Source: Bacteroidales bacterium (GTDB lineage: Bacteria; Bacteroidota; Bacteroidia; Bacteroidales; Tenuifilaceae). Taken from it: a stretch of 64,000 nt of DNA. Numbering within the stretch: the stretch's first letter is position 1; every line of letters begins with the position of its first letter. The stretch is taken from assembly GCA_013141385.1 (NCBI GenBank), contig JABFRB010000002.1, positions 434,001 through 498,000 on the forward strand, in the 5' to 3' direction. The position numbers and the translations under genes were made by a program. Of the stretch, positions 1-64,000 are shown piece by piece. The notes under the pieces are model-generated. The model was not told the origin of the DNA. It searched no databases and was given only the letters and a program-made list of their open reading frames with translations.

Positions 1-194
1 TGTATTATAATTTAAAATTGAACAAAAATAGTAAAATGATTCATACCGTGACTGCAATGGGTTCAATCGTGACAAAATTTTTATCTAGTGGTAGTGTCGA
101 AAATTGTAGCGAAGGTCTAGATAAATTCCTAGCCAAATATAGACTAATTGGTTTAAAGGATGATAAATTGAAGATTGAATATACTTGGATGTAA
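1..194 (+). CDS. 3' end of a hypothetical protein (partial, open at window start)
   Basis: An open frame runs from the window edge (codons from base 3) to a TAA at 192-194, giving about 63 residues without a stop, ending in Ile-Glu-Tyr-Thr-Trp-Met. The start lies outside the window. I recognise no family or motif; the segment is mixed charged and hydrophobic with one Cys. It is convergent with the barrel gene that ends at 269, leaving a 74 bp AT-rich gap. It could be a chance open frame, but the even amino-acid composition argues for a real gene end. Confidence 0.45.
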   Translation, partial: YYNLKLNKNSKMIHTVTAMGSIVTKFLSSGSVENCSEGLDKFLAKYRLIGLKDDKLKIEYTWM

Positions 195-268
195 CTGTTA
201 ATTTATACAAAAAGTAAGCAAATTATTACATCCTATAATTTACTAATGCTTATTACGTGGTGTTTACA

Positions 269-1870
269 TTAGAACCTAATTCTGAGTTGCCCATAGATTG
301 TGTTAAATCTATCTTTTTGTTGAAAAGTTCCTTCGTAGTTTACGGATAGTAAGATATTCTTATAGATTTGCCATGAAACATTTATATCACCTACTTGTTG
401 ATGGATATCTAACTTGCTTATTAAAAGATCGTAATCTAAAAAACGACATCCAAGTTCAGCTTGAAATTTCCCTTTTAACAGGACTCGGGAAATGTTAATG
501 CCGTAAATTTCTCCTATTATATAGTTCGATTTCAAATAGGTACCTGAAACAGTAGCTGAGATATTTATGCCTGGAATATTGTAATAGGTTAAATAGCCGT
601 ATGCGTTGTAGGTAGGATGTGGATCCGATTTCAGAGATCGATAACCTCCTTGTAATCCAAACATAATGTTCTTTGTAATCTGGTAATTTGCTTGAAGTCT
701 GTAGCTTTGTCGTTTCTCCTTTTCAAAAGTGCTATCTATTAGGGTCTTGAATGACTCATAGTAAATAATGTTTTTTCGTGCATCGTATGAGCCAGTTAAA
801 GTTAACCTTTTAGTCATCCTATATCGTAACGACAGGTACATTCCTGTAAGATTTGCGGTACTTTGAGGTTGATTATTCTTTACTTTATATAAGTCTAATT
901 CGAATGTACTATAAAAGTAAATGTTCTTAATAAGTGAGTTTGAATGCTGTAGGTAAAGGAATCTACGATCAGTTTTGGAACCATTCATCTGATTCATGAA
1001 CGCCACTGAACTCTCGGTAAATGTATTTTCTGATTTAGTATCAAATGCCAAATATGCTCCATATTGAAGGAGTTTGGAGTTAAATCCATAATCCATATAA
1101 TCTGGTCTTGAACCAACAACAGCACCAAAACCAAATCCTTTTATCTTCTTATCAAATTGAAGTCCATCCATCGCTCCAATACTGGAAATCCTAGAATTCA
1201 ATTTACGACCAAAGCTGATTTGAGTAGTTTTGTTAAGGTCGTATCTAACTGCCAAATTATATACTTTCAGAGCATTAAAAACATTGCTTTTTACATCAGC
1301 CCAATCTCCAATCTTATGACGAAATGATAAATAACTTTCAAAAGACAATCTTGAGTTTGAGATGTTGTCAGCATTAATCGAAAATGTATATCGAAAGAGT
1401 TGAGAATTTTTGGCTGTAGTATTTGAGAAATATGAATAGGAATTAGCTGAAATACTCCCCCTAACTTTTTCACTGTATTCGTTATCTATATGCATTTTAT
1501 CTGGTTTTTTAGTCTCTTGAATTTGATTCTTAGTATCAAGTTTTTCAATAACCTTTCCTTGCTGATTTTCTTTAACAATTTTGGGCTTTGCTATAATCTT
1601 ATCGGTAACAGAAAGACTTACTTGCGATAAAAATGAGCAAACACAGGATATTGACGACAGGTTATTAACCTTCAGAATTGGTGTTAAATTACTGTTGGGA
1701 GAGGAGTAGAGCGTATCGCCAATAGAGATACCTTTAGTGGAATTGAATTTTACATACACATTTTCGGAACTCATAAATGTTACTTGACCAGCTATTTGCA
1801 CACCAGTCACTTGTCCGAAAAGCGTATTACCAAAGGCTATAATGCAAATAGCAAAGAATATCTTTTTCAT
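269..1870 (-). CDS. Outer-membrane beta-barrel protein linked to the multihaem cytochromes
   Basis: This 533-residue protein starts with a clear signal peptide (cleavage likely after Gly19, before Gln20). Residues 22-90 form a small beta-rich domain with two close cysteines (Cys-Val-Cys) that do not make a haem motif. Residues 95-130 are a charged Lys/Gln linker. From about 140 to the end there are repeating amphipathic strands with many aromatic residues, and the last residue is Phe, as in outer-membrane barrels. I infer 16 to 20 strands but cannot count them surely. It is the last gene of the minus-strand cytochrome cluster, 172 bp after the 22-haem cytochrome, with a hairpin between. By analogy with porin-cytochrome conduits such as MtrB or PioB it could let cytochrome reach the outer surface. 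No sequence kinship to MtrB can be shown here. Confidence 0.72.
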   Translation of the reverse strand: MKKIFFAICIIAFGNTLFGQVTGVQIAGQVTFMSSENVYVKFNSTKGISIGDTLYSSPNSNLTPILKVNNLSSISCVCSFLSQVSLSVTDKIIAKPKIVKENQQGKVIEKLDTKNQIQETKKPDKMHIDNEYSEKVRGSISANSYSYFSNTTAKNSQLFRYTFSINADNISNSRLSFESYLSFRHKIGDWADVKSNVFNALKVYNLAVRYDLNKTTQISFGRKLNSRISSIGAMDGLQFDKKIKGFGFGAVVGSRPDYMDYGFNSKLLQYGAYLAFDTKSENTFTESSVAFMNQMNGSKTDRRFLYLQHSNSLIKNIYFYSTFELDLYKVKNNQPQSTANLTGMYLSLRYRMTKRLTLTGSYDARKNIIYYESFKTLIDSTFEKEKRQSYRLQANYQITKNIMFGLQGGYRSLKSDPHPTYNAYGYLTYYNIPGINISATVSGTYLKSNYIIGEIYGINISRVLLKGKFQAELGCRFLDYDLLISKLDIHQQVGDINVSWQIYKNILLSVNYEGTFQQKDRFNTIYGQLRIRF

Positions 1871-1976
1871 CTGTACAGAAATTCATAAATAATTACTATA
1901 GAATTAGTTATCATTTCTCATCTGAATGATACTAATTACCTAGGCTCAGATGAACCCCAAAGGGCTCAGCGAAGCT

Positions 1977-2030
1977 AAATGTCCATGTTTTGATCATTGT
2001 GCTTGGTGTTCTTTATCAACATGGACATTT
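1977..2030 (-). terminator. Hairpin between cytochrome gene and barrel gene
   Basis: Two perfect 13-base arms, AAATGTCCATGTT at 1977-1989 and its complement at 2018-2030, flank a 28-base loop. It lies 12 bases after the stop codon of the 22-haem cytochrome. There is only a weak T run, so it may act as a partial terminator or an mRNA 3' end stabiliser that lowers barrel expression relative to the cytochromes. Confidence 0.55.
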
Positions 2031-2042
2031 CATAAATCAACA

Positions 2043-3713
2043 TTAATCACTGGTACCTCGTGGATGACATTGGAAGCATGCAGCACTAGTATATGAATAT
2101 CCAGTTCTCCCTCGGTGTTTATTATCCATATCTGTTTTATTATGCTCGTGACAGGTAATACATGTAAACTGCGCATAACTCGAAGGATTTGAATGACAGT
2201 CAGTGCATGAGTTCCATTGATTTCTATGTTTTCCAGAATATATTGGAAATGATTGGCTATCGTGTTGTAGATATGATGCCGGTTTCCAACCGGGATTAGT
2301 TGTATGGCATTGTGTACATACGCTTGAAAATCCTAATGTTTGATGGTTAGGATTGACCGTCTTATTGTAATCAGTTTGATGGCATGTGATACAATCCGAT
2401 GATGTGGAACTATAGTTTCCTTTATGACAATCATTACAAGTCGGAGTGGAATGCCCTAAGGTAAGCGCAAAACTGTTGTGATTAAAGGTTGTTGGTTTCC
2501 AGCCCGGATTAGTTGAATGACATTGAGTACATGACGTTGAAAAACCTGAAGTTATGTGGTTTGGATTGGTTGTGGATTGAAAATCCTTTTGATGGCATGA
2601 ATAGCAATCCGAAGAAGTTGAGGCATAATTGCCGTTGATATGACAATCTGTACATTTTGGGCCAGAGTGACCTAACGTAAGAGGAAATTTGCTATGGTCG
2701 ATTTTGGCTGGAGTCCAACCTGGATTGGTTGTATGGCACTGCGTGCAAACTGTTGAGAAACCTGAGGTACTATGGTTGGGATTATTAGTTCCTGCATAAT
2801 CCTTTTGGTGGCATGTGTAGCAATCGGTAGATAATGAACTATATGTACCGCTTGTATGACAATCAATACATTTTGGGACAGAGTGACCTAATGTAAGAGG
2901 GAAACTTCCATGATCAAAACTTGCAGGCTTCCATCCAGGATTAAGAGTATGGCAATTCCCGCAAGTTGTAGGAAAACTGGATGCGCTATGATTTGGATCT
3001 GTTGTTGAGGTGTAATCCTTTTGATGACATGAGTAACAGTCAGTTTTTGCATCTGAATATCTACCTGTTGTGTGACAATCAGAACATTTTGGAGTTGCAT
3101 GTCCTTGTACAAGAGCAAAGAAACTATGATTAAAACCTGTACCATTCCATTGCATAGAGGTTGATGGATGGCAAGTATAACAATCTTCGGAAAATCCTGC
3201 CTGAATGTGATTGGGATTTGTGGTTGCCATGTAGTTTTGCCTGTGGCAGTCAATGCAATTTACGCCAGCAACATCAAAACTAGTTTGACTCTCTGACTTA
3301 TGGCACTGAATGCAGTCGGCAGTTTTGTGAGCACCTAACAATGGGAAGTGGCTCAATTGGTGAATTTCGCCTATATTGTTTACCAACCATGAATTTGGAG
3401 TGTGACAATGTGAGCAGTCAGGGACAGTTGTTGTTTTATGCACATCTGTATGACATTCGTTGCATTTGTTTTTTGCTTCCTTAAATATAAGATTTTTATG
3501 ACATTGTCTACAACTCACATCAGCATGATGACCAACAAGCGGAAATTTAGTTGTGTTGTGGTCAAAGGAGTATGTTTCCTTATCAAGTTGCCAACCTTTG
3601 GAACTATGACATGTTTTGCAACTAACTTTAAAATCAGCACCATGAGGCGATTGGGTCTTCTGATTTAAAACGATTAGCAATGCAGGGATGATCAAGAGTG
3701 ACAAGATTCGCAT
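2043..3713 (-). CDS. Secreted multihaem c-type cytochrome with 22 CxxCH motifs
   Basis: This 556-residue protein has a hydrophobic N-terminal signal (residues 1-20) and 22 CxxCH haem c attachment motifs, the first at Cys32 and the last at Cys546, so one haem per about 24 residues. Almost nothing else is present, so it should be a haem-dense wire-like protein in the periplasm or on the cell surface. Residues 153-517 are five tandem three-haem modules of 71-77 residues, each with CxxCH, a NPNH turn, CxxCH, NPGWKP, a D-H pair, the LTLGH signature and a third CxxCH. Extra His residues (NPNH, DHxxF, LGH) are likely distal haem ligands. The start ATG lies inside the end of the upstream 23-haem gene (22 bp overlap), which points to coupled translation. 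The family is that of cytochrome c3-like doubled-CXXCH proteins; electron partner and acceptor are inferred. Confidence 0.88.
   Translation of the reverse strand: MRILSLLIIPALLIVLNQKTQSPHGADFKVSCKTCHSSKGWQLDKETYSFDHNTTKFPLVGHHADVSCRQCHKNLIFKEAKNKCNECHTDVHKTTTVPDCSHCHTPNSWLVNNIGEIHQLSHFPLLGAHKTADCIQCHKSESQTSFDVAGVNCIDCHRQNYMATTNPNHIQAGFSEDCYTCHPSTSMQWNGTGFNHSFFALVQGHATPKCSDCHTTGRYSDAKTDCYSCHQKDYTSTTDPNHSASSFPTTCGNCHTLNPGWKPASFDHGSFPLTLGHSVPKCIDCHTSGTYSSLSTDCYTCHQKDYAGTNNPNHSTSGFSTVCTQCHTTNPGWTPAKIDHSKFPLTLGHSGPKCTDCHINGNYASTSSDCYSCHQKDFQSTTNPNHITSGFSTSCTQCHSTNPGWKPTTFNHNSFALTLGHSTPTCNDCHKGNYSSTSSDCITCHQTDYNKTVNPNHQTLGFSSVCTQCHTTNPGWKPASYLQHDSQSFPIYSGKHRNQWNSCTDCHSNPSSYAQFTCITCHEHNKTDMDNKHRGRTGYSYTSAACFQCHPRGTSD
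2163..3257 (-). repeat. Five in-frame tandem repeats (about 216 bp) inside the 22-haem cytochrome
   Basis: The coding DNA for residues 153-517 repeats with a period of 213-231 bp. Units B and C are both exactly 72 residues and differ at roughly a quarter of positions; D is 71. The outer two units are more diverged. This is direct evidence that the protein grew by duplication of a three-haem block, and the copy number could vary between strains by recombination. Confidence 0.8.
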
Positions 3714-5512
3714 GTGAAAGTTTTTAGTTTATATTTAACATAAGTCCGTGATCCTTCTTGTTGCAGTTTATGGCATTTTATGCAAGGTACGCTAATATGT
3801 TTACCATCAAGTTTAAAAGCTGCTATATTGTGATCGAATTTAGAATCATTCCAATTATCAGTACTATGACATTCAGTACAATTTGTTATCCCGTTTTTTT
3901 CAAATTGCTTAAAGTGATTATCGGTATGGCAACTTGAACAATTTGTTGGTAATCCAGAAAATTTTTGTTGTTCAATGCCATTAGCATCTTTTTTAAAGTG
4001 ACATTCTTTACAGTTTTGTTTAAGATGAGCACCAGTTAGTTTAAAGTTGGTTTTTGAGTGATCGAATGAAACATCTTCCCATTGGGCTTCATTATGACAG
4101 ATTTTGCAATTTGAGTTGGGATAGTATTTTGATGGAATATATGTTTGGTGTATATCGGTATGGCAATCTTTGCAATTATTACCAATATCCTTGAAACTCC
4201 ACTTTTCCTGCTTTTTGTGACATTCATTACATGCTGTGGCTTTATGAGCACCCAAAAGCGGAAAGAAACTTTTATTGTGCTGCTCAAAGGTGTAAGTGAC
4301 GAAATTAAATCCCTTCACAACATGGCATTGCGAACAATCAGGTGACTCCCCGTTTTTAGAAAATTGATTATTGTGGTAATCGGTATGACAATCTTTGCAA
4401 TTTTTCCCAATATTCCTGAAACTCCATTTCTCCTGTTTCTTATGACATTGGTTACAAGTTACTGGTGCATGAGCGCCAAGTAGAGGGAATGAACCTACAT
4501 TATGCTGTTCAATTGTAAATGAGTATAAATCAAAACCTTTTGTGGTATGGCATTGGGAGCAGTCAGGTGAAATGTTGTTTTTAACGAATTGATTGTTGTG
4601 GTAATCGGTATGACAATCGGAACAACGATCATGTTTAATTGGGTCAGTAAGTTTTGTCTTATGGCACGATTTGCAGTCAACGCTAAGATGTTTATCCACC
4701 AGGTTGAAGTTTGTCTTACTGTGATCAAAGTTTTTGCCCTTAATTGCATGGAATGATTCCTCGCTATGGCATTGACGGCAATTCTGCCCGAACTGATTCT
4801 GATGAGGATCTTTATGGCAACTTGTACAATTAGTATGCGCAACTCCCTGAAATTCCTGAAATCTTTTCCCGTCTTTCAAATCAACTTTATGGCATTTTAA
4901 ACACTCCACATTAACATGTTTTCCCACCAATTGAAATTTAGCGTTAGCATGATTAAATCTAGTGGCTGGCTTAAATGCATCAGGATTATGACAGTTCAAG
5001 CAGGAGGAGGAAAGCGTTTTTTGGTGATAATCTTCGTGGCAGGTTAAACATTCCTTATTTACACCCATGTAGGTGTATTTTTTTGACTTTATCTTCGAAT
5101 CGGAAATGAATTTAGCATTATGACAATCTTTACATTCCTTTTTAGAATGGGGAAGAGACAAAGGAAATCCAGTAAGATTATGGTTAAAAGTTTTAACATC
5201 AAGGCGAATAAGCTGAAAGTTTTTTCCATGATGATCGTTATGGCAGTCAAAACATTGTTTGCCTTTAACATCGGTTGATGAATGATACCCTTTTTGAAGA
5301 CTAATACTTGCTTGTATTTCGGTATGGCAAGCCAAACATTTTTCACTAGATACTTTGCTGCCGAGAACATGGCATTGAGTACAATTTGAAATACCTTCGA
5401 GATGCGAATGAGGGTTAGATAAATCACCGGGTGAAATTTGCGCTGTGGCGTTAAAAAACAGCAACATCAACGTAAGAAAAACTCCTAAAGTTATTCCTGA
5501 TTTATCGTGCAT
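3692..5512 (-). CDS. Secreted multihaem c-type cytochrome with 23 CxxCH motifs
   Basis: This 606-residue protein has a signal peptide ending near Ala-Thr-Ala (residues 22-24) before Gln25, then 23 CxxCH motifs from Cys44 to the last residues (a CESCH motif sits one residue from the C terminus). Recurrent short phrases (CHTDYHNNQF, CSQCH, FDHSKTNF, LLGAH) show an older, more diverged repeat structure than in its neighbour. The extra His in each phrase fits bis-His haem ligation. It is preceded by the flavoprotein gene (24 bp gap) and overlaps the 22-haem gene by 22 bp. Together the two proteins could carry 45 haems. I infer a periplasm-spanning or surface electron carrier fed by the membrane cytochrome b and flavoprotein encoded just upstream. 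Confidence 0.88.
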   Translation of the reverse strand: MHDKSGITLGVFLTLMLLFFNATAQISPGDLSNPHSHLEGISNCTQCHVLGSKVSSEKCLACHTEIQASISLQKGYHSSTDVKGKQCFDCHNDHHGKNFQLIRLDVKTFNHNLTGFPLSLPHSKKECKDCHNAKFISDSKIKSKKYTYMGVNKECLTCHEDYHQKTLSSSCLNCHNPDAFKPATRFNHANAKFQLVGKHVNVECLKCHKVDLKDGKRFQEFQGVAHTNCTSCHKDPHQNQFGQNCRQCHSEESFHAIKGKNFDHSKTNFNLVDKHLSVDCKSCHKTKLTDPIKHDRCSDCHTDYHNNQFVKNNISPDCSQCHTTKGFDLYSFTIEQHNVGSFPLLGAHAPVTCNQCHKKQEKWSFRNIGKNCKDCHTDYHNNQFSKNGESPDCSQCHVVKGFNFVTYTFEQHNKSFFPLLGAHKATACNECHKKQEKWSFKDIGNNCKDCHTDIHQTYIPSKYYPNSNCKICHNEAQWEDVSFDHSKTNFKLTGAHLKQNCKECHFKKDANGIEQQKFSGLPTNCSSCHTDNHFKQFEKNGITNCTECHSTDNWNDSKFDHNIAAFKLDGKHISVPCIKCHKLQQEGSRTYVKYKLKTFTCESCHS

Positions 5513-5536
5513 ATTCGTTTAGTTTTTGTCTTACCA

Positions 5537-6883
5537 CTAGTGTTTTAAAACTGTTTCACCAAATTTCTTCGTAATTTTAATTCCCGCTTTTTCAAGAAAT
5601 TGAGTTGGTAGTTCGCCCCCTGCAAAGATATAAACAAGATCATTTTTTAATGTGAGATTTTCACCCTCTTTACCAACCGAAAGTATAACAGTATCGTCTT
5701 CGATTGATAAAAGATTTGAACTTAGCCTAACCTCAATCCTTCCCTCAGCCACAGCCTTATTCAAGGCCATACTATTTTGTGGTTTAATGCGATTGAAAAC
5801 CTCATTGCGGTAGGAGAGGATTACATGGTTTTGATCTGCTAGGAGTAGGGCTGATTCAACAGCAGAGTCGCCACCTCCTACAACAATTACATGTTTACTA
5901 GATATTGCCTCGGGTTCCAAAAGGCGATACGCCACTTTTTCTTTCATCTCTCCTGGGATATTCAATTTTCGAGGTGTTCCGCGTCGTCCTATTGCCAGTA
6001 ATACAGTTGCAGAGGTATGTTGATCACCCTTTAATGTAACCACTTTAAATATCTCATCTTCAGAAATAATAGAATCGACCTTGGAATTCTCATTGACGGT
6101 AATATTGTTTTTCTTCAGTACGGTTTGCCAAAGATCAAGCAGCTCAGTTTTACTAGTTTCATAAAGTTTGATTTTCCCGAAAAGGGGCAAATCCATTGGA
6201 GATGTCATCACAATTTTTTTTCTGGGAAAAGTGAATACAGTTCCTCCAAGGGTATCCTGTTCCAGTAGTAAAAACTTTAACCCATGCTTTTTTGCCATAA
6301 GACTTCCTGATATACCAGCAGGACCTGCACCTATAATGATCAAATCGTATGAGGCGTTATGATTATTTTTTATTGATTTAACTATGTTTTCAACAGCTTG
6401 CTTACCTTGCTCAACTGAATTCTTTATGAGCCCCATTCCTCCTAACTCCCCTGCAATAAAGATTCCTGGCACGTTAGTCTCAAAAGTCTGGTTTACATGA
6501 GGAAGTTCAACACCACGTTTCTCAGTTCCTATGCGTAAGCTAATGGCTTCGGTTGGACAAGCATGAAAACAAGCTCCGTGCCCAATACACTGGGAAGCAT
6601 TGATGATGGTTGCTTTACCATTTCTTATTCCTAGAATATCATGTTCAGGACAAGCCGCAACGCATGCTCCTGTTGCTATACAACTATTTATGTCAACTAC
6701 TGGATGAAGTGAGATGGGTTCGTGAAGGCCATCTTCTTTTGCTTTCTTTATTTTTTCATCAACGATTTTTGATTCTCTCTTTTTCTTACGCAGATAAATT
6801 GCAACTACAACAATACAAAGGATTGCTGCAAAAGAGTAAATCAATATACTTTCAATTAATTGTTCCATACTCAAAAAATCCAT
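5537..6883 (-). CDS. Membrane-anchored FAD oxidoreductase with ferredoxin-like domain and permuted flavin fold
   Basis: The 448-residue protein has one N-terminal membrane helix (about 11-31), a two-cluster ferredoxin-like domain (about 62-118) and a thioredoxin-reductase-like part with FAD motif GAGPAG (185-190) and NAD(P) motif GGGDSA (about 335-345). Each ferredoxin motif has only three Cys: Cys68, Cys74, Cys78-Pro with Thr71 in the usual second position, and Cys99, Cys105, Cys109-Pro with His102. The segment VPGIFIAGE (138-146), which in thioredoxin reductases closes the FAD domain at the C terminus, stands here before the FAD motif, while the C terminus stops short, suggesting a circular permutation. 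No CxxC redox-active disulfide is seen, so this is not a real thioredoxin reductase. It overlaps the cytochrome b gene by 13 bp. Likely role: electron transfer between NAD(P)H and the membrane or haem chain. A later ATG (residue 6) is an alternative start. Confidence 0.82.
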   Translation of the reverse strand: MDFLSMEQLIESILIYSFAAILCIVVVAIYLRKKKRESKIVDEKIKKAKEDGLHEPISLHPVVDINSCIATGACVAACPEHDILGIRNGKATIINASQCIGHGACFHACPTEAISLRIGTEKRGVELPHVNQTFETNVPGIFIAGELGGMGLIKNSVEQGKQAVENIVKSIKNNHNASYDLIIIGAGPAGISGSLMAKKHGLKFLLLEQDTLGGTVFTFPRKKIVMTSPMDLPLFGKIKLYETSKTELLDLWQTVLKKNNITVNENSKVDSIISEDEIFKVVTLKGDQHTSATVLLAIGRRGTPRKLNIPGEMKEKVAYRLLEPEAISSKHVIVVGGGDSAVESALLLADQNHVILSYRNEVFNRIKPQNSMALNKAVAEGRIEVRLSSNLLSIEDDTVILSVGKEGENLTLKNDLVYIFAGGELPTQFLEKAGIKITKKFGETVLKH

Positions 6884-7740
6884 CTATAACCAAATGCAAT
6901 AGTTACAGCAACATGAATAATCATTATAATTAGCATTACAAGTGCAAAAGGAGAATGAACCACATGCCAGTATTTGAATAAATTTTGCACCGTATCGAGT
7001 CGTTCAATTTTCCGATTCAGCGTGATATCGTTTTTAACCAGGGCAAGTATCTTTTTATATTCAGTTCTGGTTAGATTATTCTTTTTTAGTAAGGTCTTAA
7101 CTGTGTAAATAGATTTACGATCATCGAAATATTTTCTAATATAACGGACAATTGCAAATTTATGATATAATTCAACTTTCTTTTTAATGGAATCGGCTAA
7201 AATGTTATAGCTTTCCTCATCAAGGTTGTAAGATTTTCTTACTATACCTGCTACATCGCTTTTCATCTCCCTAACTTCATTTAGGCTAAGCTCACGACCT
7301 TCAATTGATCTTGGAATTTGGATATAAATGAACCGTCCGATTATCCCACTCAAAAAAACGGCAACCATGCTCCAGAAACTTATAGCAACTAACCCACCAA
7401 ACTTAAAGGCAGTATGAAAAAGAATTAGTATTGGACCCAATGTGCATAGGAAGATGTGAAATTCGAGCCAGTGTTTTAGTAGTCCCAGTCGTGATAATAA
7501 CCGATATCTTTTCCGAACCATATAAATACTTACCCCAATAATCATTGATAAAGATCCTAAAATTCCCATTCCATGACCCCAAATGCCACTCGGTTTTAAT
7601 AGGCTATGATCCGGGTGATAAAATCTTTCCTCAACGCTAACTTTGTAGTAAGATATTCCATTATAAAGCAGTACAATTAGTGTGGTTACTACAATAATAA
7701 CTAATATACTTAAAAATATTCTGTGAGCGATTTTAGACAT
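6871..7740 (-). CDS. Integral membrane b-type cytochrome-like protein
   Basis: This 289-residue protein has about five membrane helices (near 8-28, 54-75, 92-112, 115-138 and 260-283) and a charged cytoplasmic loop of about 110 residues between the last two. His95 and His109 lie 14 apart on the third helix and His262 and His276 lie 14 apart on the last helix. This is the spacing of the two-haem four-helix arrangement in cytochrome b of bc1-type complexes, so two b haems are likely. His56 and His90 are also near the membrane. It is the first gene of the five-gene redox operon and overlaps the flavoprotein gene by 13 bp. I infer a quinone-interacting module that passes electrons across the inner membrane to the multihaem cytochromes. 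Direction of flow cannot be read from sequence. Confidence 0.75.
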   Translation of the reverse strand: MSKIAHRIFLSILVIIVVTTLIVLLYNGISYYKVSVEERFYHPDHSLLKPSGIWGHGMGILGSLSMIIGVSIYMVRKRYRLLSRLGLLKHWLEFHIFLCTLGPILILFHTAFKFGGLVAISFWSMVAVFLSGIIGRFIYIQIPRSIEGRELSLNEVREMKSDVAGIVRKSYNLDEESYNILADSIKKKVELYHKFAIVRYIRKYFDDRKSIYTVKTLLKKNNLTRTEYKKILALVKNDITLNRKIERLDTVQNLFKYWHVVHSPFALVMLIIMIIHVAVTIAFGYRWIF

Positions 7741-8018
7741 TTTGAATGATTATTTTATTTGAGGTTCTCCAAATTTAAGAAAAGTAATGATTCAACCAGT
7801 AAATTCCCCAGCATTATCAGCTGAATTTACCTTTCCAGAAAAGAAACAATTAATTAAAGTAATTGTTGTTTTTGTAACATTTTGGTAATTGTCAACCTGA
7901 TTTTTAAGACAAAATAGAATTGATAATTGACAAAATAGGAGCAAGCACTGAAACATTAATTTATTAATTGAAAAAATCTATCAGTTTCTTGTTTTTGATA
8001 GTCAAAAAGCAAATATGT
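7741..8018. other. Spacer upstream of the redox operon
   Basis: This is a gene-free spacer of about 280 bp, AT-rich, between the redox operon start (7740) and the terminator of the LOG gene. On the minus strand a TAAATTTG sequence (7770-7777) fits the phylum -7 element TAnnTTTG and could drive the operon, but no matching TTTG at 19-21 bp upstream is present. No coding potential was found. Confidence 0.35.
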
Positions 8019-8048
8019 GGACAAATATGGAATCACACATATTTGTCC
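8019..8048 (-). terminator. Terminator of the LOG-family gene
   Basis: A perfect 11 bp stem, GGACAAATATG (8019-8029) and its complement (8038-8048), encloses an 8-base loop. On the minus strand it is followed by T-rich sequence (TTTGCTTTTTG). It lies 30 bp after the stop codon of the LOG gene. Confidence 0.7.
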
Positions 8049-8078
8049 ATATATTTTAAATGAACTTAACACCAAATT

Positions 8079-8654
8079 TTATACCGCAGCAAATTTAATT
8101 GCAGAACTATCCCATTTAGGAGCGTTTTCAATGGCTGGAATTATATCTTCAGGTTGATCAACGAACTGCCATATTTCAACGTGTTCAGCGCGCATAAAAT
8201 GTTCGTGGATCATCTTTTCGAGAAGCAATTTAAGGTGGTCGTAAAAGCCATTAGTGTTTAGGATAATTATTGGCTTAGTGAATTTGCCAAGCCTTTTTAA
8301 GGTGATAACTTCCATAAGTTCTTCTAGAGTTCCACAACCGCCTGGTAGTGCAACAACCGCATCAACATCCTTTATTAGCAATTTTTTACGTTCATGCATA
8401 TCCTTAACAAGGGTGAGTTGGGTAAGCCCTTTGTGTCCCCATTCAACCTTATCCATAAACCTTGGAAGTATTCCTACTACTTGGCCTTTGTTTTTGAGCA
8501 CATTATCTGCTATACATCCCATTAAACCGGCAGATCCACCACCGTAAACAAGAGTAATTCCTCTTACAGCCATATCTTCGGCTAACTTTTGAGTGGCTTC
8601 AAAATAGGCTTTATCTACCTTTGAGCTTGAGGCGCAGTAAACACAAATTCGCAT
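8079..8654 (-). CDS. LOG family protein (TIGR00730), nucleotide 5'-monophosphate phosphoribohydrolase-like
   Basis: The 191-residue protein has the Rossmann-like N terminus (RICVYCASSS), a YGGGSAGLMG loop at about 38-47 and the signature PGGCGTLEELMEV at about 103-115, which are the nucleotide-binding and catalytic motifs of LOG (Lonely Guy) / lysine decarboxylase-like proteins. Characterised members release ribose 5-phosphate from adenine nucleotides; the role in this organism is unknown. It is a stand-alone cytosolic gene in the same direction as trxA, separated from it by a trxA terminator and followed by its own hairpin. Length and start agree with the family. Confidence 0.9.
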   Translation of the reverse strand: MRICVYCASSSKVDKAYFEATQKLAEDMAVRGITLVYGGGSAGLMGCIADNVLKNKGQVVGILPRFMDKVEWGHKGLTQLTLVKDMHERKKLLIKDVDAVVALPGGCGTLEELMEVITLKRLGKFTKPIIILNTNGFYDHLKLLLEKMIHEHFMRAEHVEIWQFVDQPEDIIPAIENAPKWDSSAIKFAAV

Positions 8655-8726
8655 TAATTGAAATGTATTTGTTTAAAGTAAAAACTTAATGAATGCTAGA
8701 TTTAGCATTAATTAGATAAAAACAAA

Positions 8727-8745
8727 CCGAAGGGGTTACCTCCGG
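8727..8745 (-). terminator. Terminator of trxA
   Basis: On the minus strand a hairpin with arms CCGGAGG and CCTTCGG (one mismatch) and a 5-base loop is followed by TTTGTTTTTAT. It starts about 23 bp after the trxA stop codon. Confidence 0.7.
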
Positions 8746-8767
8746 CTTAAACATTCGGAAGCAATTG

Positions 8768-9085
8768 TTATAGTAAAGCTTCAAGCTTAGAAACAAGACC
8801 GCTTTTAGGCACTGCACCAACCTGTTTATCTACAACCTGGCCCCCTTTTATGAAGAGAATGGTTGGGATATTCCTAATACCAAATCGACCTGCAATACCT
8901 GGGCAGTTGTCTACGTCAACTTTTACAATAAGAGCTTTGTCTTTGTACTCGTCAGCCATTTGCTCAACGTAAGGAGCAATCATTCGGCATGGGCCACACC
9001 ATTCAGCCCAGAAATCGACCATTGCTGGTTTGTCAGATTTAATTACAATCTCCTCGAAATTAGAATCGTTTACTGCTAATGCCAT
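8768..9085 (-). CDS. trxA: Thioredoxin
   Basis: This 105-residue protein carries the WCGPCR active site (about residues 29-34) in the context FWAEWCGPC, and the cis-proline segment IPTILFIKGG. It is a classic small cytosolic thioredoxin that reduces protein disulfides using thioredoxin reductase. It lies 74 bp after dnaE on the same strand and has its own promoter-like sequence in that gap and a terminator downstream, so it may be transcribed both alone and with dnaE. Length is normal for the family. Confidence 0.97.
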   Translation of the reverse strand: MALAVNDSNFEEIVIKSDKPAMVDFWAEWCGPCRMIAPYVEQMADEYKDKALIVKVDVDNCPGIAGRFGIRNIPTILFIKGGQVVDKQVGAVPKSGLVSKLEALL

Positions 9086-9114
9086 GGTTTCATTTATTTA
9101 AATTTCACACTCTA

Positions 9115-9145
9115 AAATTATAAAAAATAACACTTAAAGCGCAAA
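9115..9145 (-). promoter_or_regulatory. Possible trxA promoter
   Basis: On the minus strand TTTG (complement of 9142-9145) is followed after 19 bp by TATAATTT (complement of 9115-9122). The first part and spacing match the Bacteroidota promoter; the -7 element is imperfect (ATTT in place of TTTG). It lies about 30 bp before the trxA ATG. Confidence 0.4.
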
Positions 9146-9159
9146 AATGTTTTAACAAG

Positions 9160-12100
9160 TTACTCTCTTACCCTAAATTCAAATTCGTTACTTCTAAGAT
9201 AGTTTAAGAATTTAGGTGATAAATTCACCTTCATCGTTCTGGAAAATAGGTCGATAGATATTTTGCTTTCAGGATCAATAACTTTGAATTTTAGTTGAAT
9301 TTTTCCTTTGTTAGATTCTACCTGTTTTTTAATCTCATCAACTAAATTATCGGTTATGTCGTGAATTGGGATGGTGATATTCACCATTTTTATCATCTCC
9401 TCCTTAACGTCCGATAGCATATTCATGCTTTTAATCTTAAACTCTAATTCCGCAGGATTATAGGATTTTGGTTGAACTCTTCCTTTGATTAAAAGCGAAT
9501 ACCCTTCGAAACAAAACTTTCTGTAATTTTCAAAATCCTTACCGAAAAGAGCCAACTCCCAAGAATCGGAGTAATCCTCAAGGCTGATTTTCCCAAAATA
9601 GTTGCCATTTTTACTCGTAGCAACCTTTGCCGAGGTTATCATCCCTGCAATAGTAACATCTTTCCCATTAAGTAAAGGCAAATCTTTCATTTCGGTTAGT
9701 GAGGTGTTGCTGAAATTATCAATCTCTAACCGGTAATCGTCTAGAGGGTGCGCAGAAAGGTAAATCCCGATAACCTCCTTTTCACGATTTAGTTTTTCAA
9801 GTTTTGACCAGTCTTCGCCCACTGGCGTTTCAGGCTTTTGTAGATCGTAGCCAGTACTTGCTCCAAATAATGAACGCTGATTGTTGCTCTTTTCAATTTG
9901 AACTTTTGAACCGTAGCGCATTATCTGTTCGATGAATGATACTCCTTTTGAATCCAATGCAAAGTATTCGCTACGTTTAATTGAGCCAAGACCGTCAAAA
10001 GCACCAGCAACGGCTAATGCCTCGAAATTTTTCTTATTTACCGTTTGGAGGTTAACCTTTTCGGCAAAATCGAAGATATCCTTGTATTTACCATTGGTTT
10101 TTCGTGCTTCGATGATATTTGCAACAGCGTTTTCGCCAACCCCTTTAATTGCACCAAGTCCAAAACGAATATCGCCACTTGGGCTAACAGTAAATTTGTA
10201 GGCACTTTCGTTTACATCGGGTCCGAGAACCTGCATTCCCAGCCTCTTGCATTCATCCATGAAGATTGTAATCTTTTTGATATCGGAGATATTTCGGCTA
10301 AGTACAGCGGCCATAAACTCGCCAGGAAAGTTAGCCTTTAGGTAAGCGGTTTGATAGGAAATGTAAGCGTAACAGGTTGAGTGCGATTTGTTGAATGCGT
10401 ATTGTGCAAAGGCCTCCCAATCGTTCCATATTTTATCAATCTTTTCCTGTTCATAGCCATTTGCAAGGCAACCCTTGGTGAACTTCTCCTTAAGTTCATT
10501 CATCACCTTAATAAGCTTCTTTCCCATGGCTTTGCGGAGACCATCGGCTTGACCCTTGGTGAAACCAGCCAATTTCTGGGACAGGAGCATAACCTGTTCT
10601 TGATATACAGTGATTCCGTATGTATCTTTCAGATATTCCTCCATTACAGGAATATCATATTCGATTTTCTCTCTACCGTGCTTACGATTAATGAAACTTG
10701 GGATATACTCCATTGGCCCTGGTCGGTAGAGCGCATTCATAGCAATCAGATCTTCAAACCTATTGGGTTGAAGCGCCCTGAGGTGCTTTTTCATCCCTGG
10801 CGACTCAAATTGGAATAGAGCGGTGGTTTCACCTCGTGAGTATAGCTGGAATGTTTTTTTATCGTCGAGGGGGATTGCATCAATATCAAGATCAATACCT
10901 TTTGATTCTTTGATAAAATCAAGCGCATCCTTAATTATAGAAAGGGTTTTGAGACCCAAGAAGTCCATCTTTAGTAGGCCGATATCCTCAACCTGTGATC
11001 CCTCATATTGTGTTACAAATAGATCAGCATCCTTGGCAGTGCTTAGCGGAATGTACTCCTCCAGATCATCACGACCGATGATAACACCACATGCATGAAC
11101 ACCTGTTTGGCGGACATTGCCTTCAAGAACCTCTGCGTATTTTAATGTATCACGAATCAGTTCATTCTCCGAATTTCGGGCTGCGGCAAGTTCAGGAACC
11201 TCCTTGAATGCCATTGCTAGAGTCGTACCTGGTCGTTCAGGAACTAGTTTGGCTAGTTTATCCGATTCAAAAAGAGGTAATTTTTGTACACGTGCAATAT
11301 CACGAATAGCCATCTTGGCGGCCATTGTGCCAAAGGTGATAATTTGGGCAACCCTTTTTCTGCCATACTTTTCAACAACGTATTTCAGAACCAGTTCACG
11401 ACCATCTTCGTCAAAGTCGATATCGATATCGGGCATAGAAATACGCTCTGGGTTGAGGAAACGCTCAAACAGCAGATCGTACTTAATCGGGTCGATATCG
11501 GTAATTCGTAAGCAATATGCAACTGCTGAACCGGCTGCTGATCCTCTGCCAGGACCAACCGAGACTCCCATTTCACGTGCGGCCTTGATGAAATCCCAAA
11601 CGATAAGAAAATATCCAGGATATCCCATTCGGGCAACAACCTCAAGTTCAAACTCAATGCGTTCCGTGACTGTTTCGGAAAGATTATCTCCCCAACGCTT
11701 TTTTGCCCCTTCGTAGGTTAGATGCCGTAGATAATCGTTATCATCCTTGAATCCCTCTGGAAGAGGGAAATAGGGCATAATAGGGGCATTGGATAAGCTA
11801 AAGATTTCTACCTTATTGGCAATCTCTGCGGTATTATAAATTGCTTCAGGAAAATCGGGGAAATTGCCAAGCATCTCCTCCTCGCTCTTGATATACTCCT
11901 GAGTAGTGTAACGCAACCTATCAGGATCATCAAGGTCTTTTCCTGTACTTAGGCATATTAGTCTATCATGTGCCTCAGCATCTGATGCATTTATGAAGTG
12001 AGCATCGTTGGTAGCAATGCACTTTGTGTTTGTTTTCTTTCCAAGGTCAACTAGCACTTTGTTAACCTTAAGCTGATTCTCATACACTTCCTGATCGATT

Positions 12101-12768
12101 CTATAATCGCCCGATTGGTGAAGTGTTAGTTCGAGGTAAAAATCTTCACCAAAAATTTCTCTATACTCATAGATTAGTTTCTCAGCGTGATCTATATTAC
12201 CTGCAAGGATTGCCTGAGGAATTTCACCGCCTAAACATGCGCTGCTGGCGATTATACCTTTACTGTACTTCCTTAGCAGTTCCTTGTCCATTCGGGGTTT
12301 GTAGTAAAACCCTTCGGTCCAGCTATACGAAACCAGTTTTACAAGATTATGGTAACCCTCGTTGTTTTTGGCAAGAAGGATTAGGTGATATCCTCCGCGA
12401 TCATCCTTATCAGTGCGGTCGAAACGGCTATTCTTGGCAATATATGCTTCACACCCAATAATCGGCTTAAATAGTTTACTTTTCTCAGATTGTAGTTGCT
12501 TGGTAAGTTCATCAAACTTTTCAGGGTTTTCGCTCTGGATAATGCCATCAAGTTCGCATTTTACCCTCTTAATCTCGGCATTAACGGGGTCATTCTTCTT
12601 TTCAACTGTATTGATGAACTCCTTAACACCAAACATGTTACCATGGTCAGTAATGGCAACGGCTTTCATGTTCAGCTCCTTTGCCCTTTCGATTAGGATT
12701 TTGATATTCGAAGCCCCATCGAGGATTGAATACTGAGTATGGACGTGTAGATGAACGAAACCGCTCAT
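9160..12768 (-). CDS. dnaE: DNA polymerase III subunit alpha
   Basis: The 1202-residue replicative polymerase starts with the PHP domain (HLHVHTQYSILDGA at residues 6-19), has the polymerase core with GPGRGSAAGSAVAY near residue 405 and the catalytic PDIDIDFDEDGR near 440, a third acidic site in LLKMDFLGL near 600, the HhH region with GLGAIKGVGENAV near 880 and an OB-fold domain near 1020-1100. Length fits DnaE rather than PolC or the short DnaE2. The tail after the OB fold is about 100 residues and could bind the clamp or tau; I see no clear clamp motif. Transcribed alone or with trxA. It is cytosolic and central to chromosome replication. Confidence 0.98.
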   Translation of the reverse strand: MSGFVHLHVHTQYSILDGASNIKILIERAKELNMKAVAITDHGNMFGVKEFINTVEKKNDPVNAEIKRVKCELDGIIQSENPEKFDELTKQLQSEKSKLFKPIIGCEAYIAKNSRFDRTDKDDRGGYHLILLAKNNEGYHNLVKLVSYSWTEGFYYKPRMDKELLRKYSKGIIASSACLGGEIPQAILAGNIDHAEKLIYEYREIFGEDFYLELTLHQSGDYRIDQEVYENQLKVNKVLVDLGKKTNTKCIATNDAHFINASDAEAHDRLICLSTGKDLDDPDRLRYTTQEYIKSEEEMLGNFPDFPEAIYNTAEIANKVEIFSLSNAPIMPYFPLPEGFKDDNDYLRHLTYEGAKKRWGDNLSETVTERIEFELEVVARMGYPGYFLIVWDFIKAAREMGVSVGPGRGSAAGSAVAYCLRITDIDPIKYDLLFERFLNPERISMPDIDIDFDEDGRELVLKYVVEKYGRKRVAQIITFGTMAAKMAIRDIARVQKLPLFESDKLAKLVPERPGTTLAMAFKEVPELAAARNSENELIRDTLKYAEVLEGNVRQTGVHACGVIIGRDDLEEYIPLSTAKDADLFVTQYEGSQVEDIGLLKMDFLGLKTLSIIKDALDFIKESKGIDLDIDAIPLDDKKTFQLYSRGETTALFQFESPGMKKHLRALQPNRFEDLIAMNALYRPGPMEYIPSFINRKHGREKIEYDIPVMEEYLKDTYGITVYQEQVMLLSQKLAGFTKGQADGLRKAMGKKLIKVMNELKEKFTKGCLANGYEQEKIDKIWNDWEAFAQYAFNKSHSTCYAYISYQTAYLKANFPGEFMAAVLSRNISDIKKITIFMDECKRLGMQVLGPDVNESAYKFTVSPSGDIRFGLGAIKGVGENAVANIIEARKTNGKYKDIFDFAEKVNLQTVNKKNFEALAVAGAFDGLGSIKRSEYFALDSKGVSFIEQIMRYGSKVQIEKSNNQRSLFGASTGYDLQKPETPVGEDWSKLEKLNREKEVIGIYLSAHPLDDYRLEIDNFSNTSLTEMKDLPLLNGKDVTIAGMITSAKVATSKNGNYFGKISLEDYSDSWELALFGKDFENYRKFCFEGYSLLIKGRVQPKSYNPAELEFKIKSMNMLSDVKEEMIKMVNITIPIHDITDNLVDEIKKQVESNKGKIQLKFKVIDPESKISIDLFSRTMKVNLSPKFLNYLRSNEFEFRVRE

Positions 12769-12892
12769 TGGATTAGTATTGAGATATTTACAGTGATTAC
12801 TATTTTGAATTATTCCTTCTTCAAATGTAGTACAATAAAAGCCTCGGGCGGGTGATGTTGATAACTATTGGATAAAATAGATTCGAGTTAGA

Positions 12893-13000
12893 AGTCCGAA
12901 GTCGAAAGACCGAAGACCGAAGGTGGAAGTCAGAAGTTAGGAGATGGACGTATGAAGACCGAAGATGGGGGATAAGAGTCAGAAAGGAAGGGGCAGAAAT
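12893..13000 (+). repeat. Purine-rich degenerate short repeat (GAAGACC / GAAGTC type)
   Basis: About 108 bp consist almost only of variations on GAAGTCC, GAAGACC and GAAGTCA, with strong G/A bias on the plus strand. It lies in the 619 bp gene-free gap between dnaE and the next gene. There is no open frame of note. It is probably a slipped-strand or dispersed intergenic repeat. Confidence 0.6.
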
Positions 13001-13197
13001 AAAAATCGAAATATATAACTATAAGCAAAAAACCTTTCAGAGTCCGAAGAACCTGAAAGAGTTTTCTAACCAAGTAAAAAATAATGAAACTTCCCAAAGA
13101 TATTATCTGTAATAATAAGATATATAGTGAGTTGTGAATTATATTACAACCTATGGGAATTAAACAAAAATTTCATATAATTTTATAGTGGTTAAGG

Positions 13198-13234
13198 AAA
13201 CGTACAATTTATTATAGTTGTGCGTTTTTATTTT
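13198..13234 (+). terminator. Orphan terminator-like hairpin
   Basis: AAACGTACAA (13198-13207) pairs with TTGTGCGTTT (13218-13227) with one G-T pair, followed by TTATTTT. No gene ends before it on the plus strand. A further 7 bp stem (CTTTCAG 13034-13040 with CTGAAAG 13053-13059) lies upstream, so a short untranslated RNA from about 13020 to 13234 is possible. Confidence 0.4.
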
Positions 13235-13292
13235 GAGAAAAAAAAGAAATAAACCATGCAATTAGCAGAATGATTTATAACATGAATTTCGT

Positions 13293-13325
13293 AACTCTGA
13301 CAGGGTTTTAAACCCTGTCAGAGTT
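13293..13325. repeat. Perfect palindromic repeat of the AACCCTGTCAGAG family
   Basis: Two perfect 16-base arms (AACTCTGACAGGGTTT and its complement) meet around a single T. A related palindrome with the arms in the opposite order is found after serS at 51424-51456. It lies 62 bp before the start codon of the next gene. It can form a cruciform or an RNA hairpin. Confidence 0.8.
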
Positions 13326-13387
13326 AAACATAATTGACTTTTGAATTAAATAGAAACTACTAAGTAATAACATAAAACTTTAAAACA

Positions 13388-14557
13388 ATGAAAAGAATAG
13401 TACTAGTACTCATCGCTTTTTGCTTATCGCAAATTATATACAGCCAAACCAATACATTTCCTGCTACTGGTAATGTTGGGATTGGGACGACAACGCCAAA
13501 TAGCAAGATAGAAGTATACGAAGGGAATTTTAGAATCTCGAAAGTTGCGGGTGTAGGTGGCACATTTGGACAAATAGAGTGGTATCAAATGCATGGTACA
13601 GGTCAAGGATTAGCAGCATCTATTGAAGCATATAGAGCTCCTAGTAATTGGAAGAAATCATCCATAATTTTTAATACAAGCGATGATATTAATCTAGTTG
13701 AACGAATGCGTATTAATTATGATGGCAATGTTGGGATCGGAACAACAATACCCTCTACTAAATTAGAAGCAACTGGAACGATTAGCTCTTCAATAGCGTC
13801 AGCAAATGTCGTTTATTTTAATGGTTATATTAATGGAACGTATCCGAATAGAGTAACATTGGGTACATCTGATTGGAGTGGATATGCTTCATTATGGAAT
13901 AGTGGTAGTGTTAAAACAGTTCATTTTAATAGTAGTGGGGATTCATACTTTAATGGCGGCAATGTTGGTATTGGGACAACAACCCCCACTCAAAAATTGC
14001 ACATATCAAATATTGGTGGTAGTTCTGCGACCAGTGGAACTATACAAAATGGTATGATTAGACTTTATGAAGAAGGTTTTGGTAATGTATTAGATATTGG
14101 GATTACTTCAAATAATGCAGGTAATTCTTGGATACAAGCGGGTTTTAAATTTGACTTGAGCGTTAATAAATCATTGTTATTAAATCCTAATGGGGGCAAC
14201 GTCGGCATTGGCACTACCACTCCTCAGAACAAACTTGATGTAGCAGGTACTATCCGTTGCACTGAGGTAAAGGTTGTGGCATTGCCATGGTCAGACTTTG
14301 TCTTCCACCCCACCTACAAACTCCGCACACTTGGCGAGGTGGAGCAGTTTATCAAAGCCAACAATCATCTTCCCGAAATCCCTACAGAGAGCGAGGTTAA
14401 ACAGAATGGCGTTGGCCTTGGTGAGATGAACGCTAAGTTGTTGCAAAAGATTGAAGAGTTAACACTTTATATGATTGAGCAGAATAAGAAGATTGAGAGA
14501 GTTGAAGCACAGAATAATCTATTAATGAAAGAGGTGGAGCAATTAAAGGCTAAATAG
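13388..14557 (+). CDS. Secreted repeat protein with GNVGIGTTTP modules and C-terminal coiled coil
   Basis: The 389-residue protein has a signal peptide ending near Tyr18-Ser19 before Gln20. The motif GNVGIGTTTP (one copy with TTIP) occurs four times, at about residues 28, 112, 191 and 270, giving modules of about 80 residues. Residues 290-340 hold the conserved tail seen after such modules in Bacteroidota (a YKLRTLGEVEQFI segment followed by NNHLPEIP), and residues 345-389 form a charged coiled coil. The architecture resembles phage tail-fibre or trimeric fibre proteins with a C-terminal trimerisation region, but no S74 peptidase motif is present. The location is probably the cell surface; function unknown. 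It is monocistronic, flanked by the palindrome upstream and a hairpin downstream. Confidence 0.7.
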   Translation: MKRIVLVLIAFCLSQIIYSQTNTFPATGNVGIGTTTPNSKIEVYEGNFRISKVAGVGGTFGQIEWYQMHGTGQGLAASIEAYRAPSNWKKSSIIFNTSDDINLVERMRINYDGNVGIGTTIPSTKLEATGTISSSIASANVVYFNGYINGTYPNRVTLGTSDWSGYASLWNSGSVKTVHFNSSGDSYFNGGNVGIGTTTPTQKLHISNIGGSSATSGTIQNGMIRLYEEGFGNVLDIGITSNNAGNSWIQAGFKFDLSVNKSLLLNPNGGNVGIGTTTPQNKLDVAGTIRCTEVKVVALPWSDFVFHPTYKLRTLGEVEQFIKANNHLPEIPTESEVKQNGVGLGEMNAKLLQKIEELTLYMIEQNKKIERVEAQNNLLMKEVEQLKAK

Positions 14558-14600
14558 ATTCTAAGGTTTTCTGAAATTTAGCTTGTAAATTAAAACTTAG

Positions 14601-14647
14601 CTCAAGTTGTAAGTTCATCGAGGTCAGGTTGTACCTTGCAACTTGAG
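14601..14647 (+). terminator. Hairpin after the GNVGIGTTTP protein gene
   Basis: CTCAAGTTG (14601-14609) pairs with CAACTTGAG (14639-14647), with partial pairing of flanking AT sequence. It starts 44 bp after the stop codon. The T run is weak, so terminator strength is uncertain. Confidence 0.5.
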
Positions 14648-14733
14648 TTAAAATTTAGCTAAGTATGTGAATATTTTCCCCTTGTTTTTTTGACTGATTA
14701 ATTGGTAATTTGTAGCAGATATGAGTAAATCCT

Positions 14734-15330
14734 ATGGAAAGTCAAGATGCAATTGATAAGTTTAATAGTTATCTAAAAACAATACCGGGTTATAGTAAGG
14801 ATGCATTTGAAATGGCTTTACCATTCATTCAGGTTCGGAATCTAAAAAAAGGAGAGCATTTTGTTGAGAGAGGTAAAACATGCCGACATTTTGCCTACGT
14901 TGCAGATGGTATTATGAGGGCTTATTCTCTCTACGATGGAGATGAAAGCACAACCTGTCTTTGTAGCGATAATACCTTTGCAACCTCTACTATAAGTTTT
15001 ATTACCCAAACCCCTTCGAATGTTAGCATACAGGCATTGGATAATGTAACGCTTGTGCTAATTAGTCACGAGAACTTACATCAGTTATATGCAAAATCGC
15101 CTTTTTGGGAGAAAGTAGGCAGAGTAGTGACCGAACGGGAGTATATTGAATTGCAACAATCCAGCTGGCGAAATGGTCCCATACCCGCTCACGATAAATA
15201 TTTAATTCTACTTAAGGAAAATCCTGGCATTACAAACAAAGTACCGCTTCAATATATTGCTTCTTACATTGGTATTACCCCCGAAACATTGAGCCGAATA
15301 AGAAAAAAGATTGCTAAAGGAAATTCTTGA
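14734..15330 (+). CDS. Crp/Fnr family transcription regulator
   Basis: The 198-residue protein has the cyclic-nucleotide-binding-like beta roll (about residues 25-125, with GEHFVERGK and a downstream VADGIMRAY strand) and a C-terminal helix-turn-helix (about 165-190, QYIASYIGITPETLSRIRKK). There are only two or three scattered Cys, not the N-terminal Cys cluster of oxygen-sensing FNR, so the signal is unknown. In Bacteroidota such proteins often regulate adjacent transporter or metabolism genes. Here the next gene, 72 bp downstream, is a DUF318/ArsP-type permease, and a perfect FNR-like box overlaps the stop codon of this gene. I infer that it controls the permease. Confidence 0.9.
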   Translation: MESQDAIDKFNSYLKTIPGYSKDAFEMALPFIQVRNLKKGEHFVERGKTCRHFAYVADGIMRAYSLYDGDESTTCLCSDNTFATSTISFITQTPSNVSIQALDNVTLVLISHENLHQLYAKSPFWEKVGRVVTEREYIELQQSSWRNGPIPAHDKYLILLKENPGITNKVPLQYIASYIGITPETLSRIRKKIAKGNS

Positions 15331-15341
15331 TCTAGATCAAG
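15326..15341. promoter_or_regulatory. FNR/CRP-like operator (TTGAT-N4-ATCAA)
   Basis: CTTGATCTAGATCAAG is a perfect 16 bp palindrome that contains the classic FNR box TTGATnnnnATCAA. It overlaps the stop codon of the Crp/Fnr gene and lies 61 bp before the permease start codon, so it is well placed to control the permease. Binding by the neighbour regulator is an inference from position. Confidence 0.65.
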
Positions 15342-15359
15342 AGATATCTTTTTGCGCCA

Positions 15360-15402
15360 AACGACCTTTGTATCATAAAAAAACAATAAAAAGGAGGTCG
15401 TT
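15360..15402 (+). promoter_or_regulatory. Strong Shine-Dalgarno site with possible sequestering stem before the permease
   Basis: AAGGAGG (15391-15397) lies 5 bp before the permease ATG, an unusually perfect ribosome binding site for this phylum. AACGACCT (15360-15367) is complementary to AGGTCGTT (15395-15402), so an 8 bp stem could hide the end of the Shine-Dalgarno site next to the start codon. This may be a translation switch or chance. Confidence 0.5.
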
Positions 15403-16524
15403 ATGATATCGCAAATTTTAAATGTTCTGTCAGGTATACTGAACTATCTGGTTCATACCTTTGCTGCCAATTGGGCAATACTACTATTTGGAATAGTAAT
15501 AGCAGTTATTATCTCCGTTTACGTTGATGCTGAAAAAACACGTAAACTATTCCTACGTCGTCCAAAATATTTGATACTTGGGAGTGTGCTATTTGGCGCA
15601 CTTACCCCGCTCTGTGCTTGCGGAACAATGGCTGTAGTACTTTCACTTATATCAAGTACAATACCTTGGGGGGCAATAATGGCTTTTCTAGTATCATCGC
15701 CGTTGATGAGTCCAGATACTTTTGTAATGTTATCAGGATTTTTGGGTTTAAATTTTGCAATTGCATTGGCTGCTTCATCAATTATTCTGGGACTTGGTGC
15801 AGGTTGGATAACCCATTTGATTGAGAAAAGAACTAGTTTTTTAGATAATCAGCTAAGGCTAAAAAATCAATCGTTGGAGAATAAAGTAGAGGTACAATCT
15901 CATGAAAATGAAGGAATTTATGTGAAAAAAAATAAACAGAGAGTACCTTTGGCAAATCTTGGTATGGTTACACTAACTGTCGATGGAAGATCAACTACAA
16001 CTTGTTGTAGCACTGTTTCCAATGATATTTGTTGCGATGAACAATCTACAATCGCATCAACTGAAAATTCTTTTTTAGGCTTTATTAAGAGAGTAAGCAA
16101 GAGTCTTAAACTTAAGAAATTCTTAGTAAACTTCATTGATCTTGGTATTGTGAAAGTGCTACCCTTATTCATACTATTTGTTGTAATTGCATATTTAGTA
16201 AAGGAGTATGTTCCTACCGAATGGATTGTAACGCTTTTCAGTGGTAAGCATTTCTATTCGATTCCGCTTGCTGCACTAATAGGATTACCAATGTATGTAT
16301 CTGATGCTACTGTTTTACCCCTTTTACAGGTTCTTAGAGATGCTGGTGCGAGCGATGGAGCAATACTAGCCTATATGATATCTGGCCCAGCAACTAGCAT
16401 TGGTGTTATTGGTGGTCTTTCAGTAATAATGAAACGCAGAGCAATATTTCTTTATGTTGCAATAATATTGATTGGTTCAATTTTGCTAGGCTATGGGTAT
16501 GATTTGGTGCTTACAATAATTTAA
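15403..16524 (+). CDS. Permease of the DUF318 / ArsP-like (SO_0444) family
   Basis: The 373-residue membrane protein has about eight helices in two repeated halves (residues 1-135 and about 240-373) joined by a hydrophilic loop. The first half carries the Cys pair in TPLCACGTMA (about 69-78) and the second the equivalent MYVSDATVLP (about 301-310). The loop (about 200-215) has a Cys-rich stretch with TTCCS and ICCDE, likely a soft-metal sensor site. Relatives are assigned to export of organoarsenicals, copper or zinc; the substrate here cannot be decided. It follows a Crp/Fnr gene and is preceded by an FNR-like box and a strong ribosome site, so it is probably induced on demand. Confidence 0.82.
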   Translation: MISQILNVLSGILNYLVHTFAANWAILLFGIVIAVIISVYVDAEKTRKLFLRRPKYLILGSVLFGALTPLCACGTMAVVLSLISSTIPWGAIMAFLVSSPLMSPDTFVMLSGFLGLNFAIALAASSIILGLGAGWITHLIEKRTSFLDNQLRLKNQSLENKVEVQSHENEGIYVKKNKQRVPLANLGMVTLTVDGRSTTTCCSTVSNDICCDEQSTIASTENSFLGFIKRVSKSLKLKKFLVNFIDLGIVKVLPLFILFVVIAYLVKEYVPTEWIVTLFSGKHFYSIPLAALIGLPMYVSDATVLPLLQVLRDAGASDGAILAYMISGPATSIGVIGGLSVIMKRRAIFLYVAIILIGSILLGYGYDLVLTII

Positions 16525-16616
16525 ATAGTTCAATTTTGCTGTGGCGATGCTGTAATTCTGTGTCACCGCTTAATAGCATAATTGCATCACATTTTCAAAT
16601 ATTTATTCTTACTTTT

Positions 16617-16649
16617 ATTGCCTGATAATCAAAAATTCTACTACCTTTG
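16617..16649 (+). promoter_or_regulatory. Promoter of rpsP-rimM
   Basis: TACCTTTG (16642-16649) matches the Bacteroidota -7 consensus TAnnTTTG. ATTG (16617-16620) lies 21 bp upstream as a weak -33 element. Transcription would begin near 16656, leaving a leader of about 35 bases before rpsP. Confidence 0.6.
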
Positions 16650-16691
16650 CCGCGCTAAAAATATGTAGGATAATTAAAAAAAGCGTAAAGT

Positions 16692-17228
16692 ATGCCTGTA
16701 AAAATCAGACTAAGCCGTCAAGGAAGAAAGAAACTTCCTTTTTACCACATTGTGGTAGCGGATAGCAGGGCGCCACGTGATGGCAGATTCATCGAGAGGA
16801 TTGGTTCATACAATCCTATTACTAATCCTGCTACTATTGAATTAAATTTTGATAGGGCATTAGATTGGCTGCAAAAGGGCGCTCAACCTACCGACACTTG
16901 TAGGGCTATCCTATCGTACAGAGGTGTAATGATTAAGAAACATCTACTTGATGGTGTGAAAAAAGGTGCTTTCACCCTTGATCAAGCGGAAGTAAAGTTC
17001 CAAGCATGGATTACTGATAAAGATTCAAAAATCCAAGCTAAAAAAGATTCTCTTGTAAAAGGGAAACGTGACGACATGAAACAACGCATCGAGGCTGAGA
17101 ATAAGGTGAAAGAGGCTCGTGCACAAGAAATCGCTAAGAAAAGAGCCGCTGAGGCTGCAAAAGAAGCAAAACCTAAGGCTGAAGAAGCTACAGAAGCTGC
17201 AGCTGAAGGCGAAACCGCAGAAGCTTAA
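16692..17228 (+). CDS. rpsP: 30S ribosomal protein S16 with C-terminal extension
   Basis: Residues 1-80 are the S16 core (start [14 protein letters not shown], then [22 protein letters not shown]). The protein is 178 residues, about twice the 80-90 of Escherichia coli S16; residues 95-178 form a charged Lys/Glu/Ala helix-rich tail, as is common in Bacteroidota. It is part of the 30S assembly. It is first in an operon with rimM, 11 bp apart, a classic pairing of a ribosomal protein and the factor that matures the 30S subunit. Confidence 0.98.
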
Positions 17229-17239
17229 AGCTTTTGCCT

Positions 17240-17764
17240 ATGAGTTCTAATCAATTTACTGAAATTGGTACAATTCAACGAACTCATGGAGTGAACGGCG
17301 AGTTCCAAGTAATTTGGAATCACGACTTTTACCTCGAAGAACAAAATTTGGAATCGGTATTCATCGAATTTGAAGGAATACCGATTCCTTTTTTTATATC
17401 ATCAATCCGCACTAAAAGCGAAGATAAAGCTTTGATAAAGTTCGAAGATGTTGATGATGTAAATATTGCCAACGAGTTTGTTGGAATGAAACTTCTGCTC
17501 CCCTCGGATCAAATTGAATTGGATGATGAACTACTGATGAGCGATTTAGTTGGTTATACCTTGATAAGCAATCACAACCAACTGATTGGCAAAATTATTG
17601 ACTACCAAGAATTTCAAACAAACTCAGTTTTTACGGTTATTCATCAATCAGGAAGTGAATTAATGATTCCTGCTGCTGAAGAACTAATTATAGAAGTTGA
17701 ACCAGAAGGGAAAACAATTGTGATGGAAATCCCGGATGGACTTATTGATCTATACCTTGAATAG
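17240..17764 (+). CDS. rimM: 16S rRNA processing protein RimM
   Basis: The 174-residue protein has an N-terminal RimM domain (FTEIGTIQRTHGVNGEF at about 5-21) and a C-terminal PRC-barrel (about 95-170, ending with VEPEGKTIVMEIPDGLIDLYLE broken by strands). It binds S19 and helps assemble the 30S head. I chose the ATG at 17240; a TTG two codons earlier is in frame but less likely. It overlaps the convergent thioesterase gene by 15 bp at the 3' end, with no room for a separate terminator. Confidence 0.95.
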   Translation: MSSNQFTEIGTIQRTHGVNGEFQVIWNHDFYLEEQNLESVFIEFEGIPIPFFISSIRTKSEDKALIKFEDVDDVNIANEFVGMKLLLPSDQIELDDELLMSDLVGYTLISNHNQLIGKIIDYQEFQTNSVFTVIHQSGSELMIPAAEELIIEVEPEGKTIVMEIPDGLIDLYLE

Positions 17765-18193
17765 AATATCGTGTTCGTAGGTAATGATTCTTTTTCGCCA
17801 ACGTTCAGGAATAATAACCGTCATCTCTTTGGCGTTATTATAGCCAACCATTGTAGATTTACTGGTTGCAGCAATTTTCTCTGTTGATTTATTATAGAGT
17901 TCCTGAGCCATCTTAAGGCTTTTGTTACCAATATGATGAATCTTGGTGCGAACAATTACCTCATCGAATAGTTTTATAGGATTAAGATAGTCGATACTAA
18001 TACTTGCGAGGATTAATCCCACATCCTCCCAGTCCATCTGCTCTTGGAGAACATCGTTGAAATAATCCATTTTTCCCAAATCAAAATATTGTTGGTAAAC
18101 CGAGTTTGTAGCATGACCCAGTTTGTCGATATCGTTGAAACGAATTTGAATAGGGGTAATGTGGAAGTAGTTAACCGGCCTTTGTTCTGTCAT
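17750..18193 (-). CDS. Hotdog-fold acyl-CoA thioesterase (4HBT family)
   Basis: The 147-residue protein has the 4HBT signature RFNDIDKLGHATNSVYQQYFD (shown in parts: Asp at position 22, His27, Asn30), then strands ending in a basic C terminus. Family members hydrolyse acyl-CoA or acyl-ACP thioesters in the cytosol; the chain length used is unknown. It overlaps the end of the upstream polysaccharide gene by 23 bp, so the two are probably co-transcribed, and runs into rimM at its own end. Confidence 0.88.
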   Translation of the reverse strand: MTEQRPVNYFHITPIQIRFNDIDKLGHATNSVYQQYFDLGKMDYFNDVLQEQMDWEDVGLILASISIDYLNPIKLFDEVIVRTKIHHIGNKSLKMAQELYNKSTEKIAATSKSTMVGYNNAKEMTVIIPERWRKRIITYEHDILFKV

Positions 18194-20075
18194 TCACTAT
18201 AAATTTTTTATGGCGGTCAAGTTCTTCGAATATAGAGTTTTGACTCTCAAATTCAGGAACAATCTCCTTCATCAACCCAACTAATTTAAAGTTGTTGTGT
18301 AATGGCAAGTTTTCGATTAGGTTGTTGATTTGGTTGAAGATTAGCATTGGGTCATACTCCCTGACCTTTGCAACCATTATCTGTGGATGATGTGTTGAGA
18401 TTGTATTTTCTTTATTGTTGAGAAGTTCTTCGTAAAGTTTTTCACCAGGGCGTAATCCTGTAAAATTTAGTTGAATATCTCTTCCTAGGGTTAGCCCAGA
18501 AAGTTTAATCATCTTTTTCGCCAAATCGATAATTTTCACAGATTTTCCCATATCGAAAATGAAGATTTCGCCCCCTTCACCCATTGCTCCTGCTTCAAGG
18601 ACTAGCTGGCAAGCCTCTGGGATTGTCATAAAAAAACGAGTTACCTCAGGATGGGTAATAGTAACGGGTCCGCCATTTTCAATCTGTTTTTTAAATCGTG
18701 GAATTACAGAACCATTAGAACCTAGAACATTACCAAATCGAGTTGTAATAAAACGTGTTGAATTGTGTTTATTCAATGTTTGAATATATATCTCGGCAAT
18801 TCGTTTGCTGGCACCCATAATATTTGTGGGATTAACAGCCTTGTCCGTAGAAATCATAACAAATTTATCAACTCCAAACTCCACAGCTAAATCAGATATT
18901 ACCTTAGTACCATAAACATTATTGTGAATAGCTTCGGATGGGTTATTTTCCATTAAAGGAACATGCTTGAATGCTGCAGCATGAAAAACAATTGAAGGCT
19001 TAAATGCTTCGAATACCTTTCTGATTCGGTACTCATTTGTGATACTTCCTATAACAATTTCAAAATCAAAAAAATGTAACGTTTCTCTTAGTTCGATATC
19101 AATATCGTAAAGGGGGGTTTCAGCATTATCAAAGAGAATAATCTTTTTTGGATTAAATCTGGCGATTTGTCGAACCAATTCGCTCCCAATTGAGCCTGCA
19201 GAGCCAGAAATCAATACTACTCGACCTTTAATGTCAGTTTGAATCCTCCTTTTATCAAGTACAATGGGTTGACGTTCAAGAAGGTCTTCAATTTTGATGC
19301 TTTTAATTTGATTAAGACTAAGTTCCCCGTTTATCCAGGTATCGGCATCGGGTACAGTTAACGCTTTAACATTGTATTTAAAACACTTTTCAACAAGTTT
19401 ATTCTTTTTAACAGGATCAATACTTTTTTTGGCAATGATAAGTTTTGATATTTTATGCTTTTGCATTAAATAGTCAAGTTTATCAGTATTGTAAATACTT
19501 ATGCCTTCAAGTTTTTTCCCCTCATTTTTATTAAAGGGATCGATATATCCGATAACTTTAAAGTTTGTTCCCGCATCCCTATCTAAAGTTTTCTTTGTTA
19601 ACACCCCAAATTGATCAACTCCGTAAATGATTATGTTCTCTTGCTCAGAACTATCATTTATAATACTGTAGTAGATGGCTTTTACAGCTAATCTAGATCC
19701 AATAAGTATAATTGATGTCGCAAAATAGTCAATAACCAAAATTGAGTTAGGAATGATATATGTTCCAAAAGATTTAAGGTATATTAAGTTTGCAACGAAC
19801 AAAAGAAGGCTACCCGCAGTAACAACAATAAAAATTCTCTCAGCATCTTTCGCACTAGTGTATCTAATTAATCCTGCAAAAGTTCTGAAAATTAGAAAGG
19901 TTATTGCTCTAATAAAAAGTAATATAGGTATAGCTATTTTTAGGGCTTCCATTTCAGATTCCCCAATTCGAAATTCAAATCTAACGTAGTAAGCAATGCT
20001 TAAAGAAAAGAGACAGATTAAAAGATCAATAAGAAATACAATCCACCTAGGGGTGTGTTTAATTGGTGCAGACAT
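18171..20075 (-). CDS. FlaA1/CapD-type nucleoside-diphosphate-sugar epimerase/dehydratase
   Basis: The 634-residue protein has four N-terminal membrane helices (about 12-110), a first Rossmann-like domain (about 140-260) with NIIIYGVDQFG, and a second, catalytic SDR domain (about 285-580) with GSAGSIGSELVRQIARF and a SMK/YxxxK-type stretch represented by STDKAVNPTNIMGASKR. This is the WbpM/PglF/CapD architecture that makes 4-keto-6-deoxy UDP-sugars for capsule, O-antigen or protein glycosylation. The usual Tyr of YxxxK is replaced by Met (MxxxK) as in this sub-family. It sits upstream of a thioesterase gene and divergent from a DUF2807 gene. Confidence 0.92.
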   Translation of the reverse strand: MSAPIKHTPRWIVFLIDLLICLFSLSIAYYVRFEFRIGESEMEALKIAIPILLFIRAITFLIFRTFAGLIRYTSAKDAERIFIVVTAGSLLLFVANLIYLKSFGTYIIPNSILVIDYFATSIILIGSRLAVKAIYYSIINDSSEQENIIIYGVDQFGVLTKKTLDRDAGTNFKVIGYIDPFNKNEGKKLEGISIYNTDKLDYLMQKHKISKLIIAKKSIDPVKKNKLVEKCFKYNVKALTVPDADTWINGELSLNQIKSIKIEDLLERQPIVLDKRRIQTDIKGRVVLISGSAGSIGSELVRQIARFNPKKIILFDNAETPLYDIDIELRETLHFFDFEIVIGSITNEYRIRKVFEAFKPSIVFHAAAFKHVPLMENNPSEAIHNNVYGTKVISDLAVEFGVDKFVMISTDKAVNPTNIMGASKRIAEIYIQTLNKHNSTRFITTRFGNVLGSNGSVIPRFKKQIENGGPVTITHPEVTRFFMTIPEACQLVLEAGAMGEGGEIFIFDMGKSVKIIDLAKKMIKLSGLTLGRDIQLNFTGLRPGEKLYEELLNNKENTISTHHPQIMVAKVREYDPMLIFNQINNLIENLPLHNNFKLVGLMKEIVPEFESQNSIFEELDRHKKFIVNDRTKAG

Positions 20076-20229
20076 TTGAATTAAGTTTGTGTCCGAAAAT
20101 TTAGTTAATAAAATACGATGTAAAGTTAAAAAACTTTAGTTATATGCAGCGTTAAGATACCTAATTTCGTCAATATGTATAAAACTATTATACTTAATTT
20201 TAGTAATTTAACATTAAAAATCTATAGGT

Positions 20230-20946
20230 ATGAAAAAATTATCATTTTTACTTAAAATTGCGGCTGCATTTGTTCTAATCATTTTCCTTTCTAATTGTGC
20301 TAGCGCACAACAGCGTGATGTTCGTAAAGTATCTGGTTTTACAGGGATTGGTTTATCAATTGCTGCTGATATTTATCTAACCCAAGCAAACGATTATAAA
20401 GTTGAGATTGAAGCTGATGCCGACTACCTTGAGAAAATTGAAACCGTGGTTGATGGTGATGTTCTGAAGATTAAGAACAAGGATCATTTTAACTTTGAAT
20501 TCCACTCAAAAAAGGTAAAGATTTATATTTCAATGCCTCATGTAAGTAGTATAAGTATATCTGGTTCAGGAGATGTTTTGGCTCAAACTGCAATTAAATC
20601 TGAGGATTTAAAAATCAAAATTAGCGGCAGTGGAAACGTAAAGGTTGAAAACTTATCGGTTAAAAATTTAATGCTCACCATTTCAGGTTCTGGTGATATA
20701 AAATTGGCTGGAACAGATGTTGCCGAAAGTGCTTCATATGCAATAAGTGGTTCAGGAGATATTGATAATGAAAATCTACAGTGTAAAAAAGTTGAGATTC
20801 ATGTTAGTGGCTCAGGAGATGTTCGAGTTTGGGCTGTTGATGAACTTAATGCTCGTGTATCGGGTAGTGGCGATGTATACTACAAAGGACGTCCAATAGT
20901 TGATGCAAAAACTTCAGGCTCTGGTGGAATTCATTCTATAAAATAA
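20230..20946 (+). CDS. Secreted DUF2807 (head GIN) domain protein
   Basis: The 238-residue protein has a signal sequence (hydrophobic 6-22, then SNCASAQ), with either signal peptidase I cleavage before Gln27 or possible lipid attachment at Cys24, though the lipobox LSNC is weak. The rest is a right-handed repeat of strands marked by SGSG tetrapeptides seven times between residues 112 and 234, typical of DUF2807. The function of this family is unknown; it is thought to be a surface or periplasmic beta-helix. It is monocistronic with a strong terminator. Confidence 0.88.
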   Translation: MKKLSFLLKIAAAFVLIIFLSNCASAQQRDVRKVSGFTGIGLSIAADIYLTQANDYKVEIEADADYLEKIETVVDGDVLKIKNKDHFNFEFHSKKVKIYISMPHVSSISISGSGDVLAQTAIKSEDLKIKISGSGNVKVENLSVKNLMLTISGSGDIKLAGTDVAESASYAISGSGDIDNENLQCKKVEIHVSGSGDVRVWAVDELNARVSGSGDVYYKGRPIVDAKTSGSGGIHSIK

Positions 20947-20970
20947 TTAATTTTAATCTGTAAGATATTT

Positions 20971-21000
20971 GGGGGGCTATTAAATGGCCTCCCATTTTTT
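20971..21000 (+). terminator. Terminator of the DUF2807 gene
   Basis: GGGGGGC (20971-20977) pairs with GCCTCCC (20987-20993), followed by ATTTTTTATT. It lies 24 bp after the stop codon and overlaps the stop codon region of the convergent tsaC. Confidence 0.85.
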
Positions 21001-21562
21001 ATTCTCTTATTATTTTAATCTCGCCTTTTAGTCCAAGTTTAATAATTCCAGATGGCTTATCGGAAACGGGATTGTCAAATTCCTGGGAAACAATAAAGTC
21101 AACTTTTTCCTTAATTTCTTTATCAATATTATTGAATGAAGAGGGGGATGGTTTACCCGATATATTTGCTGATGTAGAAACAATGGGCCTCCCAAAACGC
21201 CCAATTAGTTTTTTGCAAAACTCATGGTTAACTACACGTATTCCAATTGAACCATCGGGTGCAATTAGGTTTGGAGCCAAATTCTTTGCTTTCGGGTAGA
21301 TAATTGTTAGTGGTTTATCTGCAAGTTCAATTAAATCCCAAGCAATTTCAGGCATTTCTGATATATATGAAGGAATTCGCCTGGGTTGGTCGATAAGGAC
21401 AAGCATGCTCTTTGAATCCTCACGTTGCTTTAGCTGATAGATTTTTGAAACTGCTTCGGGGTTGGTTGCATCGCAGCCAATGCCCCAAATCGTATCAGTT
21501 GGGTAAAGAATAATACCTCCCGATTTAAGAATTTTAACAGCCTGATTGATATTTTCTTGCAT
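20999..21562 (-). CDS. tsaC: L-threonylcarbamoyladenylate synthase (Sua5/YciO/YrdC family)
   Basis: The 187-residue protein matches the YrdC domain from end to end: ILYPTDTIWGIGCDA (about 18-32), KQREDSKSML (45-54), the phosphate-binding KPLTIIYP region and PIVSTSANISGKPSPSS (about 126-142). It makes threonylcarbamoyl-AMP from Thr, bicarbonate and ATP for the t6A37 tRNA modification. It has the short form without the Sua5 extension. The start codon is followed by a gap of 48 bp from the glycosyltransferase gene upstream, so they may share a transcript. Confidence 0.92.
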   Translation of the reverse strand: MQENINQAVKILKSGGIILYPTDTIWGIGCDATNPEAVSKIYQLKQREDSKSMLVLIDQPRRIPSYISEMPEIAWDLIELADKPLTIIYPKAKNLAPNLIAPDGSIGIRVVNHEFCKKLIGRFGRPIVSTSANISGKPSPSSFNNIDKEIKEKVDFIVSQEFDNPVSDKPSGIIKLGLKGEIKIIRE

Positions 21563-21610
21563 TAGAAATATTTTCTGATTTAGATTTTGATTGTCGAATT
21601 TAATAATTTT

Positions 21611-22558
21611 CTATTTCTCTTTTGATGGGGTGTTATTGTAGGAAAATTTGCCTATTGTTTTTCCAGTTCCTTTAATTAGCCATAAAAATCTTTTAATATT
21701 TCCCTTCAATAGAGATTTTTTTAAACCTGAATCATTAGGATTTACAACTATTTCACCTTGATATTCTTGACCTCTCTTTAAAAAATACCGAGTAAAAGCG
21801 GATGATGTAATTCCCCATTTATTTAGGAACTGCAAACTGCCATTGTTCATGGTAATTCGTCGGGTTGATTTTGAGCCGAAATGGTATGCACGGCTAGCAT
21901 CAACGCCCTTAAAATGGCGAACACCTGCTTCGTAGAGTTTCATTGAAAAATCGGGGTCGGAGTAAAGCCCTGGATAATACTCAATGCTATACCCTCCAAT
22001 AAGATCCCAGATTTCTCTATGGACAATATTAGGAGGCCATGTTGCCCCATTCCAATCTTCCCCTTTTATCGTTTTATAATCTCTTAATAATTCAGTTTCC
22101 TTGAAATTCTCTGGGTTTGTGCCATAATCATAGGGCGAAATTATTTCTCTATGAGCAGAGACTTTAGGTTCGATAATGGTTGAGGATAAAAAGAAAAACT
22201 TATGGGGTATGCTTTCAATCTCTTTCCATAGTTCAAGATCCCAGTTGGGTAAAAAGTACATATCATCGTTCATGTAAACGATATAATCGGTTTTAACAAG
22301 CGATCTACATGCATTTACCGCCCAGCAAATCCCAACGTTTTCTGCACTATGAGTATGATCATATCCTTGTTGACGTACCCATTCAAGCGTACCATCAACT
22401 CCCTCGTTTACGTGGATTACAAGTTGATGCTTGAATGCAGAATTCTTCTCTATGCTTTTGATACAAAGTTTGAGCAGTTCTAGATTATTCCATGTTGGGA
22501 TAATGATGGAAAATCTGCTATTCTCGTTGTTGTTAATACTGGGATGCCAGCTAATCAT
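21611..22558 (-). CDS. Glycosyltransferase family 2 protein
   Basis: The 315-residue protein has a GT2 fold with the start strand FSIIIPTWNN (about 16-25), the ENVGICWAVN nucleotide-sugar region (about 73-82) and a metal-binding Asp pair in YMNDDMYF (about 94-101). An acceptor region with PDFSMKLYEAG follows near 205. No membrane helices are seen, so it is cytosolic or peripheral. It is the third of three clustered glycosyltransferases in the same direction (gaps of 50 and 21 bp), probably for surface polysaccharide or lipopolysaccharide core. Confidence 0.88.
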   Translation of the reverse strand: MISWHPSINNNENSRFSIIIPTWNNLELLKLCIKSIEKNSAFKHQLVIHVNEGVDGTLEWVRQQGYDHTHSAENVGICWAVNACRSLVKTDYIVYMNDDMYFLPNWDLELWKEIESIPHKFFFLSSTIIEPKVSAHREIISPYDYGTNPENFKETELLRDYKTIKGEDWNGATWPPNIVHREIWDLIGGYSIEYYPGLYSDPDFSMKLYEAGVRHFKGVDASRAYHFGSKSTRRITMNNGSLQFLNKWGITSSAFTRYFLKRGQEYQGEIVVNPNDSGLKKSLLKGNIKRFLWLIKGTGKTIGKFSYNNTPSKEK

Positions 22559-22608
22559 TACTTTATTTTTGGTAAGTATTTATTTTACAATCTGATAATT
22601 GATTCGTC

Positions 22609-23481
22609 TTATGGTATGATTCTGTAGTTTTTGTATTCAAATAGTCTATAGCCAAAAAATTTCTCAATCCAAAAGAGAATGTAACCCTTAAAATTAAACT
22701 TTATTTTACTTTCATCGATTTGTACGTGCCAGTTCAGATTTTTCACCAAATCCCCCATAATCTTGGGATGTGTATCGTTGAATCGTTTTACTGCATCAAT
22801 CTCCGAATAATCAAAATCGGCTACCTCAGTCACTTTTTCTTCAAGTGCCGTGTCGGAGTGATATAACGCATGAAAACTTCTCATTTTGTTCTTGATTACC
22901 TCTGGAGGTCTAACCCAGCCATAGTGATAGATATAAGCATCAATAAGTTTTACATTTAACTTTCTATCCTCTTTTCTAAAACCTTGGGCATCCTTAAAAG
23001 ATCTTATCTTTTTATCATTCCTTACAATTCTAATTTCCCTACGATACCATTTCCTACTAACACCAACAAAATCGAAAGTACCCCAGAAGTGTAAATACTT
23101 GAAAAGCAACCCCTCTACTTTTGGGTGGTTCAACCAGCGGTTCATTTCGTTTCTAATTATTGGTAGATACTTTTCGTGAACCACCTCATCGGCCTGAATA
23201 TAGAAGCACCAATCGAAATCCTCTGCTATAGCATCCAGAGCTTTATTGGTTTCAACAGCAAGAACCTGTCCGCCGGCTCTGAGGGTATCGTCCCAAACCG
23301 TTTCTATAATAGTAATTTTATCGGGGTGGATGCTTTTAATTAATTCGAGAGTTCCATCATCGGAGTTTCCAACTGCAACTACAACTTTGTCGCAAATTGG
23401 TAGAATAGATCTTATTGATTCTACTACAGGGTAGCTATATTTGATGGCATTTCGAACAATGGTAAAACCGCAAACTTTCAT
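22609..23481 (-). CDS. Glycosyltransferase family 2 protein
   Basis: This 290-residue protein begins MKVCGFTIVRNAIKY, a GT2-like start, with a GNSDDGTLE loop (about 38-46), a glycine-rich TLRAGGQVLA stretch and a QADEVVHE motif (about 95-102) in the place of the DxD metal site. The C-terminal third is basic and aromatic. It resembles putative GT2 proteins of surface polysaccharide loci. It lies between the other two glycosyltransferase genes in one probable operon. Confidence 0.85.
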   Translation of the reverse strand: MKVCGFTIVRNAIKYSYPVVESIRSILPICDKVVVAVGNSDDGTLELIKSIHPDKITIIETVWDDTLRAGGQVLAVETNKALDAIAEDFDWCFYIQADEVVHEKYLPIIRNEMNRWLNHPKVEGLLFKYLHFWGTFDFVGVSRKWYRREIRIVRNDKKIRSFKDAQGFRKEDRKLNVKLIDAYIYHYGWVRPPEVIKNKMRSFHALYHSDTALEEKVTEVADFDYSEIDAVKRFNDTHPKIMGDLVKNLNWHVQIDESKIKFNFKGYILFWIEKFFGYRLFEYKNYRIIP

Positions 23482-23502
23482 GCTAAATTTGTTAGTGGTT
23501 AT

Positions 23503-25425
23503 TTATAGTAGGGATTTATATAAATTCATAAACTTATCTGCTATAACTTCGGGCAAGAACTGTTTAGCATGTTCAATCCCATGTTTAGTTAAATCAGATC
23601 TTAGCTCTTGATTTTCAATAATTTTTAGGATTGCTTCTCCTATTTCATTGGGGTTTTGAGGATCTATATAAATACTTCCTAAACCGCCAGTTTCCTCGAA
23701 ACAGCTGCCTTTACTTGTAATTACAGGTATTCCTGAAGTTAAAGCTTCCAATATTGGTATTCCAAACCCTTCAAATATCGATGGGTATACAAAGCATAAA
23801 GCATTTTGGTAGATTGCTGGAAGTTCATCATTTTTAACCTTTTCGGGGAAAATAATGGTATCTATTCTATTATCCACCAGATATGGTTTTACTGATTTGT
23901 GGAAATATTCTGTTTTACGACCAACCACAACCAATGGCATTTCAACCCTTTTTTCTTTCAGAGCCTTAACGATGTTTAGTAGATTTTTTCTCTCTTCAAT
24001 AGTTCCAACATAAAGTAGGTATCTGTCTGGGAGGTTGTACTTTGCCTGAATACTTTGAAACTCTTCTTGGCCTATTTTCTGTTGATATACGGAATTACAA
24101 CTTTGATATATTACCTCTATCTTTTTGGGATCAACTTTAAGGAAATCAATTAAATCATCCTTGGTTTGAGTGCTAATGGCTACAATCTTATCGGCAACTT
24201 TACAGGCATACTCCAATTTTTTCTTGTAAATAAAAACGTTGACTGCCCCATAAAATTTAGGAAAGCGCAGGAAAATGAGATCGTGAACAGTTAGAACAGT
24301 TTTAGCACCAGATTTTTTTATTCCGTAGGGCAGTTCATGGCTTAAACCATGATAAATGTTGATTTTTTGTTTTTTGATATCCCTAACAATAAACTTACTA
24401 CGCCATAATGACCCAAAAGTTTTGCGATAGATTTTGCTTGGGGAAATTATGCTAATGTTGTTTTCTGTATGTTGATTTAGGATTATCCTATTTTCTATTT
24501 TAGGTGTGAATAGGATAAAAGTGTTAGTGTTATCAGTTTTCGCTAATGAATCGATTAGATTTCTGCTGTAGTTACCAAGTCCACTCCTGTTATAAAATGC
24601 ACGTTTAGCATCAAATCCAATTCGAAAACCCTCTTTTGCTAGCAATGGGTGTTGGTGGTTCAACTTAGAGTTGTTGGCTAAATAGAGATGACGAAGTTTT
24701 ACGTATTTCAGCTGGTTTAGCTTTGCAGCTGAAATGCTGACAAAAAATCCGCCATAGCCATCTAAAAATCCTAATCGAATAAAGTATGAATGAATAAACC
24801 GCCAAAGAGGGCTGATAACAATTTTAATGAAACTCGATTTTTTTCCTCTATTAAAATATTCTTTGGCTGAAAGGGTGCTATACTTATTCATTACTTCAAC
24901 TAGCTGCTCGTAGGAGTTGTATGTCCAATGTAGAAGATCACCTTTTAGAACGCCAACCTTTGAACCCTCTTTCATTTCTACTACTTCGTGGATATTTGCG
25001 CCACACCATTCCCCTTTTCTTCTATCTAATAGCCTTATTTTTCTGTCGGGATACCAATCTGTATGTTTTATCCATTGTCCGCAGCAATAGTTAAGCCTGT
25101 TAAACTTGTAAGCATCGTGCTGCCAATTCTCTTTGATTTTGAGGATTGATTCTTCTAATTCAATTGATAATGCCTCATCGGCATCAAGAGATAACACGTA
25201 ATCGTAGGTGGCTTGCTGAAGGGCAAAGTTCTTCTGGTCACGATAACCATTGAACGGGTGTTGAATAAATTTAGCCCCTAATTTTCTCGAAATCTCTTCG
25301 GTTTTATCAGTTGAGTAGGAATCAACAATTATAATTTCATCGGCCACTCTTTGCATTGAGTTAATACAACGCTCAATAACTTTCTCTTCATTTAGGGTGA
25401 TGATAACAGCCGATATTTTTACCAT
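23503..25425 (-). CDS. Fusion of a WaaE/KdtX-like GT2 and a GT4 glycosyltransferase
   Basis: Residues 1-250 of 640 are a GT2 domain of the WaaE/KdtX type, with AVIITLNEE at 6-14, a SLDADEAL metal site (about 79-86) and the WYPDRKIRLL segment typical of lipopolysaccharide core transferases. Residues 265-640 are a GT4 domain with the Gly-rich acceptor loop (SGLGNYSRN), the donor site YVGTIEERKNL (about 475) and the E-x7-E motif in EGFGIPILEAL (about 565-575). Both active sites look intact, so the protein could add two sugars in sequence. It is the first gene of the three-gene cluster, 79 bp after dapD. Confidence 0.9.
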   Translation of the reverse strand: MVKISAVIITLNEEKVIERCINSMQRVADEIIIVDSYSTDKTEEISRKLGAKFIQHPFNGYRDQKNFALQQATYDYVLSLDADEALSIELEESILKIKENWQHDAYKFNRLNYCCGQWIKHTDWYPDRKIRLLDRRKGEWCGANIHEVVEMKEGSKVGVLKGDLLHWTYNSYEQLVEVMNKYSTLSAKEYFNRGKKSSFIKIVISPLWRFIHSYFIRLGFLDGYGGFFVSISAAKLNQLKYVKLRHLYLANNSKLNHQHPLLAKEGFRIGFDAKRAFYNRSGLGNYSRNLIDSLAKTDNTNTFILFTPKIENRIILNQHTENNISIISPSKIYRKTFGSLWRSKFIVRDIKKQKINIYHGLSHELPYGIKKSGAKTVLTVHDLIFLRFPKFYGAVNVFIYKKKLEYACKVADKIVAISTQTKDDLIDFLKVDPKKIEVIYQSCNSVYQQKIGQEEFQSIQAKYNLPDRYLLYVGTIEERKNLLNIVKALKEKRVEMPLVVVGRKTEYFHKSVKPYLVDNRIDTIIFPEKVKNDELPAIYQNALCFVYPSIFEGFGIPILEALTSGIPVITSKGSCFEETGGLGSIYIDPQNPNEIGEAILKIIENQELRSDLTKHGIEHAKQFLPEVIADKFMNLYKSLL

Positions 25426-25504
25426 TATATTCGGATATTTGTGGTTGTTGAATGTACGAAAAAATTACAAAACTGATAATCGATAATAAATAAAAATCAT
25501 ACAG

Positions 25505-26320
25505 TTAAGCACTTACTCCATAATCTCTAAGTGCATCGTTGAGCGATGTTTTAAGATCTGTTGATTCTTTTCGCTCACCTATTATAAGAGCACATGGAAC
25601 TTGATAATCACCAGCAGCAAAAGTTTTAGTGTAAGAACCAGGGATCACAACTGAGCGAGGAGGAACAACACCTTTATACTCTTTGGGAGTATTGCTAGTA
25701 ACATCAATAATTTTTGTTGACATAGTAAGAACAACATTTGCTCCAAGTACAGCCTGTTTGCCAACCCTAACCCCTTCAACAACTATACATCGTGAGCCAA
25801 TAAAGCAACCATCTTCAATAATAACTGGCGCAGCTTGCACAGGTTCAAGTACACCGCCAATTCCAACACCACCGCTTAGGTGAACATTCTTTCCAATTTG
25901 AGCGCAAGAACCCACAGTTGCCCAAGTATCAACCATAGTACCTTCATCAACATAAGCACCAATATTTACGTATGATGGCATCATTATTACCCCTTTTGCT
26001 AAATACGAACCATAGCGGGCAATTGCATGTGGAACTATTCTAACACCCAATTGTTTATAGCCTGTTTTAAGTTTTATTTTATCGTGAAATTCAAATGGAC
26101 CAACTTCAATTGTATTCATCTCTTGAATTGGAAAATAGAGGATAACAGCCTTCTTAACCCATTCATTAACAATCCATCCTTTCTCGGAAGGTTCAGCAAC
26201 CCTAATCTCACCCTTATCAAGGAGTTCAATAGTACCTCTAATTATTTCTTGTGATTCTTTATTTGTAAGAAGGCTCCTGTTTTCCCAAATATTTTCAATT
26301 GCTGCCTTTGTTTCGATCAT
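25505..26320 (-). CDS. dapD: 2,3,4,5-tetrahydropyridine-2,6-dicarboxylate N-succinyltransferase
   Basis: The 271-residue protein has an N-terminal helical domain and a left-handed parallel beta helix (about 105-230) built from hexapeptide repeats (GAYVDEGTMVDTWATVGSCA area, GSRCIVVEGVRVG), then the C-terminal KTDLK-like tail. It catalyses the succinyl-CoA dependent step in lysine and meso-diaminopimelate synthesis. Length matches the E. coli enzyme (274). It is likely the first gene of the transcript that continues into the glycosyltransferases, although the link is only by distance. Confidence 0.95.
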   Translation of the reverse strand: MIETKAAIENIWENRSLLTNKESQEIIRGTIELLDKGEIRVAEPSEKGWIVNEWVKKAVILYFPIQEMNTIEVGPFEFHDKIKLKTGYKQLGVRIVPHAIARYGSYLAKGVIMMPSYVNIGAYVDEGTMVDTWATVGSCAQIGKNVHLSGGVGIGGVLEPVQAAPVIIEDGCFIGSRCIVVEGVRVGKQAVLGANVVLTMSTKIIDVTSNTPKEYKGVVPPRSVVIPGSYTKTFAAGDYQVPCALIIGERKESTDLKTSLNDALRDYGVSA

Positions 26321-26396
26321 CGTTTATGAGTTTTTGCAAATTTATAAATAATAGTATTTATCTGGCATAATTATTAATTAATGCAAAAAAATCTCA

Positions 26397-26470
26397 TCAA
26401 CTTAAATGGTAATAATGAATCCATATTTAGTGTTGTTTGAATAAATTGTTGAAAACACCATTTAAGTTGA
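26397..26470. repeat. 74 bp segment with perfect 14 bp terminal inverted repeats
   Basis: TCAACTTAAATGGT (26397-26410) and its exact complement (26457-26470) border a 46 bp AT-rich core. It lies in the 327 bp divergent gap between dapD and the next plus-strand gene. It could be a very small MITE-like remnant or a regulatory hairpin. The rest of the gap holds nothing else that I can recognise. Confidence 0.5.
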
Positions 26471-26647
26471 ACTACAGTAATTTATGATCAAATAAATTTG
26501 TATTTTAAATGCTCTCGGTTTTCAAAAATTTGGTTGATTGACAGCTTAGTTGTAATTATTATCTGGTTAAAATTGGTTAAATCAGCTGATGGTATTAATA
26601 TCTTTTCTGCATAAACTATTATTTTTGAATCCATAAATAGTTGATAA

Positions 26648-27421
26648 TTGAAAAATCATACACTTCTAGTTTTAGCTTTAATTTTAGTCTCACTAAACTC
26701 CATTGCAGAAAAACGAGATTCTGTAAAGGTTGTCAATTTTCGTGTAATAAATGCTTCATCAGGGGTTTCTGTAGAGTTGGCGCATGTTATTAATAAAACT
26801 CGTAGAGAGGTTGCAATCGCTGATAAACTCGGATATTTCAAAATTCCAATTTTAACTGGCGATACGCTCAGCATTACATCTTTAGGTTATTTTAGCCAAA
26901 TTATATTGGATTGGGGCCAATTCGGTTGTGATTCCACTTTTTATACAATTGAGATGAAACCACGTTCATACCAATTGAAGGAAGTAAAGGTATCGTGGTT
27001 TTCAAACTACGATAAGTTCCTAAAAGGGGTTTCAGAATTACAAATCCCTCTTACAAAAGAGGAGGTGGCATTGGGTAAAATAACCGAGTATTTTGATAGG
27101 GCAATTCGTAAACTAAATCTAATAGATTTGCCTTCTGCGGCTTCTGGGGCAGCATTTGGTAAGGATTGGTTGGCAAAACAAAATGAAAAACTCGACGAAA
27201 AGTTAGAGAAGGAGCGTAAACGTAGGGCCATTGAGAGAAAGTATTCCGCAGGAATAGTATCAGCATTAACAGGTTTAACTGGGAATGAGGTCCACTGGTT
27301 TATGGAGTACTGTGCATTTACAGAAGAATATCTTCTGAAAGCTAGCGATTATGACATAAGAACAGATGTGCTGAATAAGTATAAAATCTATCATCCCGAT
27401 AAGCCTTCGAAGGAAAAATAA
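26648..27421 (+). CDS. Secreted protein with carboxypeptidase-like regulatory domain
   Basis: The 257-residue protein has a signal peptide (residues 1-19) and then a beta-sandwich of the carboxypeptidase D regulatory-like type (about 28-110), with the pattern in which a variable loop is followed by DKLGYFKIPI and TLSITSLGY. Residues 140-257 are charged and helical with no known motif. The start is a TTG at 26648: an in-frame TAA directly precedes it, and the signal peptide begins exactly there (MKNHTLLV). Such proteins in Bacteroidota are periplasmic or outer-membrane associated, function unknown. A terminator follows. Confidence 0.75.
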   Translation: MKNHTLLVLALILVSLNSIAEKRDSVKVVNFRVINASSGVSVELAHVINKTRREVAIADKLGYFKIPILTGDTLSITSLGYFSQIILDWGQFGCDSTFYTIEMKPRSYQLKEVKVSWFSNYDKFLKGVSELQIPLTKEEVALGKITEYFDRAIRKLNLIDLPSAASGAAFGKDWLAKQNEKLDEKLEKERKRRAIERKYSAGIVSALTGLTGNEVHWFMEYCAFTEEYLLKASDYDIRTDVLNKYKIYHPDKPSKEK

Positions 27422-27434
27422 TATTTATCTTTCC

Positions 27435-27465
27435 GGGTATTTACATCCTATGAATACCCTTTTTT
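27435..27465 (+). terminator. Terminator after the regulatory-domain protein
   Basis: GGGTATT (27435-27441) pairs perfectly with AATACCC (27453-27459), followed by six T. It lies between the two plus-strand genes, so the dehydratase must have its own promoter downstream or depend on read-through. Confidence 0.85.
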
Positions 27466-27490
27466 GTTGATTAATAGATTTAGATTCACT

Positions 27491-28456
27491 ATGAGCACTC
27501 AAACCCCTTCAATCGAAAATGTAGTTAAGGCTTACGAAATTGTAAAAAAGTATGCCAATCGTACACCAATTCATCAATCACATAGCGTTAATTCTATTCT
27601 TAATACAAACCTTTTCCTGAAATGCGAAAACTTTCAAAAGGTAGGTGCATTTAAGTTTCGTGGCGCATCAAATGCGGTTTTTAGTTTATCAGATGAGGAG
27701 GCAAAGTTTGGGGTAACAACTCATAGTTCGGGGAATCATGCGGCTGCATTAGCCTTGGCTGCTTCAATGCGTGGAATCCCATCATTTATTGTTATGCCCG
27801 AGAATGCACCATCCATTAAGAAAAAAGCAGTTGAAGGGTATGGCGCAAAAATTACCTTCTGTAAACCAACGCAGAAGGAGAGGGAGGATACCCAAGCTAG
27901 AATTCAAAAAGAGACAGGTGCAGCTTTCATTCATCCTTACAATAATTTTAATGTGATATGTGGGCAGGGAACTGCCTCGCTTGAGCTGCTCGAAGAATTT
28001 CCAAATTTAGATATAGTTATTGCTCCTGTCGGTGGTGGTGGATTATTAAGCGGAACGCTTACATATGTTAAAGGGTTTAACCCAAACATTAAAGTTTATG
28101 GTGCTGAACCTATCAATGCAGATGATGCATTTCGATCACTTCGCGATAAAACCATTTATCCATCTGTAAGCCCAAATACCATAGCCGATGGCCTATTAAC
28201 CTCTCTTTGCGAATTAACCTATGAGATTATTTCTAAAAAATGTGATGGTATTTTAACAGTATCCGAAAGTGGAATCGTTGATGCCATGCGACTTGTTTGG
28301 GAAAGGATGAAGATAATTATTGAACCATCTTCGGCAGTGCCAATTGCAGCAATTATGGAGCATCCACAATATTTTACAGGGAAACGGGTTGGTGTTATTA
28401 TATCTGGTGGAAATGTAGATTTGGATGGTTTGCCCTTTGGAAAAAGTGGCTCTTAA
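27491..28456 (+). CDS. Threonine/serine dehydratase or serine racemase (fold type II PLP enzyme)
   Basis: The 321-residue protein has the PLP lysine in FQKVGAFKFRGASNA (about 45-59), the SSGNHAAALALAA loop (about 77-89) and the tetraglycine phosphate-binding loop VGGGGLL (about 180-186). There is no ACT regulatory domain, so it is the catabolic or racemase-like short form rather than IlvA long form; many details (NHAAALALAA, GAKITFCKPT) resemble serine racemases. I start it at the ATG at 27491, since the earlier TTG codons fall right after the terminator T run. It converges on the EEP gene with a 4 bp overlap. Confidence 0.9.
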   Translation: MSTQTPSIENVVKAYEIVKKYANRTPIHQSHSVNSILNTNLFLKCENFQKVGAFKFRGASNAVFSLSDEEAKFGVTTHSSGNHAAALALAASMRGIPSFIVMPENAPSIKKKAVEGYGAKITFCKPTQKEREDTQARIQKETGAAFIHPYNNFNVICGQGTASLELLEEFPNLDIVIAPVGGGGLLSGTLTYVKGFNPNIKVYGAEPINADDAFRSLRDKTIYPSVSPNTIADGLLTSLCELTYEIISKKCDGILTVSESGIVDAMRLVWERMKIIIEPSSAVPIAAIMEHPQYFTGKRVGVIISGGNVDLDGLPFGKSGS

Positions 28457-29535
28457 TTAGCCACATTGTTTAGTTCAAAAGAACATAGAACCGGGTAGTG
28501 ATCGGAGAAGTCGACCCTTGGGCTAGAGAAATTTATCGCTTTCAAATCTTTGCTATGTAAGATATAGTCGATTCTGTAAGGGAAAAATCGAACATAGGTG
28601 TTTGCAAATCCTTTTCCAACCTCTTTAAAAGCGTCAAGCATATTTTTGGTCATCTCGTGGTAGGTATAGGATATTGGGGAATCGTTAAAATCTCCACATA
28701 TAATTACAAGATACGGACATTTCCTAACATCTTCCATTATCATATAAACCTGATCTGCTCGCTTTTTTAAGGCATCACGGAATTTAAAAGATATCTCTTT
28801 TATTTCAGCAATATTACTCTCGTTTTTATGGTTTTGATTAAGCAGAAAACTAAGATTCCTTTCCTTCAATTTTAGCGATTGCAAATGACAATTATAAACC
28901 CTTATAGTGTCCACACCTACACGAATATCGGTGTATATACAAGCGTTTGAAGTATTTTCGAAAGGGATTTCTCCTTTACCTACAATAGGAAATTTGCTAT
29001 AGGTTGCTATACCATAGTTGGAGTTGCTCGATTTAATCACATACTCAATATGTGAGTTCATTTTAAGCTCTTTACTAATTGTTTCCTCGCTTAATTTTCC
29101 TTCCACCACAAAAAATTCTTGAAAACAGGCTATATCAACATTTTTCTCTTTAACAAACTCGGAGATGTCAGAAAACGATGGGGTTTGGTTTGACCATGAG
29201 TAAAGTCTAAACAGATTGATATTGTATGAAAGGATATTAAAACTTGGGTTTAGATTCTCAATTTTTTTTCCGAATGGTAATTGAATAAAGTTTAATAAAT
29301 GACTAGTACCTAGAAGTATAGTAAAAATTGGAATTAGGAACAATCGTTTCCATCGAATAATCCAGTAAACTAAGAAAAACAGGTTAATTATTAATAGAAA
29401 AGGATATGCCAATCCTAATAATCCTGCTAGCCAGAATTTATCAGGGTTTATGTAAACTGAAAGGTAGGTGAAAAGAAGTCCAGTTGCAAATAGGATACAA
29501 ATTGTTACTAATGTACGATGTAAAAACTTGCGCAT
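28453..29535 (-). CDS. Membrane-anchored endonuclease/exonuclease/phosphatase (EEP) family protein
   Basis: The 360-residue protein has three N-terminal membrane helices (about 8-28, 35-60, 66-88) and a C-terminal EEP catalytic domain (about 100-355) with SYNINLFRLY, the Glu in CFQEFF, CGDFNDSP (about 275-282) and the final SDHYPV (about 343-348), all the usual catalytic positions. Substrate may be nucleic acid or a phospholipid/phosphoester outside the membrane. It starts 3 bp after the rhomboid gene stop and is thus translationally linked with it. Confidence 0.9.
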   Translation of the reverse strand: MRKFLHRTLVTICILFATGLLFTYLSVYINPDKFWLAGLLGLAYPFLLIINLFFLVYWIIRWKRLFLIPIFTILLGTSHLLNFIQLPFGKKIENLNPSFNILSYNINLFRLYSWSNQTPSFSDISEFVKEKNVDIACFQEFFVVEGKLSEETISKELKMNSHIEYVIKSSNSNYGIATYSKFPIVGKGEIPFENTSNACIYTDIRVGVDTIRVYNCHLQSLKLKERNLSFLLNQNHKNESNIAEIKEISFKFRDALKKRADQVYMIMEDVRKCPYLVIICGDFNDSPISYTYHEMTKNMLDAFKEVGKGFANTYVRFFPYRIDYILHSKDLKAINFSSPRVDFSDHYPVLCSFELNNVAN

Positions 29536-29538
29536 TAT

Positions 29539-30426
29539 CTAGTTTATCGAATTATCCTTAAACTTAAAAAGTATCTCTTTCTCCTCTTTGGAAAGACTAT
29601 CATAGCCCGATTTGGCAATTTTATCCAATATTTTATCAAGGCCTACTTGATTTTCTACCTTGCGTCTATTGTATTCATAATCAATATCGGATTTTTGATA
29701 GCTCACTTTTAAATGCGAGCGTTGTTTTTTCTTTAAACTAAATAGATTTATCAACCAGCTGATTGGTTTAATAAGATCTACACCACTTTTACCCGCAACT
29801 ATAAAAAGATATCCAAATAGCGCACCCCCTAAATGGGCAATATGACCCCCAGGATTTGAAACTGGAATGCTAATTATATCGAGCACAATCGAAAATAGGG
29901 CTAAATATTTAAGCTTAACAGGGCCAATAAACATTAGGTTGATGCTCATATTGGGCATCAATGTAGAAATTGCTATAACTACTGCAAGCACCGATGCTGA
30001 TGCCCCTAAAGCAGCGGAAATTGGCAACATTTCTCTAAATACACCCAGAATATTATAAAGTAGAATGTAAAAAGCTGCTCCCGATAAACCACCCATTATA
30101 TAAACCCCTACCAACTTCCTTTGTGACATGTACTCAAGGAAAATCATCCCAAACCAGTAAAACAATAGCATGTTGAATAAGATATGCAGGAACTCCTCGT
30201 GGAAGAACATGTAGGTAAAAATGGTCCAAGGTTTGGTTAAAAGTGCAGGAATATAGGCAGGAACGGCTAGGTATTGTGCTAGACTATCGCCTAAGGGTGA
30301 ACCTCCAAGAAAGAAAATCACCCGAATTAAATTGTAAACAATAAAAACAGCAAGATTTACATAGATAATCTTTGTAAGGTTGCTCCCAAACTTGAATGAA
30401 TCCTTTATTTCCTGTGCGATACTCAT
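29539..30426 (-). CDS. Rhomboid family intramembrane serine protease
   Basis: The 295-residue protein has about six membrane helices in residues 15-220, a conserved HEEFLHILFNMLLFYWFG element (His77 and Asn86 area), the catalytic Ser in GASASV (about 141-146) and catalytic His in GGHIAHLGG (about 195-203). The second position after the Ser is Ala instead of the usual Gly (GASG). Residues 225-295 form a charged cytoplasmic tail with KEEKEILFKF. Rhomboids cut membrane proteins within the bilayer. It is followed by an EEP gene, a recurrent pairing in Bacteroidota as far as I know. Confidence 0.9.
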   Translation of the reverse strand: MSIAQEIKDSFKFGSNLTKIIYVNLAVFIVYNLIRVIFFLGGSPLGDSLAQYLAVPAYIPALLTKPWTIFTYMFFHEEFLHILFNMLLFYWFGMIFLEYMSQRKLVGVYIMGGLSGAAFYILLYNILGVFREMLPISAALGASASVLAVVIAISTLMPNMSINLMFIGPVKLKYLALFSIVLDIISIPVSNPGGHIAHLGGALFGYLFIVAGKSGVDLIKPISWLINLFSLKKKQRSHLKVSYQKSDIDYEYNRRKVENQVGLDKILDKIAKSGYDSLSKEEKEILFKFKDNSIN

Positions 30427-30502
30427 ATTAAAGTTGATGATTTACTGTTATTCATTAACTTCCGATTATGTTGGTTAATTCTTTTTTTAAGGTGCTATCT
30501 TT

Positions 30503-30914
30503 TTAATTGATGACCCTTTTTATTCCATTCTTAAGTGTTGTGACATAAAAATTAAGTAATAAACCAAGTTTATAATTTCCTAATTTCAAATATGTTAACA
30601 CTTGTGCTGTATGAACATCTGTAAAAGCCTCAACAGTTTTAATTTCTATAACAACCTTGTTATTAACTAGTAAATCTATTCTGTAGCCATGATCAAGTTT
30701 CACATCTTTATAAATAATTGGCATTGGTTTTTGGCTTCGCCGAACTCGTAAAGTGCACTCGGTTCTTTCTGAACATCTAATCCTGCCTTGGTTAGCTCGT
30801 AATATAAGCATTCTTGATATGCAGACTCTAATAGCCAGGGCCTAATTGTCTGTGAACTTCAATTGCACATCCGAGTATAATGTTTGAAAGTTCATTTTCA
30901 CTTAATTGTTGCAT
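30503..30914 (-). pseudogene. Broken GxxExxY family gene
   Basis: Reading from the ATG at 30914, the first 27 residues match the start of a GxxExxY protein (CAIEVHRQLGPG), then a missing base causes a stop at 30828-30830. The next frame restores LESAYQECLYYEL. A 32-33 nt insert (30733-30765) breaks the frame again, after which the normal C-terminal half follows (KPMPIIYKDVKLDHGYRIDLLV, split here for length, then ...IEIKTVEAFTDVHTAQVLTYLK). The C-terminal 102 codons remain open from an internal ATG but that product would have a nonsense N terminus. An intact gene would encode about 125 residues with a PD-(D/E)xK-like core. The family role is unknown. Confidence 0.85.
30733..30765 (+). repeat. 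Short insert of a family also found at 49618
   Basis: This 33 nt segment interrupts the GxxExxY gene. It begins GGCTTCGCCGAACTCGTAAA and ends in CTCGGTTC. A close relative, GCCTTCGGCGAACTCATAAA followed by CTCGGTT, lies inside the left end of the element at 49602-50088. The first nine bases form a mini-hairpin (GGC TTC GCC) and the other copy has the compensated form (GCC TTC GGC). Confidence 0.6.
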
Positions 30915-30919
30915 ATTAC

Positions 30920-31006
30920 TTTGTGTGTTTTGTGACTACTTTGTGTTTTTTGTGGAATAGCTATTACACAAAGGTTCACAAAATATGACACAAAGTTACA
31001 CAAAGA
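30920..31006. repeat. Inverted pair of ACACAAAG-type short repeats
   Basis: The left side (30920-30957) repeats CTTTGTGT and TTTTGTG on the plus strand and the right side (30963-31006) repeats ACACAAAG, TTCACAAAA and ACACAAAG. They can fold on each other into a long imperfect hairpin. It is in the gap upstream of the broken GxxExxY gene. Confidence 0.6.
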
Positions 31007-31061
31007 TTTTTTTCAGCACCTCACAAAAAGAATTAACCATTATGTTCAGAATCATTCTTCT

Positions 31062-31889
31062 CTAATAAAATATATCCTTTCGCCTATTCCAGTACTTAAT
31101 AAGAATAAAGCCGAAAAGCATTCCACCGAGATGTGCAAAGTGGGCAACATTATCGAATTTAAAATTACTTACACCCATAAACAGCTCTATTACACCATAA
31201 CCAATAACAAAGTATTTTGCTTTAATTGGAATGGGTATAAACATTAGCATAAGCTCAGTATTTGGGAAAAGCATACCAAATGCCAATAAAACACCGAAAA
31301 CTGCACCCGAAGCGCCAACTACTGGAATATCCATTTTAAGTTGGATAAGAGCCTTGGCCCATTCTCCTGCTTCTTCAATATAAGTTGGATTTCCTGGGCT
31401 ATTAGACCAATGGCTAATAAATTTTTCATATATTTCGTTATAAGCACCGGGAAAATAATGAGTTACAAATGCCGAAAACGTTTCAGGTGATGGCGTATTA
31501 AGCATGGCAGTTGCAGCAGACTCTATGTTTGAAATTTGAATATAATTTACAAATGTATGTAGGGCAACCGCTCCAAAACCTGTAACGAAATAGTAAAGCA
31601 GAAAGCGTTTACTACCCCAAACCTGTTCAAGTACTCGGCCAAACATCCATAGGGCGAACATATTAAAGAATATGTGGGTTATTCCACCATGCATAAACAT
31701 GTGAGTGATAATCTGGAATGGCCTAAAATGTTCAGATCCAAAGTAATATAAGCCTAAAATGCTATTTAAATCAATTCGAAGCACACTATCAACAACAAAA
31801 GTTGCTAAAAGCATAATAACATTGATAATAATCAGGTTTTTGACTATGGGTGGTGTGCTACCAAAATTGGGTCTTTCAAATGCGCTCAT
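31062..31889 (-). CDS. Rhomboid family intramembrane serine protease
   Basis: The 275-residue protein has six or so helices, with HMFMHGGITHIFFNMFALWMFG (split: His66, His70, Asn76 region), the catalytic Ser in GASGAVFGVL (about 197-206) and the His in AHFAHLGGMLFG (about 250-261). A loop of about 60 residues between the third and fourth helices (about 128-190) is longer than in GlpG. It has the canonical GASG motif, unlike the nearby rhomboid at 29.5 kb. The stand-alone gene is 1.2 kb upstream of the other rhomboid; the two may differ in substrate. Confidence 0.92.
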   Translation of the reverse strand: MSAFERPNFGSTPPIVKNLIIINVIMLLATFVVDSVLRIDLNSILGLYYFGSEHFRPFQIITHMFMHGGITHIFFNMFALWMFGRVLEQVWGSKRFLLYYFVTGFGAVALHTFVNYIQISNIESAATAMLNTPSPETFSAFVTHYFPGAYNEIYEKFISHWSNSPGNPTYIEEAGEWAKALIQLKMDIPVVGASGAVFGVLLAFGMLFPNTELMLMFIPIPIKAKYFVIGYGVIELFMGVSNFKFDNVAHFAHLGGMLFGFILIKYWNRRKDIFY

Positions 31890-31979
31890 AAAAGAATTGT
31901 TAGTAGATATTCTAATTATTGATGTTTAAAACAAGTTTATTATTTCTTTTGTTTAAATACTCTATTCTAGTAACTATTC

Positions 31980-32146
31980 ACCACGGAGACACGGAGATCA
32001 CAGAGTTTCCTTTCAATAATTGTTTCACCAGTCACAGAAAAATAGCCTTGAAACAACTCGGCAAATTGTTTAATGGCATGCAACACCAATATATTTTTTT
32101 GAATAATCATCTCTGTGTCTCTCTATGTTCTCTATGTCTCCGTGGT
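31980..32146. repeat. Inverted pair of CACGGAGA-type short repeats
   Basis: The left arm (31980-32005) reads ACCACGGAGACACGGAGA then TCACAGAG. The right arm (32111-32146) is the approximate complement, ending in TCTCCGTGGT. The 105 bp between them has no recognised gene. A single left-type arm recurs before the sigma factor gene at 53492. Confidence 0.65.
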
Positions 32147-32221
32147 TTTATTTTTATTTCGTCTAATGCTGAATAGTTATCTTTTCTATAAAAATTTAGA
32201 CAAAAGTAGGAATAATATGAA

Positions 32222-34054
32222 TTACTTAAATCTTTTTTCCAAATCATCAAGGCTAATAATGGTTAAGATACTCTTTCCTTCGGGTGAATAATTATGATTT
32301 TGACATGCAAAAAGTTTATCAACCAAATCCTGCATCTCAATTCTATTTAGAGATCGTACATACCCTATGGATGCCGCTTTAGCCATCGATACTGCAAGTT
32401 TTTGGTGAGCATCATCCTGCAGTTTACTTTGATTCTCCTTTAGCGATGCAAGAATATCCTCAATATATCTTATCGGATCACCAATCTTAATGCTAGCTGG
32501 CAGGCTATTAATTGCAACAGTATTTTGACCCAAACTACTTAGCTCAATACCAAGAAGTGCAAGATCCTCATGAGCATCCATTAGCAAATTATAATCCCCT
32601 GCATTTAGCTCCAGGGCTTGCGGAAAAAGCTCCTTTTGGGTTATATTTTGCCCGGTTGACAGGCTACCCAGATACTGCTCGTAAAGAATTCGCTCATGAG
32701 CATACTTTTGATCAATCACCATCAACCCCGATTTAACAGAAGTAAGAATATACCTATCCTTAAACTGAAAAAATCGAGGATTAGCGCTCTCTTCATTATC
32801 ATCAAAACCTTTTGATTTAAATGTTTGAGTTACTGGACCTGTAGTATTAAAATCTTCTCCTTGATTATCTTGGTAAAGTTTTTCCCAACCTTTGGTCGAC
32901 TGTTTATGATGTATCGCATTTTGCGATGGTATTCTTGGTACACCCTCATCAAACGGGTTAAAACTTGCGTTAGTCTCTATTTCAGGAGGGCTATAAGGTG
33001 AATTCTTCGGAAAAAATGGAATATCAATAACCTGCTGAGTATCAAAATCGATAGCAGGAACAACAGCAAACTTCCCAAGCGATTCCTTAACCGCAGCATG
33101 AACAATCTGCCAAAGAGTTCTTTCATCCTCAAACTTAATCTCCGTTTTTGTTGGATGAATATTAACATCAATCGTAGTAGGATCAACATCAAGGAAAATA
33201 AAGTAAGGAGGAATAGAATCGTTTGGTATAAGCCGATCGTACGAATTCATTACCGCTCTATGAAAATAGGGACTTTTAAAATACCTATTATTCACAAAAA
33301 AGAACTGCTCCCCTGCGCTCTTTCTGGCACTCTCAGGCCTTCCAATAAACCCTGATATATTAGCAACGGTAGTATTTGTTGAACAATCAAGTAATTGCTG
33401 ATTAATTGTTCGCCCAAATAATCCTACAATTCGCTGCTTTATACCTGATGAAGAAAGGTTGTAAATATCTGCCCCATTGTTATTTAGCGACATTGCAATT
33501 TCGGGGTTTGCTAAAGCAACCCTTTGAAACTCTGCTATAATATGTTTAAGTTCTAAAGATGAACTTTTTAGGAATTTCCTACGAGCAGGAACATTAAAGA
33601 AAAGATTTTTAACGCTGAAATTACTTCCAGTTGGGCAAGCAATAGGCTTCTGTTCTTCAAGTTCAGAGCCACTTATACGAATACATGTGCCAACCTCATC
33701 CTCCAACCTACGTGTACGAAGTTCAACCTCCGCTATTGCGGCAATTGAGGCTAACGCCTCGCCTCTAAAACCCATAGTTCTGATTGAAAACAGATCCGCT
33801 GCCTCTCTAATTTTGGATGTTGCATGACGTTCAAAGCTTAGTCGTGCATCGGTTTCGGACATACCGCACCCATTATCAATCACTTGAATAAGGGCTTTCC
33901 CACCATCCTTAACGATAACTTGAATTTGATTACATCCAGCATCAACGGCGTTTTCCATTAACTCTTTAATAGCCGATGCAGGACGTTGAACAACCTCACC
34001 AGCTGCTATTTGATTTGCTACTGAATCGGGCAGTAATTGGATTATATCTGACAT
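32222..34054 (-). CDS. mutL: DNA mismatch repair protein MutL
   Basis: The 610-residue protein has the GHKL ATPase domain with ELMENAVDAG (about 31-40), DNGCGM (about 62-67) and the TMGFRGEAL loop (about 92-100), then the transducer region to about 330 and the C-terminal dimer domain (about 425-610). The C-terminal endonuclease motif DQHA(x)2E(x)4E appears as DQKYAHERILYE and the downstream zinc-site motifs are altered (CQNHNYSPEG), so nicking activity is doubtful. It couples MutS recognition to repair. The gene appears monocistronic. Confidence 0.97.
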   Translation of the reverse strand: MSDIIQLLPDSVANQIAAGEVVQRPASAIKELMENAVDAGCNQIQVIVKDGGKALIQVIDNGCGMSETDARLSFERHATSKIREAADLFSIRTMGFRGEALASIAAIAEVELRTRRLEDEVGTCIRISGSELEEQKPIACPTGSNFSVKNLFFNVPARRKFLKSSSLELKHIIAEFQRVALANPEIAMSLNNNGADIYNLSSSGIKQRIVGLFGRTINQQLLDCSTNTTVANISGFIGRPESARKSAGEQFFFVNNRYFKSPYFHRAVMNSYDRLIPNDSIPPYFIFLDVDPTTIDVNIHPTKTEIKFEDERTLWQIVHAAVKESLGKFAVVPAIDFDTQQVIDIPFFPKNSPYSPPEIETNASFNPFDEGVPRIPSQNAIHHKQSTKGWEKLYQDNQGEDFNTTGPVTQTFKSKGFDDNEESANPRFFQFKDRYILTSVKSGLMVIDQKYAHERILYEQYLGSLSTGQNITQKELFPQALELNAGDYNLLMDAHEDLALLGIELSSLGQNTVAINSLPASIKIGDPIRYIEDILASLKENQSKLQDDAHQKLAVSMAKAASIGYVRSLNRIEMQDLVDKLFACQNHNYSPEGKSILTIISLDDLEKRFK

Positions 34055-34114
34055 TCAAAGTTTTTTAATGAGAAGATATTGTATAAAATTTTCTTTCAAA
34101 AAACAAATTTGTTG

Positions 34115-34270
34115 AATTTTACTTTTACAGATTCGAAAATCACACGAAAAATCAACCTAATTTACCCCTATCCCTAAAGGGTGTAGGTTGATTTTTCTGT
34201 TTTCTCCCTTTAGGGCAAGGGGTAAAGAGCAGAAAAATCGTGCATAAACCTAATCTGTCAAAGTAAAATT
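34115..34270. repeat. 156 bp palindromic element with nested inverted repeats
   Basis: Outer arms at 34115-34133 and 34252-34270 pair over 19 bases with one mismatch. Inside, a 12 bp perfect stem (34147-34158 with 34185-34196) and a 21 bp arm pair (34161-34181 with 34206-34226, two mismatches) overlap as alternative folds. It lies in the 593 bp gap between mutL and the next plus-strand gene. It may be a MITE-like remnant. Confidence 0.6.
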
Positions 34271-34589
34271 AGGTACAAAATTAGGCAATTATGTTGAGCC
34301 AAACCAATTGCTTTTATCAATGTTGGCTAAATAGTGATAAACTTTAAAACTTTGATACAATAAATAAGGATATATAAATGTTTAATACTCAAATTACTGG
34401 TTTTAATCAATATTTTTAAGATTATTATAGAAATAGATTTTGAATCATATGTTTTATTTTTTAAAACTGGCTTATCTTTGAACTTGGGTATGGATACTAA
34501 TTAACTATGCTAATTGTAAAAAATAACATTAAACCAACCATAGCCCTCCTTAAAAAAAGAGAGGAAATCACTGCGCTGCTCTGTTATAG

Positions 34590-34604
34590 CCCCTTCTTAA
34601 GGGG
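34590..34604 (+). repeat. CCCCTTCTTAAGGGG hairpin in the leader of the lipoprotein gene
   Basis: This 6 bp stem with a three-base loop is within a repeat-like stretch (34540-34615) rich in CCCCTT and GGGGTTGGGG, about 44 bp before the lipoprotein start codon. It may be a dispersed repeat or influence leader structure. Confidence 0.4.
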
Positions 34605-34647
34605 TTGGGGTTTATTTGTCATATTAAATTTAAAAAGTTAGAAACCT

Positions 34648-35292
34648 ATGAGCATTAAAAGGGTAGTTTTTTACATATTTGTATTGGGTTCCTCCTTTTT
34701 AACATCCTGCTTTAGTGGAATAGAACCTCTACCAAATAAAATAAAGGATTTATCGATTTCATTATCAGTTCCCGTTGGAACTGGTGAATTTAGCATTAAT
34801 AGTGCTTATTTTGTTGGCTTACCAAATATTAACTTACCCGAAAATGTTCCTGAATGGGCAAAGCACGACACAATCTTTTTTACCGATACTGTTCCTGTGG
34901 ATCTTTCGAAAATTTACGAAAAATCCACAACAATTACTTATTTGGCTTTTAAAATTAATGTTTGGAATGAGTACCCCGCAGGTTGTGCTGTTCAAGTAAA
35001 ATTCACTGATGCTGCTGGTGATATTCTTTACTCTTTTTGGGATAATAAACCATTAATGATTCCTAAGGGAGATATTTTTGCTTCTGGAAAAGTTTTTCGC
35101 CCCAGCTACAAAGGTAGTGTAGTAACGTTTGATCAATCTCAGATTGAAACACTCCGAACGGCTGAAAACCTAATATTCCTCATAAAAATTGGACTTAAGA
35201 ATACACCTCTATGGAGTATTAGTTACTTTGATAATTACAAGTTTACCTGTCAGGTGGGTGCTAGAGTTGATTTTGTATTAAACAATCCATAA
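34648..35292 (+). CDS. Hypothetical lipoprotein
   Basis: The 214-residue protein has a lipoprotein signal (hydrophobic 7-18, lipobox FLTSC with Cys21). The mature part is strand-rich, with alternating hydrophobic residues and no known motif. It is 2 bp upstream of a barrel gene of the DUF5723 type, so the two are surely co-translated and likely form an outer-membrane pair. I do not recognise the family. Confidence 0.75.
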   Translation: MSIKRVVFYIFVLGSSFLTSCFSGIEPLPNKIKDLSISLSVPVGTGEFSINSAYFVGLPNINLPENVPEWAKHDTIFFTDTVPVDLSKIYEKSTTITYLAFKINVWNEYPAGCAVQVKFTDAAGDILYSFWDNKPLMIPKGDIFASGKVFRPSYKGSVVTFDQSQIETLRTAENLIFLIKIGLKNTPLWSISYFDNYKFTCQVGARVDFVLNNP

Positions 35293-35294
35293 TA

Positions 35295-36737
35295 ATGAGG
35301 ATTAAGAATTATAGATTTATATTAATTATTGTATTATTATCCATCTCATTTCGAGGGTTATCCCAACAGGATAACACCCTTTTTTTCCTACACAATATTC
35401 CCGAGGCGAATTTTGTTAACCCCGCTGTTCAAATTCGTTGCCAGCAGTATGTAGGACTTCCATTACTTACTACTTTACATTTTAATGTTAATTCAACGGG
35501 ATTTTCATATAAATCATTCTCTCCCGGTGCTTCTGAGGTTGATATAGATAAAATTGTGGAAAAGATGCACTTTTGGGATTATCTATCGATGGAGTTTCAT
35601 TATACACCCTTTGCCTTCGGATTCATGTACGATAACAAGAACTATTTTAATTTTGCATGGACTGAAAAGATTGAAGCAAAAGCATTTGTCTCAAAAAAGC
35701 TACTAATGCTACTTAAAGATGGTAACACTGAATATGTTGGCGAGAAATATTCTACTCGAAATCCTGGTCTAAACGCTATTTATTACCGAGAATTTTCATT
35801 TGGCTACTCAACTACTTATGGTCGATATTCAATAATTGGCGGTCATGCAAAAGTTTTGTTCGGTTTAGCTGGCGTTTTCACAAAACGCAAACCAATTAAC
35901 TTATCTTCAAATATTTTAACCTATAATATTGATGCTAGCTGGAATCCTAAAATAAATACTTCAATACCTTTAAACATTACCTACGACTCCCAAGGGTATG
36001 TGAGTGGTGCTAGTCTTGGTTCTATTTCGCCTGTTGGTTTTTTGCTAAATTTTAAGAATCAAGGACTTGCTACCGATTTTGGTTTTATTTACAAAGAGGA
36101 CAAGATAACATGGAGTGGGAGTGTCCTTGACCTTGGTTTGATATGGTGGCACGATCAAACTAATAAATTTGAGGATAAGGGACAATTCAATTTTAGAGGA
36201 GCGACCATTACTGATGGTATGACCTCGCAAGATTATGCCGCTAGCCTTCGCGATTCAATTCAAAATCAGTTTAGGTTCAAGAATACCAAAAAAGGGTTTA
36301 TCACTTTCCTAAATCCACGAATTTACTTTGGTGGAACTTATCCAATACTAAAACAGGTTAAGGTTGGTGCTCTTATCCGTACTGAACTTTACCCCGGACG
36401 ACCAATTGTTGGGTTAACCATATCGGCAACTGCTTTTAGCTTAAAAGGAACTACAATTAGTGCCAACTACTCAATAATGAATGGCTCTTTCAATAACCTT
36501 GGATTAGGTTTTGGTTTTGGAGGTGATAAGTCTCAATTTTTCCTATTAAGCGATAACATAATGGTATTTTTCTTCTCTCAATCGGCTAGGAATGCTAACC
36601 TAAGGTTTGGTTTTAATTTCTTTTTTGGTTGTAATGAGAAGAAAAAGGAGTATAAATTTCCTAAAGGTTCAGATTGTGGATGCAATTGGACTCCAAAATC
36701 TCCAAAGAATACAGAAAAAATGAAGGGTTTGAAGTAG
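35295..36737 (+). CDS. Outer-membrane barrel protein of the DUF5723 type
   Basis: The 480-residue protein has a signal peptide (1-23, cut before Gln24) and then NIPEANFVNPAVQ (about 33-45), the start signature shared with DUF5723 and PorP/SprF-like barrels. The remainder has repeated amphipathic strands with aromatic girdles and ends shortly after NLRFGFNFFFG, a typical closing strand, followed by a Cys-containing soluble tail (about 455-480). It is paired with the lipoprotein directly upstream. The function is unknown. Confidence 0.75.
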   Translation: MRIKNYRFILIIVLLSISFRGLSQQDNTLFFLHNIPEANFVNPAVQIRCQQYVGLPLLTTLHFNVNSTGFSYKSFSPGASEVDIDKIVEKMHFWDYLSMEFHYTPFAFGFMYDNKNYFNFAWTEKIEAKAFVSKKLLMLLKDGNTEYVGEKYSTRNPGLNAIYYREFSFGYSTTYGRYSIIGGHAKVLFGLAGVFTKRKPINLSSNILTYNIDASWNPKINTSIPLNITYDSQGYVSGASLGSISPVGFLLNFKNQGLATDFGFIYKEDKITWSGSVLDLGLIWWHDQTNKFEDKGQFNFRGATITDGMTSQDYAASLRDSIQNQFRFKNTKKGFITFLNPRIYFGGTYPILKQVKVGALIRTELYPGRPIVGLTISATAFSLKGTTISANYSIMNGSFNNLGLGFGFGGDKSQFFLLSDNIMVFFFSQSARNANLRFGFNFFFGCNEKKKEYKFPKGSDCGCNWTPKSPKNTEKMKGLK

Positions 36738-36855
36738 AAGAGGACTAGGATTTTTGTAACTACTCAAATATATATTTTAACAAATATTTTTTTTGAAGAT
36801 AAAGATAGCAATTTACTGTTGTCATTAGAACTTAATTTAGTTGAGCCTTGCTAGT

Positions 36856-37020
36856 TTCACGCAAAGGCGCAAAGTGCGGCAAGAAGAAAAAAACTATTAG
36901 TTTTTTCGCTTTGCGTACCAACTTTAGATTCAATTAGACACAATCTAATCGTAACATTACAGTCGATTGTAGTTGTGTTCCTTTTTATCTTCTTTGCGGC
37001 TTGGCGACTTTGCGTGAGAT
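36856..37020. repeat. Inverted pair of CGCAAAG-type short repeats
   Basis: The left arm (36856-36886) reads TTCACGCAAAGGCGCAAAG then TGCGGCAAGAAG and the right arm (36991-37020) is its approximate complement, ending TTTGCGTGAGA. The core between is AT-rich and has no gene. It fills most of the 452 bp gap before the ComM/YifB gene. Confidence 0.65.
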
Positions 37021-37189
37021 ATTTTTATTACTGAATAGCTCAGATTTTTCCATTAAAATCAAATTTAACCTTCCTATCCAACTAATTTCGATCTACTTTT
37101 TCTAAGAATTGTAAAGTCATTGTTCGAAAATATATATCTTAGTTGTGATAATCTAAGCCCAAAATCGAACAATCTCTAAAAAATCAATC

Positions 37190-38728
37190 ATGCTTGTTAA
37201 AACTTACGGTAGCGCGGTACATGGGATAAAAGCAACAACAATAACTATTGAGGTAAGTGTTGGTCAGGGTATTAATTTTTTTCTTGTGGGATTGCCCGAT
37301 AGTGCTGTGAAGGAGAGCCAACAAAGGATTACAACTGCTTTGGAGACCCATCATCTCAAAATGCCCAAACGGAGAATTGTAATAAACATGGCACCTGCCG
37401 ATATCCGAAAGGAGGGTTCTGCTTACGATTTACCCTTAGCAGTTGGGATCATGGCTGCATCGGAGCAGATAAAAAGCGATAAATTGGTTGATTTTATAAT
37501 TATGGGAGAGCTATCGCTCGATGGTACTCTTCAACCCATTAAAGGAGTTCTTCCCATTGCAATTCAGGCTAGAGAAGAAGGATTTAAAGGATTTATTCTA
37601 CCAAAGCAAAATGCACGCGAAGCGGCAGTGGTTAATAACCTTGAAGTTTATGGGGTTGATTCAATAAAGGATGTAATTGATTTTTTTAATGGAGATAAGG
37701 AATTAGAGCAAACCACTATTAATACCCGCGAAGAGTTTAATGTCAATGCCAATGCTTACGATGTTGATTTTAACGATGTAAAAGGGCAGGAGAATGTTAA
37801 GCGTGCCTTGGAAGTATCGGCTGCTGGCGGTCATAACATCATTATGATTGGCCCTCCTGGTGCCGGTAAAACAATGCTTGCCAAACGATTGCCAACCATT
37901 ATTCCTCCTTTAACCCTTCGTGAAGCGTTAGAGACAACAAAGATTCACTCAGTTGCTGGCAAAATAGATAAGAATACATCCCTTATGACCCGCCGACCTT
38001 TCAGGTCACCTCACCATACAATATCCGATGTAGCCTTGGTAGGAGGGGGGCAATGGCCCCAACCCGGCGAAATATCATTATCGCATAATGGAGTTCTTTT
38101 CCTCGATGAATTGCCCGAATTTAAACGAACTGTACTTGAGGTAATGCGTCAACCATTAGAGGATAGAGTTATTACCATTTCACGTGCCAAATCAACGGTT
38201 GAGTATCCTGCTAGTTTTATGCTTGTTTCATCTATGAACCCTTGTCCTTGTGGATATTACAATCATCCTGAGAAGGAGTGCGTATGCTCACCGGGTGTAG
38301 TTCAAAAGTATTTGAATAAAATATCTGGACCACTGCTCGATAGGATTGATATTCATGTTGAGGTAGTTCCAGTTCCATTCGAGAAATTATCGGGTGCTCC
38401 ACCAGCAGAATCGAGTGAGATAGTTCGGGCAAGAGTTGTAAAAGCCCGTCAGGTGCAGGAGGAAAGATTTATAGAATGGAAAGGTGTTCATTGCAACGCA
38501 CAGATGAACTCTAAGTTAATCCGAAAATTCTGCCAGCTCGATGATGCCGGAACAGCCCTAGTAAAGAATGCAATGGAAAAATTAGGCCTTTCGGCACGTG
38601 CGTACGACAGAATTCTTAAGGTTTCCCGAACCATTGCCGATTTAGAGGCAAGCCCAAATATCAAAGCCGAACATATTGCCGAAGCCATCCAGTACCGTAG
38701 TTTGGATAGGGATAATTGGGCGGGGTAG
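37190..38728 (+). CDS. yifB: YifB/ComM family Mg-chelatase-like AAA+ ATPase
   Basis: The 512-residue protein has the N-terminal ChlI-like domain (1-170, beginning MLVKTYGSAVHGI), the Walker A loop GPPGAGKTML (about 221-230), Walker B in GVLFLDELPEF (about 302-312), and the C-terminal Mg-chelatase domain with a Cys-rich insert (MNPCPCGYYNHPEKECVCSP, about 345-364). ComM in naturally transformable bacteria is a hexameric helicase that extends branch migration of incoming DNA. Length is normal. The gene has no co-directional partner; a gene-poor region follows. Confidence 0.93.
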   Translation: MLVKTYGSAVHGIKATTITIEVSVGQGINFFLVGLPDSAVKESQQRITTALETHHLKMPKRRIVINMAPADIRKEGSAYDLPLAVGIMAASEQIKSDKLVDFIIMGELSLDGTLQPIKGVLPIAIQAREEGFKGFILPKQNAREAAVVNNLEVYGVDSIKDVIDFFNGDKELEQTTINTREEFNVNANAYDVDFNDVKGQENVKRALEVSAAGGHNIIMIGPPGAGKTMLAKRLPTIIPPLTLREALETTKIHSVAGKIDKNTSLMTRRPFRSPHHTISDVALVGGGQWPQPGEISLSHNGVLFLDELPEFKRTVLEVMRQPLEDRVITISRAKSTVEYPASFMLVSSMNPCPCGYYNHPEKECVCSPGVVQKYLNKISGPLLDRIDIHVEVVPVPFEKLSGAPPAESSEIVRARVVKARQVQEERFIEWKGVHCNAQMNSKLIRKFCQLDDAGTALVKNAMEKLGLSARAYDRILKVSRTIADLEASPNIKAEHIAEAIQYRSLDRDNWAG

Positions 38729-38770
38729 ATTTGCTTTTATTTTGATATTATTAATAAGACAAGACAGAGT

Positions 38771-39066
38771 GTCCTAAATTGCTATAGGACGGATTACACT
38801 TTGCTAACTGAACATTTTGCAAGTTCAACGAAATCAAATCTGCTGTACAAAGCACAGCTCACCTTTCGAATTATTATCGCAAATTGCGATTATTTTGCTT
38901 ATAGTTTGCTTCATTGTGCTTAGGTAACCGCTTATCAGCGGGACAAGTTGTGCCTAATTCGGCTCTATCCTATTAGGCTGTAGCCTTTAAAGATATGTTC
39001 GACTAAAGTAGAACCTTAGCTGAACTTCTTCAAGTATTCTCGGCCTACCGGGGGGCTTTATTTTTT
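38771..39066 (+). ncRNA. Candidate structured RNA (seven successive hairpins)
   Basis: In about 300 bp I see a series of short stems: GTCCTA/TAGGAC (38771-38790), TGAAC/GTTCA (38809-38827), GCTGT/ACAGC (38842-38858), ATCGCAA/TTGCGAT (38876-38890), CCGC/GCGG (38928-38941), GCCTAAT/ATTAGGC (38952-38978) and GTTC/GAAC (38997-39014). The end has GGCCTACCGGGGGGC and a T-rich run (39042-39066), like a terminator on the plus strand. Base composition is clearly richer in GC than the flanks. There is no open frame. I cannot assign a known RNA family; it could instead be a decayed repeat or mobile element. Confidence 0.3.
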
Positions 39067-40325
39067 CACCAAACTTCTGTTAATAACAAATTATAAAAAG
39101 GACTTACCCATCTGTCAATCTATTTATTAATCTTGCGTAACCGTATATTAGTGTAAATAAAACCCATATCTCTATATTATTGTTGTTATTATCTCCTAAA
39201 TATATATGTTAATATTAATTTTATTTGTTGCTAAAGAATCATTTTCAGAATCATTGTAATATATTTTCTATTAATGATTTAAAATTGGACTATTATTGTA
39301 TTATATTGATATTTTATTTATTGATATGTATAAAATAAAAAATTAATTCAGAATCAGTACAATATATTTTTTGTTAATGATTAAAAAATTGATTTTTTTC
39401 GTATTAATTTGATATACAATTTATTACTATGTTCACAACTAAATTTTTATGTTAATATATCAACCCAAGTTTATAGCTTTAAAGTTTAGATTACAAAGTA
39501 AATTTGTATGGAAAAGAAAAAGGCTAGCTTTCGCTAACCGAGAGAAATAAAAAAATCTTTGTTTTATGGTGAATCAAAGATAGAATAAACCTCTTAGGTT
39601 TCGCAAATCAGAGCCTGACTTTTTCGAAAAAATTAAAATATGATGAAAGCAGATGAAAATCAATGAGTATGAATTAACAATTAAGAGGTTTAAAAGATTT
39701 ATCAAAGAGAACCAAGAAATTTCAGGGGTGCTAATTGAATAACTGATTTTAGTGATAAGTTTTTTCTGAGAAAAAAGCTAGGATTATTTATAAAAATTAA
39801 TAATAAGTATAGCAATATTAACAACAGATTAAATTTTTTATAATCAGTTAATTGTGATTATATATTCGAAAGTTAAAAAATAAATTTGCGAATATATTTA
39901 TCCAAATTAACGTTAAAACAGACCCAAACAAATAAGTTGTTTATATTGAAAAATGGAGCAATGAGGGTTGAAATTATATTTTTAATTAAGAACACCAATT
40001 ATGATACACATGTTGATAATTTATTTGTTTTTTATTAAAACAAGTACATTATTTGCTTATATTTGCATATAATTATATTAACATGCTTTACAATAAATGA
40101 AAATAGGGGAATAAAGAAAGCAGGATTCCATAAATTTGTAATTCTTTGGGAGGCGTAATAAAAAAGAGCCAACACTTGGCTAGCGTCGACTCTCGAAATG
40201 TGTTTTGGTTTGTTTTTTGGTAATACAAATTAAAACAATTTAGACAACCGACGCAAGTTTTTGGAGGGTTATTTTTGAATTATTGCTCCATTTAATGTTA
40301 AATAAAAAAAAACGATTTTCTAAAA
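39067..40325. other. AT-rich gene-poor island
   Basis: This stretch of about 1.26 kb is extremely AT-rich and has no credible gene. It contains a diverged tandem duplication of about 100 bp (compare 39247-39290 with 39349-39392, both starting CAGAATCA), a hairpin GGCTAGC/GCTAACC (39522-39539) and a hairpin AGCCAACACTTGGCT (40167-40181) about 145 bp before the small membrane-protein gene. Promoters or small RNAs may be hidden here. Confidence 0.5.
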
Positions 40326-40493
40326 ATGAAGGAAATTATTGAAACCCTACAAACAGTGGGACTTTTTCCTGTGTTAATCGGCTTGTTTTCTTTGCTTGTG
40401 GTAGGTATATTCGTATACTTCGTATTCAGGCATCCAGCCGAAAAAGGAGTCAGACGCAGATTCAAATGGAGCGTTGAGTTTGAAGAAGAGTAA
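40326..40493 (+). CDS. Small membrane protein (55 residues)
   Basis: ATG at 40326 opens a frame of 55 codons ending TAA at 40491-40493. Residues 11-34 form one strong membrane helix (VGLFPVLIGLF continuing to YFVF), followed by a basic RHPAEKGVRRRFKW segment and an acidic end, which suggests the C terminus is inside the cell. A near-perfect intrinsic terminator lies 30 bp after the stop. The combination of clean reading frame, topology and terminator argues for a real gene. I know no family for it; function unknown. Confidence 0.65.
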   Translation: MKEIIETLQTVGLFPVLIGLFSLLVVGIFVYFVFRHPAEKGVRRRFKWSVEFEEE

Positions 40494-40523
40494 CACCCCT
40501 CTTCAATATTTTGAAAAAAAGGA

Positions 40524-40550
40524 AGCCCTATTCTTAATAGGGCTTTTTCT
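40524..40550 (+). terminator. Intrinsic terminator of the small membrane-protein gene
   Basis: AGCCCTATT (40524-40532) and AATAGGGCT (40536-40544) form a perfect 9 bp stem with a three-base loop, followed by TTTTCTTGCTCTTT. Confidence 0.9.
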
Positions 40551-40587
40551 TGCTCTTTAATTATGGTATGTGTTTTCTTGTTTGGAA

Positions 40588-40656
40588 GAGATTGCACCTC
40601 GTCCTTTTTATTCCTTAAGGTTTAATCTGCTAAAAATTAAACAACAGTAGTGCAAC
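40588..40656. repeat. Cassette-border repeat, copy 1 (after parDE)
   Basis: This is one of three related repeats. It has outer arms TTGCAC (40593-40598) and GTGCAA (40651-40656), the shared core CGTCCTTTTTATTC (40601-40614) and a second shared block GCTAAAAAT. It lies 110 bp after the parE stop (minus strand). Confidence 0.75.
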
Positions 40657-40765
40657 ATCCAGATATTTATTTACTTACGACTTCGGCTTAACAAAGAGAA
40701 TTTATTCTTTACTTTCTTTTTTCTGATTGTTTCTTATAATTAATCGAGCAATAAGTTTTCTATAT

Positions 40766-41068
40766 TTATAAGTCTTTTACCCTGTTTTTTAAATCCATTT
40801 GTTCGTGGAGAATTCTTACTATTTCTATTTCGTTTTCTTCAATCTTGCGGTAAAAAATAATATGTCTACCTGCTTTAAACCCTAATAAACAGTCCATTAT
40901 TCCAAAATAACTTTTGCCCAAATCAGGATTTGATGCAACCTCTTTGCAGTTCCCTAAAAGCATATGATAGTAAATATCTGCCCTATTCTCAGACCATTTA
41001 TTTCGAGTGTAATTCCATATCTGAGTTAAATCATCAACTGCTTTATTTGTAAATCTATATCTAGCCAT
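40766..41068 (-). CDS. parE: RelE/ParE family toxin
   Basis: The 100-residue protein has the ParE-type fold: start RYRFTNKAVDDLTQIWNYT, central NPDLGKSY region, basic KAGRHIIFYRK strand and the ending IVRILHEQMDLKNR. Family members poison gyrase (ParE) or cut mRNA on the ribosome (RelE). It overlaps the antitoxin gene by 8 bp with the antitoxin first, the usual ParDE order. It is the distal gene of the last of three repeat-bordered units. Confidence 0.9.
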   Translation of the reverse strand: MARYRFTNKAVDDLTQIWNYTRNKWSENRADIYYHMLLGNCKEVASNPDLGKSYFGIMDCLLGFKAGRHIIFYRKIEENEIEIVRILHEQMDLKNRVKDL

Positions 41069-41312
41069 TCAAATTCTGTTTGGCTTTTAATTTTTCTAAA
41101 TGTGCCTCAGGATTGAAATCACAAGCAATTCCACTGTCAATCCCTTCTTGAATGGCTTCTCTTAAAGCAATCATTTTATTTTCTTCCTCTTCTAAAAGCC
41201 TTAGACCTGCTCTAACTACCTCACTAGCATTTTTATATCTTCCAGCAGATATTTTGTTTTGAATAAAATTATCAAAATGGCTTCCCAATGATATTGAAGT
41301 GTTTCTATTCAT
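41061..41312 (-). CDS. parD: ParD-like ribbon-helix-helix antitoxin
   Basis: The 83-residue protein has an N-terminal ribbon-helix-helix region (MNRNTSISLGSHFDNFI, then AGRYKNASEVVRAGLRLLEEEE), the classic ParD/CC2985 signature, and a C-terminal part (about 50-83) that would bind ParE. It should autorepress its promoter. It is followed by parE with an 8 bp overlap. Upstream lies copy 2 of the border repeat. Confidence 0.9.
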   Translation of the reverse strand: MNRNTSISLGSHFDNFIQNKISAGRYKNASEVVRAGLRLLEEEENKMIALREAIQEGIDSGIACDFNPEAHLEKLKAKQNLNG

Positions 41313-41386
41313 AATCCATCAATTTTTCACAAAGTTACCAAAAATTGGTATAATTATCAAGATTGGCTCTTTTAATAATCCATGCT

Positions 41387-41458
41387 AGAACAAAGTTGCA
41401 CCCCGTCCTTTTTATTCTTGTACTCTTAACCAGCTAAAAATAGGACGGCAGCGGTACA
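41387..41458. repeat. Cassette-border repeat, copy 2 (after higBA)
   Basis: This copy has GTTGCAC at 41395-41401, the shared core CGTCCTTTTTATTC (41404-41417), the inner complement AGGACG (41442-41447) and a degenerate outer arm GGTACA (41453-41458). The inner stem CGTCCT/AGGACG continues into TTTT/AAAA with one unpaired base. It begins about 28 bp after the higA stop. Confidence 0.75.
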
Positions 41459-41485
41459 TCGACAAACGAATATAATGATTTTCCC

Positions 41486-41815
41486 TTAAGCAATTCTAAA
41501 TTCTTCGTCAAGGAGTTCAACGTTGAAATTTACTTTTGCTTTCAAAGCTTTGAACACACGTAAGATAGTCTCAATCGTTACGTTTTTTGCATTCCTCTCA
41601 ATACGGGAGATTTGAGATTTTTGAACGCCAATCATTGCCCCAAGTTCCGATTGTGTCAAATGTCTCTCTTTGCGAGTACGTTTAATCATTTCACCCAATA
41701 GGTCAAGTCGAAGTTCGTATTCGTACTTGTCTCTTTTTGGGGTGCCAATTTTTCCAAGGTGTTTGTCTTTGGCTTGGTCTAATGTATATATTTTTAGTTT
41801 ATTCGAATTATTCAT
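41486..41815 (-). CDS. higA: HigA-like XRE-family antitoxin
   Basis: The 109-residue protein has a helix-turn-helix XRE domain at about 45-100 (RKERHLTQSELGAMIGVQKSQISRIER in two parts), followed by a beta tail. I chose the ATG at 41815, which overlaps the toxin end by 8 bp; an upstream TTG is in frame but unlikely. It follows its toxin, which is the HigBA order, and would bind both toxin and promoter. Confidence 0.88.
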   Translation of the reverse strand: MNNSNKLKIYTLDQAKDKHLGKIGTPKRDKYEYELRLDLLGEMIKRTRKERHLTQSELGAMIGVQKSQISRIERNAKNVTIETILRVFKALKAKVNFNVELLDEEFRIA

Positions 41816-42161
41816 GTTTACTATTATTTTTCTGTTCAAAATAAAGTTTCATAATTGCCCGCGCTTTTTCAATCTCTCCTTTAGGGACTTTATCCGTTTT
41901 CTTTATGATTCCATGTGTCGCAACTACCAATGTTTCTATTTGTTCTGTCTTATCCCAAAATGAAAAAATCCGATAATATGTTTTATTGTATTTAGTCCTG
42001 AACTCCCAAATATCATTGTCTAATTTTTTTAGCAACTCAGGATCATTGATATACTTTGATTTGTCAATATTATAAAAGATTTTTTCCTTTGCCTTATCAT
42101 CAAGTGTGTCCAAAAATCCCCATACTTCTTCAAGTAGAATAACTTCAAATTTCTGCTTCAT
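41808..42161 (-). CDS. higB: HigB-like toxin (phage Gp49-like / DUF891)
   Basis: The 117-residue protein fits the Gp49-like HigB family: FEVILLEEVWGFLDTL at the start, KLDNDIWEFRTKYNKTYYRIFSFW in the middle (in parts) and VVATHGIIKKTDKVPKGEIEKA near the end, a strongly conserved helix. Such toxins cut mRNA on the ribosome. The toxin precedes the antitoxin with an 8 bp overlap. The unit lies between two copies of the border repeat. Confidence 0.9.
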   Translation of the reverse strand: MKQKFEVILLEEVWGFLDTLDDKAKEKIFYNIDKSKYINDPELLKKLDNDIWEFRTKYNKTYYRIFSFWDKTEQIETLVVATHGIIKKTDKVPKGEIEKARAIMKLYFEQKNNSKHE

Positions 42162-42259
42162 TAGTCAACTTTAAATCGTTACAAAAATATAAAAAAGTTC
42201 TAATATATGGAAACTTTTCTGTGTGAGTTTTTTCATTATGATTGCCAACTGCTCTTGTT

Positions 42260-42333
42260 AGAACAAGATTGCACCTCGTCCTTTTTATTCTTTCAAGCGT
42301 AACCTGCTAAAAATAGAACGGCAGCAGTTGTAC
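42260..42333. repeat. Cassette-border repeat, copy 3 (after the FISUMP gene)
   Basis: This copy has the shared core CGTCCTTTTTATTC (42277-42290), GCTAAAAAT in common with the other two and the outer arm TTGCAC (42269-42274) with TTGTAC (42328-42333) opposite. It starts 65 bp after the stop of the FISUMP gene (minus strand). A further short inverted repeat GCAGCAGTTGTACTGC lies at its edge. Confidence 0.75.
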
Positions 42334-42397
42334 TGCTACCGTCCGAGATAATCTTAATATTATTAATTTAGAAATGGCAATAACTTGGTTACTAAAC

Positions 42398-43192
42398 TCA
42401 ATCCCTAAAAAACCTTACGCTTAATCCTAATCCTTTATCACCTTTTTCAAGTTCCGCATGTCCGCTATATGCACTTATTTTGTAGTGCCATGCTTCCTTT
42501 TCTCCTTCGTCGGTACTGCTCCAGAAATGCCCACTTGCTCCAAGGCTGTTAAATGTACCACGGGTAAAGCGCCATCCACCATAAGTACCCTCAAAACCGC
42601 TGCTACCACCAACTTTTATCTGCTCAAAAACCGCTTTATCGTTTCCACCTAGGTCAGCGTGTAAAGTTTCCCATTCAGCTTTTGTAGGTAGATGCCAACC
42701 GCTGGGTGCTAATGCCTTGGCTGCCTCCCAATCGTATAGGTATCCATTTTTAACCACATTTTTCTCCTCGTTATCATAGGACCAACATTTTCCTATGTCG
42801 GCAATCTTAGCATAATTATCGGCCATGATAATCTGTTTGCCAATTTTTATTATTCTATAGGTAATTCCCTCTCTTTCATCGGTATATGTACCATGACCGC
42901 ATATTTGGCAAATTCCATTTACAATTTGATGCTGATTTATTCGAGTCTCTTTGCAGTTTGAACATTTCTCGCAATCCTTCTTCCAAGAGTGTTCAACTGC
43001 ACGAGTTTTACCACATTTATGACATTTTGTACAATCCTTCGACCAGTCGTGCTGGTTTTCGAATGTTGCACCACATTTTGAGCACTTTTCGCAATCGCTG
43101 GTTAGGATGTGTTGTTCGTCTCTGTTTTTACCACACTTGGAACATGTGCAATGATCCCATGTGTGTAACCCGATAATACATTTGAATGACAT
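42398..43192 (-). CDS. FISUMP-domain protein with N-terminal zinc-ribbon-like repeats
   Basis: The 264-residue protein has about five short repeats at the N terminus (residues 10-100), each with CxxC or CSKCG spaced by about 20 residues and a His-Trp/His pair, like tandem zinc ribbons. Residues 105-264 are the Fibrobacter major paralogue (FISUMP) domain: YRIIKIGKQIIMADN, a YDWEAA stretch, GWHLPTKAEW, the GFEGTYGGWR strand, FWSSTD and LSVRFFRD at the end. FISUMP domains usually sit in secreted proteins, but here there is no signal peptide. The gene is upstream of copy 3 of the border repeat. Function unknown. Confidence 0.8.
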   Translation of the reverse strand: MSFKCIIGLHTWDHCTCSKCGKNRDEQHILTSDCEKCSKCGATFENQHDWSKDCTKCHKCGKTRAVEHSWKKDCEKCSNCKETRINQHQIVNGICQICGHGTYTDEREGITYRIIKIGKQIIMADNYAKIADIGKCWSYDNEEKNVVKNGYLYDWEAAKALAPSGWHLPTKAEWETLHADLGGNDKAVFEQIKVGGSSGFEGTYGGWRFTRGTFNSLGASGHFWSSTDEGEKEAWHYKISAYSGHAELEKGDKGLGLSVRFFRD

Positions 43193-43740
43193 ATTTTTAT
43201 TTCTTTAAATGGTTGGCTATTTTAATCACAGTGAACTTCTAAAAATTCTACTCATAAATATATAAACACTATTTGTTTTAACAATACCTAACCTCGTTTT
43301 TAATGTTTTACACCTCTTTTATTAGATAATTTGCCAAGAAATGTTTTTAATATCTGGCTAAGATTTTTTCTATTGTAATACAAAATGAAATTGGCTAAAG
43401 GTACTAGTATATTATTTTTCTATATTTATAAATTTATGGTATTTATAATATTGTTTTAAAATGTATTAGTTGAGGTTGATTTCTTTAAGTTTTAGACTTA
43501 AAGACCTAACTTATTTAATGACTATAAAATATTTGTGGCATTTTCATATAATTATTAAGTGTATCGGAATCCATAATTATGTTGTTAATCATAAAATAGA
43601 ATGTATTCCTAAAGTTATACCGTATATAAATTTTTTTATATTTAAAATGTGGGAAAAGTTGATTTTCTTAAATGTAATCCACTGATTTTTAACAAATAAT
43701 AATAAAACAAATTATTAACTAAACTAAGAAAGGGAGAAAA
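43193..43740. other. AT-rich gap before hppA
   Basis: This divergent spacer of 548 bp is very AT-rich. I found no fourth copy of the border repeat, no convincing small gene and no clear terminator. A purine-rich AAAGGGAG stretch lies just before the hppA start codon and may act as its ribosome site. Confidence 0.5.
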
Positions 43741-46002
43741 ATGATGCCATCAATATTTTGGTTGATTCCTGTCTGCTCTGCATTAGCATTAGGCTTTGCT
43801 TACTATTTCTTTAAAGAGATGATGAAGGCCGATGAAGGAACAGATACAATGAAAAAGATTGCACTTCACGTGCGTACAGGTGCAATGGCGTACCTAAGAC
43901 AACAGTACAAAGTTGTGAGTATTGTGTTTGTTATTTTAACACTGATTTTTGTGCTTCTTGCCTATGTTCTTAAAATTCAGAATCCTTGGGTGCCTTTTGC
44001 GTTTATCACAGGAGGTTTCTTTAGCGGTTTATCTGGATATTTTGGGATGAAGACCGCTACATACGCTTCAGCTCGTGCGGCTAACGCAGCGCAAAAATCG
44101 CTGAACGATGGTCTTAAGATTGCCTTTCGTTCAGGTGCTGTAATGGGCTTGGTTGTAGTTGGTTTAGGTTTATTTGATATATCAATTTGGTTCTGGGCGT
44201 TAAATCATATAATAGGTGTTTTGGATAATACTACCAATGCAGCAATTGCAAGCGATCCTTCAATGAAACTAATTATCGTCACAACAACTACCCTTACTTT
44301 TGGAATGGGTGCTTCAACCCAGGCATTGTTTGCACGTGTTGGTGGTGGTATTTTTACAAAAGCTGCCGATGTTGGAGCTGACCTCGTAGGTAAAGTTGAG
44401 GCTGGTATTCCAGAAGATGATCCACGTAACCCAGCTACCATTGCCGATAACGTAGGCGATAACGTAGGTGACGTTGCTGGTATGGGTGCTGACCTTTACG
44501 AATCGTATTGTGGAGCTATTCTTTCAACCGCAGCTCTTGGTGCTTCTGGTTTTACCGCTGCCGCTCTTACGGGTGCTGGTTTTGCAAGCAGAGCAACAGA
44601 TCCGAACATTCAGTTTAATGCTGTTATTGCTCCTATGCTTATTGCTGCAATTGGTATCATTTTATCAATTCTTGGAATCTTCATGGTTCGTACTAAAGAG
44701 GGTGCTTCGCAGAAACAACTTTTGGCTGCTTTGGGCCGTGGGGTAAATATTAGTTCTTTCTTTATTGCTGTTTTCTCTTTCTTGATTCTTTGGTATTTAG
44801 ATCTTCCAAACTACACTGGGATTTGGGGTTCAATGGTAATAGGATTAGTTGCGGGTATAGGTATTGGAAAATCAACAGAATACTATACCTCATCAGCATA
44901 CAAACCAACTCAAAGAATTGCTGCATCATCACAAACAGGACCTGCTACTGTTATTATTAATGGTATTGGTATTGGAATGATATCTGTAGCTATTCCCGTA
45001 CTTATTGTAAGCGTTGCAATTATTTTTGCATTCCTTTTTGCAGCTGGTTTCCATTTTGAAAATATTAACATGGGTCTTTATGGTATTGCTATTGCTGCTG
45101 TTGGTATGCTTTCAACATTAGGTATCACTCTTGCTACCGATGCTTACGGTCCAATCGCCGATAACGCTGGTGGTAATGCTGAGATGAGTCACTTAGGCCC
45201 TGAGGTTCGTCAACGTACCGATGCTTTAGATGCACTGGGTAATACAACCGCTGCAACTGGTAAAGGATTTGCTATTGGTTCTGCTGCTTTAACAGCATTG
45301 GCTCTATTAGCTGCTTATATTGAGGAGATAAAAGTTGGAGTTGCTCGTATTCCCGAGAAAGCTCTTGCTTTTGCCGATACGGTTGGTCATAAAATTCAGG
45401 ATGCATCTATTACAGAAATTATGCATTACTATAACATCGACCTAATGAATCCACGCGTACTTGTAGGTGCTTTTTTAGGTTCAATGGCTGCATTCCTTTT
45501 CTGCGGTTTAACTATGACTGCTGTTGGTCGTGCTGCACAAAAAATGGTTGAGGAAGTTCGTCGTCAGTTCAGAGAGATTAAAGGTATTCTTGAAGGTACT
45601 GCTGAACCTGATTATGCTCGTTGTGTTGAGATATCAACCAAAGGTGCACAAAAAGAAATGTTATTCCCTTCACTACTAGCAATTATTATACCTGTTGCAA
45701 CTGGTATTTTATTTGGAGTTGCTGGCGTTATGGGACTACTACTTGGTAGTACTGCTACTGGATTTATCCTTGCTATTTTTATGGCAAATGCTGGCGGTGC
45801 ATGGGATAATGCTAAGAAATATATCGAGGAAGGTAACTATGGTGGAAAAGGTTCTGACGCACATCATGCTGCAGTAACCGGCGATACCGTTGGTGATCCA
45901 TTCAAAGATACATCTGGCCCAAGTTTAAACATCCTAATCAAACTTATGAGTATGGTATCAATCGTTGTGGTTGGTGTTACATTAGCTTATGCATTGATGT
46001 AG
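43741..46002 (+). CDS. hppA: Membrane-bound ion-translocating pyrophosphatase
   Basis: The 753-residue protein has about 16 helices and the pyrophosphatase signatures [22 protein letters not shown] (in parts, about 212-233), [13 protein letters not shown] (about 237-249) and a matching C-terminal site [14 protein letters not shown] (about 717-730). The [10 protein letters not shown] segment (about 500-509) has Ala where potassium-independent enzymes have Lys, so it is probably potassium-dependent and may pump sodium ions, protons or both. It conserves energy from pyrophosphate. Two Met codons stand at the start; I keep the first. It has a strong terminator and no partner gene. Confidence 0.96.
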
Positions 46003-46021
46003 AGAAAAAATCTATATAAAT

Positions 46022-46052
46022 AAAAAGAGCCGAATATTCTTCGGCTCTTTTT
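46022..46052. terminator. Bidirectional terminator between hppA and a convergent gene
   Basis: AAAAAGAGCCGAA (46022-46034) and TTCGGCTCTTTTT (46040-46052) form a perfect 13 bp stem around five bases. The flanking A and T runs let it work on both strands, for hppA (plus) and the gene ending at 46072 (minus). Confidence 0.95.
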
Positions 46053-46071
46053 ATTTATATCATATTGGAAT

Positions 46072-46839
46072 TTAGAGTGGAACAACCTGTCCCTGAACAA
46101 TTTTGAATACTTGCCATACATCACCAGTAATATTTGAAGGAATATAAAAAGTATTAAGCAACTTATTGTTCCCATTAATGTTTCCGAAAACCCATACAGT
46201 AGCTTTTGAGCTATTAATAGATTGTGCTGAAGGGTTTATCTCAGCAGAATAATTCTTAACGAAGAAAAGGTAATTTGCATTAGGATTTAGCTGGTCAACC
46301 GTAATTGTTTCGGGGCCGTAACCATCCATATCATCCCTATCGAGTTGACCGGTACCATCATTAAGTACTCGTGTGTTTCTATAGCTAATGTGGTAGGAGT
46401 TTTCCTTTACAAAATGTGCATCCAAATCCTCGGGCTGTTGATCCCATGAGAGTACAACCCTAAATTGATCGATATTCAACATAGGAGAAACATAGTATCT
46501 GTTTCTAAGAATAGTTTCGGCAGCAACATCTATCTCTGCAAGCGCGCTGATATATCCTTTTTTCTTAAAAATGGCTTTTAAAAGACCATCGGGTTGCCTA
46601 GGAAACATTGCTCTACCCGCAGAATCAGTTGTGAAGGTTCCTATATTTGCTATCATGATTTCAGCCCCTTCCACTGGATCACCAGTAACTGCATCAAAGA
46701 AACGGATAGTGAAGATATTGTTATCCCTTTCCTGAAATACATCCTCCATTATTTGATCCATCTTTTTGTGCTGGGCAAATATTGGGAGAATACTAATTAT
46801 TAGTATTGCTACCAGAAAATGAAATTTGAAGTTTTTCAT
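46072..46839 (-). CDS. Secreted protein with carboxypeptidase-like and YfaP/DUF2135-like domains
   Basis: The 255-residue protein has a signal peptide ending before Gln23 (IFAQ), a regulatory-like beta sandwich at about 40-120 (FFDAVTGDPVEGAEIMI; TTDSAGRAMF) and a domain at about 125-215 with VVLSWDQQPEDLDAHFV and LDRDDMDGYGPETI, the DUF2135/YfaP hallmark of Asp-rich calcium-like loops. It is probably periplasmic or surface-exposed. Role unknown. It shares the terminator with hppA. Confidence 0.75.
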   Translation of the reverse strand: MKNFKFHFLVAILIISILPIFAQHKKMDQIMEDVFQERDNNIFTIRFFDAVTGDPVEGAEIMIANIGTFTTDSAGRAMFPRQPDGLLKAIFKKKGYISALAEIDVAAETILRNRYYVSPMLNIDQFRVVLSWDQQPEDLDAHFVKENSYHISYRNTRVLNDGTGQLDRDDMDGYGPETITVDQLNPNANYLFFVKNYSAEINPSAQSINSSKATVWVFGNINGNNKLLNTFYIPSNITGDVWQVFKIVQGQVVPL

Positions 46840-47212
46840 GAGAATAATTTTATATTATACGATTGATTTATAGTAAGATGAAAATGTCAAAGTAACCGTT
46901 TATAAATTATAATCATGGAACACCCATATTTTATTTATCACCTTTAGTTTTAGTCTACAACATGAGTGTTTCATTCGAATAATATTTGGTTAAACTGCTG
47001 TTATATTGAATATTATTAATAATAGTAACATAATTTATGTGTTACCATTGTGTGCGCCTATAGTATGTTTATCGCATTTTGCGATAATATGCTGTATTGG
47101 AATTTCACAAACTGTTGTATAATAAAATGATAATAACCTTTGGTGTTGCTTTATGGTAATTATCTCAAATGTGCATAATTAGCTTAAAAAATCTCAAAAA
47201 GTGTAAACCTTA
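46840..47212. other. AT-rich spacer without gene
   Basis: This gap of 373 bp between two minus-strand genes is AT-rich. It contains the small hairpin ATCGCATTTTGCGAT at 47069-47083, which could be a weak regulatory or terminator element. Nothing else was recognised. Confidence 0.4.
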
Positions 47213-47941
47213 CTATTTACCATCAACACAAAAGGAAACTAATCTTATAAAGTCTTGCTCTTTTGAGATATCTATTTTGTTATCACTTATATAAGCCTTT
47301 ATTGAATCCTTTTTAGTAGGAAATATCTTCATAAGATCTCGCACTTTATAAATTCCGGTAAGTTTATCGTTATAAAGAATATAGTAATACTTATTAAGAG
47401 TGATATCAACGTTTATTTTATCCTGCTTATTATAGTTATCGCCTAGGGTAGTACCTTTTCCATAAGACTCTGATACTGAGGAGTATGATGAGGTTGACGA
47501 AGTTTCTAGCGATATTCCATAAGGACCTTTTGCTTCATCGTTATTTTTTATTACCGATTTTCGCTTTAGTAGTAAAAAGTAATTCTGTGAAGTATACAGC
47601 CTTTCGTAGAATTCATTATTAATGACGTGGAAAAATCGCTTTGAATAGCTGATGCTTTTTATCTTATCTAGCCCCACCATCTTTAGCAATTTCTTCTCTT
47701 TATCAAGAAAATAGATGCCATTGTCCAATAGGCTATAGTTCATCTGAGCAACACTGGATTTTCCATCGGTAAAGTATACACGACCAGAATAAAATAACGT
47801 ATCGAGAAATTGAGATTTTAATGATAAGGTTTCAATTAAATTGATTTTGGTTTTATCGGAAACAACAGTATTAATTTTTTCTTGCCCTAAGCAGGCAATA
47901 GTAAATTGAATTAATAGTAGTAAAACGGTTATTTTTTTCAT
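47213..47941 (-). CDS. Hypothetical secreted protein
   Basis: The 242-residue protein has a signal peptide (1-19, then Gln20; a Cys at 17 is not in a good lipobox). The mature part has alternating Lys-rich strands, a YFLLLKRK stretch and a Ser-rich linker (about 150-165). No motif is recognised. It is a stand-alone gene 109 bp after (upstream on the minus strand ends at) the bifunctional nuclease gene. The composition is like other periplasmic Bacteroidota proteins. Confidence 0.65.
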   Translation of the reverse strand: MKKITVLLLLIQFTIACLGQEKINTVVSDKTKINLIETLSLKSQFLDTLFYSGRVYFTDGKSSVAQMNYSLLDNGIYFLDKEKKLLKMVGLDKIKSISYSKRFFHVINNEFYERLYTSQNYFLLLKRKSVIKNNDEAKGPYGISLETSSTSSYSSVSESYGKGTTLGDNYNKQDKINVDITLNKYYYILYNDKLTGIYKVRDLMKIFPTKKDSIKAYISDNKIDISKEQDFIRLVSFCVDGK

Positions 47942-48049
47942 AAAAAATCTTTTTGATAGGAATTCTCTTAAATATTTGATTTCAGCAGATTATTAAGGTT
48001 GACTATGTTTACTTTTCTCGAAAAAACGCCAATACTTTTTGGATTTTTA

Positions 48050-48643
48050 TCAAGTACGTCTCTTGATCTCATCACGAATTTTTGATGCTTTTTCGTAATC
48101 CTCATTATTAACAGCCTCGTCAAGTATTGATTTTAGTTCAGATAAAGACATCTTACTAAACAGCGTTGAATCTATGTTCTCCTTCTTTTCAATAGGAGTT
48201 GCTGTTTTTTCAGGTTCATCATCGGTACCATCAAATTCAAGAATTATGCCAGCTTTCTCGATAATATCCTCCGTAGTATATATAGGGCATTTAAAACGAA
48301 GGGCAAGTGCAATGGCATCAGATGTTCGAGCATCAATATAAACTTCCTTTTTACCATTATCGCAGTGAAGTTTGGAAAAGAACACGCCCTCTTCGAGTTT
48401 GTAAATTTGAACTTCGAGTATTTCGATGCTGAAGGATTTTGAAAAGTTTAGGAAAAGATCGTGTGTGAGCGGTCGGGGAGGGGTAAGCCCTTCAATTTGA
48501 ATTGCAATGGATTGTGCTTCAAAGCCACCAATAATAATAGGGATACGTCTTTTTCCCTCTTCTTCGCTGAGAACCAGTGCGTAAGCTCCAGATTGTGTTT
48601 GGCTGTATGATATACCCAGCACATTCAGCTTAACTTTACCCAT
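48050..48643 (-). CDS. Bifunctional nuclease family protein (DUF151) with UvrB/UvrC motif
   Basis: Residues 1-135 of 197 are a DUF151 domain (LSEEEGKRRIPIIIGGFEAQSIA and the DARTSDAIALALRFKCPIY signature). Residues 155-197 hold a UVR motif (LKSILDEAVNNEDYEKASKIRDEI). Members of DUF151 have been reported to cut nucleic acid; the UVR motif could bind UvrA/UvrB-like partners. The pairing is common in Bacteroidota. It is transcribed away from rplU, so its promoter lies near 48650-48700. Confidence 0.9.
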   Translation of the reverse strand: MGKVKLNVLGISYSQTQSGAYALVLSEEEGKRRIPIIIGGFEAQSIAIQIEGLTPPRPLTHDLFLNFSKSFSIEILEVQIYKLEEGVFFSKLHCDNGKKEVYIDARTSDAIALALRFKCPIYTTEDIIEKAGIILEFDGTDDEPEKTATPIEKKENIDSTLFSKMSLSELKSILDEAVNNEDYEKASKIRDEIKRRT

Positions 48644-48854
48644 AACTAATATTCTTTAATCTGTATTTCAATAATACAAACCTAATCGAATTTAGTTTAA
48701 AATACAAGGGTATTTTCTTCAAAATAGATATTTCATGAGATTGATATTTTAATAGTTTATCATTCAAGATAGTTTCTATGTTCTCTATTTTATTACCTTT
48801 GTGCCTCCATAAATAGGGCATTCCATTAAAAGATAAAAAATTGCTTGATAATTC

Positions 48855-48885
48855 TTTGTGAATTATCATAACTTTTATACTTTTG
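48855..48885 (+). promoter_or_regulatory. Promoter of rplU-rpmA
   Basis: TTTG (48855-48858), a 19 bp spacer and TACTTTTG (48878-48885) match the Bacteroidota consensus fully. Transcription should start near 48892, giving a leader of about 31 bases. A second TACCTTTG (48794-48801) further up could be an additional -7 element. Confidence 0.8.
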
Positions 48886-48922
48886 CAAGCCCAAAAGTGT
48901 TGAACAAACATAACGAATTAAG

Positions 48923-49234
48923 ATGTACGCAATTGTAGATATAGCTGGTCAACAATTCAAAGTTGAAAAAGACCAGAAGGTTTTTGTTCACCGTCAAGAA
49001 GGTGAAGCCGGAGCTGAATTAAGTTTCGAGAAAGTACTGCTTGTTGATAAAGATGGTAAAGTAACTATAGGTGCGCCCGAAGTTAAAAATGCAAAGGTAA
49101 CTGCAAAGATACTTGCGCATGTAAAAGGCGATAAAGTTATCATTTTTAAGAAAAACAGGCGCAAAGGGTATAAACTGAAAAAAGGACATCGTCAACAGTT
49201 TACCCAAATTCAGATTGAAGAAATCGTTGCATAA
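48923..49234 (+). CDS. rplU: 50S ribosomal protein L21
   Basis: The 103-residue protein matches L21 from [14 protein letters not shown] to the end, with the C-terminal RNA-binding [15 protein letters not shown] region. It is the first gene of the usual rplU-rpmA operon, 20 bp before rpmA, and has a clear promoter. Length is normal. Confidence 0.98.
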
Positions 49235-49254
49235 TCATTCAAAAATATTGAGCA

Positions 49255-49515
49255 ATGGCACACAAAAAAGGAGCCGGTAGTACAAGAAACGGTAGAGAGT
49301 CGCATAGTAAACGACTTGGCGTGAAACTCTTTGGTGGTCAAACTGCCAAAGCTGGTAGCATACTTGTTCGTCAGCGCGGAACAGTTCACAATCCAGGTGT
49401 AAATGTTGGTATTGGTAAAGACCATACTCTTTATGCACTTGTAGATGGTGTTGTTTCTTTCCGTAAAAAAGCTGATTCTAAATCATTTGTATCAGTTCTT
49501 CCAGTGGAAGAATAG
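49255..49515 (+). CDS. rpmA: 50S ribosomal protein L27
   Basis: The 86-residue protein begins [20 protein letters not shown], the L27 N terminus that reaches the peptidyl transferase centre, without the cleaved extension of Firmicutes. It ends with a terminator 28 bp after the stop. Confidence 0.98.
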
Positions 49516-49542
49516 GGATATAATTTTTTTACCTAATTTTAG

Positions 49543-49590
49543 TCTCCTGTTCAAGTCGATAAATCGGCGATGTTCAGGAGATTATTTTTT
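49543..49590 (+). terminator. Terminator of rplU-rpmA
   Basis: TCTCCTG (49543-49549) pairs with CAGGAGA (49575-49581), with an inner stem CGAT/ATCG, followed by TTATTTTTTG. Confidence 0.85.
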
Positions 49591-49617
49591 GTTAAAAATA
49601 ATTTAAGAACAAGGATT

Positions 49618-49644
49618 GCCTTCGGCGAACTCATAAACTCGGTT
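49618..49644 (+). repeat. Short insert of the family also found at 30733
   Basis: The 27 nt segment GCCTTCGGCGAACTCATAAA plus CTCGGTT is placed between the left terminal repeat and the continued homology to the right end. It aligns with 30733-30765, which has six more bases in the middle. Same orientation in both. Confidence 0.6.
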
Positions 49645-49673
49645 AACGATTTATAATTTTTGATGTTCATGCA

Positions 49674-50031
49674 ATGAATAAATCTGAATTAGAAGAGCGT
49701 TTAGTTACCTTTTCAGTTTTAATTATTGATCTGGTAAATGAAATGCCGAATACTAAAGCAGGTAATCTCCGGTCAAATAGTTCGATCAGGAACTTCGGTT
49801 TCTCTTAACTATGGAGAGGCTCAAAGTGGGGAATCGAGAAGAGACTTTGTTCATAAAATTAAGGTTGTACTTAAAGAATTAAGAGAAACCTATATCTGTT
49901 TGAAAATTTTTAATAGAACTAAACTTTACAAAACAGAAGAAATTATTCAAACCGCATTGAAAGAAAACAATGAACTTATTTCGATATTTGTAAAAAGTGT
50001 AGAAACGGCTCAGAAGAATATGGAGAACTAG
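49674..50031 (+). pseudogene. Four-helix-bundle (23S rRNA intervening-sequence protein) gene with frameshift
   Basis: From ATG at 49674 the frame gives MNKSELEERLVTFSVLIIDL and continues VNEMPNTKAGN, the proper N terminus of the family, then meets an early stop. The +1 frame, open to 50031, supplies the rest: SGQIVRSGTSVSLNYGEAQS, FVHKIKVVLKELRETYICLK and the tail. About five bases appear missing near 49765. The C-terminal frame could start at ATG 49738 but would lack the first helix. The family forms pentameric helical bundles; some members serve retroelements (Avd). Frameshift could also be a sequencing error. Confidence 0.75.
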
Positions 50032-50127
50032 AATAGTATTGTTTGGTGAATAATCGAAAATCACAATTCGTTAATCCTTGTTCTTAAATCAAATTAAAAA
50101 TAAATATCAATTAACGATAATAATTAT

Positions 50128-51402
50128 ATGCTTACCCTAAAAGTAATTCGCGAAAATAAAGAAGAAGTAATTAAACGATTGGCGGTTAAGAACTTCGATG
50201 GAAAAGAGATAATTGAAAATGTAATTACACTTGACGACGAGCGTAAGGCAATTCAACTCCAGCTTGATGGGAATCTTGCTGAGCAGAATAATATTGCAAA
50301 GCAGATTGGTAAATTATTTTCGGAAGGAAAAGTTGATGAGGCGAACTCTGCAAAGCAAAGAACGGCTGATCTTAAGGAGCAGTCAAAACTTTTATCACAG
50401 AAATTATCTGATGCTGAGAAAGAGTTAAACCAAACACTTGTAAAAATTCCTAACCTTCCTCATGCATCTGTACCTCTGGGACATGGTGCAAAAGATAATG
50501 TTGAAGTTCGTTCTGGCGGAACAATTCCTAAACTGCACGAGGGTGCTCAACCTCATTGGGAGCTTACTAAAAAGTACGATATTATTGATTTTGAACTTGG
50601 TGTTAAGTTAACTGGGGCAGGATTTCCTGTTTATAAGGGTAAAGGTGCAAAGTTACAGCGTGCTCTTATTAACTTTTTTCTTGATGAGAACACATCCGCA
50701 GGGTATCAGGAGATACAGCCGCCGTTAATGGTTAATGAGGATTCAGGATATGGTACAGGTCAGCTGCCCGATAAGGATAGCCAGATGTATCATGTTGGGT
50801 TAGATAATTTTTATCTGATTCCAACAGCAGAGGTTCCGGTAACGAATATTTATCGTGATGTTGTTCTAAATGCAACACAATTTCCAATAAAGATGACAGC
50901 ATATACGCCTTGTTTCCGTCGTGAAGCAGGTTCTTACGGAAAAGATGTTCGTGGATTAAACCGATTACATCAATTCGATAAAGTTGAAATTGTTCAACTC
51001 CAACATCCCGAAAAGTCTTATGATACGCTTGAGGAAATGGTATTGCACGTTGAGAATATTCTGAAGAAATTAGAGTTACCATACAGAATATTGAGACTTT
51101 GCGGTGGCGATATGAGTTTCACCTCAGCTCTCACCTACGATTTCGAAGTTTTTTCTGCTGGGCAGGATAAATGGCTTGAGGTTAGTTCAACATCTAACTT
51201 TGAATCTTTCCAAGCAAACCGAATGATGCTAAGATTTAAAGAGGAGGGTGATAAGAAAACCCAAATTGCACATACATTAAATGGTAGTTCACTTGCATTA
51301 CCACGTATAGTTGCTTCAATCCTAGAGAATAACCAAACACCAGAGGGAATTAGAATTCCAAAGGCTCTTCAAAAGTTCTGTGGGTTTGAAATGATTGACT
51401 AA
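50128..51402 (+). CDS. serS: Serine--tRNA ligase
   Basis: The 424-residue protein has the N-terminal coiled-coil arm (about 30-100) and the class II catalytic core with motif 2 (TPCFRREAGSYGKDVRGLNRLHQFDKVEI, in parts, about 265-290) and motif 3 (HTLNGSSLALPRIVASILENNQ region, about 385-400). It charges tRNA-Ser and tRNA-Sec. Length and start are normal. It is followed by a palindrome that can end transcription in both directions. Confidence 0.98.
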   Translation: MLTLKVIRENKEEVIKRLAVKNFDGKEIIENVITLDDERKAIQLQLDGNLAEQNNIAKQIGKLFSEGKVDEANSAKQRTADLKEQSKLLSQKLSDAEKELNQTLVKIPNLPHASVPLGHGAKDNVEVRSGGTIPKLHEGAQPHWELTKKYDIIDFELGVKLTGAGFPVYKGKGAKLQRALINFFLDENTSAGYQEIQPPLMVNEDSGYGTGQLPDKDSQMYHVGLDNFYLIPTAEVPVTNIYRDVVLNATQFPIKMTAYTPCFRREAGSYGKDVRGLNRLHQFDKVEIVQLQHPEKSYDTLEEMVLHVENILKKLELPYRILRLCGGDMSFTSALTYDFEVFSAGQDKWLEVSSTSNFESFQANRMMLRFKEEGDKKTQIAHTLNGSSLALPRIVASILENNQTPEGIRIPKALQKFCGFEMID

Positions 51403-51423
51403 TTATTGGTATGAATAGTTGTT

Positions 51424-51456
51424 AACCCTGTTAGAGCCTTAAACTCTAACAGGGTT
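51424..51456. terminator. Palindromic repeat (AACCCTGTTAGAG family) acting as bidirectional terminator
   Basis: AACCCTGTTAGAG (51424-51436) and its complement (51444-51456) flank seven bases, then TTTTCTC follows. It lies between the convergent serS and VWA genes. The arms are those of the palindrome at 13293-13325 in reverse order with one base changed. Confidence 0.75.
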
Positions 51457-51481
51457 TTCTCATTTTAGTTTCTCAATATGT

Positions 51482-53356
51482 TTACTTGTCCAACATCTCG
51501 CTTAGCTCAACCATTTTAATAAAATCCGCTCTATAACCAAACTCATCTAACCCTGCAGAATTTTTTGCTCGTTTTAGAACAGTAGCATACGATGAGGTTC
51601 CTTTAAATTCAGATTCACGAAGAAGCATTCCAAATTCTGCAACTGCCGATGCGAATTTGATGTTATTGGAATTCTTTGTTTTACCTGTTTCTACCTTTTC
51701 AACAATCAGTTTGCTAATATCCTCATCGGGTTTTTTGTAACGAACCTTAACGGTCATCATATTCTTGCTGTCTGAAACTACCGATTGTTTTTGGTATTCA
51801 AGGGGATCTACATTTGAAATGGTTTCTTCGGAATCAGATGGGATAATTTCGTAGAGGGCAGTAACGGTGTGACCACACCCTATTTCTCCTGCATCCTTTT
51901 TATCGTCATTGAAATCTTCCTTATTAAGTAATCTGTTTTCGTAACCTATCAGCCTGTATGCCTTAACCTTACTTGGATTGAATTCGATTTGTATTTTAAC
52001 ATCCTTTGCAATAGTGTAAAGGGTTCCCCAAAGTTCAGTTCCAAATACTTTCTTGGCTTCCAGTAGATTGTCAATGTAGGAGTAGTTGCCGTTGCCAGCA
52101 TCGGCTATTTTTTCCATCTTCGAATCTTTATAGTTGCCCATTCCAACTCCAAGTATCGAGAGGAAAATACCATCTTTTCTCTTCTCCTCAATTAATCTTA
52201 CCATCTCAGCATCGCTGCTGGCTCCAATATTGAAATCGCCATCGGTTGCAAGAATAACACGGTTATTTCCTCCTTTAATGAAGTTTTGTTTTGCAATTGC
52301 ATAAGCAAGATTAATGCCCTCGCCACCTGCCGTTGAGCCACCTGCTTGGAGTTTATCTATAGATGCGATAATAGTTTCTTTCATGTTCCCTGAGGTTGAT
52401 TCGAGCACAACACCTGCTGCACCTGCGTATACAACAATTGCAACTTTATCGACCGAGCGAAGATTCTCAACCAAATATTTGAAAGATCTTTTTATTAACG
52501 GTAGTTTATTGGGTTGATCCATGGAACCTGAAACATCGAGTAGGAAAACAAGATTGCTTGGAGGAATCTGCTTATCATTAAGATTTTCCCCTTTTAAGCC
52601 AACTAAAACAAGGTTGTGTTTCTCGTTCCAAGGGCATTTTTCGCCTTCAATGGTAATAGAGAATGGATGTCCATTGGTGGGTTGTGGGTATTCATAATCG
52701 AAATAGTTAATCATCTCCTCAATTCTTACAGCGTCTTTTACTGGTTTTTGATTCTGGGTCAGAAATCTACGGATATTTGAGTAGGAAGCTTTATCAACAT
52801 CAATAGAAAATGTGGAAAGGGGATTATTGATCACATCCTTGAAACCATTCTCGCTGATTACATCGTACGATTCGGTGTTGAATTCCTGTGGTTGATAACA
52901 TACAACACTCGGAGATGCATAGTTGGCATAACCCTCACTTTTTGCTCTGGAAGACATTGCCATGCCTGTTGTGAACATCTCCTTTTTTGTTTCAACAACA
53001 ATCTCATCACTAGCCGTTAAACTATCTACAATAGTTGATGACTTTAGACTTATTTTTAGATTTGTGGTTGTTCCCGAAGTAATGTTCACCTTTTTGTTTA
53101 CATAGATATCGTAACCTTGAGCGGTTACTTTAACTGAGTATGTTCCTTGACTAAGACTAAACGAAAATACACCGTTATTTCCAGTTGAATTACTAGAGAT
53201 ATTTTTTCCGTTTTGGAATACCTCTACAAGTGCGTTTGGAATAGCCGTTCCCGTACTCCTATCTGTAACTATTCCTGAAAGAATCCCTGTTTGTAGATTT
53301 AGAGTCATTGATGTGCATAGCACCATCATTCCGATTAAAGAAATTAAAGCTTTCAT
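51482..53356 (-). CDS. Secreted VWA-domain protein (YfbK-like) with carboxypeptidase-like domain
   Basis: I start at the ATG at 53356 (624 residues) because MKALISLIGMMVL begins a clear signal peptide; an ATG eight codons earlier is possible. Domains: carboxypeptidase-regulatory-like sandwich (about 22-105), a von Willebrand factor domain of the YfbK type (NPLSTFSIDVDKASYSNIRRF near 180; N-terminal cap) with MIDAS in LLDVSGSMDQ (about 273-282) and the ATDGDFNIG segment near 378, and a C-terminal DUF3520-like part. Metal-dependent binding of a surface ligand is likely. It is divergent from an ECF sigma factor with 176 bp between, hinting at joint control. Confidence 0.87.
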   Translation of the reverse strand: MKALISLIGMMVLCTSMTLNLQTGILSGIVTDRSTGTAIPNALVEVFQNGKNISSNSTGNNGVFSFSLSQGTYSVKVTAQGYDIYVNKKVNITSGTTTNLKISLKSSTIVDSLTASDEIVVETKKEMFTTGMAMSSRAKSEGYANYASPSVVCYQPQEFNTESYDVISENGFKDVINNPLSTFSIDVDKASYSNIRRFLTQNQKPVKDAVRIEEMINYFDYEYPQPTNGHPFSITIEGEKCPWNEKHNLVLVGLKGENLNDKQIPPSNLVFLLDVSGSMDQPNKLPLIKRSFKYLVENLRSVDKVAIVVYAGAAGVVLESTSGNMKETIIASIDKLQAGGSTAGGEGINLAYAIAKQNFIKGGNNRVILATDGDFNIGASSDAEMVRLIEEKRKDGIFLSILGVGMGNYKDSKMEKIADAGNGNYSYIDNLLEAKKVFGTELWGTLYTIAKDVKIQIEFNPSKVKAYRLIGYENRLLNKEDFNDDKKDAGEIGCGHTVTALYEIIPSDSEETISNVDPLEYQKQSVVSDSKNMMTVKVRYKKPDEDISKLIVEKVETGKTKNSNNIKFASAVAEFGMLLRESEFKGTSSYATVLKRAKNSAGLDEFGYRADFIKMVELSEMLDK

Positions 53357-53491
53357 AATTTTAGTATTTAAGTTTAACATTTGCTTGTTTTACTAAATGG
53401 ATACAAAGAGGAAGGGAATTCCATAAAATGATGATGGATTTTTTTAATTTTACCAAAAGTGAGTTTAAAATATTTGTGTCAAAATATTAAT

Positions 53492-53532
53492 AACACAGAG
53501 GACACAGAGGATTTCACAGAGTTACACGGAGA
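53492..53532 (+). repeat. CACAGAGGA / CACGGAGA short-repeat segment abutting the sigma gene
   Basis: AACACAGAGGACACAGAGGA, then TTTCACAGAGTTACACGGAGA, ends directly at the start codon of the sigma factor gene, so the GGAGA is also in the ribosome-site position. It belongs to the same family as the left arm at 31980. Confidence 0.6.
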
Positions 53533-54120
53533 ATGCAAATTAAAACTAACATATCTGCTTTAAATGATGTTGAACTTATCGACCTTTATAAAGAAAAGGG
53601 AGATAAAGGGATTGTTGGTGAGTTATATAAAAGGTATACCCGTTTTGCATTTTCAATCTGCATGAAATATATTAAGGATGAGGAGGGTAGCAAAGATGCT
53701 GTGATGCAGGTTTTTGAAAAGTTATTTGTTGATTTAAAGAGGCATCAGGTAACAAACTTTAAATCGTGGTTACACTCGGTACTCAAAAATCATTGTTTGC
53801 ATATCATCAGGGATAACCAGTATAAATTGACCAAGGAGAAGGAAGCGATAAATTCTTATGAAAATCTTGTGGAAAATCAGTTCCATTTGTATCAAGATAA
53901 TGACGATGGTTTTGAGGAGAAGGTTGATAATTTGGAGATGGAACTATGCAACCTCTCGCATGAGCAAAGGGTTTGCGTTGAACTTTTCTACCTGAAAGAT
54001 AAGTGCTACCAAGAGGTTGCAGAAATAACAGGCTATACAATGAATCAGGTGAAAAGCCATATACAGAACGGGAAGCGAAACCTGAAAATCAGTTTGCAAC
54101 AAAATGAAGACAAAAGATAA
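53533..54120 (+). CDS. ECF-type RNA polymerase sigma factor
   Basis: The 195-residue protein has sigma region 2 (about 20-90: YKRYTRFAFSICMKYIKDEEGSKDAVMQVFEKLF in parts) and region 4 (about 130-185: LSHEQRVCVELFYLKDKCYQEVAEITGYTMNQVKSHIQNGKRNL in parts). There is no region 3. It directs RNA polymerase to a small regulon. The anti-sigma gene overlaps its end by 17 bp, so the two are translated in step. Confidence 0.93.
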   Translation: MQIKTNISALNDVELIDLYKEKGDKGIVGELYKRYTRFAFSICMKYIKDEEGSKDAVMQVFEKLFVDLKRHQVTNFKSWLHSVLKNHCLHIIRDNQYKLTKEKEAINSYENLVENQFHLYQDNDDGFEEKVDNLEMELCNLSHEQRVCVELFYLKDKCYQEVAEITGYTMNQVKSHIQNGKRNLKISLQQNEDKR

Positions 54121-55270
54121 TATATCGAATGGTAATGAGGCGTGTGTAGGCTCTGATATGCTTTTAAAGTATGTTAAGGGAGAACTTTCGGGGCAGGAGA
54201 GAAATATGGTAGAAAAGCACCTTTCAATATGCGAGATGTGTAGCGATGAGCTGGAGGGGCTGTTGTTATTAGATGATCATAATAAGGTGGATAGTATTGT
54301 CAACGAGCTTAATATTAGAGTTGATAAGTTAGTTGACGGGAAGAGTAAAGTAATTCCTGCATGGAGTTTTTATCTTAGGATTGCAGCCTCCATTACTTTA
54401 ATACTTGGAATATCAACAATAGTGTATTTTACTGCTATTAGGAAAGCCCCAACAACCATTATATCTGATAATGTGGTGAGTGAAAAACCGAAACCTGCTA
54501 CATCTCAAAATGCCGAAAAGATTGAAGCACCGAAGGAAATTGAGAAGATCAAGAGGATGGAGAAGCAGGAATTTACCCAAAGTGAAGCATCGAAAAGAAG
54601 TGAAAAAACTATTGAATTTGAAGGTAAACCGAAAGAGGCTGAATTTAAGTATGTTGCTCCAGTTGTGGTGGATAGTTTAAACGAGATTATTGCAGATGAA
54701 AAGGTAATGGATGATGTGAAATTGGCGACAACCGATTCATTATTACCAACTAGCGAATCAATTGTAACTGGTCAGGTAACAGCAGAAGCATATATACCTG
54801 CTAAATCAGAAAGTGTTGAAAGAAAAAAATTATCCTCGAATAAGGAGGTTTCAATGATGGATGCGGCATCGGGAGTGGCTGCATCTAGAGAATTTGGTGC
54901 GATGGAGACATATAATTTCAAGAAGGAATCGGCTATTAATCTGTACCTTAAAGGAAAATATCAAGATGCACTTCCTATTTTTAGTGGGTTGAATGATGAT
55001 TTTCCTGCCAGTGACACTATTCAATTTTACATGTTGATGAGTTACTATCATCTAAATCGAATAGAGAGGGCAATTTCTATATTCGAAAAATTAATAATTC
55101 AACGACAAAGTATTTTCTATAATGAAGCAAAATGGTATTATGCGTTGTCGCTAATTAAATATAATAGGAAAGAGAAGGCAATTGGCGTGCTTAATGAAAT
55201 ATTATCAGAGGAATCGTCCTTTAAAGATCTGGCAAAAGAGGAACTGAAAAAGTTAAATGGAAATAAATAA
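54104..55270 (+). CDS. Anti-sigma factor with zinc-finger domain, membrane helix and TPR-like tail
   Basis: The 388-residue protein has an N-terminal HxxxCxxC zinc anti-sigma domain (HLSICEMC at about 38-45), one membrane helix (about 88-110), a long Lys/Glu-rich periplasmic linker (about 115-265) and a C-terminal TPR-like region (about 278-385: NLYLKGKYQDALPIFSGL and following helices). The zinc domain should hold the co-encoded sigma factor and the TPR region may sense an envelope partner. Such domain joining is frequent in Bacteroidota. Signal unknown. Confidence 0.87.
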   Translation: MKTKDNISNGNEACVGSDMLLKYVKGELSGQERNMVEKHLSICEMCSDELEGLLLLDDHNKVDSIVNELNIRVDKLVDGKSKVIPAWSFYLRIAASITLILGISTIVYFTAIRKAPTTIISDNVVSEKPKPATSQNAEKIEAPKEIEKIKRMEKQEFTQSEASKRSEKTIEFEGKPKEAEFKYVAPVVVDSLNEIIADEKVMDDVKLATTDSLLPTSESIVTGQVTAEAYIPAKSESVERKKLSSNKEVSMMDAASGVAASREFGAMETYNFKKESAINLYLKGKYQDALPIFSGLNDDFPASDTIQFYMLMSYYHLNRIERAISIFEKLIIQRQSIFYNEAKWYYALSLIKYNRKEKAIGVLNEILSEESSFKDLAKEELKKLNGNK

Positions 55271-55320
55271 GACCTACACAATAGATTCCTTTTTGTATAT
55301 TTCACCATTCTTTATAAAAC

Positions 55321-56217
55321 ATGAAAAACCAAAAAATTGCCTATACTTTTGCAGGGTTTGTTATCCTTTTCTGGGGGACTTCAGCCACTGCATTTAAAAT
55401 AGGACTTCAGTATTTTAACTTTATTCAACTACTTTTTTGGGCATCGCTTTTTGCCACTATTATTTTATTTTTTGTATTAATCTTTCAGGGAAAATTCTTA
55501 CAAGTTTTTAAGATGGGTAAGACCCAGCTTAAGTGGTCAATCTTTCTTGGTTTCCTGAATCCTTTCCTATACTATTTTGTACTCTTTAAGGCATATGATC
55601 TACTTCCGGCACAGGTAGCCCAACCACTCAACTATATTTGGCCAATTATCCTTGTACTACTATCAATTCCAATTCTTGGACAGAAGTTGACGGCAAAGAA
55701 TATTATAGCATTGATTATAAGTTTTGTAGGTGTAGTCTTTATTTCATCGCAGGGGAATATCGATATCTTCTCTAAAAGTAATCCTCTAGGCGTTTTTCTT
55801 GCCCTATTTAGTTCAACTATATGGGCACTGTTTTGGCTTTATAATGTTCGCGATAAGAATAGGGATGAGGCTGTGAAGCTTTTCCTTAATTTTTTCTTTG
55901 CTTCAATATTCACACTATTTGTTGGAGTTTTTACAAAAGATTTTTGGATTATCTCCGCTAATGGATTATTTGCTTCAGCCTATATTGGTGCTTTTGAAAT
56001 GGGAATTACCTTTGTACTTTGGTTAAAGGCTTTGAACTATGCCGATAATACAGCACGGTTAAGTAACATTATATATTTAGTGCCATTTGTGGCTCTGCTA
56101 TTCATTAAACTAATACTTGGAGAAACTATTTACTGGACTACTATTGTTGGTCTAGTGCTTATTATTAGCGGGATTATATATCAGCAATTACGCTCTAAAG
56201 CGATTCAAAACATTTAA
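55321..56217 (+). CDS. EamA/DMT-family transporter
   Basis: The 298-residue membrane protein has ten helices in two EamA repeats (about 5-145 and 155-292), with a conserved FWGTSATAFKIGL start, the Pro in AQPLNYIWP (end of helix 4) and its counterpart NIIYLVPFVALLF. Members export or import small metabolites such as amino acids. The substrate cannot be read from sequence. It lies 51 bp after the anti-sigma gene and 10 bp before an S41 peptidase gene. Confidence 0.9.
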   Translation: MKNQKIAYTFAGFVILFWGTSATAFKIGLQYFNFIQLLFWASLFATIILFFVLIFQGKFLQVFKMGKTQLKWSIFLGFLNPFLYYFVLFKAYDLLPAQVAQPLNYIWPIILVLLSIPILGQKLTAKNIIALIISFVGVVFISSQGNIDIFSKSNPLGVFLALFSSTIWALFWLYNVRDKNRDEAVKLFLNFFFASIFTLFVGVFTKDFWIISANGLFASAYIGAFEMGITFVLWLKALNYADNTARLSNIIYLVPFVALLFIKLILGETIYWTTIVGLVLIISGIIYQQLRSKAIQNI

Positions 56218-56227
56218 AAATATAAAA

Positions 56228-57502
56228 ATGAATACAAGTATTTTAAAAAAGATTTTATCCATTATGTTTTTTGGAATTGCTATTTATGCACTCCAGAATT
56301 GTAAAAAAGAAGAAACTAATTGGGATAAACTGGCAAACAAAGAGTTGCTTAGCGTAATGAAAGATTACTACTATTGGTATGATAAGTTACCAACAGTAGA
56401 TCCTAATAGCTATAAAGATCCCAGTACGCTGATTGAGACATTACGAGTTAATCCTCCCGATAGGTGGAGTTATGTTACAACAAAGCAAGAACTTGAAGCT
56501 TACTACAATTCGGGAGCATATTATGGATTTGGGTTTGGTAGTTCTTTCGATCAGAATGGAAAATTATGGATTATTTATGTTTATAAAAGTTCCCCATTTA
56601 CTGAAAAAGGAATTAATAGAGGGTGGCAGATTAGTTCAATTGATGGGGTAACCCCAACGCCCGAAAACTATAATCAAATTATTGGGGAAAGTGCTGCGGG
56701 TGTTTCCAAAACCATAGTATTTATTTCACCTGATGGAAACAGTTTTACTTACACATTTACCAAATTTGAAGTAGCGGTTAATTCTGTGTTGTTTGATTCG
56801 GTATATACCATTAGTTCTAAAAAAATAGCCTATATGGTTCTTAACACCTTTATTACGCCAACCATTAGGGAAGTAAATACTTGTTTTGCGAAATTTAAGA
56901 GCGAAAATGTTGATGAACTAATTGTTGATTTAAGATACAATGGTGGTGGTTCTATCAGCGTTTCCGATACCGTTGCAAGTTTAATTGGAGGTAATGCTGC
57001 AAATGGAGGAGTTTATACAAACTATGTTTATAATGACAAACATTCAGACTCAAATAAATCAATCTTTTTCAGGTCACTTTCAAACACTCTTACGCTTAAC
57101 CGTGTAGTATTTATAACTGACAGGGGAACAGCCTCGGCAAGTGAGTTAGTAATTAATGGGTTGAAACCTTTTATGCCTGTGTGTTTAATTGGTTCGAAAA
57201 CTCATGGAAAACCAGTAGGTATGCGTTCTTTCACTTATAATGAGGTTGACTGGGCTTTTTTACCCGTTTGCTTTTCATTGAAAAACGCGAATAATGAAGG
57301 TGATTATTTTGATGGTTTAGCGGTAAATGTTGATGCAGCCGATGATGTTTCAAAACCATTTGGGGATTTCCGAGAGGCAAGTTTTGCTGCTGCGCTTACA
57401 TATCTGGGTGTTTCAACAGGAAAGGGTGAAATGATTAAAACATCATTGCGAGCAAAGAGGATGACTGGTAAAGGGCTGTACGAAGAGATAGGAGCGTGGT
57501 AA
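56228..57502 (+). CDS. S41-family (C-terminal processing) peptidase lipoprotein
   Basis: The 424-residue protein has a lipobox ALQNC (Cys25) and an S41 fold: an N-terminal helical cap (about 35-85), a PDZ-like domain (about 90-175) and the catalytic domain (about 185-390) with LRYNGGG (about 236-242), the nucleophile Ser in GTASASELV (about 298-306) and the Lys near SKTHGKPVG (about 323-331). It is likely anchored in the periplasmic or outer membrane and cleaves protein C termini. Ten bp after the transporter gene and 25 bp before ruvC. Confidence 0.9.
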   Translation: MNTSILKKILSIMFFGIAIYALQNCKKEETNWDKLANKELLSVMKDYYYWYDKLPTVDPNSYKDPSTLIETLRVNPPDRWSYVTTKQELEAYYNSGAYYGFGFGSSFDQNGKLWIIYVYKSSPFTEKGINRGWQISSIDGVTPTPENYNQIIGESAAGVSKTIVFISPDGNSFTYTFTKFEVAVNSVLFDSVYTISSKKIAYMVLNTFITPTIREVNTCFAKFKSENVDELIVDLRYNGGGSISVSDTVASLIGGNAANGGVYTNYVYNDKHSDSNKSIFFRSLSNTLTLNRVVFITDRGTASASELVINGLKPFMPVCLIGSKTHGKPVGMRSFTYNEVDWAFLPVCFSLKNANNEGDYFDGLAVNVDAADDVSKPFGDFREASFAAALTYLGVSTGKGEMIKTSLRAKRMTGKGLYEEIGAW

Positions 57503-57527
57503 TTAATTTTTTGTAGTTGTAAAGTGA

Positions 57528-58103
57528 ATGACTATTGTTAGCGAAAGAATAATTCTAGGTATTGATCCTGGCACAAATGTGCTTGGCTATGCAATTATTA
57601 AGTGCGAAGGAAAGAATAAAATTGAACTTATAGTTCTTGGGGTAATTGAGCTTAAAAAGTATAGCGATCACTACCTAAAACTTAAAGCTATTTACGAACG
57701 AATTCAACAGCTGGTTGATGAGTACCATCCCGATGAGGTTGCCATAGAGGCTCCATTCTTTGGTAAAAACGTGCAGAGTATGCTTAAACTTGGTAGAGCG
57801 CAAGGGGTTGCAATGGCAGCAGCGCTTTCGCGCTCAGTTCCAATATTTGAGTATGCGCCAAGAAAAATCAAACAGTCCATTACAGGGCAAGGTGCTGCCT
57901 CAAAAGAGCAGGTTGCTGCAATGCTATGCTCAATACTTAAAGTGAAGGACTTTCCTGGCGCAAAACTCGATGCTACTGATGCACTTGGAGCAGCCGTTTG
58001 TCACTTCTATCAAGGCTCGGCAGTATCAGGTGGAAAAGGAAAGGCTTCCAGCTGGGAGTCATTTGTTAAAAATAATCCGGATAGGGTGAAGGGGAATAGT
58101 TGA
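57528..58103 (+). CDS. ruvC: Crossover junction endodeoxyribonuclease RuvC
   Basis: The 191-residue protein has the RNase H fold with catalytic Asp in LGIDPGTN (about 10-17), Glu in [10 protein letters not shown] (about 71-80) and the C-terminal [13 protein letters not shown] pair (about 145-157). It resolves Holliday junctions with RuvAB. Slightly longer than E. coli RuvC (173) owing to a basic tail. Likely transcribed with the preceding S41 gene. Confidence 0.97.
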
Positions 58104-58197
58104 TAACCGTATAAGGTTAAATGAAAAATCCCTTCCAGTTAAGAGGGGATGATTAAATCTGATGCATAGCATTTTATATCTTAGATCAATACCCCTA

Positions 58198-58593
58198 TTA
58201 AACAAATTCTTTCGAAATCTTTTCTGCAATCTCCTTTAGCCTTTCAGGGGTAAGTTTGAGTTTTGGTTTAAAGAAATTAATATCCGATTCATTAACTAGG
58301 GGTACAAGATGAATATGGGCGTGAGGAACTTCTAACCCAAGAACCGCTAAACCAATACGCTTGCAAGCGATTGTTTTCTCAATTGCTTTTGCAACCCTTT
58401 TAGAGAATAGGGTTAGGCCAGCAAGAGTTTCATCATCTACGTCAAATAAGTAGTCTACTTCTTGCTTAGGGATAACGAGGGTATGACCTTCTACCAAGGG
58501 GTTAATGTCGAGAAATGCGAAATACCTTTCATCCTCGGCAATCTTATAAGAGGGAATTTCGCCCTTAGCGATTCTTGAGAAGATGGTAGCCAT
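58198..58593 (-). CDS. HIT-family protein (histidine-triad nucleotide hydrolase)
   Basis: The 131-residue protein begins with SRIAKGEIPSYKIAEDE and carries the histidine triad PHAHIHLVP (about 96-104). It matches Hint-type nucleoside phosphoramidases or dinucleotide hydrolases. The gene starts 19 bp after greA and is a frequent neighbour of greA in Bacteroidota, as far as I know. Convergent with ruvC. Confidence 0.93.
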   Translation of the reverse strand: MATIFSRIAKGEIPSYKIAEDERYFAFLDINPLVEGHTLVIPKQEVDYLFDVDDETLAGLTLFSKRVAKAIEKTIACKRIGLAVLGLEVPHAHIHLVPLVNESDINFFKPKLKLTPERLKEIAEKISKEFV

Positions 58594-58612
58594 AGTTTAT
58601 ATTATTTATGGT

Positions 58613-59086
58613 TTAACGTGATATTTCAACGATTTGGAACTGAACTGTTCCCGAGGGTATTTGAACATCAACAATATCCCCAACTTTTTTGCCCATAAGG
58701 GCTTTGGCAATTGGAGTCCCAACCGAAAGTTTACCAATTTTTAGATTAGCTTCGGATTCGGCAACCAGAACATACTCCACCATTGCCTTGGTTTTCAGAT
58801 TTTTAAGTTTAATTTTATTGAGAATCTGAACCTTTGAAATATCAATACGCGATTCATCAATTATTCTTGAGTTGGCAACCGTATCCTCCAACTTTGATAT
58901 TTTAAGTTCAAGCATACCTTGGGCTTCTTTAGCGGCATCATACTCTGCATTTTCAGATAGATCGCCTTTGTCGCGTGCTTCCGCAATCATTTTCGAAATT
59001 GCGGGTCTCTCAACGCTTTTAAGATGATTAAGCTCCGCCTGAAGTTTATGTAAACCTTCTTCGGTTAAATAAACAACTTTTGACAT
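58613..59086 (-). CDS. greA: Transcription elongation factor GreA
   Basis: The 157-residue protein has the N-terminal coiled coil with MIAEARDKGDLSENAEYDAAKE (in parts, about 33-54; the DLSENAEY tip residues activate transcript cleavage) and a C-terminal FKBP-like domain. I start at MSKVVYLTEEG (59086), six codons inside the longest frame, because an AGGAGG ribosome site lies five bases before this ATG. The site is notable since Shine-Dalgarno sequences are rare here. Confidence 0.95.
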   Translation of the reverse strand: MSKVVYLTEEGLHKLQAELNHLKSVERPAISKMIAEARDKGDLSENAEYDAAKEAQGMLELKISKLEDTVANSRIIDESRIDISKVQILNKIKLKNLKTKAMVEYVLVAESEANLKIGKLSVGTPIAKALMGKKVGDIVDVQIPSGTVQFQIVEISR

Positions 59087-59120
59087 TTTAACCTCCTGAT
59101 TCATTATAAATAGGGTAAAT

Positions 59121-59151
59121 AAAAAAGAATTCCGACTCCTCGGAACTCTTC
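59121..59151 (-). terminator. Terminator of the basic lipoprotein gene
   Basis: TTCCGA (59130-59135) and TCGGAA (59140-59145), extended by AGA/TCT, form a hairpin; on the minus strand it is followed by TTCTTTTTTATTT. It separates the gene ending at 59214 from greA. Confidence 0.8.
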
Positions 59152-59213
59152 AATTATTGCAAATATATCGATTTTTTTTAATTTACATCAAATTCAAAAT
59201 TTGGTATTTTTCA

Positions 59214-59621
59214 TTATAGTTTTTTTTCTTTATTTATATTTTTTCTCCAGAACATTATTTTCCCCCAGAATGTCTTATGCCTCCTCAATTTCTTTGACTC
59301 TTCGAGTGATTTTTTCATTCTTTCTTGGATTTCGGGGCTTTGCTTTTTAATATGTTCTTGTCTTCCAATTTCTTGCGCCTTTAGAGCTTTGCGCTTATTT
59401 CTTTCTGATTTTCTATTTCTTTTTTTTTCGATTCTATTAAGGGTTCTCTTTTTTGTGTTCTCAGTTTTTTTTACATCATAAGGATGGAATTGCTTTGAAG
59501 GAGAGTACTGTTCTAATCTTTTACGGTGAAATAATGGAAAATTTTTTTTATGGCATCCTTCATTTGTGACCATAAAAGATGTAATGAGCAAAAACAATAA
59601 AACCTTTTTGTAAATTTGCAT
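59214..59621 (-). CDS. Small, highly basic putative lipoprotein
   Basis: The 135-residue protein has a lipoprotein signal (hydrophobic 6-18, then TNEGC with Cys23; the Glu in the lipobox is unusual). Residues 24-135 are dominated by Lys, Arg and Glu (NRIEKKRNRKSERNKRKA and more) and probably form long helices. No family is recognised; similar basic lipoproteins occur in Bacteroidota. It could bind nucleic acid, lipopolysaccharide or peptidoglycan. It is divergent from the Rieske-like gene (25 bp apart). Confidence 0.65.
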   Translation of the reverse strand: MQIYKKVLLFLLITSFMVTNEGCHKKNFPLFHRKRLEQYSPSKQFHPYDVKKTENTKKRTLNRIEKKRNRKSERNKRKALKAQEIGRQEHIKKQSPEIQERMKKSLEESKKLRRHKTFWGKIMFWRKNINKEKKL

Positions 59622-59646
59622 TTCTAAATAGTTAAAACAATCAACC

Positions 59647-60081
59647 TTGAAGACAAAAATAAAACTTCTTTTTCAGCTATTTATTTTATCAGGGCTAATG
59701 TTCGGATGTATTAATGATCAGCAACAGATTGTACCCAACGTTAATGTTGATGTTTATATTAACCTAGATTTACCACAGTTTAGTTTTCTTGGTTCAATAA
59801 ATAATGCAATAATTTATCCGAATGCAGGGTACAATCGTAATGGAGTTATCATTTATCGTAATTCAACTGATGAATTTTCAGCTTACGATGCCACTTGCCC
59901 TCAGCATATTGAAACAAAAACTGCAGTTAAACTTGATGATAACGGAGCTGGAGGTCAGGCAACCTGTCCTCACTGTAAAACAATTTACTATTTTTACGAT
60001 TATGGTCGAGCATCTAAAGGTTATCCGTTAAAAAGATATAACGTTAACAAATCGGGAAATACAGTATATGTCTATAATTAA
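59647..60081 (+). CDS. Rieske-like lipoprotein with altered metal ligands
   Basis: The 144-residue protein has a lipobox MFGC (Cys21) and a Rieske-type fold in its second half. The usual C-x-H and C-x2-H ligand boxes read ATCPQH (about 83-88) and ATCPHCKTIYYF (about 105-116); the last ligand His is replaced and the spacing is changed, so a normal 2Fe-2S site is doubtful. The closing segment KGYPLKRYNV is family-typical. The start codon is the TTG at 59647, since an in-frame stop (59629-59631) precedes it and the signal peptide begins there. Function unknown. Confidence 0.72.
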   Translation: MKTKIKLLFQLFILSGLMFGCINDQQQIVPNVNVDVYINLDLPQFSFLGSINNAIIYPNAGYNRNGVIIYRNSTDEFSAYDATCPQHIETKTAVKLDDNGAGGQATCPHCKTIYYFYDYGRASKGYPLKRYNVNKSGNTVYVYN

Positions 60082-60094
60082 ATTGGACAATCTG

Positions 60095-62059
60095 TTACTT
60101 TTCAACAGTTAGCTTATCACCAATCATCCTATTATTGTATTGCTGGATTATGGCTTTAAGTTTAGCCTCCATCTTTGTTTCAATATCAGGGAATTGCCCA
60201 ATTTTATTATCTACCAATAGAGGGTCGCTTTTAAAGCTGAATAGCCCTATCTCATTAGTTCCATTATGTAGATAAAGATAATCGCCCATAAGCAATTGAT
60301 AAGTTGATGAGGTGTATGTGATTACAAATGGCTCGTTGTTTGACTCAAAGATATTCCGACCAAATGCAACGTAGGGTTTATCGTAGTTAAGGTAACCCAA
60401 TATAGAGGGCATAATATCTATTTGCTCAACAAGATCATTTGAGCTACCCTTTAAACTGCCATCGGGTTTGTACATGATGAACGGCCCAGTAAAAACACCT
60501 AGGTTTGTTTTGAACTCAGGATAATAGGCTTGATTAGCATGATCATTTGTAATAACAAAAAGAGTACTATCGTACCAAGGCATTTTGGAAGCCGTTTCAA
60601 AGAATCTTTTTAAAGAGTAATCGGTGTAGCCTATACATTGATGTATTGGTAATGTACCCTTTTTAAATTTGCCATCATACCTCTCTGGAACCTTAAATGG
60701 GTGATGTGATGATACCGAAAATATGGCGACACAGAATGGTTGTTTAAATTCGTTTAGTTTGCTTGCAAAGTATTGGAAAAACTCTTCGTCCCAAACACCC
60801 CACATTCCATCAAAATCATTGCTATTTGGGTATTCACTCATGCCATAATATTCCTTAAAACCGGCAACATTAGCAAAGGCCTGAAAACCCATTGAGCCAT
60901 TGGGGGCTCCATGGAAAAATGCTGTTCGGTAGCCTTCTTTTCGAAGAACAGATGCAATGCTGTTGATTTTATTACCAGAGTATCCTGTTAGAAAATACGG
61001 TTCAACCATCATAGGGATACTTGCTAGCACGGACGGCATAGCATCAATCGATTTTCGACCATTACAGAATGAGTATTTGTACATCAAACTATGCTGAATT
61101 AATGAATCGAGGAAAGGGGTGTACCCTTCGTATGTTCCATTTTCAAGTTCGGGATTGTAACTTTTAAGATATTCGCGACCAAAACTTTCTAGTATGAAAA
61201 TTACTACATTCTGTTTTTTAAACTTCGATTCTGTTGATGGGGTATGAACGAGGGTGTAGATTTTATCTAATTCCTCGTCACTTTTGTAATATGTTGCTTT
61301 TATTAGTGCTTTCTTTTGAAGGGTTCGATATATTGCAAATGGGGTATTTAGTACAATTGTTGCTTCTAGGGGTTCATTAATATACTGACCAGCATTACTC
61401 AATGTAATGGGACGAGTGCTATGCCTAAATCCGCCTCGGATACCGCCAATCATAAGAGTTGCCAATAGGAGTAATAATATTGTTCCATTGATAAAGTACA
61501 CTAGATGACCTTTCCAACTTTTAACCACTATAGTTTTTTTGATTTTACCATAGGCAAGAACAAGGATAGCAATCATAGCAATCCATATAATAACAACATA
61601 CCAGTAGTCGACAATAAATTTAGGAATTAACGAGCCAAAATTGGTTTCATGTTTGAATTCACTGAATATCGTTGCAGTTGTTCTTCGAAGCGTAAATTGA
61701 AAATAAACAAAATCGCAGCAGTTCGCCAAAAGTGCTATGCCATTGGTAATGTAAAACAAATATTTTAAAAATGTCTGGTAGATGTTATTGTATCTGAAAG
61801 TAAAGGGAAGCAGGTATAGGACGAAATAAAGCATGTTAGTGTATAGAATTGCTGTTGTATCAAAGGCAAGCCCACCCTTCATTATCTTCATCATGCCTAC
61901 AAATGTCATATTTGGGAAGTAGCTTGAATTGATAAGGTAAAATACAATTCGGCAAACCGAAAAAAGGAGCATTACAAGTATGAAACGCCAAATTAAAGTA
62001 AGATAAAGGTTGTTTTTAACCCTTATATCAAGGAAATACTGTTTCCAGGTTTGTAGCAT
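60095..62059 (-). CDS. LTA-synthase-like sulfatase-family membrane enzyme
   Basis: The 654-residue protein has about five N-terminal helices (about 18-230) and an extracytoplasmic alkaline-phosphatase-fold domain (about 285-640): NVVIFILESFGRE (metal site Glu, about 286-298), NGRKSIDAMPS (about 336-346; Ser or Thr nucleophile place), FVITNDHANQA (about 504-514, metal site). Relatives transfer phosphoglycerol or phosphoethanolamine to lipids or glycans. In a Gram-negative without teichoic acids the target is probably lipid A, a glycan or a lipid. It lies in the same direction as YihY (182 bp gap). Confidence 0.88.
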   Translation of the reverse strand: MLQTWKQYFLDIRVKNNLYLTLIWRFILVMLLFSVCRIVFYLINSSYFPNMTFVGMMKIMKGGLAFDTTAILYTNMLYFVLYLLPFTFRYNNIYQTFLKYLFYITNGIALLANCCDFVYFQFTLRRTTATIFSEFKHETNFGSLIPKFIVDYWYVVIIWIAMIAILVLAYGKIKKTIVVKSWKGHLVYFINGTILLLLLATLMIGGIRGGFRHSTRPITLSNAGQYINEPLEATIVLNTPFAIYRTLQKKALIKATYYKSDEELDKIYTLVHTPSTESKFKKQNVVIFILESFGREYLKSYNPELENGTYEGYTPFLDSLIQHSLMYKYSFCNGRKSIDAMPSVLASIPMMVEPYFLTGYSGNKINSIASVLRKEGYRTAFFHGAPNGSMGFQAFANVAGFKEYYGMSEYPNSNDFDGMWGVWDEEFFQYFASKLNEFKQPFCVAIFSVSSHHPFKVPERYDGKFKKGTLPIHQCIGYTDYSLKRFFETASKMPWYDSTLFVITNDHANQAYYPEFKTNLGVFTGPFIMYKPDGSLKGSSNDLVEQIDIMPSILGYLNYDKPYVAFGRNIFESNNEPFVITYTSSTYQLLMGDYLYLHNGTNEIGLFSFKSDPLLVDNKIGQFPDIETKMEAKLKAIIQQYNNRMIGDKLTVEK

Positions 62060-62240
62060 AGCGATATGAATTTGAAAGGGTAAAATTATCTAAAAAAGTG
62101 AACGAAAATAAATATCGATTTTATTATAGTGCCTGTATAATTATTTACACGGCAATAAATATGTTCAAGTGGATTAATGTGGTATTAATCAGGCGTTTAA
62201 TTGCGATATGACTATTTTTTTATTATAGGTGTGATATCTG

Positions 62241-63590
62241 TTAAATCTCTTTCACCAAAACATTCTCTTTTATACCCTCTACATTCGATGAAATTGCCTT
62301 AGAAATACCTATAATCGTTTGCATTTCTGGAGAATCTGGTTCAAAAGAAGCACCTAAATTATCGAGCGCATAAATTACAGAAGCCACCGAGAAATTGTCG
62401 ATATGCTGTGCTGGTTGGTATGCAATATTCTTTGATTCGCTTATGGTTTCAACAATAATTCTGCACTGGATTAGGTTATTTAGCATAGCTTTCATTAATC
62501 TGACAGGAATTTTCAGATCTTGAGAGAGTTCAAGGACAGTTTGAGCTTTCTCTCCATTAACGAATCGTTTAACAATGTGATTTAGAATTAATAGTGATAA
62601 ATTACGCTTCGAATTCGGACAGATATGCTCTGTTTCGCTTTCGAATTCATACATATCAATATTTTGGTTTGCAAACGATATTTCAGCTCCAAAAAGTACA
62701 ATCATCCAGCTAACTTGCAACCAGATTAGTAATAGGGGTAACGCAGCGAAGCTACCATAAATGGCATTATACTGTGATACTCCTATTTGAAAATCAATAT
62801 AAATCCATTGGGTTACAACGAATGCTGAACCAGCAATTATACCAGCAATAATTCCTGATTGAGGGGAAACTTTAGTATTTGGCATTACGATGTATACCAC
62901 ACTAAATAGTATCCAAATTAAGAAAAGTGGTATGAAATTTAAGGTAAACATCAAATACTTGCTAACATATCCAATTAGTTCAATTTGTTTTCCAATTGTA
63001 TTAAGTTGTGTGGCGAGGAAAACAGATATACTACTCGAAGCTATTAGAAGTATTGGAGCAATAAGCATCATCGATAGGTAGTCGGTGAACTTACGAACTA
63101 TGGATCGAGGTTTGTCAATCTTCCATATATCGTTAAAAGATGTTTCGATGCTACTAAATATTTTAGAAACAGAGTAGAATAGAAAAATAACACCAATTCC
63201 AGCAATTAATCCTCCTCCAGTATTCTCAAGGAGTGAGTTTGAGAAGGTTACCAGTTTGTCTGCTATTTCTCCTTGTCCTTTGAGGCCTTCTTTTAGTTCT
63301 TGTTCTAAATATTTGTCAGCTCCAAACCCTTTGGCAATTCCAAAAGCCATTGCAAGGACTGGTACAATGGACATTAGCGTGTAGTAGGTTAAAGCAGATG
63401 CTCTTACTGTTACCTTATTTTCAATCAACCCACGGAGCGAAAGAACTATAATCCTTAAATATTTGAATAGGAATTTCATTTTTGGTGGGTACTCCTCCAA
63501 CCGTACACTCCAGAGATCCCTGAGTAAGAATTGCTGAACCTTCATAAAATAATTAAGAGTCCTTTTGAATAAACCTTCTTTCTTTGCCAT
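62241..63590 (-). CDS. YihY/BrkB family membrane protein
   Basis: The 449-residue protein has six helices (about 65-330) with the family signatures SALTYYTLMSIVPVLA (about 65-80), the FNDIWKI segment (about 152-158) and YGSFAALPLLLIWLQVSW (in parts, about 278-295). Residues 330-449 are a cytoplasmic tail resembling a winged helix (ELSQDLKIPVRLMKAMLNNL). YihY was once called a ribonuclease by mistake; it is an inner-membrane protein of unclear role. The long tail with possible DNA-binding-like fold is common in this phylum. Confidence 0.9.
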   Translation of the reverse strand: MAKKEGLFKRTLNYFMKVQQFLLRDLWSVRLEEYPPKMKFLFKYLRIIVLSLRGLIENKVTVRASALTYYTLMSIVPVLAMAFGIAKGFGADKYLEQELKEGLKGQGEIADKLVTFSNSLLENTGGGLIAGIGVIFLFYSVSKIFSSIETSFNDIWKIDKPRSIVRKFTDYLSMMLIAPILLIASSSISVFLATQLNTIGKQIELIGYVSKYLMFTLNFIPLFLIWILFSVVYIVMPNTKVSPQSGIIAGIIAGSAFVVTQWIYIDFQIGVSQYNAIYGSFAALPLLLIWLQVSWMIVLFGAEISFANQNIDMYEFESETEHICPNSKRNLSLLILNHIVKRFVNGEKAQTVLELSQDLKIPVRLMKAMLNNLIQCRIIVETISESKNIAYQPAQHIDNFSVASVIYALDNLGASFEPDSPEMQTIIGISKAISSNVEGIKENVLVKEI

Positions 63591-63711
63591 GGCGTTGAGG
63601 TTTTAAACAGAATACTAATGTAAGTAAAAATGTGATTAAATTGTCATACAAAAAACAAACTCATTCTCTCATTTCTGTGAAATGGTGAATCCATATGTGT
63701 TTAATAAATGA

Positions 63712-63731
63712 ATACCCGCAAAAGCGGGTAT
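63712..63731 (-). terminator. Second hairpin after ahcY
   Basis: ATACCCGC (63712-63719) and GCGGGTAT (63724-63731) form a perfect 8 bp stem with an AAAA loop. It lies 16 bp beyond the main terminator and could act as backup. Confidence 0.7.
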
Positions 63732-63747
63732 CTACTTATTAATGCTA

Positions 63748-63771
63748 AAAAAGCTGCCGAAGCAGCTTTTT
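63748..63771 (-). terminator. Terminator of ahcY
   Basis: AAAAAGCTGC (63748-63757) and GCAGCTTTTT (63762-63771) form a perfect 10 bp stem with loop CGAA, followed on the minus strand by TTTTTAGC. It begins 4 bp after the ahcY stop. Confidence 0.92.
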
Positions 63772-63774
63772 CTA

Positions 63775-64000
63775 TTAGTATCTGTAATGTTCAGGCTTGT
63801 ATGGACCATCGGGGCTAACCCCAATATAATCGGCTTGTTTCTTTGTTAACTTGGTTAGTTTAACACCAATTTGCTCAAGATGTAAACGAGCAACCTCTTC
63901 ATCAAGATGCTTTGGTAGACGGTAAACATCAATTGCAAGGTTCTTTGTCCAAAGTTCTATTTGTGCAAGAGTTTGATTGGTAAAACTATTGCTCATTACA
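63775..64000 (-). CDS. ahcY: Adenosylhomocysteinase, C-terminal part (gene continues beyond the window)
   Basis: The visible 75 or so residues match the C terminus of S-adenosylhomocysteine hydrolase: [54 protein letters not shown] and the invariant final KPEHYRY, where the Lys and Tyr reach into the NAD site of the partner subunit. The Met at 63996 is internal, and the gene must begin to the right of base 64000. The enzyme splits S-adenosylhomocysteine and pulls methylation reactions forward. Confidence 0.95.

Follow-up and report, generated by a model that had tools for sequence, protein, structure and literature searches.

Five genes lying in one minus-strand run of the window, which is the whole stretch of 64,000 nucleotides analysed here from a Tenuifilaceae (Bacteroidales) genome, probably encode a PCC3-type trans-envelope conduit, fed with NAD(P)H from the cytoplasm and sending electrons outward as a redox sink. 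These genes (all coordinates here and below are on the minus strand) encode CytB (6871..7740, 289 amino acids), a diheme cytochrome b with five predicted helices that resembles the inner-membrane proteins of PCC3 and PCC4; FNR (5537..6883, 448 amino acids), a membrane-anchored, circularly permuted FAD/NAD(P)/Fe-S oxidoreductase; MHC1 (3692..5512, 606 amino acids), with 23 CxxCH motifs and a proposed periplasmic span; MHC2 (2043..3713, 556 amino acids), with 22 CxxCH motifs and proposed to be a wire of variable length; and OMP (269..1870, 533 amino acids), an outer-membrane beta-barrel protein. The coding sequences of CytB and FNR overlap by 13 bp (6871-6883) and those of MHC1 and MHC2 by 22 bp (3692..3713), the ATG of MHC2 falling within the codons for the final CxxCH in MHC1, and so the ORF coordinates and motif counts bore out the five-gene run, overlaps and 23 plus 22 motifs of the first-pass annotation. 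Among 107 gene pairs, the overlap between the cytochrome genes was exactly -22 in 59 pairs and -19 in 19, and the gap between MHC2 and OMP is 172 bp in the window compared to a median of 9 bp in 59 related loci.

Strong CytB matches were obtained from 40 of the 395 Bacteroidota genomes sampled, and full-length FNR (E <= 1e-60) was present in 39 of these 40 compared to 0 of the 355 others, with OMP in 35 of the 40, so that the families are seldom found separately. The first-pass annotation had held that a barrel not conserved beside the cytochromes in relatives would count against its proposal, and the barrel was present in 85 of the 86 loci with room to test for it. With these families found side by side in many genomes of the phylum, the five-gene set is a conserved module and not a chance array. 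In 14 loci FNR is placed after the cytochromes, giving a second gene order, and one genome (G199) is reduced to a shortened CytB and the end of the barrel.

CytB has five hydropathy segments and two histidine pairs, H95-x13-H109 and H262-x13-H276, which were invariant in 71 aligned proteins. Alignment and motif counting placed each pair in a WX3HX13H haem-ligand motif (W91..H109 at 7414..7470 and W258..H276 at 6913..6969), and CytB also carries an SGxxG motif (S131-G135, SGIIG, 7336..7350) as this is defined in PMC5566968. Of 111 complete CytB relatives scoring above 200 bits, 104 have two WX3HX13H motifs and all have SGxxG. By its motifs, then, CytB is a carrier of the published PCC3/PCC4 inner-membrane-protein signature, and because of this the operon appears to be related to the putative PCC3 conduit, as its counterpart in Bacteroidota. 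The structure model of CytB was weak (pLDDT 76, pTM 0.58) and matched no solved fold at E <= 0.001; the Pfam ferric-reductase transmembrane domain was absent, the sole Pfam match being to another family at chance level (E 0.0099). A CytB profile matched six distant relatives (99.7%, E 1.4e-25). Searches for such relatives matched 57 plasmid records, from which six regions were opened and four scanned for a flavoprotein neighbour, and an Fe-S flavoprotein adjoined the CytB relative in all four (FAD_binding_6/NAD_binding_1/Fer2 in three regions, Pyr_redox with Fer4 in Sphingobium), suggesting that this partner recurs in unrelated forms.

FNR matched Pyr_redox_3 (4e-41) and Fer4_10 (1e-8) in Pfam, YpdA and thioredoxin reductase structures in the PDB (7a76 at 6e-27) and TIGR04018 (E 4e-48, at 163.7 bits, which is below the family cut-off of 339.9), and FAD and NAD(P) Rossmann domains of the YpdA/thioredoxin-reductase-like kind are present. 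Its single N-terminal hydropathy segment precedes LRKKKR, and so by the positive-inside rule these domains would be cytoplasmic. Family alignment revealed two Fe-S motifs, C-x2-T-x2-C-x3-CP and C-x2-H-x2-C-x3-CP, at residues 68-110 (6554..6682); the histidine of the second was present in all 114 complete, de-duplicated family members and the variable position of the first was T in 71, S in 29, C in 13 and A in 1 (n=114). None of the 114 proteins has a CxxC after these motifs, which excludes a disulfide enzyme like thioredoxin reductase. R359, R365 and K367 were invariant in 81 proteins and occupy the positions that contact the phosphate of NADPH in related enzymes; the donor may be NADPH rather than NADH, and FNR is likely the NAD(P)H-fed entry point for electrons.

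The permuted segment of FNR (residues 126-167, 6383..6508) normally forms the C-terminus of the FAD domain but is here set before the N-terminal Rossmann motif. In three PDB flavoproteins the C-terminal end aligned with stretches within residues 122-161, and the N-terminal and middle parts with residues 180-443; the short second alignments, those of the C-terminal end, were each weak, yet their position agreed between the three proteins, and the FNR profile spans the segment in 36 further FNR proteins. The usual linear domain order, with the C-terminal FAD segment last, was ruled out by the three alignments, and judged by them the circular permutation is real. The permuted FAD/NAD(P) domain (profile positions about 127-438, 208-242 bits) is shared with proteins of ~830-880 amino acids that combine FAD domain, hydrophobic part and Fe-S motifs in one chain, and no CxxCH protein was found near these in three 6 kb stretches (L174-L176).

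All cysteines of MHC1 (46/46) and MHC2 (44/44) sit in CxxCH motifs, giving 45 haem sites together. MHC1 scored 39.2 bits against TIGR03508 (the DmsE family; cut-off 192.2), and the haem number was 20 in 91 and 23 in 8, that is in 99 of the 104 complete first cytochromes. Haem spacing shows MHC2 to be made of three-haem units of ~72 amino acids each, and the haem number of second cytochromes was 3n+1 in 90 of 92, ranging from 10 to 73, a rule that the first-pass annotation had not noticed; in the window MHC2 has one haem fewer than MHC1, and two genomes with flavoproteins 98% identical had second cytochromes with 31 and 43 haems. Secretion of both is predicted from the hydrophobic N-terminus alone, MHC1 presumably to the periplasm and MHC2 to the cell exterior. 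A bolder reading of the whole, which we put forward tentatively and hold to be possible rather than probable, is that MHC2 is a covalently continuous haem wire with its reach outside the cell set genetically by how many three-haem cassettes it has (3 to 24, with one capping haem in addition), these being gained or lost via in-frame duplication, while MHC1 would stay at 20 (or 23) haems since it has to suit the periplasmic width; with the permuted flavoprotein and the diheme b, the set would form a transmembrane NAD(P)H oxidase with its acceptor beyond the outer membrane, and a widespread Bacteroidota route for electron export.

OMP had no match at 0.01 in Pfam or NCBIfam, nor did a sequence search of solved structures return one, but an AlphaFold2 model (mean pLDDT 83.6, pTM 0.63) had 22 barrel strands and matched a solved outer-membrane receptor (VIA-align Z 18.5, 334 residues, rmsd 4.7). 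Porins were within one Z of this top match, and the fold-match lists would be compatible with an MtrB-like barrel as well. The C-terminal Phe is nearly invariant, and a small N-terminal beta domain (residues 26-94, 1589..1795) is connected to the barrel in the model through a linker of low confidence. The invariant H-x13-H pairs, the PDB alignments and this model with its fold matches thus agree with the diheme-type cytochrome b, permuted FAD/Fe-S flavoprotein and outer-membrane barrel of the first-pass annotation, which was also right that the five-gene operon holds no catalytic reductase subunit. Its conduit from inner membrane to outer surface stands as far as gene content, barrel model, motifs and conservation go; from these we infer the transfer to the outside.

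In the mechanism that we propose, the FAD of FNR would oxidise cytoplasmic NAD(P)H and pass single electrons to CytB via two Fe-S clusters, one with the conserved Cys3His motif, and the two stacked b haems of CytB would conduct them through the inner membrane, as in ferric reductases and NOX enzymes. MHC1, if loaded with its 20 or 23 c haems, would bridge the periplasm, the 22-strand barrel would provide passage through the outer membrane, where the cytochromes may assemble via it, and MHC2, an exported wire of three-haem cassettes, would carry electrons to the surface or farther. Fe(III), Mn(IV), humics or partners could be the acceptors, allowing the cell to shed reducing equivalents. Against this scheme stand the weak CytB model, the reduced locus of G199, the absence of a flavoprotein from described PCC3 clusters, and the two COX1-family and two bd-oxidase genes of the host, owing to which it does not rely on an extracellular acceptor.

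Flow in the opposite direction, in which an extracellular donor (Fe(II) or another cell) would supply MHC2 with electrons that pass by way of OMP and MHC1 to CytB and finally reduce quinone or NAD(P)+, we consider unlikely. Haem wires are reversible, host oxidases could accept the electrons, PCC3 comes from Fe(II) oxidisers and was modelled as inward in the account of PMC5566968, and one PCC3 inner-membrane gene is reported in PMC12442390 to be up during iron oxidation in Sideroxydans CL21; the sole counterargument is energetic, as a donor near 0 V would have to reduce NAD(P)+ uphill, with the membrane potential opposing it. A quinol-fed system, with CytB as quinol oxidase or quinone reductase and FNR as regulator or side input, seems unlikely too, even though He et al. 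infer a quinone-active inner-membrane protein from HX13H motifs and the PCC3 clusters they describe consist of porin, two cytochromes and this protein, with no flavoprotein in those descriptions (PMC5566968). Against it, FNR is conserved as much as CytB and kept in both gene orders, and distant CytB relatives adjoin flavoproteins of other families. The most improbable role is a periplasmic one, the cytochromes being an electron buffer or feeding a periplasmic ferric, copper or peroxide reductase and the barrel importing substrate, since although the top fold matches of OMP include metal-siderophore receptors and shorter CytB relatives lie near copper-resistance/heavy-metal genes and a 7-haem cytochrome, the OMP model has no plug-sized domain beyond the 70-residue N-terminal one, porins and ushers match about equally, the operon lacks a reductase, and 37 to 73 haems per chain would be hard to account for without distance to be covered.

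Bacteroidota isolates are reported to reduce metals by a route which, in the account of PMC5760507, is undemonstrated, and an outward, NAD(P)H-fed conduit would make this operon a concrete five-gene candidate for that route in about one in ten sampled genomes. It was found in two Labilibaculum genomes (L066, L071), and Labilibaculum isolates, of species other than the operon-bearing ones, are reported to reduce Fe(III), and one also Mn(IV), while fermenting glucose (PMC5760507). The findings also suggest that NAD(P)H, and not quinol, could power the poorly understood PCC3-type conduits, whose energetics would then be those of redox balancing instead of respiration. With its three-haem steps, MHC2 provides a ready-made set of wires that resemble one another at both ends and differ in length, suited to measuring how electron transfer depends on length.

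Like MtrCAB, MtoAB and PioAB, the operon combines a barrel with multihaem cytochromes through the outer membrane. MtrCAB-type systems have decahaem cytochromes, a 26-strand MtrB and CymA as the quinol-side partner, whereas the operon has cytochromes of 23 and 22 haems and no decahaem MtrA-like one. The Geobacter OmbB-OmaB-OmcB cluster likewise has a barrel flanked by an inner and an outer cytochrome and, to our knowledge, no flavoprotein or diheme-b protein. Its cytochromes are listed with 8 and 12 haems (PMC5566968). NOX enzymes and ferric reductases (FRE, MsrQ-Fre) share the path from a cytoplasmic NAD(P)H-FAD unit to two transmembrane b haems on H-x13-H pairs, but here electrons would continue into multihaem cytochromes and through the barrel of the outer membrane, and FNR has another fold. 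Given the absent Pfam ferric-reductase domain, CytB may work like this superfamily while we do not file it as a member. PCC4, as described in PMC5566968, has porin, cytochromes, an inner-membrane protein with the motifs of CytB and further redox proteins, and in one subgroup the gene for the inner-membrane protein is preceded upstream by an Fe-S gene, so a redox partner for this protein is not new in principle; its three cytochromes are smaller (4, 5 and 10 haems), however, with none extracellular, and the Fe-S gene family is unlike FNR. The Sphingobium locus, with 10-haem cytochromes and a Fer4 fusion, looks nearer to PCC4.

The closest likeness is to PCC3, which the first-pass annotation overlooked in taking known systems to pair one barrel with one decahaem cytochrome, and for which He et al. 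(2017, PMC5566968) describe a porin, one cytochrome in the periplasm (median 21 haems), another outside the cell (median 34, up to 85) and an inner-membrane protein, with a function that is likewise putative. In that description the inner-membrane protein has ~300 amino acids, five helices, two WX3HX13H motifs and SGXXG, as CytB does; the barrel corresponds to OMP, and going by haem number the ~21-haem cytochrome may correspond to MHC1 and the very large, repeat-rich and variable second cytochrome to MHC2. PCC3 was reported there in Alpha-, Beta- and Gammaproteobacteria, compared to Bacteroidota here, the two being likened by description and motifs; most of its porins are given many predicted strands (up to 42) compared to 22 in OMP, and the clusters as described in PMC5566968 and PMC12442390 are without a flavoprotein, whereas this operon has FNR. 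In Gallionellaceae PCC3 periplasmic haem numbers are 21, 24 and 27 and the extracellular numbers fall off any single 3n+1 series (PMC10734462). What goes beyond the described PCC3 is the permuted NAD(P)H flavoprotein with its invariant Cys/His Fe-S motif, a first cytochrome constant at 20 or 23 haems, the phylum and the three-haem quantisation.

Gene calling placed five genes on the minus strand at 269-7740, in the order CytB (a diheme cytochrome b, 6871-7740), FNR (a permuted FAD/NAD(P)/Fe-S flavoprotein, 5537-6883), MHC1 and MHC2 (the first and second multihaem cytochromes, 3692-5512 and 2043-3713) and OMP (a barrel, 269-1870). Together they encode predicted parts able to carry electrons from NAD(P)H to the cell surface. 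The gene calls and a motif count agreed fully with the coordinates, the overlaps of 13 and 22 bp and the 23 and 22 haem motifs reported in the first-pass annotation, which had proposed an inner-membrane to outer-surface electron conduit. RNA and tRNA scans of the 64-kb window gave no match.

The host genome (G000) is of 5.5 Mb and its relatives are Bacteroidota. From a scan for FNR across named bacterial and archaeal genomes, 80 loci were kept, being the best 80 of 396 relatives, and these carried the names of Bacteroidota except for three labelled only as uncultured bacterium. Genes were called in these 80 loci, in longer stretches covering 35 of 39 further genomes that matched CytB strongly (G199 also gave a longer stretch; G125, G141 and G444 were covered by a short locus only) and in five stretches from the host and its relatives. 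The same operon recurs repeatedly among these loci, the commonest order in a tally of 120, many of them truncated at contig ends, being CytB-FNR-H-H-OMP (55/120, where H is a multihaem cytochrome); FNR lay downstream of the cytochromes in 14 loci, typically as CytB-H-H-OMP-FNR. Counts exclude the short loci L001-L011, incomplete frames, frames with X, and L158 and L159, whose flavoprotein or cytochrome b ends are identical to those of L013 and L025.

FNR was present in 115 of 118 loci, a biased figure because loci were picked as best matches to FNR or CytB; the 395 genomes drawn from the phylum for a further tally were not chosen by such matches. CytB was strong (E < 1e-60) in 40 of these and weak in 3 more, and full-length FNR (E <= 1e-60) was found in 39 of the 40 strong-CytB genomes compared to none of the 355 others. 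OMP was found in 35 of the 40, with one 30-residue match elsewhere in the tally; it was missed in G278, G349, G399, G420 and G439, three of which gave weak matches of 28-39 bits (at L149, L150 and L156) to a barrel profile built here. The concern that the barrel might not be conserved beside the cytochromes in relatives was answered in the barrel's favour, as it was found in 85 of the 86 testable loci (two duplicates removed), those in which a complete second cytochrome is followed by 2.5 kb or more; in the sole miss, L152, a 605-aa frame without assignment occupies that place. A chance run of unrelated redox genes is ruled out by this conservation of the gene set across the phylum. CytB is absent from the genus mate G004 and present in 7 of 60 relatives, the host counted. 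At L178 in G199 a shortened CytB directly adjoins the C-terminal end of a barrel, no multihaem cytochrome was found in the 10-kb stretch examined and no full-length FNR genome-wide at E <= 1e-60; this locus is likely to be a remnant of the operon.

CytB gave no usable Pfam match, no match in a PDB sequence search up to E 1 and, from a weak model, nothing by Foldseek at E <= 0.001. H95-x13-H109 and H262-x13-H276 are invariant in an alignment of 71 CytB proteins. The inner-membrane proteins of PCC3 and PCC4, putative porin-cytochrome c complexes, are described as having five helices, the third and fifth bearing WX3HX13H and the fourth SGXXG (PMC5566968); the CytB of the window has both long motifs and SGxxG, and among 111 complete relatives both long motifs are found in 104 (one is missing in the other 7) and SGxxG in all. 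Distant homologues of 241-296 aa lie on Pseudomonadota and Spirosoma plasmids (profile comparison 99.7%, E 1.4e-25), and six such regions, of 57 records, were inspected. The scanned neighbour was a FAD_binding_6 + NAD_binding_1 + Fer2 protein in Methylophaga, Alteromonas and Spirosoma and a Pyr_redox + cNMP + Fer4 fusion in Sphingobium, with a 2Fe-2S protein by annotation in Acetobacter and Qipengyuania. Because differently folded partners occupy the same place, there is good evidence for electron exchange between this type of cytochrome b and a cytoplasmic flavoprotein.

In four of these plasmid loci (L162, L163, L165 and L167, of Methylophaga, Acetobacter, Qipengyuania and Spirosoma) the short CytB relative, a membrane protein, forms a triad with a 7-haem cytochrome and a protein annotated as 2Fe-2S or FAD/NAD(P)-binding. 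Copper-resistance or heavy-metal genes lie nearby, and the triads may take part in metal reduction or resistance. On an Alteromonas macleodii plasmid (L164) a single hypothetical gene separates such a triad from a NiFe hydrogenase operon just downstream, suggesting that the two are linked.

That the FAD domain of FNR is circularly permuted, as the first-pass annotation had it, was borne out by alignments to YpdA/thioredoxin-reductase-like flavoproteins: stretches within residues 122-161 match the C-terminal end of those proteins and precede residues 180-443, which match their N-terminal and middle parts. FNR was ruled out as a thioredoxin-reductase-like disulfide enzyme, as none of the 114 family members has a CxxC downstream of the Fe-S motifs. 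R359, R365 and K367, in an NAD(P) site resembling that of YpdA, do not vary across 81 sequences, and so NADPH is more likely to be the substrate than NADH; related flavoproteins prefer NADPH. The second Fe-S motif is an unusual C-x2-H-x2-C-x3-CP in all 114 members. In the first motif Thr or Ser is found in 100, Ala in 1 and Cys in 13, the last suggesting a canonical ancestor for cluster 1. A single N-terminal hydrophobic segment is followed by LRKKKR, which would place the redox domains in the cytoplasm. In a separate group of proteins of approximately 830-880 aa (L174-L176), the same permuted FAD/NAD(P) domain shares one chain with Fe-S motifs and a hydrophobic part, and thus the permutation is not restricted to the operon.

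All cysteines of MHC1 and MHC2 in the window lie within CxxCH motifs; among relatives CxxxCH and CxxxxCH were also counted as haem sites. MHC1 is near constant: of 104 complete proteins, 91 have 20 haems, 8 have 23 and the remaining 5 have 5, 17 or 19. The second cytochrome, by contrast, varies from 10 to 73 haems, with 22 distinct numbers among 92 complete proteins. These numbers follow 3n+1 in 90 of the 92, and in 100 of 105 when every complete cytochrome after the first, extra ones included, is counted. The five exceptions are L047, with 30 haems in the MHC2 position; L042, whose 8-haem protein follows the barrel; L127 (14, resembling part of a split first cytochrome); and L151 (9) and L161 (12), which are third cytochromes next to a regular one. 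In the first set examined 43 of 61 proteins were 1 mod 3 with CxxCH alone, compared to 59 of 61 with the longer motifs, the two remaining cases being L047 and L051, whose frame has unknown letters. The rule arises because fixed ends flank a variable number of three-haem units of approximately 72 aa, with haems spaced roughly 25, 31 and 16. Repeats can collapse in short-read assembly; single-contig genomes (L123, L125, L126, L137 and L177) gave 43, 28, 22, 37 and 34 haems, all 1 mod 3. At L177 CytB lies approximately 15 kb away from the other genes, and the first cytochrome has 16 haems in the frame found.

L140 and L143 have flavoproteins 98.2% identical and 31 compared to 43 haems. At the DNA level most of their corresponding units show 84-92% identity and two show 65-69%. 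L143 carries four additional units in a block, most similar to the four that precede it (66-84%), suggesting that the second cytochrome grows by in-frame duplication of whole cassettes. Two units of at least 95% identity were found in only 3 of 78 genes having six or more units, so most duplications are not recent. MHC2 starts within the codons for the final CxxCH of MHC1, and 59 of 107 gene pairs overlap by exactly 22 bp, suggesting translational coupling of the two genes. PDB sequence searches gave one match for MHC1 (3ov0, 1.3e-4) and none at 0.001 for MHC2.

An AlphaFold2 model of OMP (53 sequences) has 22 barrel strands at residues 135-533, preceded at the N-terminus by a small beta domain, and lacks any larger plug; a PDB sequence search gave no match up to E 1. 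By fold the model matches solved outer-membrane barrels of several families. A siderophore receptor ranked first (Z 18.5 over 334 residues, rmsd 4.7), porins scored no more than one Z below it and ushers followed closely. Siderophore-type receptors are 22-strand barrels enclosing a plug domain, and a hollow barrel of this modelled size could accommodate a slim cytochrome. MtrB was not among the listed fold matches, which is uninformative either way.

A terminal reductase operon is ruled out: the operon itself encodes no reductase, and NrfA was not found in the host. In the proposed outward, NAD(P)H-fed conduit, electrons would pass over CytB from cytoplasm to periplasm along the membrane potential and not against it; such flow would conserve no energy and would fit a redox sink better than a respiratory chain. 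This agrees with Labilibaculum isolates, which are reported to divert a small share of electrons to Fe(III), and in one case also Mn(IV), during glucose fermentation, their authors naming a predicted ferric reductase and NrfHA beside oxidases (PMC5760507). L. manganireducens and L. filiforme are metal reducers, and the operon is present in two Labilibaculum genomes other than those tested on metals (L066, L071). With oxidase genes present and NrfA not found in its genome, the host of the window is probably facultative.

Recurrent neighbour families were identified in part. Among the commonest are a family that has TPR members and immediately follows CytB in 17 loci (two proteins of it were scanned) and a 244-aa protein of unknown kind in 18; a family of approximately 1050 aa occurs in six, its scanned member being a ResB/CcsA haem-attachment protein. 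In Emticicia oligotrophica the operon, with 23 and 40 haems, adjoins ccsA on the 100-kb record pEMTOL02. Elsewhere in the window, two small minus-strand gene pairs (40766-41312 and 41486-42161) resemble, by reading of their translations only, ParDE- and HigBA-kind toxin-antitoxin systems; a plus-strand gene (13388-14557) encodes a 389-aa protein in which NVGIGTT motifs recur and for which Pfam gave nothing at 0.01; and a minus-strand gene (42398-43192) has a run of cysteine-pair repeats followed by a Fib_succ_major domain.

Assignment to MtrCAB is ruled out by haem numbers. No report in print of the Bacteroidota operon, the permuted flavoprotein or the three-haem quantisation was found in a search of mainly open-access journal articles. 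A cluster of six cytochromes and a barrel from a Bacteroidetes MAG (PMC8258643) differs, by its description there, from the present operon. The closest system is PCC3, itself unproven, whose cytochromes are described as repeat-containing and as potentially bridging the two membranes (PMC5566968), and whose outer cytochrome may extend further outward (PMC10734462); in PCC4 other redox proteins are likewise described beside the inner-membrane protein (PMC5566968). Compared with PCC3 by its published description, the operon is here called a PCC3-like variant and is not a proven member.
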